NCBI GenBank assembly: GCA_944326385.1
Contig: CALVDT010000041.1
Coordinates: 1-50,369 of the forward strand
DNA length: 50,369 nucleotides
Direction: 5' to 3'
DNA from: an uncultured Bacteroidales bacterium
GTDB taxonomy: Bacteria > Bacteroidota > Bacteroidia > Bacteroidales > UBA932
The stretch's first letter is position 1, and each line of letters opens with the position of its first letter. Shown here in pieces: positions 1 to 50,369 of the stretch. The position numbers were made by a program, and so were the translations under genes. The notes below the pieces were generated by a model that was not told the origin of the DNA, did no database searches, and worked only from the letters and a program-made list of their open reading frames with translations.

Positions 1-3000
1 TTGTGCTTGCTGGGCCCGTATGCCTCCGGCTTTCCGGGATCGCCTTGACTGCCGGTGTCTTTCCCGTCAGCCTGGTTAAGATGTTCCTTGCCGAGAGGGA
101 GTCTGACATAGAAGCGTGAGCCTTTCCCCTTTTCGCTCTCTACCCATATCCTGCCGTTATGGACATCCGCAATCTCCTTGCAGAATGAAAGCCCGATGCC
201 GCTGCTTGCCACACCGTTGAACGAGCCTTCGGAAGTGGATATGAACGGTTCGAAGATAGCTGTCTGCCTGTCTTTCGGAACTCCTATACCGTTGTCCTTC
301 ACCATAATGGTAAAATCCTGTTCTCCATCTTTGCAGAAAATGGCCACTTCTATCCTTCCGCCATCGGCAGTATACTTGAAAGCGTTGGAAATCAGGTTAT
401 ACACCAGCGCCTCTATCCTCACGGAATCCCCCCATATTTCAAGGGAATCCACTGAATGTGTAAGACGCATCTCTATGTGCCTCTCTATGGACATGTCCCT
501 GAAGTCATCATAGACCTGCTTCACCAGCTGGATGATATCTATCTGGCTGATGTTCAGCTGGATCTTGCCTTTTACTATGCGTCTTATGTCCAGAAGCTGG
601 TTCACCAGCGTCATCATTCTTCTGGAATTCTTGTAGACGAGATTCACACTGTACTCGTCCGGTGAGCCTGGGGACATCCTGTGCTTGATATCCTCTATTC
701 CGCCGAGAATCAGAGTCAGAGGAGTCCTCAATTCGTGCGATATGTTCGTGAAGAAACGGCCTTTGATGTCATTCAGGCTCTCCTGAAGCGCCACATCATT
801 CTTCAGTTTCACCGATGTCACGAACATTCTTATCAGTATCAGGACAATGGCGGCGGCTGCCATGCAGTAAAGGCTGATCGCCCACCACGAGGCCCACGGA
901 TGTGGTTTTACCCTGATATCCACCGATACTGTCTGCGGGTCCGAATAGCCGTCTTCCGTGGAGGCCGAAACCATGAACGTGTAATTGCCTGCCGGAATCC
1001 TCGAATAGGACACTGAGGTGCTCCCGTTTGCGGATATCCATTCCTTGTTGTAGCCCTTGAGCCTGTAGAGGTATTTTACATTGCCCTGTATACTGTAATT
1101 CAAGGCAGAGAAGTCGAAACTGAAGAAAGAATAGTCATGCGGGACCACAAGCTTGTCGGACAACGGTTCCCGCTGCCCGTCCACCGTGAATCCGGAAATC
1201 ACGAGATGCTTGTTCTCCGGTTCATAGCTGAAATTGTCGGGATCTATATGATAGACATTGTTCAGCGTTCCGAAGATTATGGTCCCGTCTTCAAGTCTCG
1301 CGCAGGTGGCCTCGCTGAATGTCGTGGAGACCACACCGTAATATTTCGAATAATTGACCACGGACCTGTCCGACATGGATACCTTGGAAATGCCGGTTTC
1401 CGTGGAAAGCCAGATATTCCCGCCGTCATCATCCACGGCTGACAGCACGATATTGCTCCTGAGCCCGTCGGACTTGCTGATTATGTCGAAAACGGGGCCC
1501 GAATCCGTGAAACGCACCTGGTTCAGTCCTCCGCCGAACGTACACAGCCATGTATTGCCGGTCCTGTCCGTAAAAATATAGATAATATCATTGTTCCCGA
1601 GGGAATGTATGTCGCCAGGTATCTTCTGGACCACATGGAAGGATGTGAGTTCGGGATTGACATCAGGATAGAACCATATGAGGCCTCCGACAGTGGCAGC
1701 CAGCATCCTTCCGTCCGGCATGCAATGCACATACCGGACTTTTTCCCCGATATCGAGAGGATAGGACGAGAAATCCCTGTAAACATTGAAAAAACGCAGG
1801 CTGTCGGCATCGGGGAGCATGGACAGGGCACCTCCGTATGTCCCTACCCAGATACGGCCGTCCTTGTCTTCAGCCACGGAATATACATCATCGGAACTCA
1901 GAGACCTCGGATTATTGCCGGCATGACGGAAATGGGCACCGACGGCGTAGCCGCTGCCGCGTTTTTCCATTTTCCACAATCCGTTCCCCTTTGTCCCGAG
2001 CCAGATATTGCCGTCGGTATCCTCGAATACTGAATATATCACCCCGAATCTTTCGGACCCATTTATCTTCCGGCACGATCCCATATCCGGAGAGTAGACA
2101 AAAAGCTCCTGGCTTTTCGTAGCCACCCACACCTTGCCGTTGCTGTCAGTGAGCACTGCCCGCACTTCCGATGACGATACGGGGTCGGAAGAGTCGGACG
2201 GAGGGACTACGACTTCGACCTTCGGAGTGATCACCGTGGCCCTTTCCAGCCCTCTTTTCACCGTAGAGAACCAGAGGACGCCGGAATCATCCACGGTATA
2301 GCATGCGACTCCGTTCATGAAACGGCAGTCAGGCTGTTCCTTGACATTATTCAGCGGGATGATGGAATCGGATTCGCGGTCGTAATAGCCGAAACCGTAA
2401 TTGTTCATCTTTATCCAGACCCTGTCATCCTTCTCCACCACCCTGGCCAGAGTATCCACATAATAAGACATCACATTCCTGTTGTGACGGTAGTGCCTGA
2501 ACGACTGGCGGTCCGGATTCCAGGCGGTGATGCCGGTCCTGTCCGTAACTATCCACAGAAGCCCGTGGGAATCAGGGAACATGTATCTGAGACGGCCTAT
2601 ATCGGCCTTATGGTAGACAGCGGAAAAATCCACAGTGTCAAGACACGCTATGACTCCATCCGCAAATCCGGCATACAGTCTCCTTACGTCCCCTTCCCCC
2701 GTGAGCGTCAGTGAAACCGCCGGCCCTGCAGACTTGTCCGCAAACTCCTTGTGCAGCCGTGTCCCGGTGGTCTTGTCCATGACCATGATCTCCCCTGCGG
2801 ACAGGAAGACAAGCTTGTTGCCGAACTCGGCAAAATCAGTATAGCCGGAATCCCTTGTGACAAGCACAGGCTCTCCGTCCCTTATCGAAGAGAGACCGAC
2901 TTCAGAGACCACGTATATGGTACCTTCCGAATCTTCGAAGATCTCCTTTATCTGCTTGCCTATAGTGTCGGTGGAGATATTCGAGAATATCCGCGGGACA

Positions 3001-3476
3001 AGATCCGGACCCAGCCCGTAAAGTCCGACTCCGGACAATGCAAGCCATACATTCCCGGCCTTGTCACAATGGCATTTGTCCACTCTTGCCTTGGCGAATT
3101 CCGGGGTTATGTCGCCAGGCACTGCCATGAATTTCTCGTTCCGGGAATCGAACCGGTAGATCGAGTTGTCGTATGTCTTCACCCAAAGATACCCGTTTGC
3201 ATCTTCGTCCAGGGACAGTATCCTGTTATGCGACAGATTGGAATAGTCTCCGGGCTGCACGGTATAGTTCACGAAATGGCTGCCGTCGAAGCGGTTCAGC
3301 CCGTACCACGTGGAAATCCATATATATCCGTCCCGGTCCTGAAGTATCTGGCTGATGTAATCGTGAGACAGACCGTCTTCAGAGGAATAATGATCGAAAA
3401 GACAGTCAAGCGGTGCCGCAACAGCCTGCACCGCCAGCATCATATGGATGAGTATGGTATAAAATATCTTCTTCAT
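1..3476 (-). CDS. Hybrid two-component system sensor/regulator (HTCS), 3' part outside window
   Basis: An open frame runs from the ATG at 3476 off the left edge, giving 1158 complete codons. A short signal-like N-terminus is followed by many beta-propeller repeats with motifs such as DGYIW, GNVWL and GRIWVG, then a Y_Y_Y-type domain and a transmembrane segment around residues 865-888. The cytoplasmic kinase has the phospho-acceptor His914 in an FTNISHELRTPL motif, and an ATPase domain with DNGIGVP and GIGLSF (from residue 1093). The receiver and AraC DNA-binding domains usual for this family would lie beyond position 1. Family members sense oligosaccharides in the periplasm and activate glycan-use genes. 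The start overlaps the stop of the pectin esterase gene by ATGA, so translation is probably coupled. By context the ligand is probably a pectin fragment, which is inference. Confidence 0.93.
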   Translation of the reverse strand, partial: MKKIFYTILIHMMLAVQAVAAPLDCLFDHYSSEDGLSHDYISQILQDRDGYIWISTWYGLNRFDGSHFVNYTVQPGDYSNLSHNRILSLDEDANGYLWVKTYDNSIYRFDSRNEKFMAVPGDITPEFAKARVDKCHCDKAGNVWLALSGVGLYGLGPDLVPRIFSNISTDTIGKQIKEIFEDSEGTIYVVSEVGLSSIRDGEPVLVTRDSGYTDFAEFGNKLVFLSAGEIMVMDKTTGTRLHKEFADKSAGPAVSLTLTGEGDVRRLYAGFADGVIACLDTVDFSAVYHKADIGRLRYMFPDSHGLLWIVTDRTGITAWNPDRQSFRHYRHNRNVMSYYVDTLARVVEKDDRVWIKMNNYGFGYYDRESDSIIPLNNVKEQPDCRFMNGVACYTVDDSGVLWFSTVKRGLERATVITPKVEVVVPPSDSSDPVSSSEVRAVLTDSNGKVWVATKSQELFVYSPDMGSCRKINGSERFGVIYSVFEDTDGNIWLGTKGNGLWKMEKRGSGYAVGAHFRHAGNNPRSLSSDDVYSVAEDKDGRIWVGTYGGALSMLPDADSLRFFNVYRDFSSYPLDIGEKVRYVHCMPDGRMLAATVGGLIWFYPDVNPELTSFHVVQKIPGDIHSLGNNDIIYIFTDRTGNTWLCTFGGGLNQVRFTDSGPVFDIISKSDGLRSNIVLSAVDDDGGNIWLSTETGISKVSMSDRSVVNYSKYYGVVSTTFSEATCARLEDGTIIFGTLNNVYHIDPDNFSYEPENKHLVISGFTVDGQREPLSDKLVVPHDYSFFSFDFSALNYSIQGNVKYLYRLKGYNKEWISANGSTSVSYSRIPAGNYTFMVSASTEDGYSDPQTVSVDIRVKPHPWASWWAISLYCMAAAAIVLILIRMFVTSVKLKNDVALQESLNDIKGRFFTNISHELRTPLTLILGGIEDIKHRMSPGSPDEYSVNLVYKNSRRMMTLVNQLLDIRRIVKGKIQLNISQIDIIQLVKQVYDDFRDMSIERHIEMRLTHSVDSLEIWGDSVRIEALVYNLISNAFKYTADGGRIEVAIFCKDGEQDFTIMVKDNGIGVPKDRQTAIFEPFISTSEGSFNGVASSGIGLSFCKEIADVHNGRIWVESEKGKGSRFYVRLPLGKEHLNQADGKDTGSQGDPGKPEAYGPSKH

Positions 3477-5152
3477 CGGAACACCTTGAAATACCAGCCG
3501 GAAACCGGACCCAGAATATTCCCGGGCGTATATTCCCGGACATCCTTTTCCTTAAGGAAATGCGACCATTCCACCCGCTCACGGGGATCGGCAGCCCCCG
3601 GACCGTAATTGCCGTACTCGGCATAGAACGAGGTCTTCTCCGCATCTTTCTTGTTCCAGTTATGCCATCCTTCAGGCAGGATATGATCCCCGAGACTGCA
3701 TCCGATGAATACGGTTTTCGCATATGGTCTCCACGGACGGCCGAGATACACTTCATCGATACCTTCGGCATGGATCAGCCTGCAGTTCCTGAATACGTAG
3801 CCCCATTCCTGGTCTTCCGGTGTGGAGGCTGCGGTGACGTAGCTGTCCTTCTTGCTGAGGATGACGCAGTCCTCGAACCATGCGGTGGAAAACCCGAAAA
3901 TGAAATCGGTGGTACCTTCGATATGGCAGTTCCTGAAAAACTGTCTCTGTCCAGGTCCGAATGTGTATATCGTATCCTGATTCGCCACAAACCTGCAGTT
4001 GATGAAAGCCACCCTGTCTCCGTTTACCGTGATGGCGCATGCCTGGGCTATTTCCTTCCCGCTTCCTGCCGCATTCTCGAATGTAAGGTTCTCTGCAAGG
4101 AAATCATCGGCATGGAGGAAGACAGTGGAAGTAGCCGATGTACCCATTTCATATCCCGTAGAGCCTTTCTTCAGGGCGTAGTCGTCCCAGCGGATGATTG
4201 TCGTCAGCGGATCTTCGCCAGTGAGATGCAGTTTCTGCTTGTTCGCCGGTATGGTGACTTTCTCTTCATAGACTCCGGCCCTTATGCGGATGGTGGTCTC
4301 GTCCTGCTTGCAGTAGTCAGGAGCTGCATTTACCGCCTCCTGCACCGTGAAAAAGTCACCGCTGCCGTCCTTTGCCACCACGAAGTCATATTCTTCCAGA
4401 TGATCTGCAAGTTCAGGAATCACATCCACTATGGCAGGAAGCAGAAGTTCGACCAGCTTCCTTGCTCCGGCCACATTCGTATGGGTATTGTCCACAAGAC
4501 CGTCAGGATGGCGGGGACATGTACCGGGTTCTATCCACATGTAGTATTTTCTGGAAGCCTCATCCCCGAGGGATTCCAGCCATTCCTGTGTTATGGCGTT
4601 CGCATCGATCACCGGGATGCCGTACTCTCCGGCAACCTGGAAGACAGCGGCAGGATAATCGCCGTGACAATCCTTTTTCAGACGGCCTTCACCGTCGAAC
4701 CATCTTCTGGACACGGGAGTGAAGAGCACCGGTCTCGCCCCCGTCTTGAGAGCATGGTCTATGAATGTACGGAGATTCTCCTGATACGCTCCGAAAGCAG
4801 GGGCATATCTGGCAGGATCATCAGCCTTTGAATCATTGTGGCCGAACTGGATGAAGAGATAGTCGCCTGGATTCAGATCTTTCTTGACCTGATCCCACAG
4901 GCCTCTGTCAATGAAGCTTTTCGTGCTTCTCCCGTTCCGGGCGTAATTGTACACGCATACGGAAGAATCCAGATGAGAAGGAAGCCTCTGCCCCCATCCC
5001 CGTTCCGGATTCTGTCCTGAGAGATCCTTGTCGGCCATGGTAGAATCCCCCATCAGCCTGAAGACAATCTTTTGTCCACTCTCCTGCCCTGAACCATTGA
5101 AGCTCAGGGTCAGAAGCATGGACGATATTAACGCAATGCAACGGTTCATCAT
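3473..5152 (-). CDS. Two-domain pectin esterase: SGNH/CE12 acetylesterase fused to CE8 pectin methylesterase
   Basis: This 559-residue secreted protein has a signal peptide (about residues 1-22). The first domain is an SGNH hydrolase like rhamnogalacturonan acetylesterases: GDS at 35-37, FGHND around 103-107, and the D221..H224 pair in DNTHTN. From about residue 256 follows a right-handed beta-helix pectinesterase: GSGDF near 263, NQDT with Asp393, GTTDFIFG with Asp416, and LGRPW with Arg472, which are the expected CE8 catalytic residues. It should remove acetyl and methyl esters from pectin so that the GH28 enzyme encoded just upstream can cut the backbone. Both neighbouring junctions in the operon are ATGA overlaps. 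Which pectin region the esterase domain acts on (homogalacturonan or rhamnogalacturonan) cannot be told from sequence. Confidence 0.93.
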   Translation of the reverse strand: MMNRCIALISSMLLTLSFNGSGQESGQKIVFRLMGDSTMADKDLSGQNPERGWGQRLPSHLDSSVCVYNYARNGRSTKSFIDRGLWDQVKKDLNPGDYLFIQFGHNDSKADDPARYAPAFGAYQENLRTFIDHALKTGARPVLFTPVSRRWFDGEGRLKKDCHGDYPAAVFQVAGEYGIPVIDANAITQEWLESLGDEASRKYYMWIEPGTCPRHPDGLVDNTHTNVAGARKLVELLLPAIVDVIPELADHLEEYDFVVAKDGSGDFFTVQEAVNAAPDYCKQDETTIRIRAGVYEEKVTIPANKQKLHLTGEDPLTTIIRWDDYALKKGSTGYEMGTSATSTVFLHADDFLAENLTFENAAGSGKEIAQACAITVNGDRVAFINCRFVANQDTIYTFGPGQRQFFRNCHIEGTTDFIFGFSTAWFEDCVILSKKDSYVTAASTPEDQEWGYVFRNCRLIHAEGIDEVYLGRPWRPYAKTVFIGCSLGDHILPEGWHNWNKKDAEKTSFYAEYGNYGPGAADPRERVEWSHFLKEKDVREYTPGNILGPVSGWYFKVFR

Positions 5153-6783
5153 TTCATTTCGACGTTTTCGTTCCTGTACTGGAAGACATCCGGCCTGTTT
5201 CCGGCGGCATCGGTACAGCCTTCAAGCTTCACATTCCGGCAATTGGCTATACTGAAACCTTTTCCTTCCGACTGTCTTATGTTCACATTCTTCAGTTCCA
5301 CTCCGTCCGAGTATCTTATGTCAGCACCCTTGTCGGCCACGATGTCGCAATTCTCGACTCTGACACCGGCAATGTTCTTTTCCGGAATACCGTTGAAATA
5401 CATGGCTCTGCCCGCTCCGTTACAGGTGATATTCCTGATATGGATCTCCCTGAATTCGGGCGTAGTGATATCGGCAGGGACATACGGTATGTCAAAGCCG
5501 GACAGCTGCCCATCCTCTGCCGCTTCCATTGCGGATTTCCCTCCATAGTGAAGGTCGAAAAGCAACGGTTCGGCCGGTATGTCCGTCATGACTATATCCC
5601 TGATGTGGATATTCCGGACCACACCGCCTCTGCCCCGGCAGCTTTTGAATCTCAGGCCGACATCTGTCCCGAGAAAACTGCAGTTCGATACGGAGATGTT
5701 CTCCACGCCTCCGGACATCTCGCTCCCGACGACGAAGCCGCCATGTCCATGGAAGACAATGCAGTTGTCCACAATAAGATTCCGGCATGGCCTTGCACGC
5801 CTGCGGCCGTCTTCATCCTTTCCGGATTTGATGCAGATGGCATCGTCTCCCACGTCAAAGGAGGAATTCACGAGAATGACACCCTCGCACGAATCTATGT
5901 CTATCCCGTCCCCGTTCTGGGAATACCATGGGTTTCGCACTGTTATATTGTCGATAATCACGTTCCTGCACATCAGAGGATGTATGTTCCAGCAAGGGGA
6001 ATTCTGGAAAAGGACATCTTCAAGCAGGACATTCTCGCAATTCTTCAGCCCTATGAGCACAGGCCGCAGATATGTCTTCACCGACTCCCATTCCTCGTCC
6101 GTTTCGAGCCCCTGAGGCACATTGAATGCATCGCTCACAAGAGACCCCTTGTATGAACTTGAATCCGGATACCACACTTCACCCGAACTGTCGGTAAAGC
6201 CGCCAGAGGCAAGCAGCTTCTTCCACTGGGAAGATGTCATCTTGGATCTCTTGACCTGACGCCACGAGTCGCCCGAACCGTCTATGGTCCCTCCGCCTGT
6301 AATGGAGATATTCCTGGCCCCGTCCGCATTGATCGGAGCTATGCATCTTCTGGTGTCAAGTCCCTCGAAGACTGTCTCTACTATCGGGTACAGATCCCTG
6401 TCAGGGGAAAACAGCATGACGGCATTCGTGGTAAGATGGAGGTCGATATTGTCAAGAAGAGTCACAGGACCGGTTAGCCATATCCCTTCAGGGACTATCA
6501 GATGCCCTCCCCCGAGAGAATCAAGACAGGCTATGGCTTTCCTGAATGCGTCAGTATTCAATGCTATCCCGTCGCCTACACCTCCGAAATCCCTGATGTC
6601 GACTTTCCTGTCAGGGATGGACGGCCGTGAGACCTTCTCCATGCTGAATGGCAGATTCTCATACAGATAGTCATATTCCGCGGTACTGCCTGTCCGGAAA
6701 CATGAAGACAAGGAAGCCATTGTCATGACAATGACCGAAAACGCTGTCGCACAGGACTTGATTTTGCCGGCATCCATAAACAT
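5149..6783 (-). CDS. GH28 family polygalacturonase, lipoprotein
   Basis: The 544-residue protein is a right-handed beta-helix glycosidase of family GH28, which hydrolyses alpha-1,4-galacturonosyl linkages in pectin. Visible family motifs are NGDGIDID (290-297), VGDDAICIKSG with the catalytic Asp pair 313-314, GHGG at 346-349 and LRFKSC near 377-382. The N-terminal stretch ends in LSSC, a lipoprotein cleavage site with Cys28, so the enzyme is probably membrane anchored, possibly at the cell surface. A second ATG at 6777 would give a slightly shorter signal peptide and is equally plausible. It is the first gene of the unit that continues into the esterase and the HTCS gene. Exo- or endo-action and rhamnogalacturonan versus homogalacturonan specificity cannot be decided. 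Confidence 0.92.
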   Translation of the reverse strand: MFMDAGKIKSCATAFSVIVMTMASLSSCFRTGSTAEYDYLYENLPFSMEKVSRPSIPDRKVDIRDFGGVGDGIALNTDAFRKAIACLDSLGGGHLIVPEGIWLTGPVTLLDNIDLHLTTNAVMLFSPDRDLYPIVETVFEGLDTRRCIAPINADGARNISITGGGTIDGSGDSWRQVKRSKMTSSQWKKLLASGGFTDSSGEVWYPDSSSYKGSLVSDAFNVPQGLETDEEWESVKTYLRPVLIGLKNCENVLLEDVLFQNSPCWNIHPLMCRNVIIDNITVRNPWYSQNGDGIDIDSCEGVILVNSSFDVGDDAICIKSGKDEDGRRRARPCRNLIVDNCIVFHGHGGFVVGSEMSGGVENISVSNCSFLGTDVGLRFKSCRGRGGVVRNIHIRDIVMTDIPAEPLLFDLHYGGKSAMEAAEDGQLSGFDIPYVPADITTPEFREIHIRNITCNGAGRAMYFNGIPEKNIAGVRVENCDIVADKGADIRYSDGVELKNVNIRQSEGKGFSIANCRNVKLEGCTDAAGNRPDVFQYRNENVEMK

Positions 6784-6799
6784 GTGGTTTAAGTTTATG

Positions 6800-6807
6800 C
6801 AAAATTA
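6800..6807 (-). promoter_or_regulatory. Possible -7 box for the GH28 operon
   Basis: The minus strand reads TAATTTTG, matching the Bacteroidota -7 consensus TAnnTTTG, 17 bases before the GH28 ATG. No good -33 TTG is seen at the usual distance, so this is a weak call. Confidence 0.35.
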
Positions 6808-6861
6808 AGCACGGGATGTCATCGGGCTGCGGATTTTTTATCATAAAACCATGACTAATCG

Positions 6862-6909
6862 TCAAAGAGAGAGAAGGCAGCCGTATTCCGGCACCTTCTC
6901 TCTCTTTGA
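6862..6909 (-). terminator. Strong hairpin terminator after the DUF4861 gene
   Basis: Perfect 16-bp arms at 6862-6877 and 6894-6909 (AAAGAGAGAGAAGG type) enclose a 16-base loop, 35 bases past the DUF4861 stop. There is no long U-tract, but the 3' arm is pyrimidine-rich and ends in CTCTTTGA. It separates the uxa/kdu run from the GH28 operon. Confidence 0.75.
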
Positions 6910-6943
6910 ATCACTGGTTTCTCTGATGCTGTTATGACGTCAG

Positions 6944-8077
6944 TTATTTTACAGTCACTTTCAGAGGATTTGCCTGTGCATACGCAAAATCCTTGACAGT
7001 CTGGGCCCAAGCCTCAGGAGACTCTACTCCTCCTTTGCTCCAGCCGGAACCGATCCACACATCAGCGCGTTTTCCAGGAGTGATGCTGTACTTGAGGACA
7101 GCATGGCCGTCCATGGTGTCGGCCTCCACGCCTTCTTCAGCCGCATCGACCACGAGACCGACGGAAATGTCTCCGTCCGCATCAGGATCTGCACTGTCGG
7201 AAGCCTTCTCCGTGAATGCTATATAGTAATCTCCGTCAGTTCTGGAAAGTACATCGTGAAGGACAGCTCCGAGCACTACAGGAAGTTCGTCCACAGGTGC
7301 ATTGTACCAGTTGGAAATCTTGATGAAATCGGTGTTCGCATCTATGATGAACTCCCTTTTGAGGGTCGTCTGACGGCCGTCCACATCGAAAGGCTTGTAA
7401 GTGAAAAGGACCTTGGAGCGGATAGGACCGTTGCAGATACGGGTATAAGTCTCATAGTTGTCGCCAAGGACGATCTTGTCATCGGCATATGGTGCGAGAG
7501 CACCGCCGCCGAGAGTATTGGCTACCTTATAGCAGTCCATACCGTCGCCATGGTCATGATGATAGTCGTTCAGTTCATACCTCTTGTCGACTACGAGGGA
7601 TTCCACCCTCTTCAGCCAGATGTCCGGGCCGAGAGTGCGCGGATCTTCAAGGGCAGGGCCATAGACGCGGCCTGCGATCCTGTTGTTCTCGTAGGCATAG
7701 TCATCAAGCCTTTCCGGTACATAACGGCTGAACACGAGAGTGTCATATGCTTCACGCTCCCCGGCCTTGACAGTATAGTCCACGGTAGCTCCGGCAGGTA
7801 CGGCAGCCTGGAAAATCAGTTTAACCATACCGTAATCCTCGGTGTAAACCTGTGAAGGCACCTGTGCTCCTGCAGCGTTCATGACCACCACATTTTCTGC
7901 AGTAATTTCGGGATGAGCCGCCACGATATTGCCGAAATCAAGTTCTACTGTCTCCGCCTGACGGTCCAGTTCAGAATCGTTCGTAATGGAGACCTTCATG
8001 TCCTGCGGTCCGCAGGAAATCATGAACGCAGCTGCCATGACGGCAGCTGCTGTTGAAAATATGCGTTTCATGACCAT
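6944..8077 (-). CDS. DUF4861 domain lipoprotein, pectin-locus associated
   Basis: This 377-residue protein has a lipoprotein-like signal ending in MISC near residue 22 and resembles the DUF4861 family over its full length. Recognisable stretches are the N-terminal sandwich region and the central PDIWLKR and YHHDHGDGMDCYKV segments, rich in His and Asp. Members often sit beside uronate and pectin genes in Bacteroidota, and an enzymatic or binding role on uronate sugars has been suspected, but no activity can be assigned here. The ATG at 8077 shares one base with the kduD stop (TAATG), so the two are co-translated. A second ATG at 8071 is possible. It is the last gene before the strong hairpin at 6862-6909. 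Confidence 0.8.
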   Translation of the reverse strand: MVMKRIFSTAAAVMAAAFMISCGPQDMKVSITNDSELDRQAETVELDFGNIVAAHPEITAENVVVMNAAGAQVPSQVYTEDYGMVKLIFQAAVPAGATVDYTVKAGEREAYDTLVFSRYVPERLDDYAYENNRIAGRVYGPALEDPRTLGPDIWLKRVESLVVDKRYELNDYHHDHGDGMDCYKVANTLGGGALAPYADDKIVLGDNYETYTRICNGPIRSKVLFTYKPFDVDGRQTTLKREFIIDANTDFIKISNWYNAPVDELPVVLGAVLHDVLSRTDGDYYIAFTEKASDSADPDADGDISVGLVVDAAEEGVEADTMDGHAVLKYSITPGKRADVWIGSGWSKGGVESPEAWAQTVKDFAYAQANPLKVTVK

Positions 8078-8871
8078 TATTGAGGCTGTTTACCGATATA
8101 GGCGAGGATACCGCCGTCAACATAAAGGATATGACCGTTCACGAAGTCGGATGCTGAAGATGCAAGGAACACTGCCGGACCCTGGAGATCTTCGGCATTG
8201 CCCCAGCGGGCGGCAGGTGTCTTGGCTACGATGAATGCATCGAACGGATGGCGTGAGCCGTCTGCCTGACGTTCGCGCAGAGGTGCTGTCTGAGGAGTGG
8301 CGATGTAGCCCGGCCCGATACCGTTGCACTGGATGTTGTATTCGCCGTACTCCGATGCGATGTTCCTGGTCAGCATCTTCAGACCGCCTTTTGCAGCAGC
8401 ATATGCAGATACTGTCTCACGGCCGAGTTCGGACATCATCGAGCAGATGTTGATGATCTTTCCGCCGCCGTTCTTGATCATGGAAGGTATCACTGCCTTG
8501 GAGACGATGAACGGACCGTTGAGGTCGATATCTATCACCTGGCGGAACTCTTCAGCCTTCATCTCGATCATAGGGATACGTTTGATGATGCCGGCATTGT
8601 TCACAAGGATGTTGATAGGTCCGAGGTCTTTCTCGATCTTGGCCACGAGTTCCTGCACCTGGTCTTCCTTGGTGACGTCGCATACATAGCCTTTTGCATC
8701 GATACCTTTCTCTTTATAAGAAGCAAGACCCTTGTCCACGAGCTCCTGCTTGATGTCGTTGAAAGCAATTTTTGCTCCTGCCTCGGCAAACGCTGTAGCC
8801 AAGGCGAATCCGATACCGTAAGATGCACCGGTTACAAGTGCCACCTTACCTTCGAGTGAAAAATTTACCAT
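8077..8871 (-). CDS. kduD: 2-dehydro-3-deoxy-D-gluconate 5-dehydrogenase
   Basis: A 264-residue classical short-chain dehydrogenase. The NAD-binding TGASYGIG motif is at residues 14-21, NNAG at 91-94, and the catalytic Ser144, Tyr157 and Lys161 (YAAAK) are in place. KduD reduces 2,5-diketo-3-deoxygluconate (5-keto-4-deoxyuronate isomerised by KduI) to 2-keto-3-deoxygluconate in the cytoplasm. Position directly after kduI supports this choice over the many other SDR activities. The stop is one base into the DUF4861 start. It is 39 bases downstream of kduI. Confidence 0.93.
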   Translation of the reverse strand: MVNFSLEGKVALVTGASYGIGFALATAFAEAGAKIAFNDIKQELVDKGLASYKEKGIDAKGYVCDVTKEDQVQELVAKIEKDLGPINILVNNAGIIKRIPMIEMKAEEFRQVIDIDLNGPFIVSKAVIPSMIKNGGGKIINICSMMSELGRETVSAYAAAKGGLKMLTRNIASEYGEYNIQCNGIGPGYIATPQTAPLRERQADGSRHPFDAFIVAKTPAARWGNAEDLQGPAVFLASSASDFVNGHILYVDGGILAYIGKQPQ

Positions 8872-8910
8872 AAATTTTAGTTTTATTAAGTAGAGTTAAT
8901 ATGACAGTCT

Positions 8911-9753
8911 TTATTTCAGATCCGTAGTGGCGCATCCGTCCATGTCGCCGTAGTCGAGGTTCTCACCGCACATGGCCCAGATGAACGTATAGTTCTTTGT
9001 GGCGCAGTCTGCGTGGATGCTCCATTCCGGAGATATGACGGCCTGGTCAGCCTTCATCCATATATGGCGGGTCTCGTCAGGCTCGCCCATGAAATGGCAG
9101 ACTGCCTGGTCTTCAGGAATCTCGAAATAGAAATAGACCTCCATGCGGCGGTTATGGGTGTGGGCAGGCATGGTGTTCCAGGTGCTGCCCGGTTTCAGCT
9201 CCGTCATTCCCATCTGCAGCTGGCATGTAGGAACGACTTCCTTCACCAGCATCCTGTTTATGACACGGTGGTTGCTCTCCTCAAGGGTGCCGAGTTCCAT
9301 GTGGACAGCTTCGGCACGAGTAGTGAGATGGTCAGGATATGTGGTGTGGGCCGTAGAGCTGCAGAAGTAGAACTTTGCAGGAGCAGCCGGATCGAGACTC
9401 TCGAATGTCACCTTCCTGTCACCCCTTCCGAGATAAAGCGCTTCCTTGTATTCGAGCGTGTATTCCTTGTCACCGGCCTTCACCTTTCCCTTGCCGCCGA
9501 CATTGAAGATGCCGATTTCCCTTCTGGAAAGGAAATAATCCGCCCTGAGGATATCTATAGGCTTGAGTTCAAGCACTTCCTTCACAGGCATTGCACCACC
9601 GGCGATCATCCTGTCATGCATGGTATACACGATATTGATTTCATCGGCCGAGAAGACTGTCTCCATCAGATAGTTCTTCCTGAGCTGGGCTGTGTCGTAA
9701 TGTTTGACGTCCTGCGGATGAGCCGCATACCTTACTTCGCTGTTGATTTTCAT
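8911..9753 (-). CDS. kduI: 5-dehydro-4-deoxy-D-glucuronate isomerase
   Basis: The 280-residue protein is full length for KduI, a cupin-fold zinc enzyme that isomerises 4-deoxy-L-threo-5-hexosulose uronate, the product of unsaturated uronate breakdown. The metal ligands are visible: His198, His200 and Glu205 in PAHTHNRRMEVYFYF and His247 in PEWSIHAD. Its product passes to KduD, encoded next. The gene has its own Bacteroidota-type promoter in the 143-base gap behind uxaA, so it can be expressed apart from the uxa genes. The substrate normally comes from pectin or glycosaminoglycan lyases with a GH88 or GH105 hydrolase, none of which is in this window. Confidence 0.96.
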   Translation of the reverse strand: MKINSEVRYAAHPQDVKHYDTAQLRKNYLMETVFSADEINIVYTMHDRMIAGGAMPVKEVLELKPIDILRADYFLSRREIGIFNVGGKGKVKAGDKEYTLEYKEALYLGRGDRKVTFESLDPAAPAKFYFCSSTAHTTYPDHLTTRAEAVHMELGTLEESNHRVINRMLVKEVVPTCQLQMGMTELKPGSTWNTMPAHTHNRRMEVYFYFEIPEDQAVCHFMGEPDETRHIWMKADQAVISPEWSIHADCATKNYTFIWAMCGENLDYGDMDGCATTDLK

Positions 9754-9809
9754 AATATGGAGTTTAAATTAAAAAATTTACTATTCCTGTCTGATTCACT
9801 CAAATCAGT

Positions 9810-9842
9810 CAAAAATAGTAAATTTATCTGAATGTCGGTCAA
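9810..9842 (-). promoter_or_regulatory. Promoter for kduI-kduD-DUF4861
   Basis: The minus strand reads TTGACC (9842-9837), then about 22 bases, then TATTTTTG (9817-9810), which fits the Bacteroidota pattern TTG/TAnnTTTG. The leader to kduI is about 50 bases. It contains a small inverted repeat CTGATT/AATCAG at 9791-9808. Confidence 0.6.
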
Positions 9843-9854
9843 GAATCCGACATT
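9831..9854. promoter_or_regulatory. Inverted repeat over the -33 region of kduI, candidate operator
   Basis: Perfect 8-bp arms AATGTCGG (9831-9838) and CCGACATT (9847-9854) flank an 8-base centre that contains the TTGA of the -33 box. No U-tract follows, so an operator is favoured over a terminator for uxaA, which ends 43 bases upstream. The binding protein is unknown. Confidence 0.45.
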
Positions 9855-9896
9855 ATTTTCTTATAAGGGCAGAAAAATCCGTCCCCGTTCACGGAG

Positions 9897-11390
9897 TCAA
9901 AGTGTGACCCCCGTCTTGAATATGGCAATTTCAGAATAGCCTGATTTCTCATTGCAGGTCTTTTCACCGGAAGCCACCGAAAGGACAAATTCCACGAAGC
10001 GGTCATCCACGGAAGCCACCGGTTCGCCGTCGAGGATTGCACCGGCATTGAAATCGATCCATCCCGGTTTTGCGGCAGCCAGACGGCTGTTCGTGGATAT
10101 TTTAGCGGTCGGGACAAAGGTGCCGAAAGGAGTTCCCCGGCCTGTGGTGAACAGGATCAGCTGGCAGCCGGCTGCAGCAAGGGCGGTCGCAGCGACAAGA
10201 TCATTGCCGGGGGCGCTCAGAAGGTTCAATCCCTTGGTACCGAGGCGGTCTCCGTACTTCAGGACATCCATGACGGCCGACTTTCCGGATTTCTGGGTAC
10301 ATCCCAGTGACTTCTCCTCCAGAGTGGAAATGCCGCCTGCCTTGTTGCCTGGAGACGGGTTCTCGTAGACCGGCTGCCTGTTTGACATGAAGTATTCCTT
10401 GAAACCGTTTATCAGATGCACTGTCTTTCCGAATGTCTCTTCATCCTTGCATCTTGACATGAGGATAGTCTCGGCGCCGAACATTTCCGGCACTTCTGTC
10501 AATACAGTCGTACCGCCTTGCGCCACGATCCAGTCGGAGAAACGTCCGAGCATTGGATTAGCCGTGATCCCCGAAAAGCCGTCCGAGCCTCCGCATTTCA
10601 GGCCGACCTTGAGCTCCGAGGCCGGAATCGCTTCACGTCTGTCACCGGAACAGGCTTCCGCAATCTCTTTCAGCAATCCGACACCTGCCTCCACCTCGTC
10701 ACCTTCGGTTTTCTGGCATTCCATGAACTTTATGCGGGTTCCGTCCACCGGCCCTGCCAGTTCCTTGAAAGCGGCAAGCTGGTTGTTCTCGCAACCGAGA
10801 GCCACCACAAGTACACCAGCCGCGTTCGGATGATGCACCATGTCAGCAAGAATCCGCCTTGTGTTCTCATGATCGTCGCCAAGCTGGGAACAGCCGTAGT
10901 TGTGGGGGAAAGCCACGACTTTCTCTATATATGGATAAGCATCCAGCGATTTGCGGAAATTCCCGGCTATCGCTTCAGCCACGCCGTTGACACAGCCTAC
11001 GGTAGGTATCACCCACAGTTCGTTCCTGATCCCGGCTCTTCCGTCCCGGCGCCTGTAGCCCTGGAATACGGCTTCTGGCACAGCTCCCGGAATATCCGTG
11101 CTTATCGGGACGTATCGGTATTCCATCACCCCTGACAGGTTTGTCCTGAGATTGGAATGGTCGACAAGGCCACCTTCAGGGACAGGTTCCAGAAGATGCC
11201 CGACAGGATATCCGTACTTGATCACGTTCTCGCCTTCCGACAGTTTCCGGAGTGCCATCTTGTGCCCTGCCGGGATATCCGACACGGCCGTTATCCGCAT
11301 TCCGTCTACAAGACAGGTTTCGCCTGCCGCCACATCAGTGACGGCGACAGCGACATTGTCGGCATGGTTTATCTTGATTATGGCAGCCAT
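9897..11390 (-). CDS. uxaA: Altronate dehydratase
   Basis: A 497-residue single-chain altronate dehydratase with the N-terminal SAF-like domain (about 1-90) followed by the large catalytic domain. Recognisable stretches are FPHNYGCSQLGDD, GCENNQ and LKCGGSDGFSG. It converts D-altronate to 2-keto-3-deoxygluconate, the last step of the galacturonate branch before KDG kinase. The ATG is 12 bases after the uxaB stop, so the two form an operon. The frame is intact and the length matches UxaA of other Bacteroidota. Confidence 0.95.
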   Translation of the reverse strand: MAAIIKINHADNVAVAVTDVAAGETCLVDGMRITAVSDIPAGHKMALRKLSEGENVIKYGYPVGHLLEPVPEGGLVDHSNLRTNLSGVMEYRYVPISTDIPGAVPEAVFQGYRRRDGRAGIRNELWVIPTVGCVNGVAEAIAGNFRKSLDAYPYIEKVVAFPHNYGCSQLGDDHENTRRILADMVHHPNAAGVLVVALGCENNQLAAFKELAGPVDGTRIKFMECQKTEGDEVEAGVGLLKEIAEACSGDRREAIPASELKVGLKCGGSDGFSGITANPMLGRFSDWIVAQGGTTVLTEVPEMFGAETILMSRCKDEETFGKTVHLINGFKEYFMSNRQPVYENPSPGNKAGGISTLEEKSLGCTQKSGKSAVMDVLKYGDRLGTKGLNLLSAPGNDLVAATALAAAGCQLILFTTGRGTPFGTFVPTAKISTNSRLAAAKPGWIDFNAGAILDGEPVASVDDRFVEFVLSVASGEKTCNEKSGYSEIAIFKTGVTL

Positions 11391-11402
11391 GGCGGAAACC
11401 GA

Positions 11403-12842
11403 TCAGAGAACCACTGATTCGACTGCCTTCCTCATGCCTTCGGACTGGATAAGCCGCAGGTTCTCCGTGAGCATGTCTGCAAGTCCCGGAATGAGGTTCA
11501 GGTCTTCTCCCCAGATGAATTCCGCCCCGAGCACTCCGCGGGCCACCTCGGCCACGTTGCCGGTTGCCCAAAGCGCCTTGAGCAGCCCTGTTATGGCAGC
11601 ATCGTCGGCCGGAACTATTTCCGTATCGCCCCGTTTTCCTCCCTTGTAATATGTTATGATTCCGGCAAGCCCAAGCACAAGTCCCTGAGGCAGAGTGCCT
11701 TTGCGCTTCAGGTATGTCTTGAGGCCTGGAAGATCTCTCGTCTTGTATTTAGGGAAGGAGTTGAGCATGATGCTCGTCACGAAATGCTTCACATACGGGT
11801 TGACGAAGCGTTCGATTACTGCATCGGCGAACTGTTTCAACTCGTTCATCGGAAGGTCGAGGGTCTCGATAAGTTCTTCATACATGACCTTCCTCACGAA
11901 CTTGCCGATGAGAGGGTCTTCGACACATTCCTTTACGGTATCAAGTCCCGACAGATAGCCGACCGGTGAAAGTACCGTATGCGGGCCGTTAAGCAATGTG
12001 ACTTTCCGCTCATGATACGGAGCCTCGCTCGGGACAAAAAGCACATTCAGCCCGGCCTTGTCGGCAGGAAACTCCTTTGCCACCGATTCCGGAGCTTCAA
12101 TGACCCATAGATGGAATATCTCGGCCTTCACCACCAGCCTGTCCTCGTATCCGGCCCTGTCAAGCAGTTCCCCGATGGTGTCCTTGGGATATCCCGGGAC
12201 AATCCTGTCGACCAGGGTGCAATACACTCCGCATGCCGTCTCGAACCAGTCCCGGAATCCGTCACCGAGATTCCACAGGTCGATGTACTGGAGTATGCAT
12301 TTCTTCAGTTCCTTTCCGTTCAGGAAAATGAGTTCGCACGGGAAGATGATCAGGCCCTTTGTCCTGTCTCCCTTGAAATATTCATATCTGTGATACAGAA
12401 GCTGCGTCAGTTTTCCAGGATAGGATGAAGCCGGACGGTCTTCAAGCCTGCACGCCGGGTCGAAGGCTATGCCCGCTTCCGTCGTATTCGAGATCACGAA
12501 CCGTATTTCGGGATTCTCGGCAAGCTTGATGTAGCTTTCAAAGTCCCTGTACGGATTTATGCCTCTGGTGATGACGTCTACCATGTCCAGCGAGTTCACC
12601 GGATTGCCCTTGTCGAGTCCCTGCAGATTGAGATGGTAAAGGCCGTCCTGCTCATTAAGGACGTCCACCATGCCCCTGTCTATAGGCTGGACTACCACCA
12701 CTCCGGCATTGAAATCCGTGGCTTTGTCTGTTTTCCATACGATCCAGTCGACAAAGGCCCTGAGGAAATTGCCTTCTCCGAACTGGATGATCTTTTCAGG
12801 ATATCCGGCTGCCTGTACAGTCTTTCTGTTCAATCTTTCCAT
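11403..12842 (-). CDS. uxaB: Tagaturonate reductase (altronate oxidoreductase)
   Basis: With the ATG at 12842 the product is 479 residues and begins MERLNRKTV, followed by the IIQFGEGNFLRAF stretch of the UxaB subgroup of polyol dehydrogenases (mannitol dehydrogenase superfamily). An upstream in-frame start at 12887 would overlap the -7 promoter box and is rejected. The enzyme reduces D-tagaturonate to D-altronate with NADH. UxuB-type fructuronate reductases have a different N-terminal signature. It is first in the uxaB-uxaA unit, divergent from uxaC. Confidence 0.93.
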   Translation of the reverse strand: MERLNRKTVQAAGYPEKIIQFGEGNFLRAFVDWIVWKTDKATDFNAGVVVVQPIDRGMVDVLNEQDGLYHLNLQGLDKGNPVNSLDMVDVITRGINPYRDFESYIKLAENPEIRFVISNTTEAGIAFDPACRLEDRPASSYPGKLTQLLYHRYEYFKGDRTKGLIIFPCELIFLNGKELKKCILQYIDLWNLGDGFRDWFETACGVYCTLVDRIVPGYPKDTIGELLDRAGYEDRLVVKAEIFHLWVIEAPESVAKEFPADKAGLNVLFVPSEAPYHERKVTLLNGPHTVLSPVGYLSGLDTVKECVEDPLIGKFVRKVMYEELIETLDLPMNELKQFADAVIERFVNPYVKHFVTSIMLNSFPKYKTRDLPGLKTYLKRKGTLPQGLVLGLAGIITYYKGGKRGDTEIVPADDAAITGLLKALWATGNVAEVARGVLGAEFIWGEDLNLIPGLADMLTENLRLIQSEGMRKAVESVVL

Positions 12843-12886
12843 ATCTTCGTGTTTTAGTATTACATGATCCCGGATTTCGGGTGACA

Positions 12887-12894
12887 CAAATGTA
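12887..12894 (-). promoter_or_regulatory. -7 promoter box for uxaB-uxaA
   Basis: The minus strand reads TACATTTG, an exact match to TAnnTTTG, 44 bases before the preferred uxaB ATG. A TTG at the -33 distance is not obvious, which fits a regulated promoter. Confidence 0.55.
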
Positions 12895-12902
12895 GCATTT
12901 TT

Positions 12903-12951
12903 CCGTGTCCGTTCACGGGGTTTTTGTTATATTTGCCGAGGTTTGGCAAAT
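12903..12951. promoter_or_regulatory. Two inverted repeats between uxaB and uxaC, candidate operators
   Basis: CCGTG/CACGG (12903-12918) sits where the -33 region of uxaB should be. ATTTGCC/GGCAAAT (12931-12937 and 12945-12951, 7-base centre) lies a little further out and overlaps TATATTTG on the plus strand (12928-12935), a possible -7 box for uxaC. Either could be bound by a uronate-responsive repressor; none is encoded nearby. Confidence 0.45.
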
Positions 12952-13046
12952 AATTCCAGATTTTTGAATAAATTTGATAACCGCGCCCGCCGCTATTGGC
13001 GATATTTGCGGAAACGGACTTGTAATAACCAATAACATTGACAGAA

Positions 13047-14495
13047 ATGGATAAGATCTTTTCAAAAGTGAAAGAGAACATCGAAGGTCTGATCGACAGG
13101 AAATTCATCAATGACGACTTCATGCTCAACAACGACTGCGCCCGTGAGCTGTATCACGAAAGTGCCGGGAAAATGCCTATAATCGACTATCACTGCCATC
13201 TTGTACCGAAGATGATCGCCGAGAACCACCAGTTCAAGGACATCACGGAAGTATGGCTCGGCGGCGACCATTACAAATGGAGGGCAATGAGAGGGAACGG
13301 TGTTCCTGAAGAGTTCATCACAGGGAACAGAAGCAGTTACGAGAAATTCGAAAAATGGGCCGAGACGGTTCCGTATACCATGCGCAACCCGCTTTACCAC
13401 TGGACCCATCTGGAACTGGCCCGCGTATTCGGGATATACGATCTGCTCAATCCGCAGACAGCCAGGCAGATATACGATGCGTGCACGGAAAAGCTCCAGA
13501 CCGAGGAATACAGGGGGCAGGAACTCATGAAACGGTTCAACGTCAAGGTTGTCTGCACCACAGATGACCCTGTGGACTCGCTCGAATACCACAAGTACAT
13601 CGCCGAACATCCGTTCGGGGTAAAGGTTCTTCCTGCCTGGAGACCGGACAAGGCCATGGCCATAGAAAAGCCGGGATATGCCGAATATGTCGGCCGCCTT
13701 TCGGAAGTCAGCGGAGTCCAGATCACAGGCTATCAGGATCTGCTGGATGCCCTCAGGAAGAGACATGACTTCTTCGGTTCGATGGGTTGCCGGCTGTCCG
13801 ACCACGGTCTGGAGACATTCTATGCCGAGGATTTCGAGATGGAAGAAATAGACTCGATATTCAGGAAAGGCATCAGGGGCGAAGCTCTGACCGGGAAGGA
13901 GATCCTGAAATTCAGAAGCGCCATGCTGCTGGATTTCGCACGGATGGACTGGGAGAAAGGCTGGGCGCAGCAATTCCATATCGGTGCCATAAGGGACAAC
14001 AACACCAGAATGTTCAACATCCTCGGTCCGGATACAGGATATGACGCCATCCATGATGTGAACTGCGCCGCCGCCGGACACAAGTTCCTGAACAGGCTCG
14101 CCATGGAAGACAAACTCACCAAGACCATCCTGTACAACCTCAACCCTAAGGACAACGAGGTCCTGGCCACTATGGCGTATACATTCAATGACGGGACTGT
14201 CCCAGGGAAGATGCAGCTCGGCTCAGGCTGGTGGTTCCTTGATCAGGAAGACGGGATGCGCAAACAGATGAATGCGCTTTCCGCACTGGGACTTCTCAGC
14301 AGATTCGTGGGAATGCTGACCGACTCCAGAAGCTTCCTTTCCTACCCTCGCCATGAATATTTCCGCAGAATACTCTGCAATGTCATAGGGGAAGATCTGG
14401 AAAAAGGCAAGCTGCCTAAGAGCGAGATGCCTTTCATCCATCAGATGGTCAAGGATATTTCGTACAACAATGCCGCGAGGTACTTCAATTTCTGA
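13047..14495 (+). CDS. uxaC: Glucuronate/galacturonate isomerase
   Basis: The 482-residue product is a full-length uronate isomerase of the amidohydrolase superfamily, converting D-galacturonate to D-tagaturonate and D-glucuronate to D-fructuronate. Visible are the metal-site-like YHCHLVP segment near the N-terminus, LGGDHYKWRAMR, and the C-terminal SYPRHEYFRR and NAARYF stretches. The ATG at 13047 is preferred over an in-frame TTG nine bases earlier because it gives the expected N-terminus. It is divergent from uxaB, completing the galacturonate branch UxaC-UxaB-UxaA. A strong hairpin follows the stop. Confidence 0.95.
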   Translation: MDKIFSKVKENIEGLIDRKFINDDFMLNNDCARELYHESAGKMPIIDYHCHLVPKMIAENHQFKDITEVWLGGDHYKWRAMRGNGVPEEFITGNRSSYEKFEKWAETVPYTMRNPLYHWTHLELARVFGIYDLLNPQTARQIYDACTEKLQTEEYRGQELMKRFNVKVVCTTDDPVDSLEYHKYIAEHPFGVKVLPAWRPDKAMAIEKPGYAEYVGRLSEVSGVQITGYQDLLDALRKRHDFFGSMGCRLSDHGLETFYAEDFEMEEIDSIFRKGIRGEALTGKEILKFRSAMLLDFARMDWEKGWAQQFHIGAIRDNNTRMFNILGPDTGYDAIHDVNCAAAGHKFLNRLAMEDKLTKTILYNLNPKDNEVLATMAYTFNDGTVPGKMQLGSGWWFLDQEDGMRKQMNALSALGLLSRFVGMLTDSRSFLSYPRHEYFRRILCNVIGEDLEKGKLPKSEMPFIHQMVKDISYNNAARYFNF

Positions 14496-14515
14496 TACCC
14501 CCGCCATTTGACAGA

Positions 14516-14568
14516 AAAGACCGGCTATGCTTGCAGAGACTACACAGTGCTCGCCATAGCCGGTCTTT
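14516..14568. terminator. Bidirectional terminator between uxaC and ettA
   Basis: Perfect 14-bp arms at 14516-14529 and 14555-14568 (AAGACCGGCTATG type) surround a 25-base loop. The A-run on the left and T-run on the right allow it to serve both converging genes. The loop, read on the minus strand, resembles the core of the palindromes near 46.1 and 49.6 kb. Confidence 0.85.
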
Positions 14569-14592
14569 CATGTTCCCATCGGACAGACCTTA

Positions 14593-16269
14593 CTATTCCA
14601 TGAGTTTCTTGTATTTGAAGCGGTGCGGAGTATCATTCCCCAGACGCATTTTCCGGTTCTCCTCGTACTCCGAATACGACCCCTCGAAGAAATACACCTG
14701 CGAATCTCCCTCAAATGCAAGAATGTGAGTGGCTATCCTGTCCAGGAACCACCTGTCATGTGAAATCACAACCGCGCATCCGGCAAATTTCTCCAGGCCC
14801 TCCTCCAATGCGCGGATTGTATTCACATCCACATCATTGGTAGGCTCGTCAAGAAGGAGGACATTTCCTTCATCCTTCAAGGTCAGGGCAAGATGAAGCC
14901 TGTTACGCTCGCCGCCCGACAGTATTCCGCAGAGCTTCTCCTGGTCCGCACCCGAGAAATTGAATCTGGATACATATGCCCTTGCGTTCACCTCGCGCTT
15001 TCCGAGTTTCACGAAATCGGAGTTCCCGGCTATCGTTTCATAGACTGTCTTGTCGGGGTCGATACTCCTGTGCTGCTGATCCACGTATGCAAGTTTCACG
15101 GTCTCCCCGATCTCGATGCTGCCTGAATCAGGCTTCTCATATCCCATGATCAATCTGAACAGAGTGGTCTTTCCTGCACCGTTAGGTCCTATGACCCCGA
15201 CGATGCCGGCCGGCGGAAGCACAAAACTCAGATGTTCGAACAGGAGTTTGTCTCCGAAAGCCTTCGACACATCATCAAACCTGATGACCTTGTTTCCGAG
15301 CCTCGGTCCGTCAGGGATGAAAATCTCCAGCGAAGCTTCCTTCTCCCTTGCATCCTGTCCGGCAAGTTTCTCGTATGCCCCGAGCCTGGCCTTTGATTTG
15401 GCCTGCCTTGCCTTGGGTGCCATCCTTACCCACTCAAGCTCTCTCTCAAGGGTCTTTCTCCTCTTGCTCTCCTGCTTCTCCTCCATCTCAAGCCTTCTGG
15501 TCTTCTGGTCCAGCCATGAAGAATAATTCCCTTTCCACGGAATGCCCTCGCCTCTGTCAAGTTCGAGAATCCACCCGGCGACATTGTCCAGGAAATAGCG
15601 GTCATGCGTCACTGCTATGACCGTACCCTTATACTGGTGCAGATGGGCCTCGAGCCACTGTATGCTTTCGGTATCGAGATGGTTCGTCGGCTCATCCAGA
15701 AGCAGCACATCAGGCTGCCTCAGAAGAAGACGGCAAAGAGCCACCCGTCTTCTTTCACCTCCGCTCAGTTTTGCTATCTTCGCGTCAGGCGGAGGACACT
15801 GGAGCGCATCCATGGCCCGCTCAAGCTTGGCATCTATCTCCCATCCGTCACAATGCTCGATCTTCTCCGTGAGTTCACCCTGCCGCTCTATCAGCTCCGC
15901 CATCTCTTCATCGGACATCGGCTCGGCGAACTTCATGTTGACCTCCTCGTATTCCTTCAGAAGATCCATTACCTCCTGCACACCTTCCTGCACCACTTCA
16001 AGCACCGTCTTGTCCGGATCCATCTGCGGCTCCTGCTCCAGATAGCCTACAGAATAACCCGGTGCCCATACCACTTCTCCCTGATAGGATTTCTCCACCC
16101 CGGCTATAATCTTGAGCAATGTGGACTTTCCTGAACCGTTCAGACCGATGATACCGATCTTGGCTCCGTAGAAGAACGACAGGTATATATCCTTCAATAT
16201 CACCTTATTGTTATGAGGCAGTATTTTACCGACCCCATTCATCGAGAAAATCACTTTTTCGTCTGCCAT
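14593..16269 (-). CDS. ettA: Energy-dependent translational throttle protein EttA (ABC-F)
   Basis: This 558-residue protein has two ABC ATPase domains and no membrane segments, as in ABC-F proteins. The first Walker A is GLNGSGKST (42-50), LSGGERRR follows, then a charged linker rich in Lys and Arg (about 245-300), and a second Walker A GPNGAGKTT. Length and the N-terminus match EttA, which binds the ribosomal E site and gates entry into elongation according to the ATP/ADP ratio. The gene converges on uxaC and appears to be a single unit. An antibiotic-resistance ABC-F role is not suggested by the linker. Confidence 0.93.
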   Translation of the reverse strand: MADEKVIFSMNGVGKILPHNNKVILKDIYLSFFYGAKIGIIGLNGSGKSTLLKIIAGVEKSYQGEVVWAPGYSVGYLEQEPQMDPDKTVLEVVQEGVQEVMDLLKEYEEVNMKFAEPMSDEEMAELIERQGELTEKIEHCDGWEIDAKLERAMDALQCPPPDAKIAKLSGGERRRVALCRLLLRQPDVLLLDEPTNHLDTESIQWLEAHLHQYKGTVIAVTHDRYFLDNVAGWILELDRGEGIPWKGNYSSWLDQKTRRLEMEEKQESKRRKTLERELEWVRMAPKARQAKSKARLGAYEKLAGQDAREKEASLEIFIPDGPRLGNKVIRFDDVSKAFGDKLLFEHLSFVLPPAGIVGVIGPNGAGKTTLFRLIMGYEKPDSGSIEIGETVKLAYVDQQHRSIDPDKTVYETIAGNSDFVKLGKREVNARAYVSRFNFSGADQEKLCGILSGGERNRLHLALTLKDEGNVLLLDEPTNDVDVNTIRALEEGLEKFAGCAVVISHDRWFLDRIATHILAFEGDSQVYFFEGSYSEYEENRKMRLGNDTPHRFKYKKLME

Positions 16270-16347
16270 GATAAAACAGTTTACCGTATTTTATAGAATC
16301 ACCGGACAAAAATAAGAAAAATGCGTCTCCAAACAAAACCCATATCC

Positions 16348-16887
16348 CTATCCGGTTGACTGTCTTATCCTTTTGCACCACTCTCGCGGGGCTTCCATCA
16401 TGAAGGCGCGGAAAGAGATGTTGAACGAAGCCATGGAATTGAAGCCGGAAAGACTGGCCATTTCGTTTATCCTCAACGAGGGGTTTTCCTTGAACAGCTC
16501 CACGGCATATCTGATCCTGTACCGGTTGACATACTGGCAATAATTCAAGCCCGTGAAGCGGTGGATAGCCATAGAGACATATGCCTTGTTAGTATAAAGA
16601 CGTCTTGCCACATCGTTGATACCGAGATTCCCGTCAAGAAAAGGCCTGTCGGTGATGAAATAATTCTCCAGTCTGGAATACACGTAGCTGATCGTATCGT
16701 CCTTCTTCCCCGCTGCAGCACCGGATTCGGTGCAGGCTTTTCCGGGTGACCTGCAGGGACTCCCGTCCTCTTCTTCCCGGCATCCCTTGTCTTCCCGCTT
16801 CCGACGGTGCGGCAGATTCTTCACTGTATGATATGCCGCAAAAGACAATGCAACCACAGACACCAGGATCAATAAAACAGTTTTCAT
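16348..16887 (-). CDS. Membrane-tethered AraC-type helix-turn-helix protein
   Basis: The 179-residue protein starts with one hydrophobic segment (about residues 3-22), then a basic and polar linker of about 45 residues, and ends with an AraC-family DNA-binding domain (about 80-175) with LGINDVARRLYTN and the second helix-turn-helix INEMASLSGFNSMASFN. No ligand-binding or receiver domain is present. The start ATG at 16887 is preceded by an exact -7 box. It may act as a membrane-anchored transcription factor for an unknown signal. Its neighbours, ettA and yitT, give no clue to target genes. Confidence 0.82.
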   Translation of the reverse strand: MKTVLLILVSVVALSFAAYHTVKNLPHRRKREDKGCREEEDGSPCRSPGKACTESGAAAGKKDDTISYVYSRLENYFITDRPFLDGNLGINDVARRLYTNKAYVSMAIHRFTGLNYCQYVNRYRIRYAVELFKENPSLRINEMASLSGFNSMASFNISFRAFMMEAPREWCKRIRQSTG

Positions 16888-16916
16888 AGTTTAGATCTTA
16901 TAATCTGTTCGTCCGA

Positions 16917-16924
16917 CAAAATTA
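16917..16924 (-). promoter_or_regulatory. -7 promoter box for the AraC-type gene
   Basis: The minus strand reads TAATTTTG, matching TAnnTTTG, 29 bases before the ATG and just after the yitT terminator. Confidence 0.45.
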
Positions 16925-16932
16925 CAAAATAA

Positions 16933-16961
16933 CCTCTCTCTGAACTGTATTCGGAGAGAGG
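16933..16961 (-). terminator. Terminator of the leuS-yitT-yitT operon
   Basis: Arms CCTCTCTC (16933-16940) and GAGAGAGG (16954-16961) enclose 13 bases. On the minus strand the stem is followed by TTATTTT, a typical intrinsic terminator tail. Confidence 0.75.
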
Positions 16962-17013
16962 CCGGCTCAAAGATTTTCTTTTTTTGAAAGAAATTTCTCT
17001 TTTTTCATATTCT

Positions 17014-17985
17014 TCATTTCATCTCCGGAAGATTTTCCTTCTTCCGTGTCTTTTTTTCACCTCCTCCTTTCAATGAGTCGAATCCGAGACCGTAGACCCC
17101 CATTACATTGGATACGGACAGGAAAGCCTTCGGGTCGATGGATTTCACATATCGCAGCAGAATATTCAGGTCAGTCTTCCTGGTCAGGATCATAAGGATG
17201 TCGCTCTCAGACTTGGTGTACCATCCTTCAGCCTTGATAAGCGTGACTCCGCGTCCCAGGTTCCTGATGACGGCATCGGCTATCTCTGCATAATGCTTCG
17301 AGAATATGAACACCTGCACGGACTGCTTGGTTCCGGACAGATACAGGTCCACCGCATAACCGTTCACTGTTATGAGGATAAGTCCGTATATGGATGTAGC
17401 AAGCTTTTCAGGGAACGGTATCACAGTCTCCGTACCGACATAATATGACGGGAACGCCATGGAAGACAGGATAATCACCACATCCATGAGCAGGATAAGC
17501 CTTCCCGGTGAGACATTCCTGTACTTGGAGACCATCAAGGCTATGATGTCGGTACCGCCGGAACTTCCACCCTGGGAAATGGACATGCCTATTCCTACTC
17601 CAGTCATGACTCCGCCTATGATTGTGCACAGCATCTTCCCGTTCGATACTGCAAGTTCCTGCGAGATATATTCCGGAATCAGCGGAGGGAGGATATTCAG
17701 AAGCACGGACGTGAACACTATGGCATAGATGGTCTTGCCGCCGAATCCACGTCCCATGACCTTGAAGGAGATGAGCAGCAGGATCAGGTTGATGGCAAAA
17801 TAGGTATAGCCCATCGGAAGTCCGAATGCATAATATACAATGGCACTCAGACCGGACACCCCTCCCCCGATAAGGTTATTGGGAATCAGGAAGATGGACC
17901 AGCCCGCCACATAGCAGAGCAGACCGATCGAAATCAGAAGATATTCCTTGATTGTTATCCAGACCGATTTTCTCAGTTCATGCAT
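17014..17985 (-). CDS. YitT family membrane protein (downstream copy)
   Basis: A 323-residue protein with about five hydrophobic segments in the first 200 residues (for example LISIGLLCYVAGWSIFLIPN, then a GGGVSGLS turn) and a soluble C-terminal DUF2179-like domain (about 225-300) with VTLIKAEGWYT. This is the YitT/DUF161 architecture; the function of the family is not firmly known. A Lys/Arg-rich tail follows the DUF2179 domain. It starts 7 bases after the stop of a close paralogue, so both are probably translated from one leuS-led message. Confidence 0.88.
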   Translation of the reverse strand: MHELRKSVWITIKEYLLISIGLLCYVAGWSIFLIPNNLIGGGVSGLSAIVYYAFGLPMGYTYFAINLILLLISFKVMGRGFGGKTIYAIVFTSVLLNILPPLIPEYISQELAVSNGKMLCTIIGGVMTGVGIGMSISQGGSSGGTDIIALMVSKYRNVSPGRLILLMDVVIILSSMAFPSYYVGTETVIPFPEKLATSIYGLILITVNGYAVDLYLSGTKQSVQVFIFSKHYAEIADAVIRNLGRGVTLIKAEGWYTKSESDILMILTRKTDLNILLRYVKSIDPKAFLSVSNVMGVYGLGFDSLKGGGEKKTRKKENLPEMK

Positions 17986-17992
17986 CTTTCTT

Positions 17993-18883
17993 CTATTTTT
18001 TCTTTACCGGAAGTCCGGTCTTGATTTCCTCAAAGCCTTCCCCATACACGCTCGTGGCAGTGGAGACAGATACGAATGCCTTGCTGTCTATATGCTTTAT
18101 CGCAGCCACTATCTGGTGGAGCTGCGTCTTGTAGGCCACAATCAGCAGCACCTTGTTGTCGTTCTTGGAATACCAGCCCTGAGCGTAAAGGGCAGTCACG
18201 CCGCGGTCCATGTTCCCGATGATGAAGTCGGCTACATCCTGGTACTTGGAAGAGAATACAAGTATCTGGACAGAGGATTTCCTTCCGAGAAGGATGGCGT
18301 CTATCATGAAGGAGAATGTGATCATGGTAGCATAACCGTATACCATATCCTCCACCGTCTTTCCCGGGATGAGCAGCACGGACGCGATTATGAACATGTC
18401 CGAATACAGATAGACCTTGCCGGGAGAGACTGGCCAGTACTTGTTTATTATCATGGCCGCTATGTCTGTACCGCCGGAGCTTCCGCCTCTGAGAAGCACA
18501 AGTCCGATACCTGCGGACTCGACTATTCCACCTACCACGGCGACTACCAGACGCTCGTCGAAATGGGCCACAAGACAGTCGAAATCCGGCAATATCTTGA
18601 ACAGGACCGTGGACAGGAGGATTACATAGATAGTCTTGAATCCGAATCCCTTGCCCAGAACCAGAAAGCCCATGATCAGAAGCAGCGCATTCAATACGAA
18701 GAAAGAGTATGACACCGGGATACCGGTCGCGAAATAGATGATGGTACAGAGACCGGTACCTCCACCGCTGGCAATACCGTTAGGTATCAGGAAGGAGGTC
18801 CATCCCATACAGTAAAGCAGAGTCCCCACTGTCACCAGGCCATAATCCCAGATAACAGAAAAAACGCGTTTGGCTGAAAGCAT
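17993..18883 (-). CDS. YitT family membrane protein (upstream copy)
   Basis: The 296-residue paralogue of the next gene shares the same layout: hydrophobic segments with CMGWTSFLIPNGIASGGGTG near the N-terminus, GGSSGGTDI in the middle, and a C-terminal DUF2179-like domain with GVTALYAQGWYS and a VYGEGFEEIK end. It lies 16 bases downstream of the leuS stop. The two copies are clearly related but well diverged, so the duplication is old. A transport role is possible but not shown by the sequence. Confidence 0.88.
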   Translation of the reverse strand: MLSAKRVFSVIWDYGLVTVGTLLYCMGWTSFLIPNGIASGGGTGLCTIIYFATGIPVSYSFFVLNALLLIMGFLVLGKGFGFKTIYVILLSTVLFKILPDFDCLVAHFDERLVVAVVGGIVESAGIGLVLLRGGSSGGTDIAAMIINKYWPVSPGKVYLYSDMFIIASVLLIPGKTVEDMVYGYATMITFSFMIDAILLGRKSSVQILVFSSKYQDVADFIIGNMDRGVTALYAQGWYSKNDNKVLLIVAYKTQLHQIVAAIKHIDSKAFVSVSTATSVYGEGFEEIKTGLPVKKK

Positions 18884-18899
18884 AAAGGTCTATATCAGG

Positions 18900-21665
18900 T
18901 TATTTTATGACAATATTCACGATCTTGCCGGGCACGACTATCACCTTGACTATCGAAGCCCCGCCCACATATTTGGCCGTAAGCGGATTCTGTCTCACTT
19001 CAGCTTCGACTTCATCCTTTGACATGCTCTTGGAAAGGTCCACGGTGAATCTGGTCTTGCCGTTGAACGAGACTGCGTACGTGCAGCTGTCCTCCACGGT
19101 ATAAGCTTCCACATATTCAGGGAAGGAAGCGTATGATATGCTCTCGCTGTGTCCGAGTGCTTCCCAAAGTTCTTCGGATATATGAGGGGCGAAAGGAGAA
19201 AGCAGGATCACGAGAGGCTCCAGGATTTCCCTTTTGTTGCACTTCAGCTCATACAGTTCGTTGACGGCAATCATGAAGGCGCTGACCGTGGTATTGAAGG
19301 AGAAATTCTCGATATCGGTCTTTTCCTTCCCTATCAGCTTGTGAAGTGTCTTGAGTTCGGCAGGAGAAGCCTTACCGTCTGTCACGATAAAGCCGTCACG
19401 GTCATAGAAAAGCCGCCAGAACCTTTTCAGGAACCTGTTCACACCGTCGATACCTTTCGTGTCCCATGGCTTGGACTGCTCCACCGGACCGAGGAACATC
19501 TCATAGAGACGCAAGGTGTCCGCTCCGTAGGTATCGCAGATCATATCAGGATTCACCACATTGAACATGGACTTGCTCATCTTCTCTATTGCATATCCGC
19601 AGATATATTCTCCATCCTCCAGGATGAACTCAGCATCAGCGAAATCTGGCATCCATTTGCGGAAGGCATCGATATCGAGTCTGTCGTTATGCACGATATT
19701 CACGTCCACATGAATCTCGGTGGTCTCATATTGATCCTTCAGGCCGCAGGAGACGAAGGTGTTCGTATTCACTATCCTGTAGACGAAGTTCGACCGTCCC
19801 TGGATCATGCCCTGGTTGACAAGTTTCCGGAACGGCTCATTCTCGCAGACATATCCGAGATCATACAGGAACTTGTTCCAGAAACGAGAATATATCAGAT
19901 GGCCGGTGGCGTGCTCCGTCCCTCCGACATAAAGGTCCACGCTTCTCCAGTAGCTGTCCGCCTCCTTGCTTACGAGCGCATCGTCATTATGTGGATCCAT
20001 GTACCTGAGATAATATGCGCTGCTGCCTGCGAAGCCCGGCATGGTGCTCTTTTCCAGAGGCCAGCCTTCGTATGTCCAGTCTTCAGCCCTGCCAAGAGGC
20101 GGTTCTCCGGTCTCGGTCGGCAGATATGTGCTTATTTCCGGCAGCTTCAGCGGCAGCCTGTCTTCCGGAAGAGGAGTGGCTATGCCGTCCTTGTAATACA
20201 CAGGGAATGGCTCTCCCCAATATCTTTGACGGGAGAATATGGCGTCCCTCAGCCTGTAGTTGACCTTCCTGTGACCGATTCCTGTCTTCTCGACATATTC
20301 TATGGCTGCAGGGATAGCTTCCTTCACGGTCATTCCATTGAGAAAACCGGAATTGCACATTATGCCGTCCTTCGCATCGAAACTGCTCTCGCTTACATCG
20401 CAGCCTTCAATAAGAGGTATGATCGGCAGATTGAATGTCCTGGCAAAAGCATAATCCCTGCTGTCATGCGCAGGAACAGCCATTATGGCACCCGTACCAT
20501 AACCGGCAAGGACGTATTCGGATATCCATACGGGCACCTTGCCGCCTGTCAGCGGGTTGACCGCATATGAACCGGAAAAGACTCCGGTCACTTTTCTGGT
20601 CTCCGCTATCCTTTCCCGTTCCGTCTTCTTGCGCGCCATCGCAAGATATTCTTCCACAGCCTTCTTCTGCTCCGGAGCCGTGAGCTTTTCCACCCATTCG
20701 CTTTCAGGTGCAAGAACCATGAATGTCACCCCGAAGACCGTATCCGCCCTTGTGGTGAAGATGGTCATGTCATATTCCTTGTTCCCGTTATATGCCTTGA
20801 AGACGATTTCGGCACCGTACGAACGTCCGATCCAGTTTCTCTGCATATCCTTCAGGGAATCTGTCCATTCCAGTCCGTCCAGATCATCAAGAAGCCTTCC
20901 GGCATATGCAGACACTCTGAGCTGCCACTGCTTCATCATCTTCTGCTCCACAGGATGACCGCCACGGACCGAATACCCCTCCTTCACTTCATCATTGGCA
21001 AGCACAGTCCCGAGTGCAGGACACCAGTTTACTGCTGTCGTCCCCTGGTAGGCGATGCGGTAATTCATCAGGACATCCGACTTCTCCTTTTCCGACATGG
21101 AATTCCATCTTGCAGCGGTAAAGGTCATTTCCTCCCCGCAGGCAGCATCGACCCCTGCCGTGCCGTTGGCGGCAAAGGCATCCACAAGTTCGGATATGGG
21201 TCTGGCAGACTGCCGGCTGTTGTCATAATATGACGAGAACATCTTGAGGAAGGCCCATTGGGTCCATTTGTAATATGCAGGATCACAAGTGCGGACCTCC
21301 CTTGACCAGTCGAACGAGAATCCTATCCTGTCCAGCTGCTCCCTGTACCTTGCGATATTCTTCATCGTGGTCACTGCCGGATGCTGTCCTGTCTGGATAG
21401 CATACTGCTCGGCAGGAAGGCCGAATGCATCATATCCCATAGGGTGCAGGACATTGAAGCCGCAAAGACGCTTATATCTGCTGTATATGTCACTTGCTAT
21501 ATATCCGAGCGGATGCCCCACATGAAGACCGGCCCCTGAAGGGTACGGGAACATGTCCAGCACATAGAACTTCGGTCTGGACGGATCTTCCGCCACTTTG
21601 AATGTTTCATGCGCAGCCCAGTAAGACTGCCACTTTTTCTCTATTTTCTTGAAATCGTAATCCAT
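18900..21665 (-). CDS. leuS: Leucyl-tRNA synthetase
   Basis: With the ATG at 21665 the enzyme is 921 residues, starting [12 protein letters not shown] as in other Bacteroidota. An upstream in-frame TTG is rejected because it overlaps the -7 box. Class I signatures are HVGH (48-51) in the adenylation site and EKMSKS in the C-terminal half. The CP1 editing domain is present, with the threonine-rich TTRADTVFG motif. The enzyme charges tRNA-Leu. The gene leads an operon with two yitT genes. The leader is very short, about a dozen bases from the inferred start of transcription. Confidence 0.97.
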
Positions 21666-21683
21666 ATACGGGAAATTTGTGCG

Positions 21684-21691
21684 CAAAGATA
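21684..21691 (-). promoter_or_regulatory. -7 promoter box for leuS
   Basis: The minus strand reads TATCTTTG (TAnnTTTG), 18 bases before the leuS ATG; this position supports the ATG at 21665 over the upstream TTG. The -33 region is AT-rich without a clear TTG. Confidence 0.5.
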
Positions 21692-21716
21692 ATCATTTAG
21701 ATGAATTAATATAACG

Positions 21717-23078
21717 TCACATGATACCGAACTTCCTTCTCTCGTTCTTCTTCACAAGGCGGAATTCCACAGGTATGGTCATCGATGTCCTGACCTTCTG
21801 CCCGCGCAGCCTGCCGGGACGCCATTTTGGAGAAGCCTCTATCACCCTGACCGCTTCGTCGTCAAGCAGAGGGTCGACGCTTTTGGCTACCGAGACATCC
21901 CTGACCTTTCCATCCTCGTCAATGATGAAGTTCACCTGCACTGTCCCCTGTATGCCATCCCGGACGGCTTCCGGTGGGTAACGCAGGTATTGGTACACCC
22001 ATTTCTCGAGGAACTGCCGCGGATCCTGGCTGTTCAGGAACATAGGCCTGACATCGCAGTCATAATACGGGACCACATCATCCTGTCTGCCCGGCTTTTC
22101 CATCTCCGGTTCATTCCTGAAGGTGATATCCCTGTCTGTATTGGAAAGTTCAAGCACGAAATTGTAGATATACTCCAGTTCCTTCTCCATCATGCCGTAA
22201 TCCAGGATTGAACCGGTATCCTTGGGTGTGTTATGCTCCGGGTATTGTCCTGTAGTGAAATGGACCGCCGGAATCTCCTTTGAATAGAAGGCACGGTGGT
22301 CGGAAGGATACTGCTCGTCGGCACGGATCTCCGGATGCACGGGCTGCAGCTGTCCGGAAAGTGTGGAAATGATGGAGTCCAGATCTGAATTCGAGGCCGT
22401 ATAAGCATAGAATCCGTTTTCCCCGGTTCCGACCATATCAAGATTCACCATGGCATCGATAAGTTCCGAATCTGAAAAGGAGCGGTTCAGGAAATACCAC
22501 GCCCCGGCATATGTTTCAGAAGAAGCCCCGAACCCTATGAATATCACAGACCGCCTGAATATCAATGAATTCGTCGAAACAAGGCGGGCAAGTTCCAGCA
22601 TCATGGCGACTCCGGAAGCGTTTCCGTTCGCACCGGTGTATATCTGCGTGACCTTGCGGCCGTCCACAGTCATCACATTCGTACCTATATTGTCCATTCT
22701 GGCTCCGATCACGATATAATGATCCCTCAGAGACCTGTCATAACCCTGGATGAAGCCATACACATTCCTGGAGGTCAGGGTATCCCCCTGGCTCCTGGAA
22801 ATCCCGAACACGTCCCCTTCCCGTGGTGTCAGCATCTCCACCCCGTATTGCTTGAGGCAGTCGTAGACGTACTCAGCCACCGCCTTCTCTCCATCCGAAC
22901 CTGGCTTCCGGCCTTCAAATTCCGCCGAAGTGATATAATCGACATGCTTCCTGAAGGAAGCCACTGTCTCACTGTCGTACAGACCTGCATATGCATCCGC
23001 AGGCTCCTGATATTGTGCACCTGCCGGAAAGACAGAAAACACCGCCATGACAATGACGGCAATCACAAAAGTTCTCAT
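21717..23078 (-). CDS. M28 peptidase-like protein with TonB C-terminal domain; metal site altered
   Basis: The 453-residue exported protein (signal peptide about 1-21) has an M28 aminopeptidase-like fold (about 35-315) followed by a TonB-type C-terminal domain (about 350-442; YPPEAVRDGIQGTVQVNF, then PGRLRGQKV). Fold landmarks remain: NLDMVG with Asp214, PSDHRAFYS, and EHNTPKDT with His282. Several active-site positions look changed: the usual GAHxD reads GARMD (Arg127), the usual GADDNASG reads GANGNASG (149-156), and the usual Glu-Glu pair reads Ser-Ser-Glu (186-188). It may therefore be a non-catalytic binding protein. Its start is 9 bases after the SPOR lipoprotein stop, so both probably act together in the envelope. 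Confidence 0.85.
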   Translation of the reverse strand: MRTFVIAVIVMAVFSVFPAGAQYQEPADAYAGLYDSETVASFRKHVDYITSAEFEGRKPGSDGEKAVAEYVYDCLKQYGVEMLTPREGDVFGISRSQGDTLTSRNVYGFIQGYDRSLRDHYIVIGARMDNIGTNVMTVDGRKVTQIYTGANGNASGVAMMLELARLVSTNSLIFRRSVIFIGFGASSETYAGAWYFLNRSFSDSELIDAMVNLDMVGTGENGFYAYTASNSDLDSIISTLSGQLQPVHPEIRADEQYPSDHRAFYSKEIPAVHFTTGQYPEHNTPKDTGSILDYGMMEKELEYIYNFVLELSNTDRDITFRNEPEMEKPGRQDDVVPYYDCDVRPMFLNSQDPRQFLEKWVYQYLRYPPEAVRDGIQGTVQVNFIIDEDGKVRDVSVAKSVDPLLDDEAVRVIEASPKWRPGRLRGQKVRTSMTIPVEFRLVKKNERRKFGIM

Positions 23079-23087
23079 AAGCTCCGA

Positions 23088-23615
23088 CTATTCATTTACA
23101 AGAATCCACACATCGTCAGGACAGAAGGGCTCCGCCTTGACCTGCTTCAGGGAATGGAAGGCTTCGCGCAAGGTATTGGCTGGAGAAACGGCTACAGCAT
23201 TGAAACCGTTTCTGAAACTCACCAGAATCGGGTTATAGGACTTCTCCGAAACCTTGCTGAACAGCGCCTCGGCATTGTGCCGGCTTTTGAAAGACCCTAC
23301 CACTATGTAATACCGCGAATCAAGTTTCGTAGTGAACAGCCCTCCCAGCGAGGACGGATTGAGGATGGTCCCCTGTATCTGCGCCAACGAATCCATGAGG
23401 GCAATCGAATCCTCCTTCTCCTTCTGCACAGCGGCAAGGGAATCCACCCTGGCCTGTCTGACTGCCTCCTCGGCCTTCAGCTTCTCTATCCGCATCATCT
23501 CCAGCTCTTCGGCAGTAGGCCTTCCGGCAAGTTTCCTGAACATGTCACAGCCGCCGAGAGAGAAAACGGCAGCAAGGGACAACACGGCAAATACTGTTCT
23601 GTACAGGGTTTTCAT
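23088..23615 (-). CDS. SPOR domain lipoprotein
   Basis: The 175-residue product has a lipoprotein signal ending in LGGC (Cys23), a charged helical region likely to form a coiled coil (about 35-80, rich in Glu, Lys and Ala), and a C-terminal SPOR domain (about 98-172) beginning SRYYIVVGSFKS. SPOR domains bind peptidoglycan stripped of side peptides at division sites. It is followed after 9 bases by the M28/TonB gene and has its own good promoter, divergent from the DUF389 gene. Confidence 0.87.
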   Translation of the reverse strand: MKTLYRTVFAVLSLAAVFSLGGCDMFRKLAGRPTAEELEMMRIEKLKAEEAVRQARVDSLAAVQKEKEDSIALMDSLAQIQGTILNPSSLGGLFTTKLDSRYYIVVGSFKSRHNAEALFSKVSEKSYNPILVSFRNGFNAVAVSPANTLREAFHSLKQVKAEPFCPDDVWILVNE

Positions 23616-23641
23616 TTCAAAAATCAGTTAGCATATCTTTG

Positions 23642-23673
23642 CAAATTTAACCAATTCTTGCGCCTACTCAAAA
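23642..23673 (-). promoter_or_regulatory. Promoter for the SPOR-M28 operon
   Basis: The minus strand reads TTTTG (23673-23669), 19 bases, then TAAATTTG (23649-23642): a textbook Bacteroidota -33/-7 pair, 27 bases before the ATG. Confidence 0.7.
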
Positions 23674-23691
23674 TAAAAGTGCATATATTTG
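23658..23691 (+). promoter_or_regulatory. Promoter for the DUF389-capA operon
   Basis: TTG at 23658-23660, a 23-base gap, then TATATTTG at 23684-23691, an exact -7 match. It overlaps the divergent SPOR promoter, so the two polymerase sites may compete. Confidence 0.55.
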
Positions 23692-23717
23692 CATCAAGTA
23701 CTTATCACGGTTTGAAC

Positions 23718-25082
23718 ATGTCATTCTGGAAAAACTTGAAGGACCAGCTGCGCTCCATCACCAGCCTGTCCGAACACATAGATACGGCTGCTGCCGAGAC
23801 CAGCATCAGGAACAGCATCTACTTCAGGGGGCCCAATGTATGGATACTCTTCTTTTCCATCATCATCGCCTCTGTCGGTCTGAACGTGAACTCCATTCCG
23901 GTCATCATCGGAGCCATGCTGATCTCTCCTCTGCTCGGCCCTGTATTCGGCATCGGACTGGGACTGGGGATCAATGACACAGGGCTGCTGAAATCGTCAT
24001 TGAAAAACACGCTCGTGATGATGGGGATAAGTATCGTGGCGTCATTCCTGTATTTTCTAATCACGCCGCTGAACCTTTCAAACCCCACAGAACTGCTTGC
24101 CCGCACCAATCCTACCATATATGATGTACTCATAGCGCTTTTCGGCGGTTTTGCCGGAATATTCGAGCTCAGCAGGAAAGAGAAAGGCACAGTATTCTCC
24201 GGGGTGGCGATCGCCACTGCCCTGATGCCGCCTCTCTGCACGGCAGGATTCGGGCTCGCCAACGGGAATCTCGGGTATTTTGCAGGGGCTCTGTATCTGT
24301 TCACCATAAACTGCATATTCATCATCCTGGCCACATACCTGACGGTCAAGTACATGAAATTCGAACAGTTCGAGTACAAGGATGAAAAGGCGGGCAAGCG
24401 GGCCAGAAGGTTCATCACAATAGTCACCGTCATCGTCGTCGTGCCGAGCATCTGGTCCGCCATAATAATGATCCGCGAAAACACATTCAACGAAAACGTA
24501 TCGGAATTCATAAATGCGAACAAGGATCAGTACAACGGCTATATCATGGACTACAAGACCGAGCACCGGAACGGCTCCCGAGTGGAGATATACTTTACCG
24601 GAGAGCCATTGTCCGCTTCCGAGAAGAACAATCTCATCGAGTCGGCCAAGGAATTCGGTCTGAAACCGGAACAGATCATAATAAAGGAACATGCCATAGG
24701 GGAAAACACGGATGAAGCGGAAATCCTCAAGGGAATATACGAGAGGACAGACAGCGAGATAATCCGCAGGGAAGACGAAATCAGGAAACTCGAAGACGAA
24801 CTGAAGAAGCTGCATGAATCCGACATACCTTATGTCCAGGTCACGAAAGAAGCCTTGAACCAGTATCCGGGGATAGAATCCATGTTCATCGCACGCGGAG
24901 CGGAAGTCGTAAAGGATGGCTACGCGAAGACTGACGGCATCCTGGTCCTGGTGTCCACATCCAGGCCTCTTGACGAAGACGACAGGATAAGACTTTCCGA
25001 CTGGCTGAAGATAAGACTTGCCTCCGACAACGTACGGCTGTATGAAACCGCTTCCGGGGCCAAGGAGAAAATATCCGAATAA
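23718..25082 (+). CDS. DUF389 family membrane protein
   Basis: With the ATG at 23718, just behind the promoter, the protein has 454 residues. A much longer open frame extends upstream but overlaps the divergent SPOR gene and its promoter and is not coding. Hydrophobic segments fill about residues 40-240, with the family hallmarks IGAMLISPLLGP and GVAIATALMPPLCTAGFG. The cytoplasmic or periplasmic C-terminal part (about 255-454) includes a charged coiled-coil stretch rich in Glu, Lys and Asp. The family function is unknown. The CapA-like gene follows 6 bases later. Confidence 0.88.
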   Translation: MSFWKNLKDQLRSITSLSEHIDTAAAETSIRNSIYFRGPNVWILFFSIIIASVGLNVNSIPVIIGAMLISPLLGPVFGIGLGLGINDTGLLKSSLKNTLVMMGISIVASFLYFLITPLNLSNPTELLARTNPTIYDVLIALFGGFAGIFELSRKEKGTVFSGVAIATALMPPLCTAGFGLANGNLGYFAGALYLFTINCIFIILATYLTVKYMKFEQFEYKDEKAGKRARRFITIVTVIVVVPSIWSAIIMIRENTFNENVSEFINANKDQYNGYIMDYKTEHRNGSRVEIYFTGEPLSASEKNNLIESAKEFGLKPEQIIIKEHAIGENTDEAEILKGIYERTDSEIIRREDEIRKLEDELKKLHESDIPYVQVTKEALNQYPGIESMFIARGAEVVKDGYAKTDGILVLVSTSRPLDEDDRIRLSDWLKIRLASDNVRLYETASGAKEKISE

Positions 25083-25088
25083 ACGCCG

Positions 25089-26300
25089 ATGAATCCCAGT
25101 ATCCATATCGGGACAGCTATGGCGTCGGTCATTCTCGGCCTCTGCTTCCGGAGTCCGGTCCCGGCAGGAGCGCCCGGAGCTGGATGGCCGGAGGAAAACC
25201 GCCCTGACGGCATAAACGATGAGCTGCTGCTGGAACATGCCATGGAATCTTCACCTGCCACATGCCACAGGAAGGATTCAGTGGTCATCCGGTTTCTGGG
25301 AGACGTGATGCTGCATCAGGCCCAGATAGAGAATACCATGACCGATGACGGCGTTTTCGATTTCTCCGGATATTTCAGGGACATAGAGAAAGACCTTGGC
25401 GAAGCTGACCTTGCAGTGGCGAACATGGAATTCACGCTTGCCGGAGAACCGTATACGGGCTACCCGGCGTTCAGCGCCCCTGACTCTTACGTGGAATATA
25501 TGGCGGACTGCGGCATCGACATATTCCTTACGGCAAACAACCACATACTGGACAAAGGGGAAAAGGGGCTGGAAAGGACTTTGGCAGTGTACAGGCAGAT
25601 TGAACGCGACAGGGGCATCAGGATGACCGGAAGTGCCGAAAACGCTGAGACGGACACATACACCAATCCCCTCTTTCTTTCTGTGAAAGGTGTGAGACTG
25701 GCATTCATCAATTTCACCTACGGGACCAATACCGGATTCGGGAAGAAATACCCCGGGACAAGGTTTGCCGACAAGGACGAAATAACGGCGGCAATCAGGA
25801 AAGCCGAAAAGCTGGATGCCGACTGCATAATAGCCCTCCCGCATTGGGGCGAGGAATACCGCACCGGACACTCTGAAGCCCAGGAAGAACTTGCCTTATG
25901 GCTTGCAGGGAACGGAGTCGACCTCATAGTAGGGTCGCATCCGCATGTCGTCCAGGACACTGACACATTCACAGTGGAGGACGCCGGCGGCAATGTCCGC
26001 AATGTCCCTGTCATCTATTCTCTTGGCAACGCCATTTCAAACATGAGCGCGCCGGACACGCAGATAGGTCTCATGCTGGAAGCCAGGATCCACCTGGACA
26101 GCCATGGAGAGATGGAGGGAATCAGCTGCATATTCCATTTCCTCTGGTCCTCGCTTCCCGGCAGACTGGCGGATACGCACACCACAGTGAAGGTCAAGGA
26201 CTATATAGGACATCGCGGGAGATGGAAACAGAAATACGAATATGACAAGATGGTATCCACATACTGCAGAATAAGGAAAGTCACCGGAATAACGGACTAA
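25089..26300 (+). CDS. CapA family metallophosphatase-like protein
   Basis: The 403-residue protein has an apparent export signal (about 1-25) and a full CapA/PgsA-type domain of the calcineurin-like fold: GDVMLH, NMEFTL, TANNHILDKG, LPHWGEEY, GSHPHVVQ and YSLGN in order, the usual metal-site blocks. CapA proteins accompany poly-gamma-glutamate or capsule synthesis, but no pgs or capsule genes are nearby, so the substrate is unknown. It is probably co-transcribed with the DUF389 gene 6 bases upstream. Confidence 0.87.
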   Translation: MNPSIHIGTAMASVILGLCFRSPVPAGAPGAGWPEENRPDGINDELLLEHAMESSPATCHRKDSVVIRFLGDVMLHQAQIENTMTDDGVFDFSGYFRDIEKDLGEADLAVANMEFTLAGEPYTGYPAFSAPDSYVEYMADCGIDIFLTANNHILDKGEKGLERTLAVYRQIERDRGIRMTGSAENAETDTYTNPLFLSVKGVRLAFINFTYGTNTGFGKKYPGTRFADKDEITAAIRKAEKLDADCIIALPHWGEEYRTGHSEAQEELALWLAGNGVDLIVGSHPHVVQDTDTFTVEDAGGNVRNVPVIYSLGNAISNMSAPDTQIGLMLEARIHLDSHGEMEGISCIFHFLWSSLPGRLADTHTTVKVKDYIGHRGRWKQKYEYDKMVSTYCRIRKVTGITD

Positions 26301-26312
26301 AAAAAACATAAG

Positions 26313-26540
26313 TTCGATGAATTTCAATTTATTGAAAGGCATCGAATTACCTCTGAAGGAGCAGGATAAAGTCCTGCGACGAGCCCCCAGCGAGGGGGCG
26401 AATGGGGGTGGCGCCTCTTGAAAAGGGGCTGTCGCTACAGCGACTGGGGTTTAAGACAACCGGATTTCGAAGAAATCCTTAACGACTGTTCGACGAATTC
26501 CCTGGTGCTGAACAATATAAATTCGTCGAACTGACGTTAA
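26313..26540. repeat. Train of six inverted repeats filling the capA-phoH gap
   Basis: The 253-base gap holds consecutive foldbacks: TTCGATG/CATCGAA (26313-26346), GCAGGA/TCCTGC (26361-26377), GCCCCC/GGGGGC (26383-26399), GTCGC/GCGAC (26431-26444), GGATTTC/GAAATCC (26462-26478), and a 62-base foldback (26479-26540) with 12-bp arms GTTCGACGAATT plus outer TTAACG/CGTTAA. Almost every base lies in or near a stem. It could be a structured RNA, a leader of phoH or a REP/MITE-like element. No protein gene is convincing here. Confidence 0.65.
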
Positions 26541-26553
26541 AGAAACTACCGCA

Positions 26554-27525
26554 ATGAAGAAAACAGTCAAACTGGAAAACATGGATCCGATGGAGATATA
26601 CGGTCCAGGGAACAGGATACTTGAAGCTCTTTGCAGCTGGTATCCGAGATTGAAGGTCGCAGCACGGGGAGATGAAATATTCCTGGACGGTCCGGAAGAG
26701 GATTGCGAAGACTTTTCCGTGAAGATCGGCCTTCTGACAGAGAAAAGGCTGCATAAAAGAAACCTCACGCCATACGATGTCGAAGACTTGTTCGACGACA
26801 ATTCCGCAGCGGAAAGATTCATCCCGGCGGGAGACTCTGTCATAGTCCACGGACTTGACGGAAGACCGATAAAGGCCAGGAACAAGACCCAGGAAAAGAT
26901 GGTGTCCGCCTATTTTGAAAACGATCTGGTGTTCGCCGTGGGGCCAGCCGGGACAGGCAAGACATACGTGGCTATCGCCCTTGCCGTAAGGGCATTGAAG
27001 CACAGGGAGATAAAGAGGATTATCCTGACACGGCCGGCAGTAGAGGCGGGTGAAAGGCTCGGATTCCTGCCCGGAGACCTGAAAGACAAGCTCGATCCAT
27101 ATCTGCAGCCGCTATACGACGCTTTGCGCGACATGATCCCTGCAAAGAAACTTAACGATTTCATGGAAGAAGGGATAGTCCAGATAGCCCCTCTGGCATA
27201 TATGCGCGGGCGTACTCTGGACAAGGCCTGCGTTATACTTGATGAAGCCCAGAACACCAACCTCGGCCAGCTCAAGATGTTCCTTACACGAATGGGATGC
27301 GATGCGAAATTCATTGTCACCGGAGACGCCAGCCAGATAGATCTCCCGGACAAAAGGGAATCCGGACTGATGAAGGGAATAGACCTTGTCAAGGACATAA
27401 AGGGGGTCAGCTGCATCTTCTTCAAGCCCGAGGATATAGTAAGGCATCCGCTTGTCAGCAAGATCGTGAAAGCGTTCGACAGTGCAGACAAGAGCAGAAC
27501 AGCAGAAAAGGGTGCCCCTGATTGA
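26554..27525 (+). CDS. phoH: PhoH-like ATPase
   Basis: The 323-residue protein has a short N-terminal KH-like part (about 1-110) and a PhoH P-loop domain. Walker A is GPAGTGKT (130-137), Walker B is VILDEAQN with Asp230-Glu231, and the sensor stretch is TGDASQIDLP. Family members are linked to RNA metabolism; the precise role is unsettled. The stop codon lies in the loop of a bidirectional terminator. The long hairpin region directly upstream ends 13 bases before the ATG and may control its translation. Confidence 0.93.
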   Translation: MKKTVKLENMDPMEIYGPGNRILEALCSWYPRLKVAARGDEIFLDGPEEDCEDFSVKIGLLTEKRLHKRNLTPYDVEDLFDDNSAAERFIPAGDSVIVHGLDGRPIKARNKTQEKMVSAYFENDLVFAVGPAGTGKTYVAIALAVRALKHREIKRIILTRPAVEAGERLGFLPGDLKDKLDPYLQPLYDALRDMIPAKKLNDFMEEGIVQIAPLAYMRGRTLDKACVILDEAQNTNLGQLKMFLTRMGCDAKFIVTGDASQIDLPDKRESGLMKGIDLVKDIKGVSCIFFKPEDIVRHPLVSKIVKAFDSADKSRTAEKGAPD

Positions 27526-27543
27526 CCGGGCCACCCTTTTCTG
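27503..27543. terminator. Bidirectional terminator between phoH and the TPR gene
   Basis: Perfect 12-bp arms CAGAAAAGGGTG (27503-27514) and its complement (27532-27543) flank a 17-base loop. The left arm overlaps the last phoH codons. The A and T runs sit inside the stem and suit both directions. Confidence 0.8.
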
Positions 27544-27564
27544 TTCCGTACTTCCCTGTAAAGA

Positions 27565-28878
27565 CTAAAGTCCGTTCTCCACAATAGTGGAATACTTGTT
27601 ATAGCCTTCCTCGTACTGAGGTCCTTTCTCGCGGAAACGGTAATAGATGTTCTTCAGATACTCAGCGATGCTCACCTTGATCTGGTTGTCCTTGGTCAGG
27701 CTGAATGCCTTCTCGAACGGCTCTATGGCGTTCATCAGGGCTGACTCAAACTCCTCGATAAGCGCCATGTATTTTGCATCGTCGAATTCGTTGGCTGCCT
27801 TATCCTGGAGTTCAAGAGCCTCATTGTAATAAAGAATGCCTATGCCGATGAAACCGAATTCATAATTCGGATCGATTTCATTTGACTTGAGGTACGATTT
27901 GATAGCTTCTTCCTTATGGCCGAGCTTGTTGTGGATGTCACCCTCTACATAATAAAGCGAGGCATTGTTCGGTTCGTTCTTCTTGGCAGCGTCAAGAAGG
28001 GAGAAAAGCTCGTCAGGCTGGTCACCGCTCTCGATATAATAGTTGATGAGACCGATGATGATGCTCTGGTTCTGAGGATAAGCAGAGAATCCGTTCTCGA
28101 GGACCTTCTTGGCTTCCTCCTTGTCTTCGAGATTGTTGTAAATGTCAGCCAGTTTGGCATATACCTCGCCATCCTCTGCGTAATCGAGTTCAAGGCATCT
28201 CTTGAAGAACGGCTCAGCCCTCTGATAGTCTTTGGACATCCATGCTGTGAATCCTGCATTGTATACGGCCATGGTATCGATGACAGGTACAGGAGCTGCC
28301 TCTGATGCGATGACTGCCTTCTCGAAGCACTCGCTTGCAGACTTCAGGTCACCGAACATGTATTCATTCATACCCTGCTCCACGTATTTTGCTGAAATAC
28401 CCTTGATGCCGGCATCGATATCCTTTGTCTTGCTGCCTTTTGCATCGACCTTGGCTGCTTCGAGATATGCATTCAATGCCATGTCCAGCGCATCTTCATA
28501 TACAGGTGCGGTGACCTCTATGATGGCCAGCTGGTTGTTTGCATTGAAATAATAGTTCATTGTCTTGTAAGTCTCCTTGATGTACGGCTCGCCGGCAAGA
28601 GTGACATTCTGCGTGGATGTCGGTTTGTCATTGCCCATGATGAAGGCGAGTTCCTGCTTGTTGGCACCTACCCAGCCATTGCCCATAGGTGCGGTAAATG
28701 CATCCATATATGCATCGGCGAGTTTGATCCAGGTTGCAGGTTTAAGCGCTTTCTTGGGGTTTTCAGTGGCTGCCGCCGCGCTTTCGACCGCTTTCTTGGC
28801 ATCTGCAGGAGTTTTCACCTGCGCATCGGCTATCTGGATAGCAAGCAGAACCGCCAATGCCATAAAAATTCGTTTCAT
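27565..28878 (-). CDS. Exported tetratricopeptide repeat protein
   Basis: With the ATG at 28878 (MKRIFMALAVLLAIQIADAQ signal peptide) the protein is 437 residues. An in-frame start 33 bases earlier would spoil the signal peptide. Several TPR units are readable between about 160 and 420, for example YNAGFTAWMSKDYQRAEPFF and SLYYVEGDIHNKLGHKEEAI. The protein is probably periplasmic and binds partners, with no enzyme motif. It lies 42 bases downstream of gyrA on the same strand, so it is likely in one transcript with it. Confidence 0.87.
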   Translation of the reverse strand: MKRIFMALAVLLAIQIADAQVKTPADAKKAVESAAAATENPKKALKPATWIKLADAYMDAFTAPMGNGWVGANKQELAFIMGNDKPTSTQNVTLAGEPYIKETYKTMNYYFNANNQLAIIEVTAPVYEDALDMALNAYLEAAKVDAKGSKTKDIDAGIKGISAKYVEQGMNEYMFGDLKSASECFEKAVIASEAAPVPVIDTMAVYNAGFTAWMSKDYQRAEPFFKRCLELDYAEDGEVYAKLADIYNNLEDKEEAKKVLENGFSAYPQNQSIIIGLINYYIESGDQPDELFSLLDAAKKNEPNNASLYYVEGDIHNKLGHKEEAIKSYLKSNEIDPNYEFGFIGIGILYYNEALELQDKAANEFDDAKYMALIEEFESALMNAIEPFEKAFSLTKDNQIKVSIAEYLKNIYYRFREKGPQYEEGYNKYSTIVENGL

Positions 28879-28920
28879 AACTAATCCGATTAATGATTTC
28901 AATGTTATCAATAATTAAGT

Positions 28921-31491
28921 TCATTCAGTCTTTGCCTCCGGTTCCTGTCCGGCATCAGATGCTGTCCCGTCGGTCACCGGTCCGTCAGACGCAGGCTCAT
29001 CCGCCTCTTCATTCCTGCTGACAGCAGATACTGCGGCTATGGCATCCCCGTCCTTGATATTTATCAGGCGTACACCCTGTGTAGCCCTGCCTGCGACCCT
29101 TATGTCGGATACATTCATCCTGATAGTGAGTCCTGACTTGTTTATTATCATGAGGTCATTATCGTCCGTCACATCCTTTATGGCCACGAGTTTTCCAGTC
29201 TTGTCCGTGATATTCAGAGTCTTGACCCCTTTGCTTCCTCTATGCGTAGTCCGGTATTCATCATAGTCGGAGCGTTTTCCGTATCCGTTCTCGCTGACTA
29301 CAAGTATCGTATGACGTGCAGCATCTTCTGCTTCCGGATCATGGCATATCATGCCTACCACCTCGTCTTCGTCGCTGATATTTATGCCTTTGACTCCAGA
29401 AGCGGTCCTGCCGAGCGGTCTTGCATCCTCTTCATTGAATCTGGCGCAGCAGCCGTTCTTTCCGGCCAGGAGTATCTGGCATCTGCCGTTTGTCATCGAG
29501 GCCTCGAGAAGTTCATCCCCGTCCCTGACGGTAATGGCATTGACACCGTTGGTCCTCGGTCTTGAGTATGCCTCCAGAAGCGTCTTCTTGATGATTCCTT
29601 TCCTGGTGACAAGTACGATGTAATTGTTGTTTATATAGTCTTCATCCTTGAGGTTCCGCACATTTATGAATGCCTTCACGGTGTCGTCAGGCTCTATGTT
29701 GATCACATTCTGGATGGCACGCCCTTTCGAGGTCCTGGTGCCTTCAGGGATTTCATAGACCTTGAGCCAGAAGCATCTGCCGTTCTTTGTGAAGAGCAGC
29801 ATGGTGCTGTGCATGTTGGCCACGTAGATATATTCGATGAAATCCTCGTCACGCGTAGCGCTGCCTTTCATGCCGACGCCTCCCCTGTTCTGGGTGCGGT
29901 ATTCGGCAAGCGGAGTCCTCTTGATATATCCGAGATGGGATATGGTGATGACCACATCCTCGTCAGGGTAGAAATCCTCAGGGTTGAACTCCTCTGCCGA
30001 CAGGGCTATTTCCGTCCTGCGCGGGTCACCGTATTTCTGCTTGAGCTCCTGGAGTTCGTCCTTGATGATGCCCATCTGCTTGTCATAGCTTGCAAGCACT
30101 TCCTCACAGTAGTTGATGAATTTCATGAGTTCGTCGAACTCGGACTGCAGCTTCTCGCGCTCAAGTCCGGTGAGCTGCCTGAGCCTCATCTCGACAATCG
30201 CCGTCGCCTGGGCGTCAGAGAACGCGAAACGCTCCATGAGTTCGGATTTGGCCTGGTCCACGCTGCGGGATGCCCTGATGATGTTTATGATCTCGTCGAT
30301 GACATCAAGAGCTTTCAGCAGGCCTTCGAGTATATGCGCCCGCTTCTTTGCCTTTTCAAGATCGAATTTCGTCCTGCGGACCACAACGTCGTGCCTGTGT
30401 CGGACGAAATATTTGATCATATCCTTGAGGCTCAACGTTCTCGGGCGGCCGTTGACAAGGGCGACATTGTTCACCGAGAAGCTCGACTGGAGCGGAGTAT
30501 ATTTGAAAAGCGTATTGAGGACCACATTCGAGTTCGCACCGATCTTCAGCTTTATGACGATACGCATACCCTTCCTGGTGGTCTCGTCATTCACATATAC
30601 GATACCGTCGATCTTCTTGTTCTCCACAAGCTCCACGATCTTCTCTATGAGTTCGCGCTTGTTCACCATATACGGTATCTCGGTGACCACAATGGTCTCC
30701 CTGCCGGATTCGCTCACCTCGATTTCTGTCCGCGACCTGATGACTATCCTGCCCCTTCCGGTCTCGAAAGCATCCCTGATGCCCTGATGTCCCTGGATTA
30801 TGCCTCCGGTAGGGAAATCCGGACCTTTGATATAATGCATCAGCTCATCGGTGGTGATTTCAGGGTTGTCTATATAGGCGCAAATGGCGTCACATGATTC
30901 CCCGAGGTTATGAGGAGCCATGTTCGTGGCCATTCCCACGGCGATTCCGGACGAACCGTTCAGCAGAAGCAGGGGGGCCTTCGTAGGAAGTACGGTAGGC
31001 TCCTGCAGGGTATCATCGAAGTTGTTCTGGAAATCCACCGTATCCTTGTCGATATCGGCCATCACCTCCTCGGTAAGCTTCTCGAGCTTGGCTTCAGTAT
31101 AACGCATCGCCGCCGGAGAGTCACCGTCCATCGACCCGAAGTTACCCTGTCCGAACACGAGCGGATACCTCATGCTCCACGGCTGGGCCATCCTGACCAT
31201 GGCATCATATACGCTGCTGTCGCCATGCGGATGATATTTACCGAGCACCTCACCGACAATCCTTGCAGACTTCTTTGTCTGGCCGGAATAGCCGAGTCCC
31301 AATCCCGTCATACCGAAAAGCACCCTTCTGTGGACCGGCTTCATCCCGTCCCTCACATCAGGCAGCGCCCTCGACACTATGACAGACATCGAATAGTCTA
31401 TATACGAACTACGCATCTGCCTGTCGATATTCACCGTCTCAATCCTGCCTGAAGGCGTTTCTGTTTCAATTGGATTTATCGTATTATCCAT
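28921..31491 (-). CDS. gyrA: DNA gyrase subunit A
   Basis: The 856-residue protein has the winged-helix breakage-reunion domain with catalytic Tyr131 (AAMRYTE), the coiled-coil gate, and a C-terminal beta-pinwheel with a GyrA-box-like QNRGGVG, which favours GyrA over ParC. The C-terminal tail is acidic. At the two main quinolone positions (83 and 87 in E. coli numbering) it has Ser92 and Asp96 in [12 protein letters not shown], the unmutated state. With GyrB it introduces negative supercoils. The gene is divergent from a clp unfoldase gene and is followed by the TPR gene. Confidence 0.97.
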
Positions 31492-31528
31492 ATAATCACT
31501 CCTGTATTTCCACTATAAACATAGTCTG

Positions 31529-31560
31529 CAAAGATACTAAAAAAAACGTTTCCGACGCAA
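31529..31560 (-). promoter_or_regulatory. Promoter for gyrA
   Basis: The minus strand reads TTG (31560-31558), 21 bases, then TATCTTTG (31536-31529), a good -33/-7 pair. A 16-base sequence at 31515-31530, overlapping the end of the -7 box, is repeated in the clp leader. Confidence 0.65.
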
Positions 31561-31590
31561 ATGAGGATACAGTTTATTCCAAGATTTTAG

Positions 31591-31620
31591 TACATTTGCA
31601 CTTCATAAACATAGACTGTA
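31591..31620 (+). promoter_or_regulatory. Promoter box and leader of the clp gene, with shared 16-mer
   Basis: TACATTTG at 31591-31598 is an exact -7 match, 22 bases before the ATG. The leader ends in ATAAACATAGACTGTA (31605-31620), which matches 31515-31530 in 14 of 16 bases. Confidence 0.6.
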
Positions 31621-33954
31621 ATGGAAATCAGGATATCGAGAGAACTTAATGTCATCATCAACTTCGCAAAAGAGGAGGCGATGAGGACGGGCAGCTACGG
31701 GATTTCCCCTGATCACCTGTTCCTCGGAATCATCAGACATAACGATAACGGAGCAGCCAGAGCCTTGAAAGCCCTCGGCATAGATCTGGAGGAATTCAAA
31801 CAGTTCATAGACGGGAAAATAAGCACCGACAGATACATCCCGTTCTCTGAATCAGAACGGATATCCCTGTCCCGCGGTGCCTACAACATACTGAGTTTCA
31901 CCATTCTGGAAGCTACGAGAACAATGTCAGGGACAGCACTTCCGGAGCATCTGCTCCTGGCCCTGTGCAAAGCTGCCTCAGGTGGATTCGGACAGACGTG
32001 GCTGAACGACAGGGGGACAGGCTACGACAGCGTCCATCATTACTTTGAAAACGCCGGAATACCGGACGGAGACGCCGGAGAATGGAATACGGGGAACGGC
32101 ATCCAGGATGAAGAAAAGGAAGAAACCGGCAGAAAGCAGGAGGAAAGCGCCCTGGAGAAATTCGGCTACGATCTGACAGCTGCAGCCATGACAGGGAAGC
32201 TTGACCCCGTCGCGGGACGGGAAACGGAAATGCTGCGCGTCATGCAGATACTTGGAAGACGCAAGAAGAACAATCCGATGCTTGTCGGCGATCCCGGTGT
32301 AGGGAAATCCGCCATCGTGGAAGGCATTGCCGCAAGGATAGCAGCAGGCGATGTCCCGGAAGCGCTTGCAGGAAAGCGCATCATATCCCTGGACATGGCT
32401 GCCTTAGTGGCCGGGACCAGATACAGAGGTGACTTCGAAAAACGCATAAAGTCCCTGTTGAAGGAGATCGAAGGGAACAGCGACATAATAATCTTCATAG
32501 ACGAATTCCACACCATAATAGGGGCCGGAGGAGCAGGAGGAAGCCTCGATGCCGCAAATATCCTCAAACCGGCGCTTGCCAGGGGCGGGATACACTGTAT
32601 CGGGGCCACAACACTGGATGAGTTCAGGAAAACCGTGGAAAAGGACGGTGCCCTTGACCGCAGATTCCAGAAAGTGATCGTGGAACCTGCGGACGTGGAA
32701 CAGACTGTCGGGATACTCAAACGGCTCCAGCAGAAATACGAGTTCCACCATCTGGTCAGATACACCGACAGCGCCATCGAAGCCTGCGCCAGGCTTTCCG
32801 ACCGCTACGTATCAGGCAGATGTCTGCCGGACAAGGCCATAGATGCCATGGATGAAGCAGGTTCGATGGTGAATCTCAGGGCATCGGCCAGAAAGACGGA
32901 AGGATTCCCCCAGGTCACCGCAGAGGATATTGCCACAGTGATATCCACGATGACAGGTATCCCTGTAAACAAAGTGGCCGAGTCCGAGCAGACAAGGCTG
33001 TCGGGAATAGAAGAGGAACTGAGGAAAAAGGTAGTCGGACAGGACAAGGCTGTCGAAGAAGTGGCAAAAGCCATACGGAGAAACCGTGCCGGCCTTAAAG
33101 ACCCGCACAGACCGGTCGGGTCATTCCTGTTCTGCGGACCTACCGGGGTAGGCAAGACTCAGCTTGCCAGAGCGTTGGCCGGATACCTGTTCGAGTCTGA
33201 AGACAATATGATAAGAATCGACATGAGCGAATACAGCGAGAAGTTCACCGCATCGAGACTGATCGGAGCCCCTCCAGGCTATGTCGGATTCGAGGAAGGG
33301 GGACAGCTGAGCGAGCGGGTAAGGAGAAAGCCTTACAGCGTAGTCCTGCTGGACGAGATAGAGAAAGCGCACCCGGACATCTTCAATCTGCTGCTGCAGG
33401 TCCTTGATGAAGGCAGGCTCACGGACAGCAATGGACGCACCGTGGATTTCCGGAACACAATCCTCATCATGACATCGAATGTCGGAAGCAGGGAACTTGA
33501 CGAATTCGGCACAAGCCTCGGCTTCCCCACTTCAGCCGCCAGGCCTGACAGCAGGAAAAAAGACATTGTCGCAAAGGCCGTCAGAAGAATATTCCCGCCT
33601 GAATTCCTGAACAGGATAGATGAACTGATTTACTTCAACTCCCTGACCAGGGAAGATATCGGCAAGATCGTGGAAATCGAACTCCGGAAGCTTCGCGGAA
33701 TGGTTGCCGGAGCCGGGTACAGGATAGTGATTCCTGCCTCCGTAAAGAAAAAGGTGACGGAAACCGGATATGATCCCGCATACGGGGCAAGGCCTCTGAA
33801 ACGCGCCATCCGGAAATATATCGAAGATCCACTCTCCGAATTCATCCTGTCCAGACCGCTCAAGGACAATGGAGGACAGGCGAAAGACACCGGAACGCTT
33901 TATCTTGCCCTCGGCAAGGACGGTGAAAGCACAGAGGTTCGGATCAGAAGCTGA
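31621..33954 (+). CDS. Clp protease ATP-binding subunit (ClpA/ClpC type, no M domain)
   Basis: A 777-residue AAA+ unfoldase with an N-terminal Clp_N double repeat (about 1-140), a first ATPase domain (Walker A GDPGVGKS, Lys229), a second one (GPTGVGKT, Lys512) and a C-terminal D2-small domain. The region after DKAIDAMDEAGS is short, so the coiled-coil M domain of ClpC and ClpB is missing. The loop after IMTSNVG holds Leu633-Gly634-Phe635, the place and type of the ClpP-binding IGF/IGL tripeptide, so it probably feeds ClpP. The layout is like ClpA; the family in this phylum is often called ClpC. Confidence 0.92.
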   Translation: MEIRISRELNVIINFAKEEAMRTGSYGISPDHLFLGIIRHNDNGAARALKALGIDLEEFKQFIDGKISTDRYIPFSESERISLSRGAYNILSFTILEATRTMSGTALPEHLLLALCKAASGGFGQTWLNDRGTGYDSVHHYFENAGIPDGDAGEWNTGNGIQDEEKEETGRKQEESALEKFGYDLTAAAMTGKLDPVAGRETEMLRVMQILGRRKKNNPMLVGDPGVGKSAIVEGIAARIAAGDVPEALAGKRIISLDMAALVAGTRYRGDFEKRIKSLLKEIEGNSDIIIFIDEFHTIIGAGGAGGSLDAANILKPALARGGIHCIGATTLDEFRKTVEKDGALDRRFQKVIVEPADVEQTVGILKRLQQKYEFHHLVRYTDSAIEACARLSDRYVSGRCLPDKAIDAMDEAGSMVNLRASARKTEGFPQVTAEDIATVISTMTGIPVNKVAESEQTRLSGIEEELRKKVVGQDKAVEEVAKAIRRNRAGLKDPHRPVGSFLFCGPTGVGKTQLARALAGYLFESEDNMIRIDMSEYSEKFTASRLIGAPPGYVGFEEGGQLSERVRRKPYSVVLLDEIEKAHPDIFNLLLQVLDEGRLTDSNGRTVDFRNTILIMTSNVGSRELDEFGTSLGFPTSAARPDSRKKDIVAKAVRRIFPPEFLNRIDELIYFNSLTREDIGKIVEIELRKLRGMVAGAGYRIVIPASVKKKVTETGYDPAYGARPLKRAIRKYIEDPLSEFILSRPLKDNGGQAKDTGTLYLALGKDGESTEVRIRS

Positions 33955-34066
33955 CATCCTTGACTTCAAGGTCGAACTCCTTCATGAAATCGAGCACATT
34001 TTCCATAGTCTGTCCTGCAGATATGAAAGAGCAGATGTTTTCGAAAGAGAATTCAGTGTTTTTCAT
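33944..34066 (-). CDS. Small hypothetical protein, 40 residues
   Basis: An ORF starting MKNTEFSFENIC and ending EVKDVSF, on the strand opposite clp and the HAD gene. It is supported by an exact -7 box (TAATTTTG) 38 bases before the ATG and an A-rich leader (AAAAAATACAAGTC), typical for translated Bacteroidota genes. The product is amphipathic and acidic (several Glu and Asp, Phe-rich), with one Cys and no signal peptide or membrane segment. It overlaps the clp 3' end by 11 bases, tail to tail. I do not recognise a family. Confidence 0.5.
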   Translation of the reverse strand: MKNTEFSFENICSFISAGQTMENVLDFMKEFDLEVKDVSF

Positions 34067-34104
34067 GACTTGTATTTTTTATGGTTGTTTTCCTGATTAC
34101 GATG

Positions 34105-34112
34105 CAAAATTA
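34105..34112 (-). promoter_or_regulatory. -7 promoter box for the 40-residue ORF
   Basis: The minus strand reads TAATTTTG, fitting TAnnTTTG. It lies only 8 bases from the divergent HAD gene start, so the small ORF is the more natural target. Confidence 0.45.
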
Positions 34113-34120
34113 ACATCACT

Positions 34121-34846
34121 ATGTACCAAAGCACGGCACATTCAAAAATAAAACTGGCAATTTTCGATCTTGACGGGACCTTGCTGAACACGATAGAGGA
34201 TCTCGGCAGAGCATGCAACTTCGCCCTGGCCTCCTGCGGCTGTCCTGAAAGAGACCTCGGGGAATACAACAGGCTGGTTGGCCGCGGCATATACAACCTT
34301 TTCCGGGGAGCCTTGCCTGAAGGAAGGAAATCCGAAGAGATGGTGCTGAAGATGAAAAGTTTCTTCATACCATACTATAACATGCACAAGACCGACTTCA
34401 CCAGACCATATCCTGGCATAGAAGACATGCTGCACAGCCTGGAGAAATGCGGCATAGCTCTGGCAGTGGCATCCAACAAATACCAGGAAGGCACGGAAGC
34501 TCTGGTAAAACGTTTTTTCGGGGAAAGAAGATTCCTGAAGATACTCGGGCAGAGGGATGGCATGCCCATAAAGCCGGATCCGGACATAGTGCATGAAATC
34601 GAAAACGCCTACAGGAATACCTGCGGGGACATTTCACCGCATGAAGTCCTGTATGCCGGTGATTCGGATGTAGATATGGAGACAGGGCTGAATGCCGGAG
34701 TGGTTACTGCCGGTGTCCTGTGGGGGTTCAGACCGGAAGAGGAACTCAAGTCCAGGCATCCGCATATTCTGGCAGACAGCCCGGCCGCACTGCTGGAAAA
34801 AATCCGGGAATGGAATCCGGAAATGCTCTTGAAACAACTTTACTGA
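34121..34846 (+). CDS. HAD family phosphatase, phosphoglycolate phosphatase-like
   Basis: The 241-residue protein carries the HAD blocks: FDLDGTLLNT (motif I, nucleophile Asp), VASNK (motif II), the Lys of GMPIKPDPD (motif III) and AGDSDVDMETG (motif IV), with an alpha-helical cap between I and II. This is the Gph-like subgroup that hydrolyses phosphoglycolate or similar small phosphates; the substrate is not certain. The stop is two bases before the esterase start, so the two genes are co-translated. Confidence 0.88.
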   Translation: MYQSTAHSKIKLAIFDLDGTLLNTIEDLGRACNFALASCGCPERDLGEYNRLVGRGIYNLFRGALPEGRKSEEMVLKMKSFFIPYYNMHKTDFTRPYPGIEDMLHSLEKCGIALAVASNKYQEGTEALVKRFFGERRFLKILGQRDGMPIKPDPDIVHEIENAYRNTCGDISPHEVLYAGDSDVDMETGLNAGVVTAGVLWGFRPEEELKSRHPHILADSPAALLEKIREWNPEMLLKQLY

Positions 34847-34848
34847 AT

Positions 34849-35832
34849 ATGGAAAAAAGAAAGATCTTAACGGTTCAAGCCGTTGCCGTCCTGATCATGG
34901 CAACGGCAGCAGCCTTCAATGTCACCGCCGCAGACGGTGTCAGGGACAGGACGCCTGCAATATATCCTGACGCCACATACATGTTCGCCCAGAGAGACAC
35001 ATGCGAGCTGTTCATGGATGTCTACGAACCTGCGGAAGGAAGCAGCACGCAGATAGACGGGAAAGACAAGCCGACCGTGGTTTTCATGTTCGGCGGAGGA
35101 TTCATTACGGGAAGGAGGGACGACCCGTACCTGACTCCATGGTACAAGGAGATGACAGACCATGGCTACAGGCTGATCGCCATAGACTACAGACTCGGGC
35201 TTAAAGGTGCGGACAACGTCGGCATCGCACAGGTGAACCTGCTGGACAACGCCATCCATCTCGCCGTGGAAGACCTTTTCAGTGCGACAAAGTTCATAAT
35301 CGACAATGCCGGGACTCTCGGCGTAGACCCTGCCAATATCGTGATAAGCGGCTCGTCAGCAGGTGCCATCTCTGTCCTGCAGGCAGATTACGAACTCTGC
35401 AACCGGACCGGATATGCGGAAGGACTGCCTTCAGGTTTCCGTTATGCCGGAGTGATATCCTTCTCCGGAGGAATCCTGTCCAGACATGGAAAGCTCAAAT
35501 ACAAGGAAGAACCCGCACCTACCCTGCTTTTCCACGGGACAGCCGACCGGCTCGTGAATTACGGACAGATCCGGTTCTTCAATATCGGATTCTTCGGTTC
35601 GGACAAGATAGCGGAGAGATTCAGCAAGGCAGGATACAACTACAACATCCTGCGCTACCATGACTGCGGGCATGAAATAGCCTCAATCATGGACAGCACC
35701 ACCGGATATCAGTTCGGTTTCATGGAGAGGAATGTCATGGACGGTGTCAGATACATTGTGGACATGACTGTTAAAGACCCTTCGGTAGTGAAAGTCGGAA
35801 GCCAGTCACGGAAAGAGCTTTATGGAGATTAG
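34849..35832 (+). CDS. Secreted alpha/beta hydrolase, carboxylesterase-like
   Basis: The ATG at 34849 gives 327 residues with a clear signal peptide (MEKRKILTVQAVAV to about residue 25). A longer upstream frame inside the HAD gene is rejected. The fold shows an oxyanion GGGF stretch, nucleophile Ser170 in GSSAG, Asp233 in HGTAD and His275 in YHDCGHE, a complete triad. The substrate could be an acyl or feruloyl ester of a glycan, but no carbohydrate genes lie directly beside it except udp and GH20 downstream. A hairpin follows. Confidence 0.85.
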   Translation: MEKRKILTVQAVAVLIMATAAAFNVTAADGVRDRTPAIYPDATYMFAQRDTCELFMDVYEPAEGSSTQIDGKDKPTVVFMFGGGFITGRRDDPYLTPWYKEMTDHGYRLIAIDYRLGLKGADNVGIAQVNLLDNAIHLAVEDLFSATKFIIDNAGTLGVDPANIVISGSSAGAISVLQADYELCNRTGYAEGLPSGFRYAGVISFSGGILSRHGKLKYKEEPAPTLLFHGTADRLVNYGQIRFFNIGFFGSDKIAERFSKAGYNYNILRYHDCGHEIASIMDSTTGYQFGFMERNVMDGVRYIVDMTVKDPSVVKVGSQSRKELYGD

Positions 35833-35847
35833 CACTCCCCATAAAGC
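35817..35847 (+). terminator. Terminator after the esterase gene
   Basis: Arms GCTTTATGG (35817-35825) and CCATAAAGC (35839-35847) with 13 bases between. The left arm spans the stop codon region. The minus-strand phosphorylase gene ends 52 bases further on. Confidence 0.6.
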
Positions 35848-35898
35848 CCTTGGAAACTGATTCTCCCGCCTTGACCGGCCCTCCGGAAAAGGGAAAGC

Positions 35899-36765
35899 CT
35901 AACCGAGAAGATTGTCAAGAGACAATTCCACGAGACGGCGGACATGCGGTTTATAATCAGTATTGCTTGATTTAAGAAAACGGTTTGCTATGATGCAGCA
36001 GACTGTTCCGGCATTATGTCCGAGATGCGCGGCAATCCCTGCTATGGCAGAACCTTCCATTTCGAAATTCGTGATCCTCCATTCCCCGAAACGGAACGAG
36101 GCGAAAGTATCCAGCATGTCCGGCATGGCCAGCGGCATACGCAGCACCCTGCCCTGAGGCCCGTAAAATCCGGATGCCGCTATGGTCATCCCCTTGATTG
36201 TCGAAGAACTGAATCTGGAAATCATATCCTCCCCGGCCTTGACGAAATACGGATCAGGGAGATGCCTGTTCCAATGGGTATGCGCCTTGAAAGCCTCCTC
36301 GATGTCAGTCATGGCAATCCTGTCCCTGTCAGCATACCAGTTCAGCAGCCCGTCACACCCCACGGAAACATGCGAAAAGACAAAGGACCCGAGCGGGATA
36401 TCCGGCTGGACAGCCCCCGAAGTCCCTATCCTCAGTATGTTCAGCGATTTCTTTTCAGGTTTGATCTCCCTGGTGGAGAAATCGATATTGGCAAGAGCAT
36501 CGAGCTCGTTCATGACGATATCGATATTGTCCGTACCGATGCCTGTCGACAGCACCGTCAGGCGTTTCCCCCTGTATTTTCCCGTCACCGACACGAACTC
36601 GCGTGACTGATGGCGGAATTCCTTGTCTTCGAGATATTCCGCTACCATATCCACGCGTCCGGGGTCGCCTACCAGTATGATATTGTCCGCAAGTTCTTCC
36701 GGTCTCAGGTGAAGATGGAACACCGAGCCGTCATCGTTTATTATAAGTTCCGATTCCCGTATCAT
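35899..36765 (-). CDS. Nucleoside phosphorylase (uridine phosphorylase-like)
   Basis: This 288-residue enzyme belongs to the PNP/UDP family. Visible are the phosphate-binding VGDPGRV near residue 32, STGIGTDN, RIGTSGAVQ, and the C-terminal NFEMEGSAI block, where Met-Glu contacts the ribose. It splits nucleosides into base and ribose 1-phosphate. Uridine is the likely substrate, but family members can be hard to tell apart. It appears to be a single gene, 64 bases downstream of the GH20 gene. Confidence 0.88.
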   Translation of the reverse strand: MIRESELIINDDGSVFHLHLRPEELADNIILVGDPGRVDMVAEYLEDKEFRHQSREFVSVTGKYRGKRLTVLSTGIGTDNIDIVMNELDALANIDFSTREIKPEKKSLNILRIGTSGAVQPDIPLGSFVFSHVSVGCDGLLNWYADRDRIAMTDIEEAFKAHTHWNRHLPDPYFVKAGEDMISRFSSSTIKGMTIAASGFYGPQGRVLRMPLAMPDMLDTFASFRFGEWRITNFEMEGSAIAGIAAHLGHNAGTVCCIIANRFLKSSNTDYKPHVRRLVELSLDNLLG

Positions 36766-36829
36766 ATCAATGTCAATCCGACGGATTAAAGTTTATTCAT
36801 ATTGAACGGATACATTCCAAGAGGAAAGG

Positions 36830-38512
36830 TCATTCTATCCCTTCAAACACATATGGAGCGTAAATATAGCCGAAGAATTCGTACATAGGCTTCATGGAGT
36901 CCGTCACGCGCACCAGAAAATCATCGTATGAAGTCTTGTCTTCGCTCCAGGACACTTCAGACAAGGCAGCGAAGCGCGGAAGATCCATATGCTGGTAGTG
37001 GTCGAACGAAGCGATGTATTCTGTCCAGGTATTGGCCTGCACTCCTTTTATATGCTTCCTGACGTCCTCGTCCAGCTGGTCATACGGGTCGAAGGACCAG
37101 GCTTTTCTGAGAGAGACATAACCTCCGATCCCGAACGGTTCACCGTTGGCCTTCGGATCGGCTGTCTGATAATAATCGAGATAGAAATGGCTGTTCGGAG
37201 TCATGACCACATCATTGCCTTGTCTGGCCGCCTTTATTCCACCCGAAGGGCCACGCCACGACATCACTGTGGCCGTAGGAGTCACTCCCCCTTCCAGAAT
37301 CTCGTCCCAACCTATGATTTTACGGCCTTTGGAATTCAGATACTGCTCTATCCTGTGCAGCAGATATCCCTGCAGCTGGCGTTCATTCTCCAGCCCTTCC
37401 GCCTTCATGAGCTTCTGACAGTCAGGACAGGTCTCCCATCTCACCGAAGGGCACTCATCGCCTCCGATATGGATGTATTCCGACGGGAACATCTCGCAGA
37501 CCTCGTCCAGGACATCTTCAAGGAAGCTGAAAGTGGTCTCCTTGCCGATACAGAAGACATCATCGCTTACGCCCCATGTAGTCCACACCGCATACGGTCC
37601 GCCAGTGCATCCGAGCCACGGATAGCTTGTCAGTGCAGCTACGGCATGTCCCGGCATTTCTATCTCGGGTATCACCGTGATCTGCCTTGCGGAAGCATAG
37701 TCAAGTATTTCCTTCACGTCCTTGCGGGTATAATAGCAGCCTTCCCCGTACGGTGTGCCGTCGAATCCGGCAGCGGTATCATTCACCGAACCTATCTTGG
37801 TTTCGCTCCTGACTGCCCCGACCTCTGTCAAAAGGGGATATTTCCTGATTTCGAGACGCCATCCCTGGTCATCGGTGAGATGCCAATGCAGGGTATTGAG
37901 TTTGTGCAGGGCCATCATGTCGATGAATGTCTTGAGTTCCTCCACCGTGAAGAAATGCCTGCATGGGTCGAAATGCGCCCCGCGGTATGCGAAACGAGGC
38001 TTGTCCTGGATATACAGACCCGGAATGGTCAACGGTTCCCCCGGGGAAATCCCGGGTGCGGACTGCACAAGTATCTGGCTCATCGTCTGCAGACCCCACC
38101 AGACGCCCTTGGAAGAGCCTCCGGTGATGGATATGCCTTCCATATCGGCCTCAAGGACATACTCTTCCTCAGCCAGAGAGGCATCAAGGTACAGACATAT
38201 GTCAGCCTTTTGTTCATTTCCCGTCAGTTTCACCTCAGGAAGCACCGTCTCGGACACTATCCTTGTGAAACCCGTGGAAAGGACCTCGGTACCCGGGGAA
38301 TAAGGTTTGCGGAGAAAATCCGCCCACACCCCTACAAGCGGCTTGAGAGACCTGTCAGCCGGATACACGCTTAACCTGTCCGACGGAAGCTGTACCGTCA
38401 TGCGCGTCTCTTTCATCTCGGACGGCTGAGGCACAATGCTTACGGCGCCGAGCTGTACGGCAAGGGCAAGAATTCCCGAAAAGGAAACCAGAATTTTTCT
38501 TAAAGCATCCAT
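36830..38512 (-). CDS. GH20 beta-N-acetylhexosaminidase
   Basis: The 560-residue exported protein (signal about 1-25) has an N-terminal GH20b domain and a catalytic barrel. The acid pair Asp352-Glu353 lies in HIGGDECPS, preceded by LHWHLTDDQGWR and the PEIEMPGHA strand, all typical of GH20. It removes terminal beta-linked GlcNAc or GalNAc from host glycans or chitobiose. It is divergent from the GH2 gene, and both are probably used on N-glycan or mucin chains. There is no lipobox, so it is likely periplasmic. Confidence 0.94.
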   Translation of the reverse strand: MDALRKILVSFSGILALAVQLGAVSIVPQPSEMKETRMTVQLPSDRLSVYPADRSLKPLVGVWADFLRKPYSPGTEVLSTGFTRIVSETVLPEVKLTGNEQKADICLYLDASLAEEEYVLEADMEGISITGGSSKGVWWGLQTMSQILVQSAPGISPGEPLTIPGLYIQDKPRFAYRGAHFDPCRHFFTVEELKTFIDMMALHKLNTLHWHLTDDQGWRLEIRKYPLLTEVGAVRSETKIGSVNDTAAGFDGTPYGEGCYYTRKDVKEILDYASARQITVIPEIEMPGHAVAALTSYPWLGCTGGPYAVWTTWGVSDDVFCIGKETTFSFLEDVLDEVCEMFPSEYIHIGGDECPSVRWETCPDCQKLMKAEGLENERQLQGYLLHRIEQYLNSKGRKIIGWDEILEGGVTPTATVMSWRGPSGGIKAARQGNDVVMTPNSHFYLDYYQTADPKANGEPFGIGGYVSLRKAWSFDPYDQLDEDVRKHIKGVQANTWTEYIASFDHYQHMDLPRFAALSEVSWSEDKTSYDDFLVRVTDSMKPMYEFFGYIYAPYVFEGIE

Positions 38513-41811
<3,299 letters not shown>

Positions 41812-41838
41812 ACGCACCGGGAAAAAAACAAACACGAT

Positions 41839-42273
41839 ATGTGGCAGCGTATACAGACTTTATATTTGGCGATCGCTACTATCCTGATAGGATCGCTGTT
41901 TTTCAGCAAGGTAGCTACCATCTTCGGGGACGGGGAAGAGGCCCTGTACTATACCGAATATATCCCCTACATGCTTTTCGTGCTGATGACCTTTCTGACG
42001 AACTTCATCTGTCTGTTCCTTTTCAAGGTCAGGCTCGTACAGATGAGACTGTGTGTAATCGGCGCTATCGTACTTCTGGCTTTCCAGATATGGATCGGAG
42101 TGGACTACTTCTTCCCGGGCGATGAGCTGAAAGGGAACATAGTATATTCATTCACAGCGATATTCCCGATAATCGCCGCCATTCTGGACATCCTGGCAGC
42201 AAGGAACATTTTCCTGGATGAAGCCATGGTACAGTCCGCTTCACGGCTCCGGGCATCCAGAAAAAGACATTGA
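41839..42273 (+). CDS. DUF4293 family membrane protein
   Basis: A 144-residue protein with four hydrophobic segments (about 5-25, 42-62, 68-90, 105-125), the N-terminal MWQRIQTLYL typical of DUF4293 and a basic tail ending RASRKRH. The family is confined to Bacteroidota and has no known function. The gene starts 27 bases after the GH2 stop, so it is probably read through from it although unrelated in role. Confidence 0.87.
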   Translation: MWQRIQTLYLAIATILIGSLFFSKVATIFGDGEEALYYTEYIPYMLFVLMTFLTNFICLFLFKVRLVQMRLCVIGAIVLLAFQIWIGVDYFFPGDELKGNIVYSFTAIFPIIAAILDILAARNIFLDEAMVQSASRLRASRKRH

Positions 42274-42292
42274 CCCGCGTCACAAACACTTG

Positions 42293-43177
42293 TCACTCCA
42301 TACCGCCGACTTTCTCCGGACTGCATTTTCTGAATCTTTCAAGAACAGCATCCGAATATGTCTTCGAGACAGGAAGCGGCGGTATTGAGTCATTTTCAAG
42401 ATCGAGCCAATAGGCGTCCTTCTCCTTTCTGAGTACCCTGACCTTGTCGAGATTGACAATATACTTCCTGTGGCATCTGGCCAGCGGGCTGTCCCTGAAA
42501 CTCTCTTCGACGGTCTTCAGGCGGCATCTGAGTATGTATGTCTTCAGTCCGCCTCCTGAATCAAGATACCAGACCTTTATATAATTGTCATCGGATTCTA
42601 TATAATACATGTCCGCAGTCCTGACGGAAAGCTTCAGCGAACCTCCGCTGTCGAAAAGCGTGATCTTGTCCTCCTCCCTGGATGAAGGCACATCACCCGC
42701 AATCCCGCTGCTGCAGTTCATCAGGCTGATGGTCCTGTTCTTGTCCATTATAGTGAAGTACATGCCTGCCATGATGTACGGGATAATCAGAGATATGGAA
42801 CCATACATCATGGCCTTTCCGAAAACCATCGCCCATGACTGGTCTGCAGGATGTATGACATCCATAGTGACCACCGTATACAGGATACATATCAGCACGA
42901 CCTCAATGATGCACCACAGGATGTATCCGGCATAAGTCAGTTTGCAGACCTTGCCCGTCTGATACATCACCACGCGGCTTGTCACCAGAATCAGGATGGA
43001 GATGAAGGCGAAACCTGCCGTAATGAGAAATGTCGTGGAATTTCCCAGCCCGAACCACGCAGTGTCGGAAAAAGGTATGTAGAGATTCAGGAAAATGAGC
43101 GCGAACAGCACGGAAAACATCACCGTACCGATAAGACAATTCCTGTCAAGCAAGTATCGCGGCAGTACATTTTTCAT
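42293..43177 (-). CDS. Membrane-bound LytTR family regulator
   Basis: The 294-residue protein has four hydrophobic segments in its first half (about 15-35, 48-68, 82-105 and 118-140), then a linker and a LytTR DNA-binding domain (about 180-285) with YYIESDDNYIKVW, ARCHRKYIVNL and VRVLRKEKDAYWL. It has no receiver or kinase domain, so it belongs to the LytTR membrane subtype. LytTR proteins bind direct repeats spaced by two helical turns, and four such repeats lie in its own upstream region, which suggests autoregulation. It converges on the DUF4293 gene and is divergent from fabH. Confidence 0.9.
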   Translation of the reverse strand: MKNVLPRYLLDRNCLIGTVMFSVLFALIFLNLYIPFSDTAWFGLGNSTTFLITAGFAFISILILVTSRVVMYQTGKVCKLTYAGYILWCIIEVVLICILYTVVTMDVIHPADQSWAMVFGKAMMYGSISLIIPYIMAGMYFTIMDKNRTISLMNCSSGIAGDVPSSREEDKITLFDSGGSLKLSVRTADMYYIESDDNYIKVWYLDSGGGLKTYILRCRLKTVEESFRDSPLARCHRKYIVNLDKVRVLRKEKDAYWLDLENDSIPPLPVSKTYSDAVLERFRKCSPEKVGGME

Positions 43178-43197
43178 TCCATTCCTGTTTTACCCTG

Positions 43198-43205
43198 CAA
43201 ATATA
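43198..43205 (-). promoter_or_regulatory. -7 promoter box for the LytTR gene
   Basis: The minus strand reads TATATTTG (TAnnTTTG), 21 bases before the ATG. The first repeat of the 20-bp array is 9 bases upstream of it. Confidence 0.55.
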
Positions 43206-43214
43206 AGAATTTTA

Positions 43215-43280
43215 CCACAAATAGATAAAATACACCACATTTTCGAAATATAAGCCACAATTCCGGAAGAATTGCCACAA
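43215..43280 (-). promoter_or_regulatory. Four direct repeats at 20-bp period, candidate LytTR operator
   Basis: CCACAA, CCACAT, CCACAA and CCACAA on the plus strand (43215, 43235, 43255, 43275) lie exactly 20 bp apart. On the minus strand the repeat reads about AWWTGTGGY. The intervening bases differ, so the pattern is not a simple tandem duplication. One copy in the opposite orientation (TTGTGG) occurs at 43313-43318, close to fabH. The arrangement fits binding of LytTR dimers on one DNA face. Confidence 0.65.
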
Positions 43281-43312
43281 TTATTTCCTACTTCAGGAAA
43301 TTGAAAGTAATT

Positions 43313-43345
43313 TTGTGGACTTTTCAAGGAATTTTAGATAATTTG
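43313..43345 (+). promoter_or_regulatory. Possible fabH promoter
   Basis: TTGTGG (43313-43318), 20 bases, then TAATTTG (43339-43345), a near match to TAnnTTTG with one base less. The leader is very short. The -33 part coincides with the inverted copy of the array motif. Confidence 0.4.
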
Positions 43346-43350
43346 TTTTT

Positions 43351-44298
43351 ATGAAAATTGTTGGAACAGGAAGCGTTATTCCTAAGAAAATCGTCACGAA
43401 TGACATGCTTTCAGAATTCCTCGACACAAGCGATGCCTGGATATATCCGAGAACCGGGATCAAGCACCGCCACGTGATCTCTGACGAGAAACTCGAGGAC
43501 ATGGCCATAGAAGCTGCAAAAAAGGCTCTCGACAACGCCGGAATGAAAGCGGAAGACATGGATTTCATAATCTGCTCGAATGTTGTAAACGAATATGTGA
43601 CACCATCGCTCAGCTGTATAATCCAGGGCGGGATAGGTGCGACTTGTCCGTGCATCGACATAAACTGCGCATGTGCGGGATTCATATATGCGCTTGACCT
43701 GGCGGAAGCCTACAGCAAGGCCGGAAGAGTGAAGAACGTGCTCATAGTATGCGCGGAGGAGCCGACGAGGATGACGAGCTGGAAAGACAGGAACGTCTGC
43801 GTGCTCTTCGGAGACGGGGCCGGAGCGGCTGTCCTTACGGAAGGGAACAATATAAAAGGTACAAAGCTGTCCGCCGCCAGCGCGACTGACAAGCTCTACC
43901 AGATCCGCACCCTCGAACCTACGCCATACATCACCAAGGAAGAGGTGAACATCCCTATGCAGATGAGAGGCCAGGATGTGTTCAAGTTCGCAGTCAAGGC
44001 TTCAAGCGGAGACATAAAATATCTGCTCGACGAACTCCACCTGTCAGCCGATGACATAGACAAATACCTGCTTCATCAGGCAAACATAAGAATCATCAAT
44101 GCCATAAGGGACCAGATGGAACAGCCTGCAGAGAAATTCCCTCACAATGTGGAAAGCCACGGGAATTCATCCTCTGCGAGCTGCCCTATCCTTCTGGACG
44201 AATGCAACAGGAACGGAATCATCAAGAAGGGTGACCTTCTCGCGCTCAGCGCATTCGGGGCCGGCTTCATTTCAGGTGCGGCAATCCTTGAATGGTAA
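43351..44298 (+). CDS. fabH: 3-oxoacyl-ACP synthase III
   Basis: The 315-residue thiolase-fold protein has the FabH triad: Cys108 (CACAGF), His242 (LLHQAN) and Asn272 (SHGNSS), and ends in the usual FGAGFISGAAIL. FabH starts fatty acid synthesis by joining acetyl-CoA to malonyl-ACP. The gene is divergent from the LytTR regulator and heads a three-gene unit with fabF and fabZ. Related ketosynthases of specialised pathways cannot be excluded from sequence alone. Confidence 0.9.
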   Translation: MKIVGTGSVIPKKIVTNDMLSEFLDTSDAWIYPRTGIKHRHVISDEKLEDMAIEAAKKALDNAGMKAEDMDFIICSNVVNEYVTPSLSCIIQGGIGATCPCIDINCACAGFIYALDLAEAYSKAGRVKNVLIVCAEEPTRMTSWKDRNVCVLFGDGAGAAVLTEGNNIKGTKLSAASATDKLYQIRTLEPTPYITKEEVNIPMQMRGQDVFKFAVKASSGDIKYLLDELHLSADDIDKYLLHQANIRIINAIRDQMEQPAEKFPHNVESHGNSSSASCPILLDECNRNGIIKKGDLLALSAFGAGFISGAAILEW

Positions 44299-44333
44299 CA
44301 CACGATAACAAGTAAAAAACTATTTGGAAAGAG

Positions 44334-45587
44334 ATGGATAAAAGAGTAGTAGTGACAGGTATGGGAGTCATCTCCCCTGTCGGAAACAATGTTGCAGACT
44401 TCTGGAAGAACCTTCTGGACGGTGTCTGCGGAATCGACTTCATCAAGGCATTCCCTACAGATGATCTTCCTGTGAAGATCGCCGGTGAAGTGAAAGACTT
44501 CAATCCTGCAGAGCATGGAATAGAACCTGCCTTTGCAAGGAAACAGGACAAGTTCACCGTATATGCGGTGGCTGCTGCAAACGAAGCCGTGAAGCAGTCC
44601 GGCCTCAGCTCAGCCGAAGGCGGGAACATCGACCCGTTCAGATTCGGAGTCTATGTAGGATCCGGTATCGGCGGCTTCACCACACAGTACAGAGAGACTG
44701 AAAAAATGATCAAGGACGGTGCAAAGTGGATATCCCCGCTTTTCATACCTACCATGATTTCGAACATCGCGGCAGGCAATGTGGCTATCAGGAACAATGC
44801 CTGCGGTCCGAGCCTTGACATCGTGACAGCCTGCGCCACATCCACACACGCCATAGGCGAAGCTTTCCGCGCCATCAAGCATGGCTATGCGGATGCGATA
44901 ATCGCCGGAGGAGCCGAAGCTGCCACAATCCCTCTCGGGATCGCCGGCTTCGCCAATGCAAAGGCTCTTTCTCGTGCAGAAGATCCGAAGTATGCCTCCC
45001 TGCCGTTCAATCTCAACCGAGGTGGTTTCGTGATGGCTGAAGGTGCCGGAATGATTGTCCTTGAAGAATATGAACATGCCAAGGCAAGAGGCGCCCGGAT
45101 ATTCGCCGAGGTCGTAGGCTATGGCAACACTAACGACGCTCATCATGTCACAGCTCCGAGACCGGACGGTGTGACACAGGCAAAGGCCATCGAAATGGCT
45201 CTGGCAGAGGCAGGATACGATGGAGAGAAAGACACCCTGTACATAAACGCACACGGTACAGGCACTCACCTGAACGACGCTTCGGAGACTGCGGCATTCA
45301 AGCTTGCCATGGGTGAAGAGAACGCCCGCAAGGCCCATATCAGCTCCACCAAGTCCATGACAGGACATATGCTCGGGGCAGCAGGCGCGGTCGAATCCAT
45401 TGCCAGCATTCTGGCATTGAAGAACGGCATCGTTCCGCCTACCATCAACCTCGACACTCCTGACCCTGAGTGCGACCTCAACTACACACCGAACAAGGCC
45501 GAGAAAGTGGATCTCACCCTTGCAATATCGGATTCCCTCGGCTTCGGCGGTCACAACGGCTGCGTAGCGTTCCGCAAGGCAGAATAA
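44334..45587 (+). CDS. fabF: 3-oxoacyl-ACP synthase II
   Basis: The 417-residue ketosynthase has all FabF catalytic residues: Cys167 (TACATS), His307 (NAHGTGT), Lys340 and His345 (KSMTGH). It elongates acyl-ACP with malonyl-ACP. It follows fabH after 35 bases and precedes fabZ by 30 bases. Unlike many bacterial fabF genes it is not preceded by acpP. The sequence is typical of fatty acid FabF, without features that would point to a polyketide chain-length partner. Confidence 0.93.
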   Translation: MDKRVVVTGMGVISPVGNNVADFWKNLLDGVCGIDFIKAFPTDDLPVKIAGEVKDFNPAEHGIEPAFARKQDKFTVYAVAAANEAVKQSGLSSAEGGNIDPFRFGVYVGSGIGGFTTQYRETEKMIKDGAKWISPLFIPTMISNIAAGNVAIRNNACGPSLDIVTACATSTHAIGEAFRAIKHGYADAIIAGGAEAATIPLGIAGFANAKALSRAEDPKYASLPFNLNRGGFVMAEGAGMIVLEEYEHAKARGARIFAEVVGYGNTNDAHHVTAPRPDGVTQAKAIEMALAEAGYDGEKDTLYINAHGTGTHLNDASETAAFKLAMGEENARKAHISSTKSMTGHMLGAAGAVESIASILALKNGIVPPTINLDTPDPECDLNYTPNKAEKVDLTLAISDSLGFGGHNGCVAFRKAE

Positions 45588-45617
45588 TCTCAACAGCTGA
45601 AATCTAAACCTTATAAA

Positions 45618-46028
45618 ATGAACAGAGAAGAACTCAAAGAATATCTGCCTCACAGGGAGCCGATGCTCCTGGTGGACGAGGTGGAGATAGATGAAGAAGG
45701 GATTGCCCATGCTAAATACAGGATTCGCGAAGACGAGTTCTTTTGCAGGGGGCATTTCCCCGGGAATCCCATCGTACCAGGCGTAATCCAGTGCGAGATC
45801 ATGGCACAGAGCTGTGTGCTTCTCGTTAAGGACGAGGTCAAAGGGAAGACTACCTTGTATACCGGGATCAACAATGTGAAATTCAAGAACATTGTCCGCC
45901 CGGGTGATCTCTGCGAGATTACAGCCAAGCTTACCGGAAGAAGAGGAAACATCTTCTTTACTGAGGCTACTCTCAAAGTGAACGGTAAACTTTGCTGCCG
46001 CGGCGACCTTTCCTTCGCCCTCGCATAG
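45618..46028 (+). CDS. fabZ: 3-hydroxyacyl-ACP dehydratase, stand-alone FabZ type
   Basis: A 136-residue hot-dog protein starting MNREELKEYLPHREPMLLVD as in FabZ. The catalytic His46 (GHFPGNPIVPG) and Glu60 (QCEIMAQS) are 14 residues apart as in E. coli FabZ. It dehydrates 3-hydroxyacyl-ACP. In Bacteroidota the housekeeping FabZ is commonly fused to LpxC, so this single-domain copy is probably an extra one belonging to the fabH-fabF cassette. A nested palindrome follows the stop. Confidence 0.9.
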   Translation: MNREELKEYLPHREPMLLVDEVEIDEEGIAHAKYRIREDEFFCRGHFPGNPIVPGVIQCEIMAQSCVLLVKDEVKGKTTLYTGINNVKFKNIVRPGDLCEITAKLTGRRGNIFFTEATLKVNGKLCCRGDLSFALA

Positions 46029-46076
46029 TACAGAACCGAAGGTGGTATAGATTCCCGGAAAAGCCACGCAGAACCG

Positions 46077-46145
46077 AGGGTGGTTATTTCAGGCACTGTT
46101 GATTCCCGCAAGGGAATTGTAGTCTGTGCCTGAAATAACCACCCT
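46077..46145. terminator. Long nested palindrome between fabZ and the thioesterase gene
   Basis: Perfect 20-bp arms (46077-46096, 46126-46145) surround a 29-base loop containing a smaller hairpin ATTCCC/GGGAAT. It can end transcription from both sides. The inner part GCACTGTTGA..TTGTAGTCTGTGC recurs near 49.6 kb inside different arms. Just before it, CAGAACCGAAGGTGGT (46031) and CAGAACCGAGGGTGGT (46069) form a 38-bp-spaced direct repeat. Confidence 0.75.
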
Positions 46146-46148
46146 TAA

Positions 46149-46622
46149 TCATTCTACCTCACACCCCCTGAAATAAAAATCCGAAGCCGCCCTCTCCTTC
46201 GGAAAGCAGAAATAAGTGATCTCGGCCTCCGAGCAGACCACACCCTCATGCATGATACAAGCATGAAGAATCGCGAAATTCCGCTTCATCTCCTTGATAT
46301 GCGAACGGACCTCAATCTTGACACCAGGCCCTGTAGGAACCGGCTTGCGGAACTTGACATCCATTCTGGTAGTCATACCTGAAGTCTGGAGCTTCCGCGC
46401 TATCACCCACATGGCTATCTCATCCATGAGAGTGGACTGGATGCCGCCATGAAGCGTATGAAGCCATCCCTGATAATCATCCGACGTATTCCAGTATGAA
46501 ACCACCTCATCACCGTCTTCATAAAATTCCATCTTCAGACCGTACCTGTTCGTCGGAGCACAGCCGAAGCAATTGTAACCCTGGTCTTCCAGACCGAGCC
46601 ACGGGTTAATGATCTTTTTCAT
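46149..46622 (-). CDS. PaaI-like hot-dog thioesterase
   Basis: With the ATG at 46622 the protein is 157 residues; a GTG nine bases earlier is less likely. The N-terminal YNCFGCAPTNRYGLKM stretch has a CxxC pair, and the active-site region is HTLHGGIQSTLMDE, typical of PaaI-type acyl-CoA thioesterases. It probably hydrolyses small acyl-CoA or acyl-ACP thioesters. It overlaps the HAD gene by 17 bases, so it is translated in tandem with it. It converges on the fab cassette, and a link to it is only suggested by position. Confidence 0.85.
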   Translation of the reverse strand: MKKIINPWLGLEDQGYNCFGCAPTNRYGLKMEFYEDGDEVVSYWNTSDDYQGWLHTLHGGIQSTLMDEIAMWVIARKLQTSGMTTRMDVKFRKPVPTGPGVKIEVRSHIKEMKRNFAILHACIMHEGVVCSEAEITYFCFPKERAASDFYFRGCEVE

Positions 46623-47286
46623 CGAACCCACGTTTTAACAAGTTATCCAATTTTCCATATAGATTTTCACGGCGGACATAGCAGATTCCGTCATGAACCT
46701 TCGTTCCGCATGATTTGAAATTTGCCGGGACAGGAACCAGACAGAGCAGTCCGGCATTCACAGCCGCGACGATACCGGTCGGAGAGTCCTCTACAGCTAC
46801 TGCATCCGCCGCTGTCAGCCCGGTCAGTTCGATAGCTCTGAGATATGGCTCTGCATCAGGCTTGCCGCATGTCACGTCATCGGCAGTCACCACTGTCTGG
46901 AAATACTTTCTCAGACAGAGACTGTCCAGAACCATGTCCACCTGTTGGCGGGATGAATTGCTGACAAGGGCTGTATGCACGCCCCTTTCATGAAGCATTT
47001 CCAGCGTCTCCGCCATGCCTGGCATCAATGAAACCATGTCCCGATGCAAGGAGTAAAGGATATCTATCCTGTGCAGAATATCTTCAAGAAGTGCATCGGA
47101 ATATCTCCCCTCGCTTTCCAGAACGAGCTTCAGCGCCTCACTGGTGGAAAGATTGAACCCGTCGTTATTTTCCAGCACGGAAAAATCAAGCCCGAACCTC
47201 GACTGTACAGTATCCATGATATGCGCCCATAGCGGAGCGCTGTCCACTATCACCCCGTCCATATCGAAGAAAACGCCTTTTTTCAT
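46606..47286 (-). CDS. HAD family hydrolase, beta-phosphoglucomutase/phosphatase-like
   Basis: This 226-residue protein has the HAD motifs FDMDGVIVDS (I), LVSNSS (II), the Lys of GKPDAEPY (III) and VEDSPTGIVAA (IV), with the small helical cap of subfamily IA. The DGVIVDS and VEDSPTG forms occur in beta-phosphoglucomutases and sugar phosphatases, so the substrate is probably a sugar phosphate. It stands between thiD (15 bases upstream) and the thioesterase gene (17-base overlap), and may be part of the thiamin run as a phosphatase, which is speculation. Confidence 0.85.
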   Translation of the reverse strand: MKKGVFFDMDGVIVDSAPLWAHIMDTVQSRFGLDFSVLENNDGFNLSTSEALKLVLESEGRYSDALLEDILHRIDILYSLHRDMVSLMPGMAETLEMLHERGVHTALVSNSSRQQVDMVLDSLCLRKYFQTVVTADDVTCGKPDAEPYLRAIELTGLTAADAVAVEDSPTGIVAAVNAGLLCLVPVPANFKSCGTKVHDGICYVRRENLYGKLDNLLKRGFDEKDH

Positions 47287-47301
47287 GGAAACTCCGCCAG
47301 T

Positions 47302-48111
47302 CTAATCCCAGAACCCGAAGAAATGATGGACCGGACCATGTCCATGGCCTATCTCATACTCAGCTCCTGCTTCAATAGCCTTTTCTATATAGGCTTTTGC
47401 CCTTGACACCGCCTCATCGAGTCCATAGCCGTGCGCAAGGAATGAAGCCACGGCAGAAGACAATGTACAGCCGGTCCCATGTGTATTCCGCGTGTCGACA
47501 CGTCTTGATCTGAGCTGAAGGACAGTATCGGTCTCTGCATTATAGAACACATCGACAAGCTCGGCATCAGACAGATGGCCTGCTTTCAGCAGAACAGAGA
47601 CCTTTCTTCCCTGTGACAGCCTGCGTGCACAGTCAGGCAATTCGTCCTGCGAGACGATCCTGTCACCGAGAAGTATCTCGGCCTCGGGGATATTCGGGGT
47701 TATCACCCTTGCAAACGGCACCAGTTCGTTTTTCAATGTCTCCACGGCATCTGACTGAAGCAAAGGATCTCCCGAAGTAGCCACCATGACAGGATCGAGC
47801 ACGATATTCCTGACATCATAGCATGACAACGTATCCTTCACTGTCCTTATCATCTCTGAATCATGAAGCATCCCTATCTTCACGGCATCGGCGCCTATAT
47901 CTTCCATTACAGACCTTATCTGCCCTCTCACGAAAGAGGCAGGGACAGGATGGACTCCCGTAACCCCCACGGTATTCTCATCCACGACAGCCACCACCAC
48001 GGTAGCTCCATAACATCTGCAAGCGGAAAAAGTCTTCAGATCGGCCTGCAACCCGGCACCTCCGCTCGGATCGCTGCCAGCTATGGACAACGCCGTCCTG
48101 TATTTCTTCAT
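47302..48111 (-). CDS. thiD: Hydroxymethylpyrimidine/phosphomethylpyrimidine kinase
   Basis: The ATG at 48111 gives 269 residues beginning MKKYRTALSIAGSDPSGGAG, the ThiD signature; the longer TTG start is rejected. The C-terminal GTGCTLSSAVASFLAHG anion-hole block of the ribokinase fold is present. It phosphorylates 4-amino-5-hydroxymethyl-2-methylpyrimidine twice for thiamin synthesis. Start and tenA stop overlap as ATGA. No thiE, thiC or thiM is nearby, so salvage of pyrimidine is the likely setting. Confidence 0.95.
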   Translation of the reverse strand: MKKYRTALSIAGSDPSGGAGLQADLKTFSACRCYGATVVVAVVDENTVGVTGVHPVPASFVRGQIRSVMEDIGADAVKIGMLHDSEMIRTVKDTLSCYDVRNIVLDPVMVATSGDPLLQSDAVETLKNELVPFARVITPNIPEAEILLGDRIVSQDELPDCARRLSQGRKVSVLLKAGHLSDAELVDVFYNAETDTVLQLRSRRVDTRNTHGTGCTLSSAVASFLAHGYGLDEAVSRAKAYIEKAIEAGAEYEIGHGHGPVHHFFGFWD

Positions 48112-48773
48112 ATTTTCCAATCCTCCATATTATATGCACTGTTCCAGAACATCCATTCCAGGCGCACTCCCGAAACAAAAGCCTCAGTCATCCTGTCCCT
48201 GACTGACGGTGAAACCTCCATGGCAGCTTCATTGCACAAGACGACAAGCCTGTCCGTCGCTCCGTCAAAGGAACTGCTACCGTAAAGGCTGATCCAGTCC
48301 CTGTACGGATTGCCGTCCAGGACGGCATGACCGGCGATATGCCTTCCTGCTTCGGAATAAACCGTGAAACAAGGCAGGACAGATGCCAATGCGATCTCGA
48401 TCGGTTCCGCCACGACCTGCCGCCACAGATGGGATGAACAAAGAAGACAGGTAGGGGAAATCCGTGCTCCGCAAGAAGCGGATAATCCATCCTTCTTCAG
48501 ATATGATTCCTGAAGCGCCCTCTCTGAATCCAGATTCTCCATGGCACAGTCCAGGAACAGGCGCGAACTGCCGGCATCTCCGAACCTTGACGCCATGACA
48601 GCCATTACCCTTCCGTATTCCTTGAGATACAGGGAATCCTGCTCTATATAATACCTGAATTTGGCAGCAGGCAAAGTGCCGGCTGCAAGTTCGCTTATGA
48701 ACGGCAAGGCCAGAATCTCCCGATAGACCGGTCCTGCAGCCTGCCAGGCATCATCGCTCCACATGGAATTCAT
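48108..48773 (-). CDS. tenA: TenA family aminopyrimidine aminohydrolase (thiaminase II)
   Basis: The 221-residue helical protein keeps the TenA active site: Asp46, Cys135 (VLPCFTVY) and Glu206 (RLEWMFW), close to the positions known for the B. subtilis enzyme. It hydrolyses aminomethylpyrimidine from degraded thiamin to hydroxymethylpyrimidine, which ThiD, encoded next, phosphorylates. Both its start and stop overlap neighbours as ATGA. The C-terminal motif FVSGVRLEWMFWNSAY is typical. Confidence 0.92.
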   Translation of the reverse strand: MNSMWSDDAWQAAGPVYREILALPFISELAAGTLPAAKFRYYIEQDSLYLKEYGRVMAVMASRFGDAGSSRLFLDCAMENLDSERALQESYLKKDGLSASCGARISPTCLLCSSHLWRQVVAEPIEIALASVLPCFTVYSEAGRHIAGHAVLDGNPYRDWISLYGSSSFDGATDRLVVLCNEAAMEVSPSVRDRMTEAFVSGVRLEWMFWNSAYNMEDWKI

Positions 48774-49474
48774 CGTTTGTATCCGCAGATTGCGACATAA
48801 TCTCCGGAATCATATCCGGGAACCGGCTTTTCGATACGGTCACCGGAATAAAGAGGATGCGTTGTAAGTGTCTGCGCGTACTCGAAACCAGAGAAACCTG
48901 CACGTTCCATAGCCTCGGCTTTTTCTGCCGTAGTCCTCCAGCAGGCCTTTGTCACAAGTTCTATCGGATACGGATCCTTAGGCTGCACGCCCTCCAGCAA
49001 AGGATGATTCCAGGTTCCGAGAGCTTTGGCCAGATTGTACAGAAGGCCGTAGGAACTTTCCTTCGGAATATCTATCAATATGACCTTCCCTCCCTGCTTC
49101 AATGCATCATAACTGTGTCCCAGGGCCTTGTCCAGATCGGTAATATAGCCGGGACAGCCGTTGTAGAGAATCGTGTCATAGGACTCCGGAGCAGCCACGT
49201 AGTCTTCGGCAGTGGCGACAGTGACCTTCATGCCTCGCGCCCTGGCGATCTGCGCCATGTCGGAAGAAGGTTCCACCCCGTCTTCCACTGTTATGTCGTA
49301 GTCCGTACGGAGAATCCTCTCGAAAAGACCGCTTCCGCAGCCTATCGAGAGGATTTTTTCTCCTTTTCTGAGGAAATATGCGACCAGTGCGGCTTCCGAA
49401 TAGAGTACGTTCGTGTTCTCCAGAAACCATGCATCGTATTTCTCCGCATATTGGTCGAAATTGTTGTTTTTCAT
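48770..49474 (-). CDS. Class I SAM-dependent methyltransferase
   Basis: The 234-residue protein has the SAM-binding motif ILSIGCGSGLFER (about 42-54), an acidic residue in the following VEPSSDM strand, and LYNGCPGYI as motif IV region, a Methyltransf_11-like fold. The substrate is unknown. It is the first gene of the run methyltransferase-tenA-thiD, with ATGA overlap to tenA, which suggests a task in thiamin or pyrimidine salvage or damage handling. I saw no TPP riboswitch in its leader. Confidence 0.85.
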   Translation of the reverse strand: MKNNNFDQYAEKYDAWFLENTNVLYSEAALVAYFLRKGEKILSIGCGSGLFERILRTDYDITVEDGVEPSSDMAQIARARGMKVTVATAEDYVAAPESYDTILYNGCPGYITDLDKALGHSYDALKQGGKVILIDIPKESSYGLLYNLAKALGTWNHPLLEGVQPKDPYPIELVTKACWRTTAEKAEAMERAGFSGFEYAQTLTTHPLYSGDRIEKPVPGYDSGDYVAICGYKR

Positions 49475-49507
49475 TTTTTTCTGATTCCTAAATACTGTTG
49501 CTCACGC

Positions 49508-49545
49508 GCACTGTTGACTTCCGGAAGGGGTATTTCTCCTGCCTT
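49508..49545. repeat. Copy of the palindrome core, right side degenerate
   Basis: GCACTGTTGACTTCCGGAAG (49508-49527) is identical over 21 bases to 49584-49604 in the next palindrome, 76 bp away. The following GGTATTTCTCCTGCC is a damaged form of the right half. It lies in the leader of the methyltransferase gene. Confidence 0.6.
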
Positions 49546-49564
49546 GCCTCGCATTTTGCTTTGA

Positions 49565-49638
49565 GCAGAATAGCGCGAAGCGGGCACTGTTGACTTCCGG
49601 AAGGAAGTTGTATTTCTGTGCCCGCGGCGCTATTCTGC
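49565..49638. terminator. Nested palindrome at the prfA 3' end
   Basis: Outer arms GCAGAATAGCGC (49565-49576) and its complement (49627-49638), inner arms CGGGCAC/GTGCCCG (49581-49587, 49619-49625), and a central CTTCC-GGAA-GGAAG hairpin. The right outer arm contains the last prfA codons and stop, so the left arm is an inverted copy of the gene end. It probably ends prfA transcription. Confidence 0.7.
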
Positions 49639-50369
49639 GGCCGCTTTCAGACGCTCCGCATTCTCCGCGATCTGCAGCTGGTCTATCACTTCCTGAATCT
49701 CACCGTCCATGAAGACAGGGAGATTGTACATGGTATAGTTTATCCTGTGATCAGTCACACGGGACTGAGGATAATTGTAAGTCCTGATCTTCGCAGACCT
49801 GTCTCCGGTAGATACCATGGTCTTGCGTTTCGCTGAAATCTCGTTCAGATACTTCTCGTACTCCATATTGTAAAGCCTGGTACGAAGCTCGGCGAGAGCC
49901 TTGTCGAAATTCTTCAGCTGTGATTTCTCATCCTGACACTGCACCACAATTCCCGACGGAATATGCGTCAGACGGATGGCTGAATACGTCGTGTTCACAG
50001 ACTGGCCGCCAGGTCCCGACGAACAGAAAGTATCCTTACGGATATCGTTCATGTTCAGTTCAATATCGAATTCATCCGCCTCCGGCAATACAGCCACCGA
50101 TGCGGCAGAAGTATGTACCCTGCCCTGAGTCTCCGTCTGTGGCACACGCTGTACCCGGTGCACTCCCGATTCGTATTTGAGAGTACCGTACACATGGTCT
50201 CCGGTCACTTTGCAGACTATTTCCTTGAATCCTCCTGCAGCACCTTCCGACTGGTTCGTCACCTCTATCTTCCAGCCTTTCTTCTCCGCATATTTCGAAT
50301 ACATTCTGAAAAGGTCCCCGGCAAAGATGGCAGCCTCGTCACCGCCTGTACCTCCACGGATCTCCAGAA
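49630..50369 (-). CDS. prfA: Peptide chain release factor 1, 5' part outside window
   Basis: The frame is open to the right edge, giving about 245 C-terminal residues. The first visible codons give [21 protein letters not shown], normal RF1 sequence, so the ATG at 50304 is internal. The stop-codon recognition motif is Pro-Gln-Thr in [10 protein letters not shown], the PxT form that marks RF1 (UAA/UAG) rather than RF2. The peptidyl-tRNA hydrolysis motif GGQ is in [10 protein letters not shown]. The stop lies inside the long nested palindrome. Confidence 0.96.

Follow-up and report, generated by a model that had tools for sequence, protein, structure and literature searches.

Transcriptional control of fatty-acid genes is known from regulators of the FapR type, which are soluble, belong to a family other than LytTR and act through a palindromic operator. 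LytTR sites are described, in the available sections of the sources, as two repeats of 9–11 nt with spacers of 11–13 nt (PMC4847170, PMC2714321), and a printed example has the form ACCACTTAC-12-ACCACTTAC, reading toward the promoter (available sections of PMC6193735). Three-repeat LytTR operators are described for RcoM1 and the membrane-associated CoxC in the part of PMC11347149 at hand. Both extended arrays and LytTR proteins of the membrane thus have precedents, the former in these triplets and the latter in CoxC and in Bacteroides, as far as the available texts go. The Bacteroides –7 consensus is given as TAnnTTTG (excerpt of PMC7366714), and genes for DUF6051 proteins are reported to be found together with those for LytTR proteins and fatty-acid-CoA ligases (excerpt of PMC11878206).

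The locus described here lies in a stretch of 50,369 nucleotides (the window) from an uncultured Bacteroidales bacterium, in the 173-bp intergenic spacer (43178–43350) that separates a LytTR gene on the minus strand from fabH on the plus strand. Its features are as follows.

42293..43177, minus strand: LytTR regulator of 294 aa, predicted to be membrane-anchored, with four long helices and a LytTR domain.
43198..43205, minus strand: putative –7 element of the LytTR gene, TATATTTG, 14 bp from box 4.
43210..43222, minus strand: box 4, the LytTR-proximal one, ATTTGTGGTAAAA; overlaps the LytTR promoter between –33 and –7.
43230..43242, minus strand: box 3, AAATGTGGTGTAT, 20 bp from box 4.
43250..43262, minus strand: box 2, AATTGTGGCTTAT, 20 bp from box 3; of the four, the one that degenerates most among relatives.
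43270..43282, minus strand: box 1, nearest fabH, AATTGTGGCAATT; its CCACA and the fabH –7 element are 33 bp apart.
43308..43315, plus strand: putative fabH –7 element, TAATTTTG; fits the Bacteroides –7 consensus and lies at the usual –7 place of relatives.
43351..44298, plus strand: fabH-like ketoacyl-ACP synthase III, the candidate divergent target gene.
44334..45587, plus strand: fabF-like ketoacyl-ACP synthase.
45618..46028, plus strand: FabA/FabZ-like dehydratase, encoded by the third cassette gene.

CCACA starts at 43215, 43235, 43255 and 43275 on the plus strand, at a step of exactly 20 bp, as the first-pass annotation of this DNA had claimed; the same array reads as TGTGG on the sense strand of the LytTR gene, and the boxes lie between the LytTR and fabH promoters. 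A 5-mer occurring four times at one step (10–45 bp) was obtained in none of 20,000 shuffles of the letters of the 173-bp spacer, counting only 5-mers with no letter present more than three times, and such a series was found in 2 of 1004 tiles of the window, both covering the CCACA array. The pair pattern CCACA-N15-CCACA has five matches in the window's own genome (three of them in this array), and the reversed pattern, used as control, has five as well; a box pair is not rare, and the box series is. A regulon search of the own genome by this pair pattern was dropped, the count not exceeding the control. The spacers between boxes, formerly called unrelated, are not wholly so, the conserved unit being about 13 bp long, WTTGTGGYRAAAW. 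The boxes read (G/A)CCACA toward fabH. Their head-to-tail period of 20 bp agrees with that of LytTR operators (about 20–23 bp), and their number exceeds the single pair of such operators, with four boxes in the window and three to four in many relatives. An inverted copy at 43313, previously counted with the array, was discarded as a fifth operator box: it overlaps the likely fabH –7 element TAATTTTG, is not conserved as a box in relatives, and is read as promoter because TAATTTTG fits TAnnTTTG and sits where the fabH –7 element of most relatives is found.

The product of the LytTR gene is a LytTR-domain regulator by sequence and fold. PF04397 is matched at residues 185–281 (51.2 bits; cut-off, 22.6) and is the sole Pfam match in the protein; the four-helix N-terminal part (helices at residues 12–33, 47–77, 82–108 and 115–158) has none. 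The AlphaFold2 model, built from a 29-row alignment (pLDDT 79), shows N-terminal helices and a beta domain, and the four helices look long and hydrophobic, as judged from this model only (pTM 0.49). The modelled LytTR domain matches 3d6w, ComE (4cbv) and AgrA (4g4k) in Foldseek (E < 1e-3), and hmmsearch also gives 3d6w. This gene is the only PF04397 match in its genome, which is 87% complete, and is followed downstream by a DUF4293 gene in convergent orientation.

For comparison within the probable genus, Cryptobacteroides, 169 loci were collected, several of them sharing a genome; a fabH start was present in 133 and LytTR was divergent in 128, which gave 84 non-identical spacers and a non-redundant set of 57 at <75% mutual identity. 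The 57 spacers contain TGTGG 127 times on the LytTR strand (shuffle mean 17) and 4 times on the opposite strand. Pairs of TGTGG lie 20 bp apart in 32 cases (shuffle mean 0.02), 52 bp in 16, 40 bp in 12, 72 bp in 11 and 60 bp in 10. A four-box fit, which was forced and misplaced a box in some spacers, gave 20-31-20 in 13 spacers, 20-32-20 in 10 and 20-20-20 in 4, the remainder being near variants, three-box forms or misfits. The alignment of relatives that had been proposed as a check thus bears out the boxes, which recur in the 57 spacers with 20 bp as the commonest step, and departs from a uniform 20-bp period in the middle gap, often 31 or 32. From one relative to another this gap changes by roughly one helical turn and the outer pairs hold 20 bp, which suggests two units of two boxes.

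The comparison also shows a constant geometry on one side of the array. The distance from box 1 to the fabH –7 element is 33 bp (CCAC-29-TAnnTTT) in 49/57 non-redundant and 75/84 non-identical spacers; box 4 lies 14–16 bp from the LytTR –7 element in 39/57, and the remainder have 26–90 bp or no such element. Because the first distance is constant and the second variable, fabH is the fixed partner of the array. TTTG stands at the fabH –33 position in just 7 of the 49 spacers with the 33-bp geometry.

A second site was found with the pattern GTGGYRA-N13-GTGGYRA, which has 33 matches in 61 genomes (reversed control, 5). Nine are in the LytTR/fabH spacer and 24 outside it: 12 between genes for an AMP-binding (acyl-CoA ligase-like) protein and a HAD hydrolase (the AMP/HAD spacer), 1 next to an AMP-binding gene in the vicinity of a LytTR paralog (L177) and 11 in or near other genes. 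The paralog at L177 (genome G012; 1996–2022 and 3766–4833) is a distant one (29% identity), its neighbouring AMP-binding gene has a 20-bp GTGGCGA pair, and this is possibly a second regulator–operator pair. Arrays in AMP/HAD spacers frequently consist of three boxes spaced 22+20 bp. Among 35 non-identical spacers, 18 have the closest box 43 bp from the –7 element of the AMP-binding gene; this is one turn beyond the fabH distance and leaves a TTG-type –33 element free. The AMP/HAD spacer of the window's own genome (L274) has no array.

Box pairs were scored with a matrix built from the fabH spacers, with a threshold of 6.88 (99% point of the scores from 300 shuffles, the highest being 10.1); all 57 fabH spacers exceed it, a result that is partly circular because the matrix was trained on them. 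AMP/HAD spacers exceed it in 35/56 LytTR-positive and 2/44 LytTR-negative genomes, and an array at either fabH or AMP/HAD is present in 53/56 and 2/44, respectively, 3/56 LytTR-positive genomes having none at these two places. The positive set comprises 56 of 61 places (omitting two of G039, the second of G030, G128 and G003), and the negative set 44 of 69 matches, from 80 of 105 LytTR-negative genomes; negative here means no match at 1e-35, so that distant paralogs are possible, and many of the genomes are incomplete. The two genomes with an array and no LytTR match (G004 and G099) are 72% and 80% complete. A Fisher test on these counts ignores relatedness; a tree-pair test on a quick tree of the HAD protein, which allows for it, gave 10 independent LytTR contrasts, about 7 of them for the association and 0 opposite (p ~0.016), and for AMP/HAD arrays alone a ratio of pairs of about 3 to 0, short of significance. 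The presence of LytTR is correlated with that of the array, and LytTR is a candidate for the causal role.

Genomes in which fabH and LytTR have come apart bear on which gene the array accompanies. Where fabH is unlinked from LytTR, a pair over the threshold is found at fabH in 6/9 genomes (G300, 24.1; G244, 22.4; G032, 20.9; G257, 19.3; G039, 18.8; G183, 17.8); the other three are G243, which retains both genes and has an array at neither, and G045 and G065, which have an array at AMP/HAD despite none at fabH. In G039 (L055, 1483–1790) the fabH is a remnant (60-aa ORF) with boxes still upstream, and LytTR is on another contig. Of 32 loci in which LytTR has no adjacent fabH, 3 carry a pair, none in the first batch of 20 and L108, L141 and L147 in the second (14 loci; L151 and L162, repeats of L009 and L017, are not counted in the 32, and L041 and L051 were unscorable). 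The expectation of the first-pass annotation that boxes persist where LytTR is kept therefore failed at the LytTR gene itself, 29/32 loci being pairless, yet 14 of 16 genomes checked among the first 20 pairless loci have an array elsewhere, at AMP/HAD or fabH.

In L141 and L147 (1300–2500) an oxidoreductase-like frame takes the place of fabH and only the two LytTR-proximal boxes are left; because this pair remains after fabH was replaced, boxes 3 and 4 may also serve LytTR itself. Conversely, where LytTR was not found (G366, G383, G092) or lacks helices (G151, 149 aa), a pair at fabH is present in 0/4, the fabH upstream region having been scored in 4 of 8 fabH-positive, LytTR-negative genomes. 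The fabH of G366 and G383 is 91–92% identical to that of the window, and its upstream neighbour is now DUF4293, which in the window lies beyond LytTR. Two LytTR orthologs are shortened, L201 of G151 (149 aa, no helices) and L051 of G045 (167 aa, about one helix); both genomes have no boxes at fabH, and G045 retains boxes at AMP/HAD (L237).

Outside the genus, 44 loci were considered, 16 from the same family but other genera and 28 drawn from the order (L340 repeats L317). GGHRA pairs at exactly 20 bp within 200 bp upstream of LytTR number 25 in these loci (shuffle, 0.4), and L348 has three boxes upstream of LytTR. FabH was present within the fetched flanks of 7/44, and the divergent partner was DUF6051 (PF19519) in 6/6 loci tested; DUF6051 was found in 0/101 genomes of Cryptobacteroides. 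The last chained box lies 53 bp from T[AT]nnTTTG of the divergent gene in 14/32 loci and 73 bp in 7/32, together 21/32, these distances being 33 bp plus one or two 20-bp periods; among the other offsets, 76 bp occurs in 3, apparently register-shifted, and 25 bp, the next commonest, in 5. In DUF6051, Ser213, Asp327 and His358 are invariant (11-row alignment), and the predicted structure model is similar to esterases, in agreement with the available text of PMC11878206. The simplest history would be a swap of partners beneath a conserved operator. In L334, from another family, five GTGACGAAAT boxes at 19–21 bp lie between LytTR and fabH/fabF, each of them with a changed core, GTGA in place of GTGG.

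Our preferred reading, with a probability of about 0.7, is that the boxes are the operator through which the predicted membrane-anchored LytTR protein regulates, and probably activates, the divergent lipid gene (fabHFZ in this case). We infer that the protein would bind the four boxes on one helix face, probably in the form of two dimers arranged head to tail (one on boxes 1+2, one on 3+4), with control of the divergent gene, here fabH-fabF-fabZ, as its main task. Activation is the likelier sign from geometry alone, since box 1 abuts a poor –33 element at a fixed distance from –7 and reads as do known LytTR activator repeats. In this genome LytTR would probably also limit its own expression through box 4, because that box covers its promoter, and the N-terminal helices may sense the state of the membrane or of its lipids. 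The earlier suggestion that the divergent fab cassette is controlled from the array gains support from the comparison, through the 33 bp to the fabH –7 element in 49/57 spacers and the pairs at 6/9 unlinked fabH genes; of the operator proposed for the adjacent LytTR gene, the phased, conserved, LytTR-tied series of boxes stands, and within the genus it would primarily be the operator of the divergent target, fabHFZ, and likewise at AMP-binding/HAD.

Chance, or a feature of DNA shape with no dedicated binding protein, might be considered for the 20-bp series in an A+T-rich spacer; hardly any weight is given to this, as box sequence is kept at 20, 32, 40, 52, 60 and 72 bp, 0/20,000 shuffles gave such a series and the array is associated with LytTR. 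Chance as the origin of the four-box series is rejected on the box sequence retained across relatives. That a different regulator, co-inherited with the LytTR gene, binds the array and LytTR is a passive neighbour is rather unlikely: array and LytTR gene can sit on separate contigs, and two LytTR-negative genomes still have an array, but G366 and G383, in which LytTR is missing between DUF4293 and fabH, have no fabH pair, the array outside the genus adjoins the LytTR gene though its neighbour is mostly not fabH, and the head-to-tail period of about 20 bp and the CCAC core are the LytTR binding pattern as given in the available sections of PMC6193735 and PMC4847170.

LytTR as the binding protein would also fit a repressor of both fabH and itself, with box 1 against the –33 region, box 4 over the LytTR promoter, and a parallel in CoxC, a membrane LytTR protein that represses through repeats overlapping –35 (excerpt of PMC11347149). 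This has a minor but appreciable chance; the scarcity of TTTG at the fabH –33 position (7/49) is as expected for an activated promoter, and the box nearest the AMP-binding promoter, at 43 bp from –7 (18/35), leaves the TTG-type –33 free. An array that is chiefly the autoregulatory operator of the LytTR gene, with secondary effects on fabH, would agree with its position directly upstream of LytTR outside the genus, with box 4 covering the LytTR promoter in the window and with the pair retained at 3/32 fabH-less LytTR loci. It is improbable, the geometry being fixed to the divergent gene and not to LytTR, the pair being lost at 29/32 fabH-less LytTR genes and present at 6/9 unlinked fabH genes.

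More tentatively, at somewhat below even odds, the system may be a Bacteroidales-wide, membrane-tethered LytTR lipid regulator, whose four-box, two-dimer operator pins the target promoter to the sensed membrane: a portable module with a fixed 33-bp promoter geometry that would serve DUF6051 (putative lipase/esterase) in many families and, in Cryptobacteroides, where no DUF6051 was found, fabHFZ, with a second array at an acyl-CoA ligase-like gene. If true, LytTR operators would be extended from pairs and triplets to a strictly phased four-box array, DUF6051 would gain a regulatory context, and the expression of fatty-acid genes could be tied to the membrane through a LytTR regulator; a predicted membrane LytTR protein with an operator at fabHFZ and an acyl-CoA ligase-like gene is a candidate for coupling membrane state to lipid genes in these gut bacteria. 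In a targeted, mostly title-level literature search, no precedent was found for a four-box array of fixed promoter geometry at lipid genes across Bacteroidales, and the search, in part narrow, gave no fatty-acid gene regulator of this kind in that order. The remark of the first-pass annotation that multi-copy arrays of this size are not routinely described is to be set beside the known LytTR triplets, and agrees with the lack of a four-box array at lipid genes in the literature searched.

Among described systems, the operators of PlnC/PlnD, YpdB and HdrR/BrsR resemble the present one in having head-to-tail repeats about two turns apart beside –35 (available sections of PMC6193735, PMC2714321, PMC4847170); they are single pairs, whereas here there are up to four boxes and a middle gap varying by about one turn. 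RcoM1 and CoxC share more than two evenly spaced LytTR repeats, and CoxC is membrane-associated (available part of PMC11347149); they have three repeats, TTCNNGCA or TTNNNGCN, at CO oxidation genes, and CoxC has an MHYT sensor, in contrast to four copies of the box WTTGTGGYRAAA, a four-helix part without Pfam match and lipid genes here. Membership in the RcoM/CoxC type was not upheld, given the four WTTGTGGYRAAA boxes and LytTR as the only Pfam match in the protein. For DUF6051, the gene cast described in the accessible part of PMC11878206 is similar to the present one, and no operator, regulation or fabH partner is described in that part. The LRS-like operons of B. thetaiotaomicron and B. ovatus likewise contain a LytTR protein with several membrane segments, and their repeats have a 22-bp period before a TATCTTTG promoter (available sections of PMC6193735); these form one pair, TCCGGTATTCA/ACCGGAAATCA, unlike the boxes here in sequence, and the operons, as described there, include an NfeD/DUF2154 membrane protein, which was not seen beside the LytTR gene of the window. 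Membership in LRS, an operon of a soluble regulator and a membrane inhibitor, was rejected, the regulator here having helices of its own and the downstream DUF4293 gene being convergent. For the other LRS trait, autoactivation through direct repeats ahead of the operon's own promoter, the parallel is doubtful: the boxes stand between two promoters, their geometry follows fabH, and a pair is retained at 3/32 fabH-less LytTR loci. With regulators of the FapR type the present system has in common the fatty-acid genes on which it would act, and it differs in that the regulator is a predicted membrane-anchored LytTR protein.
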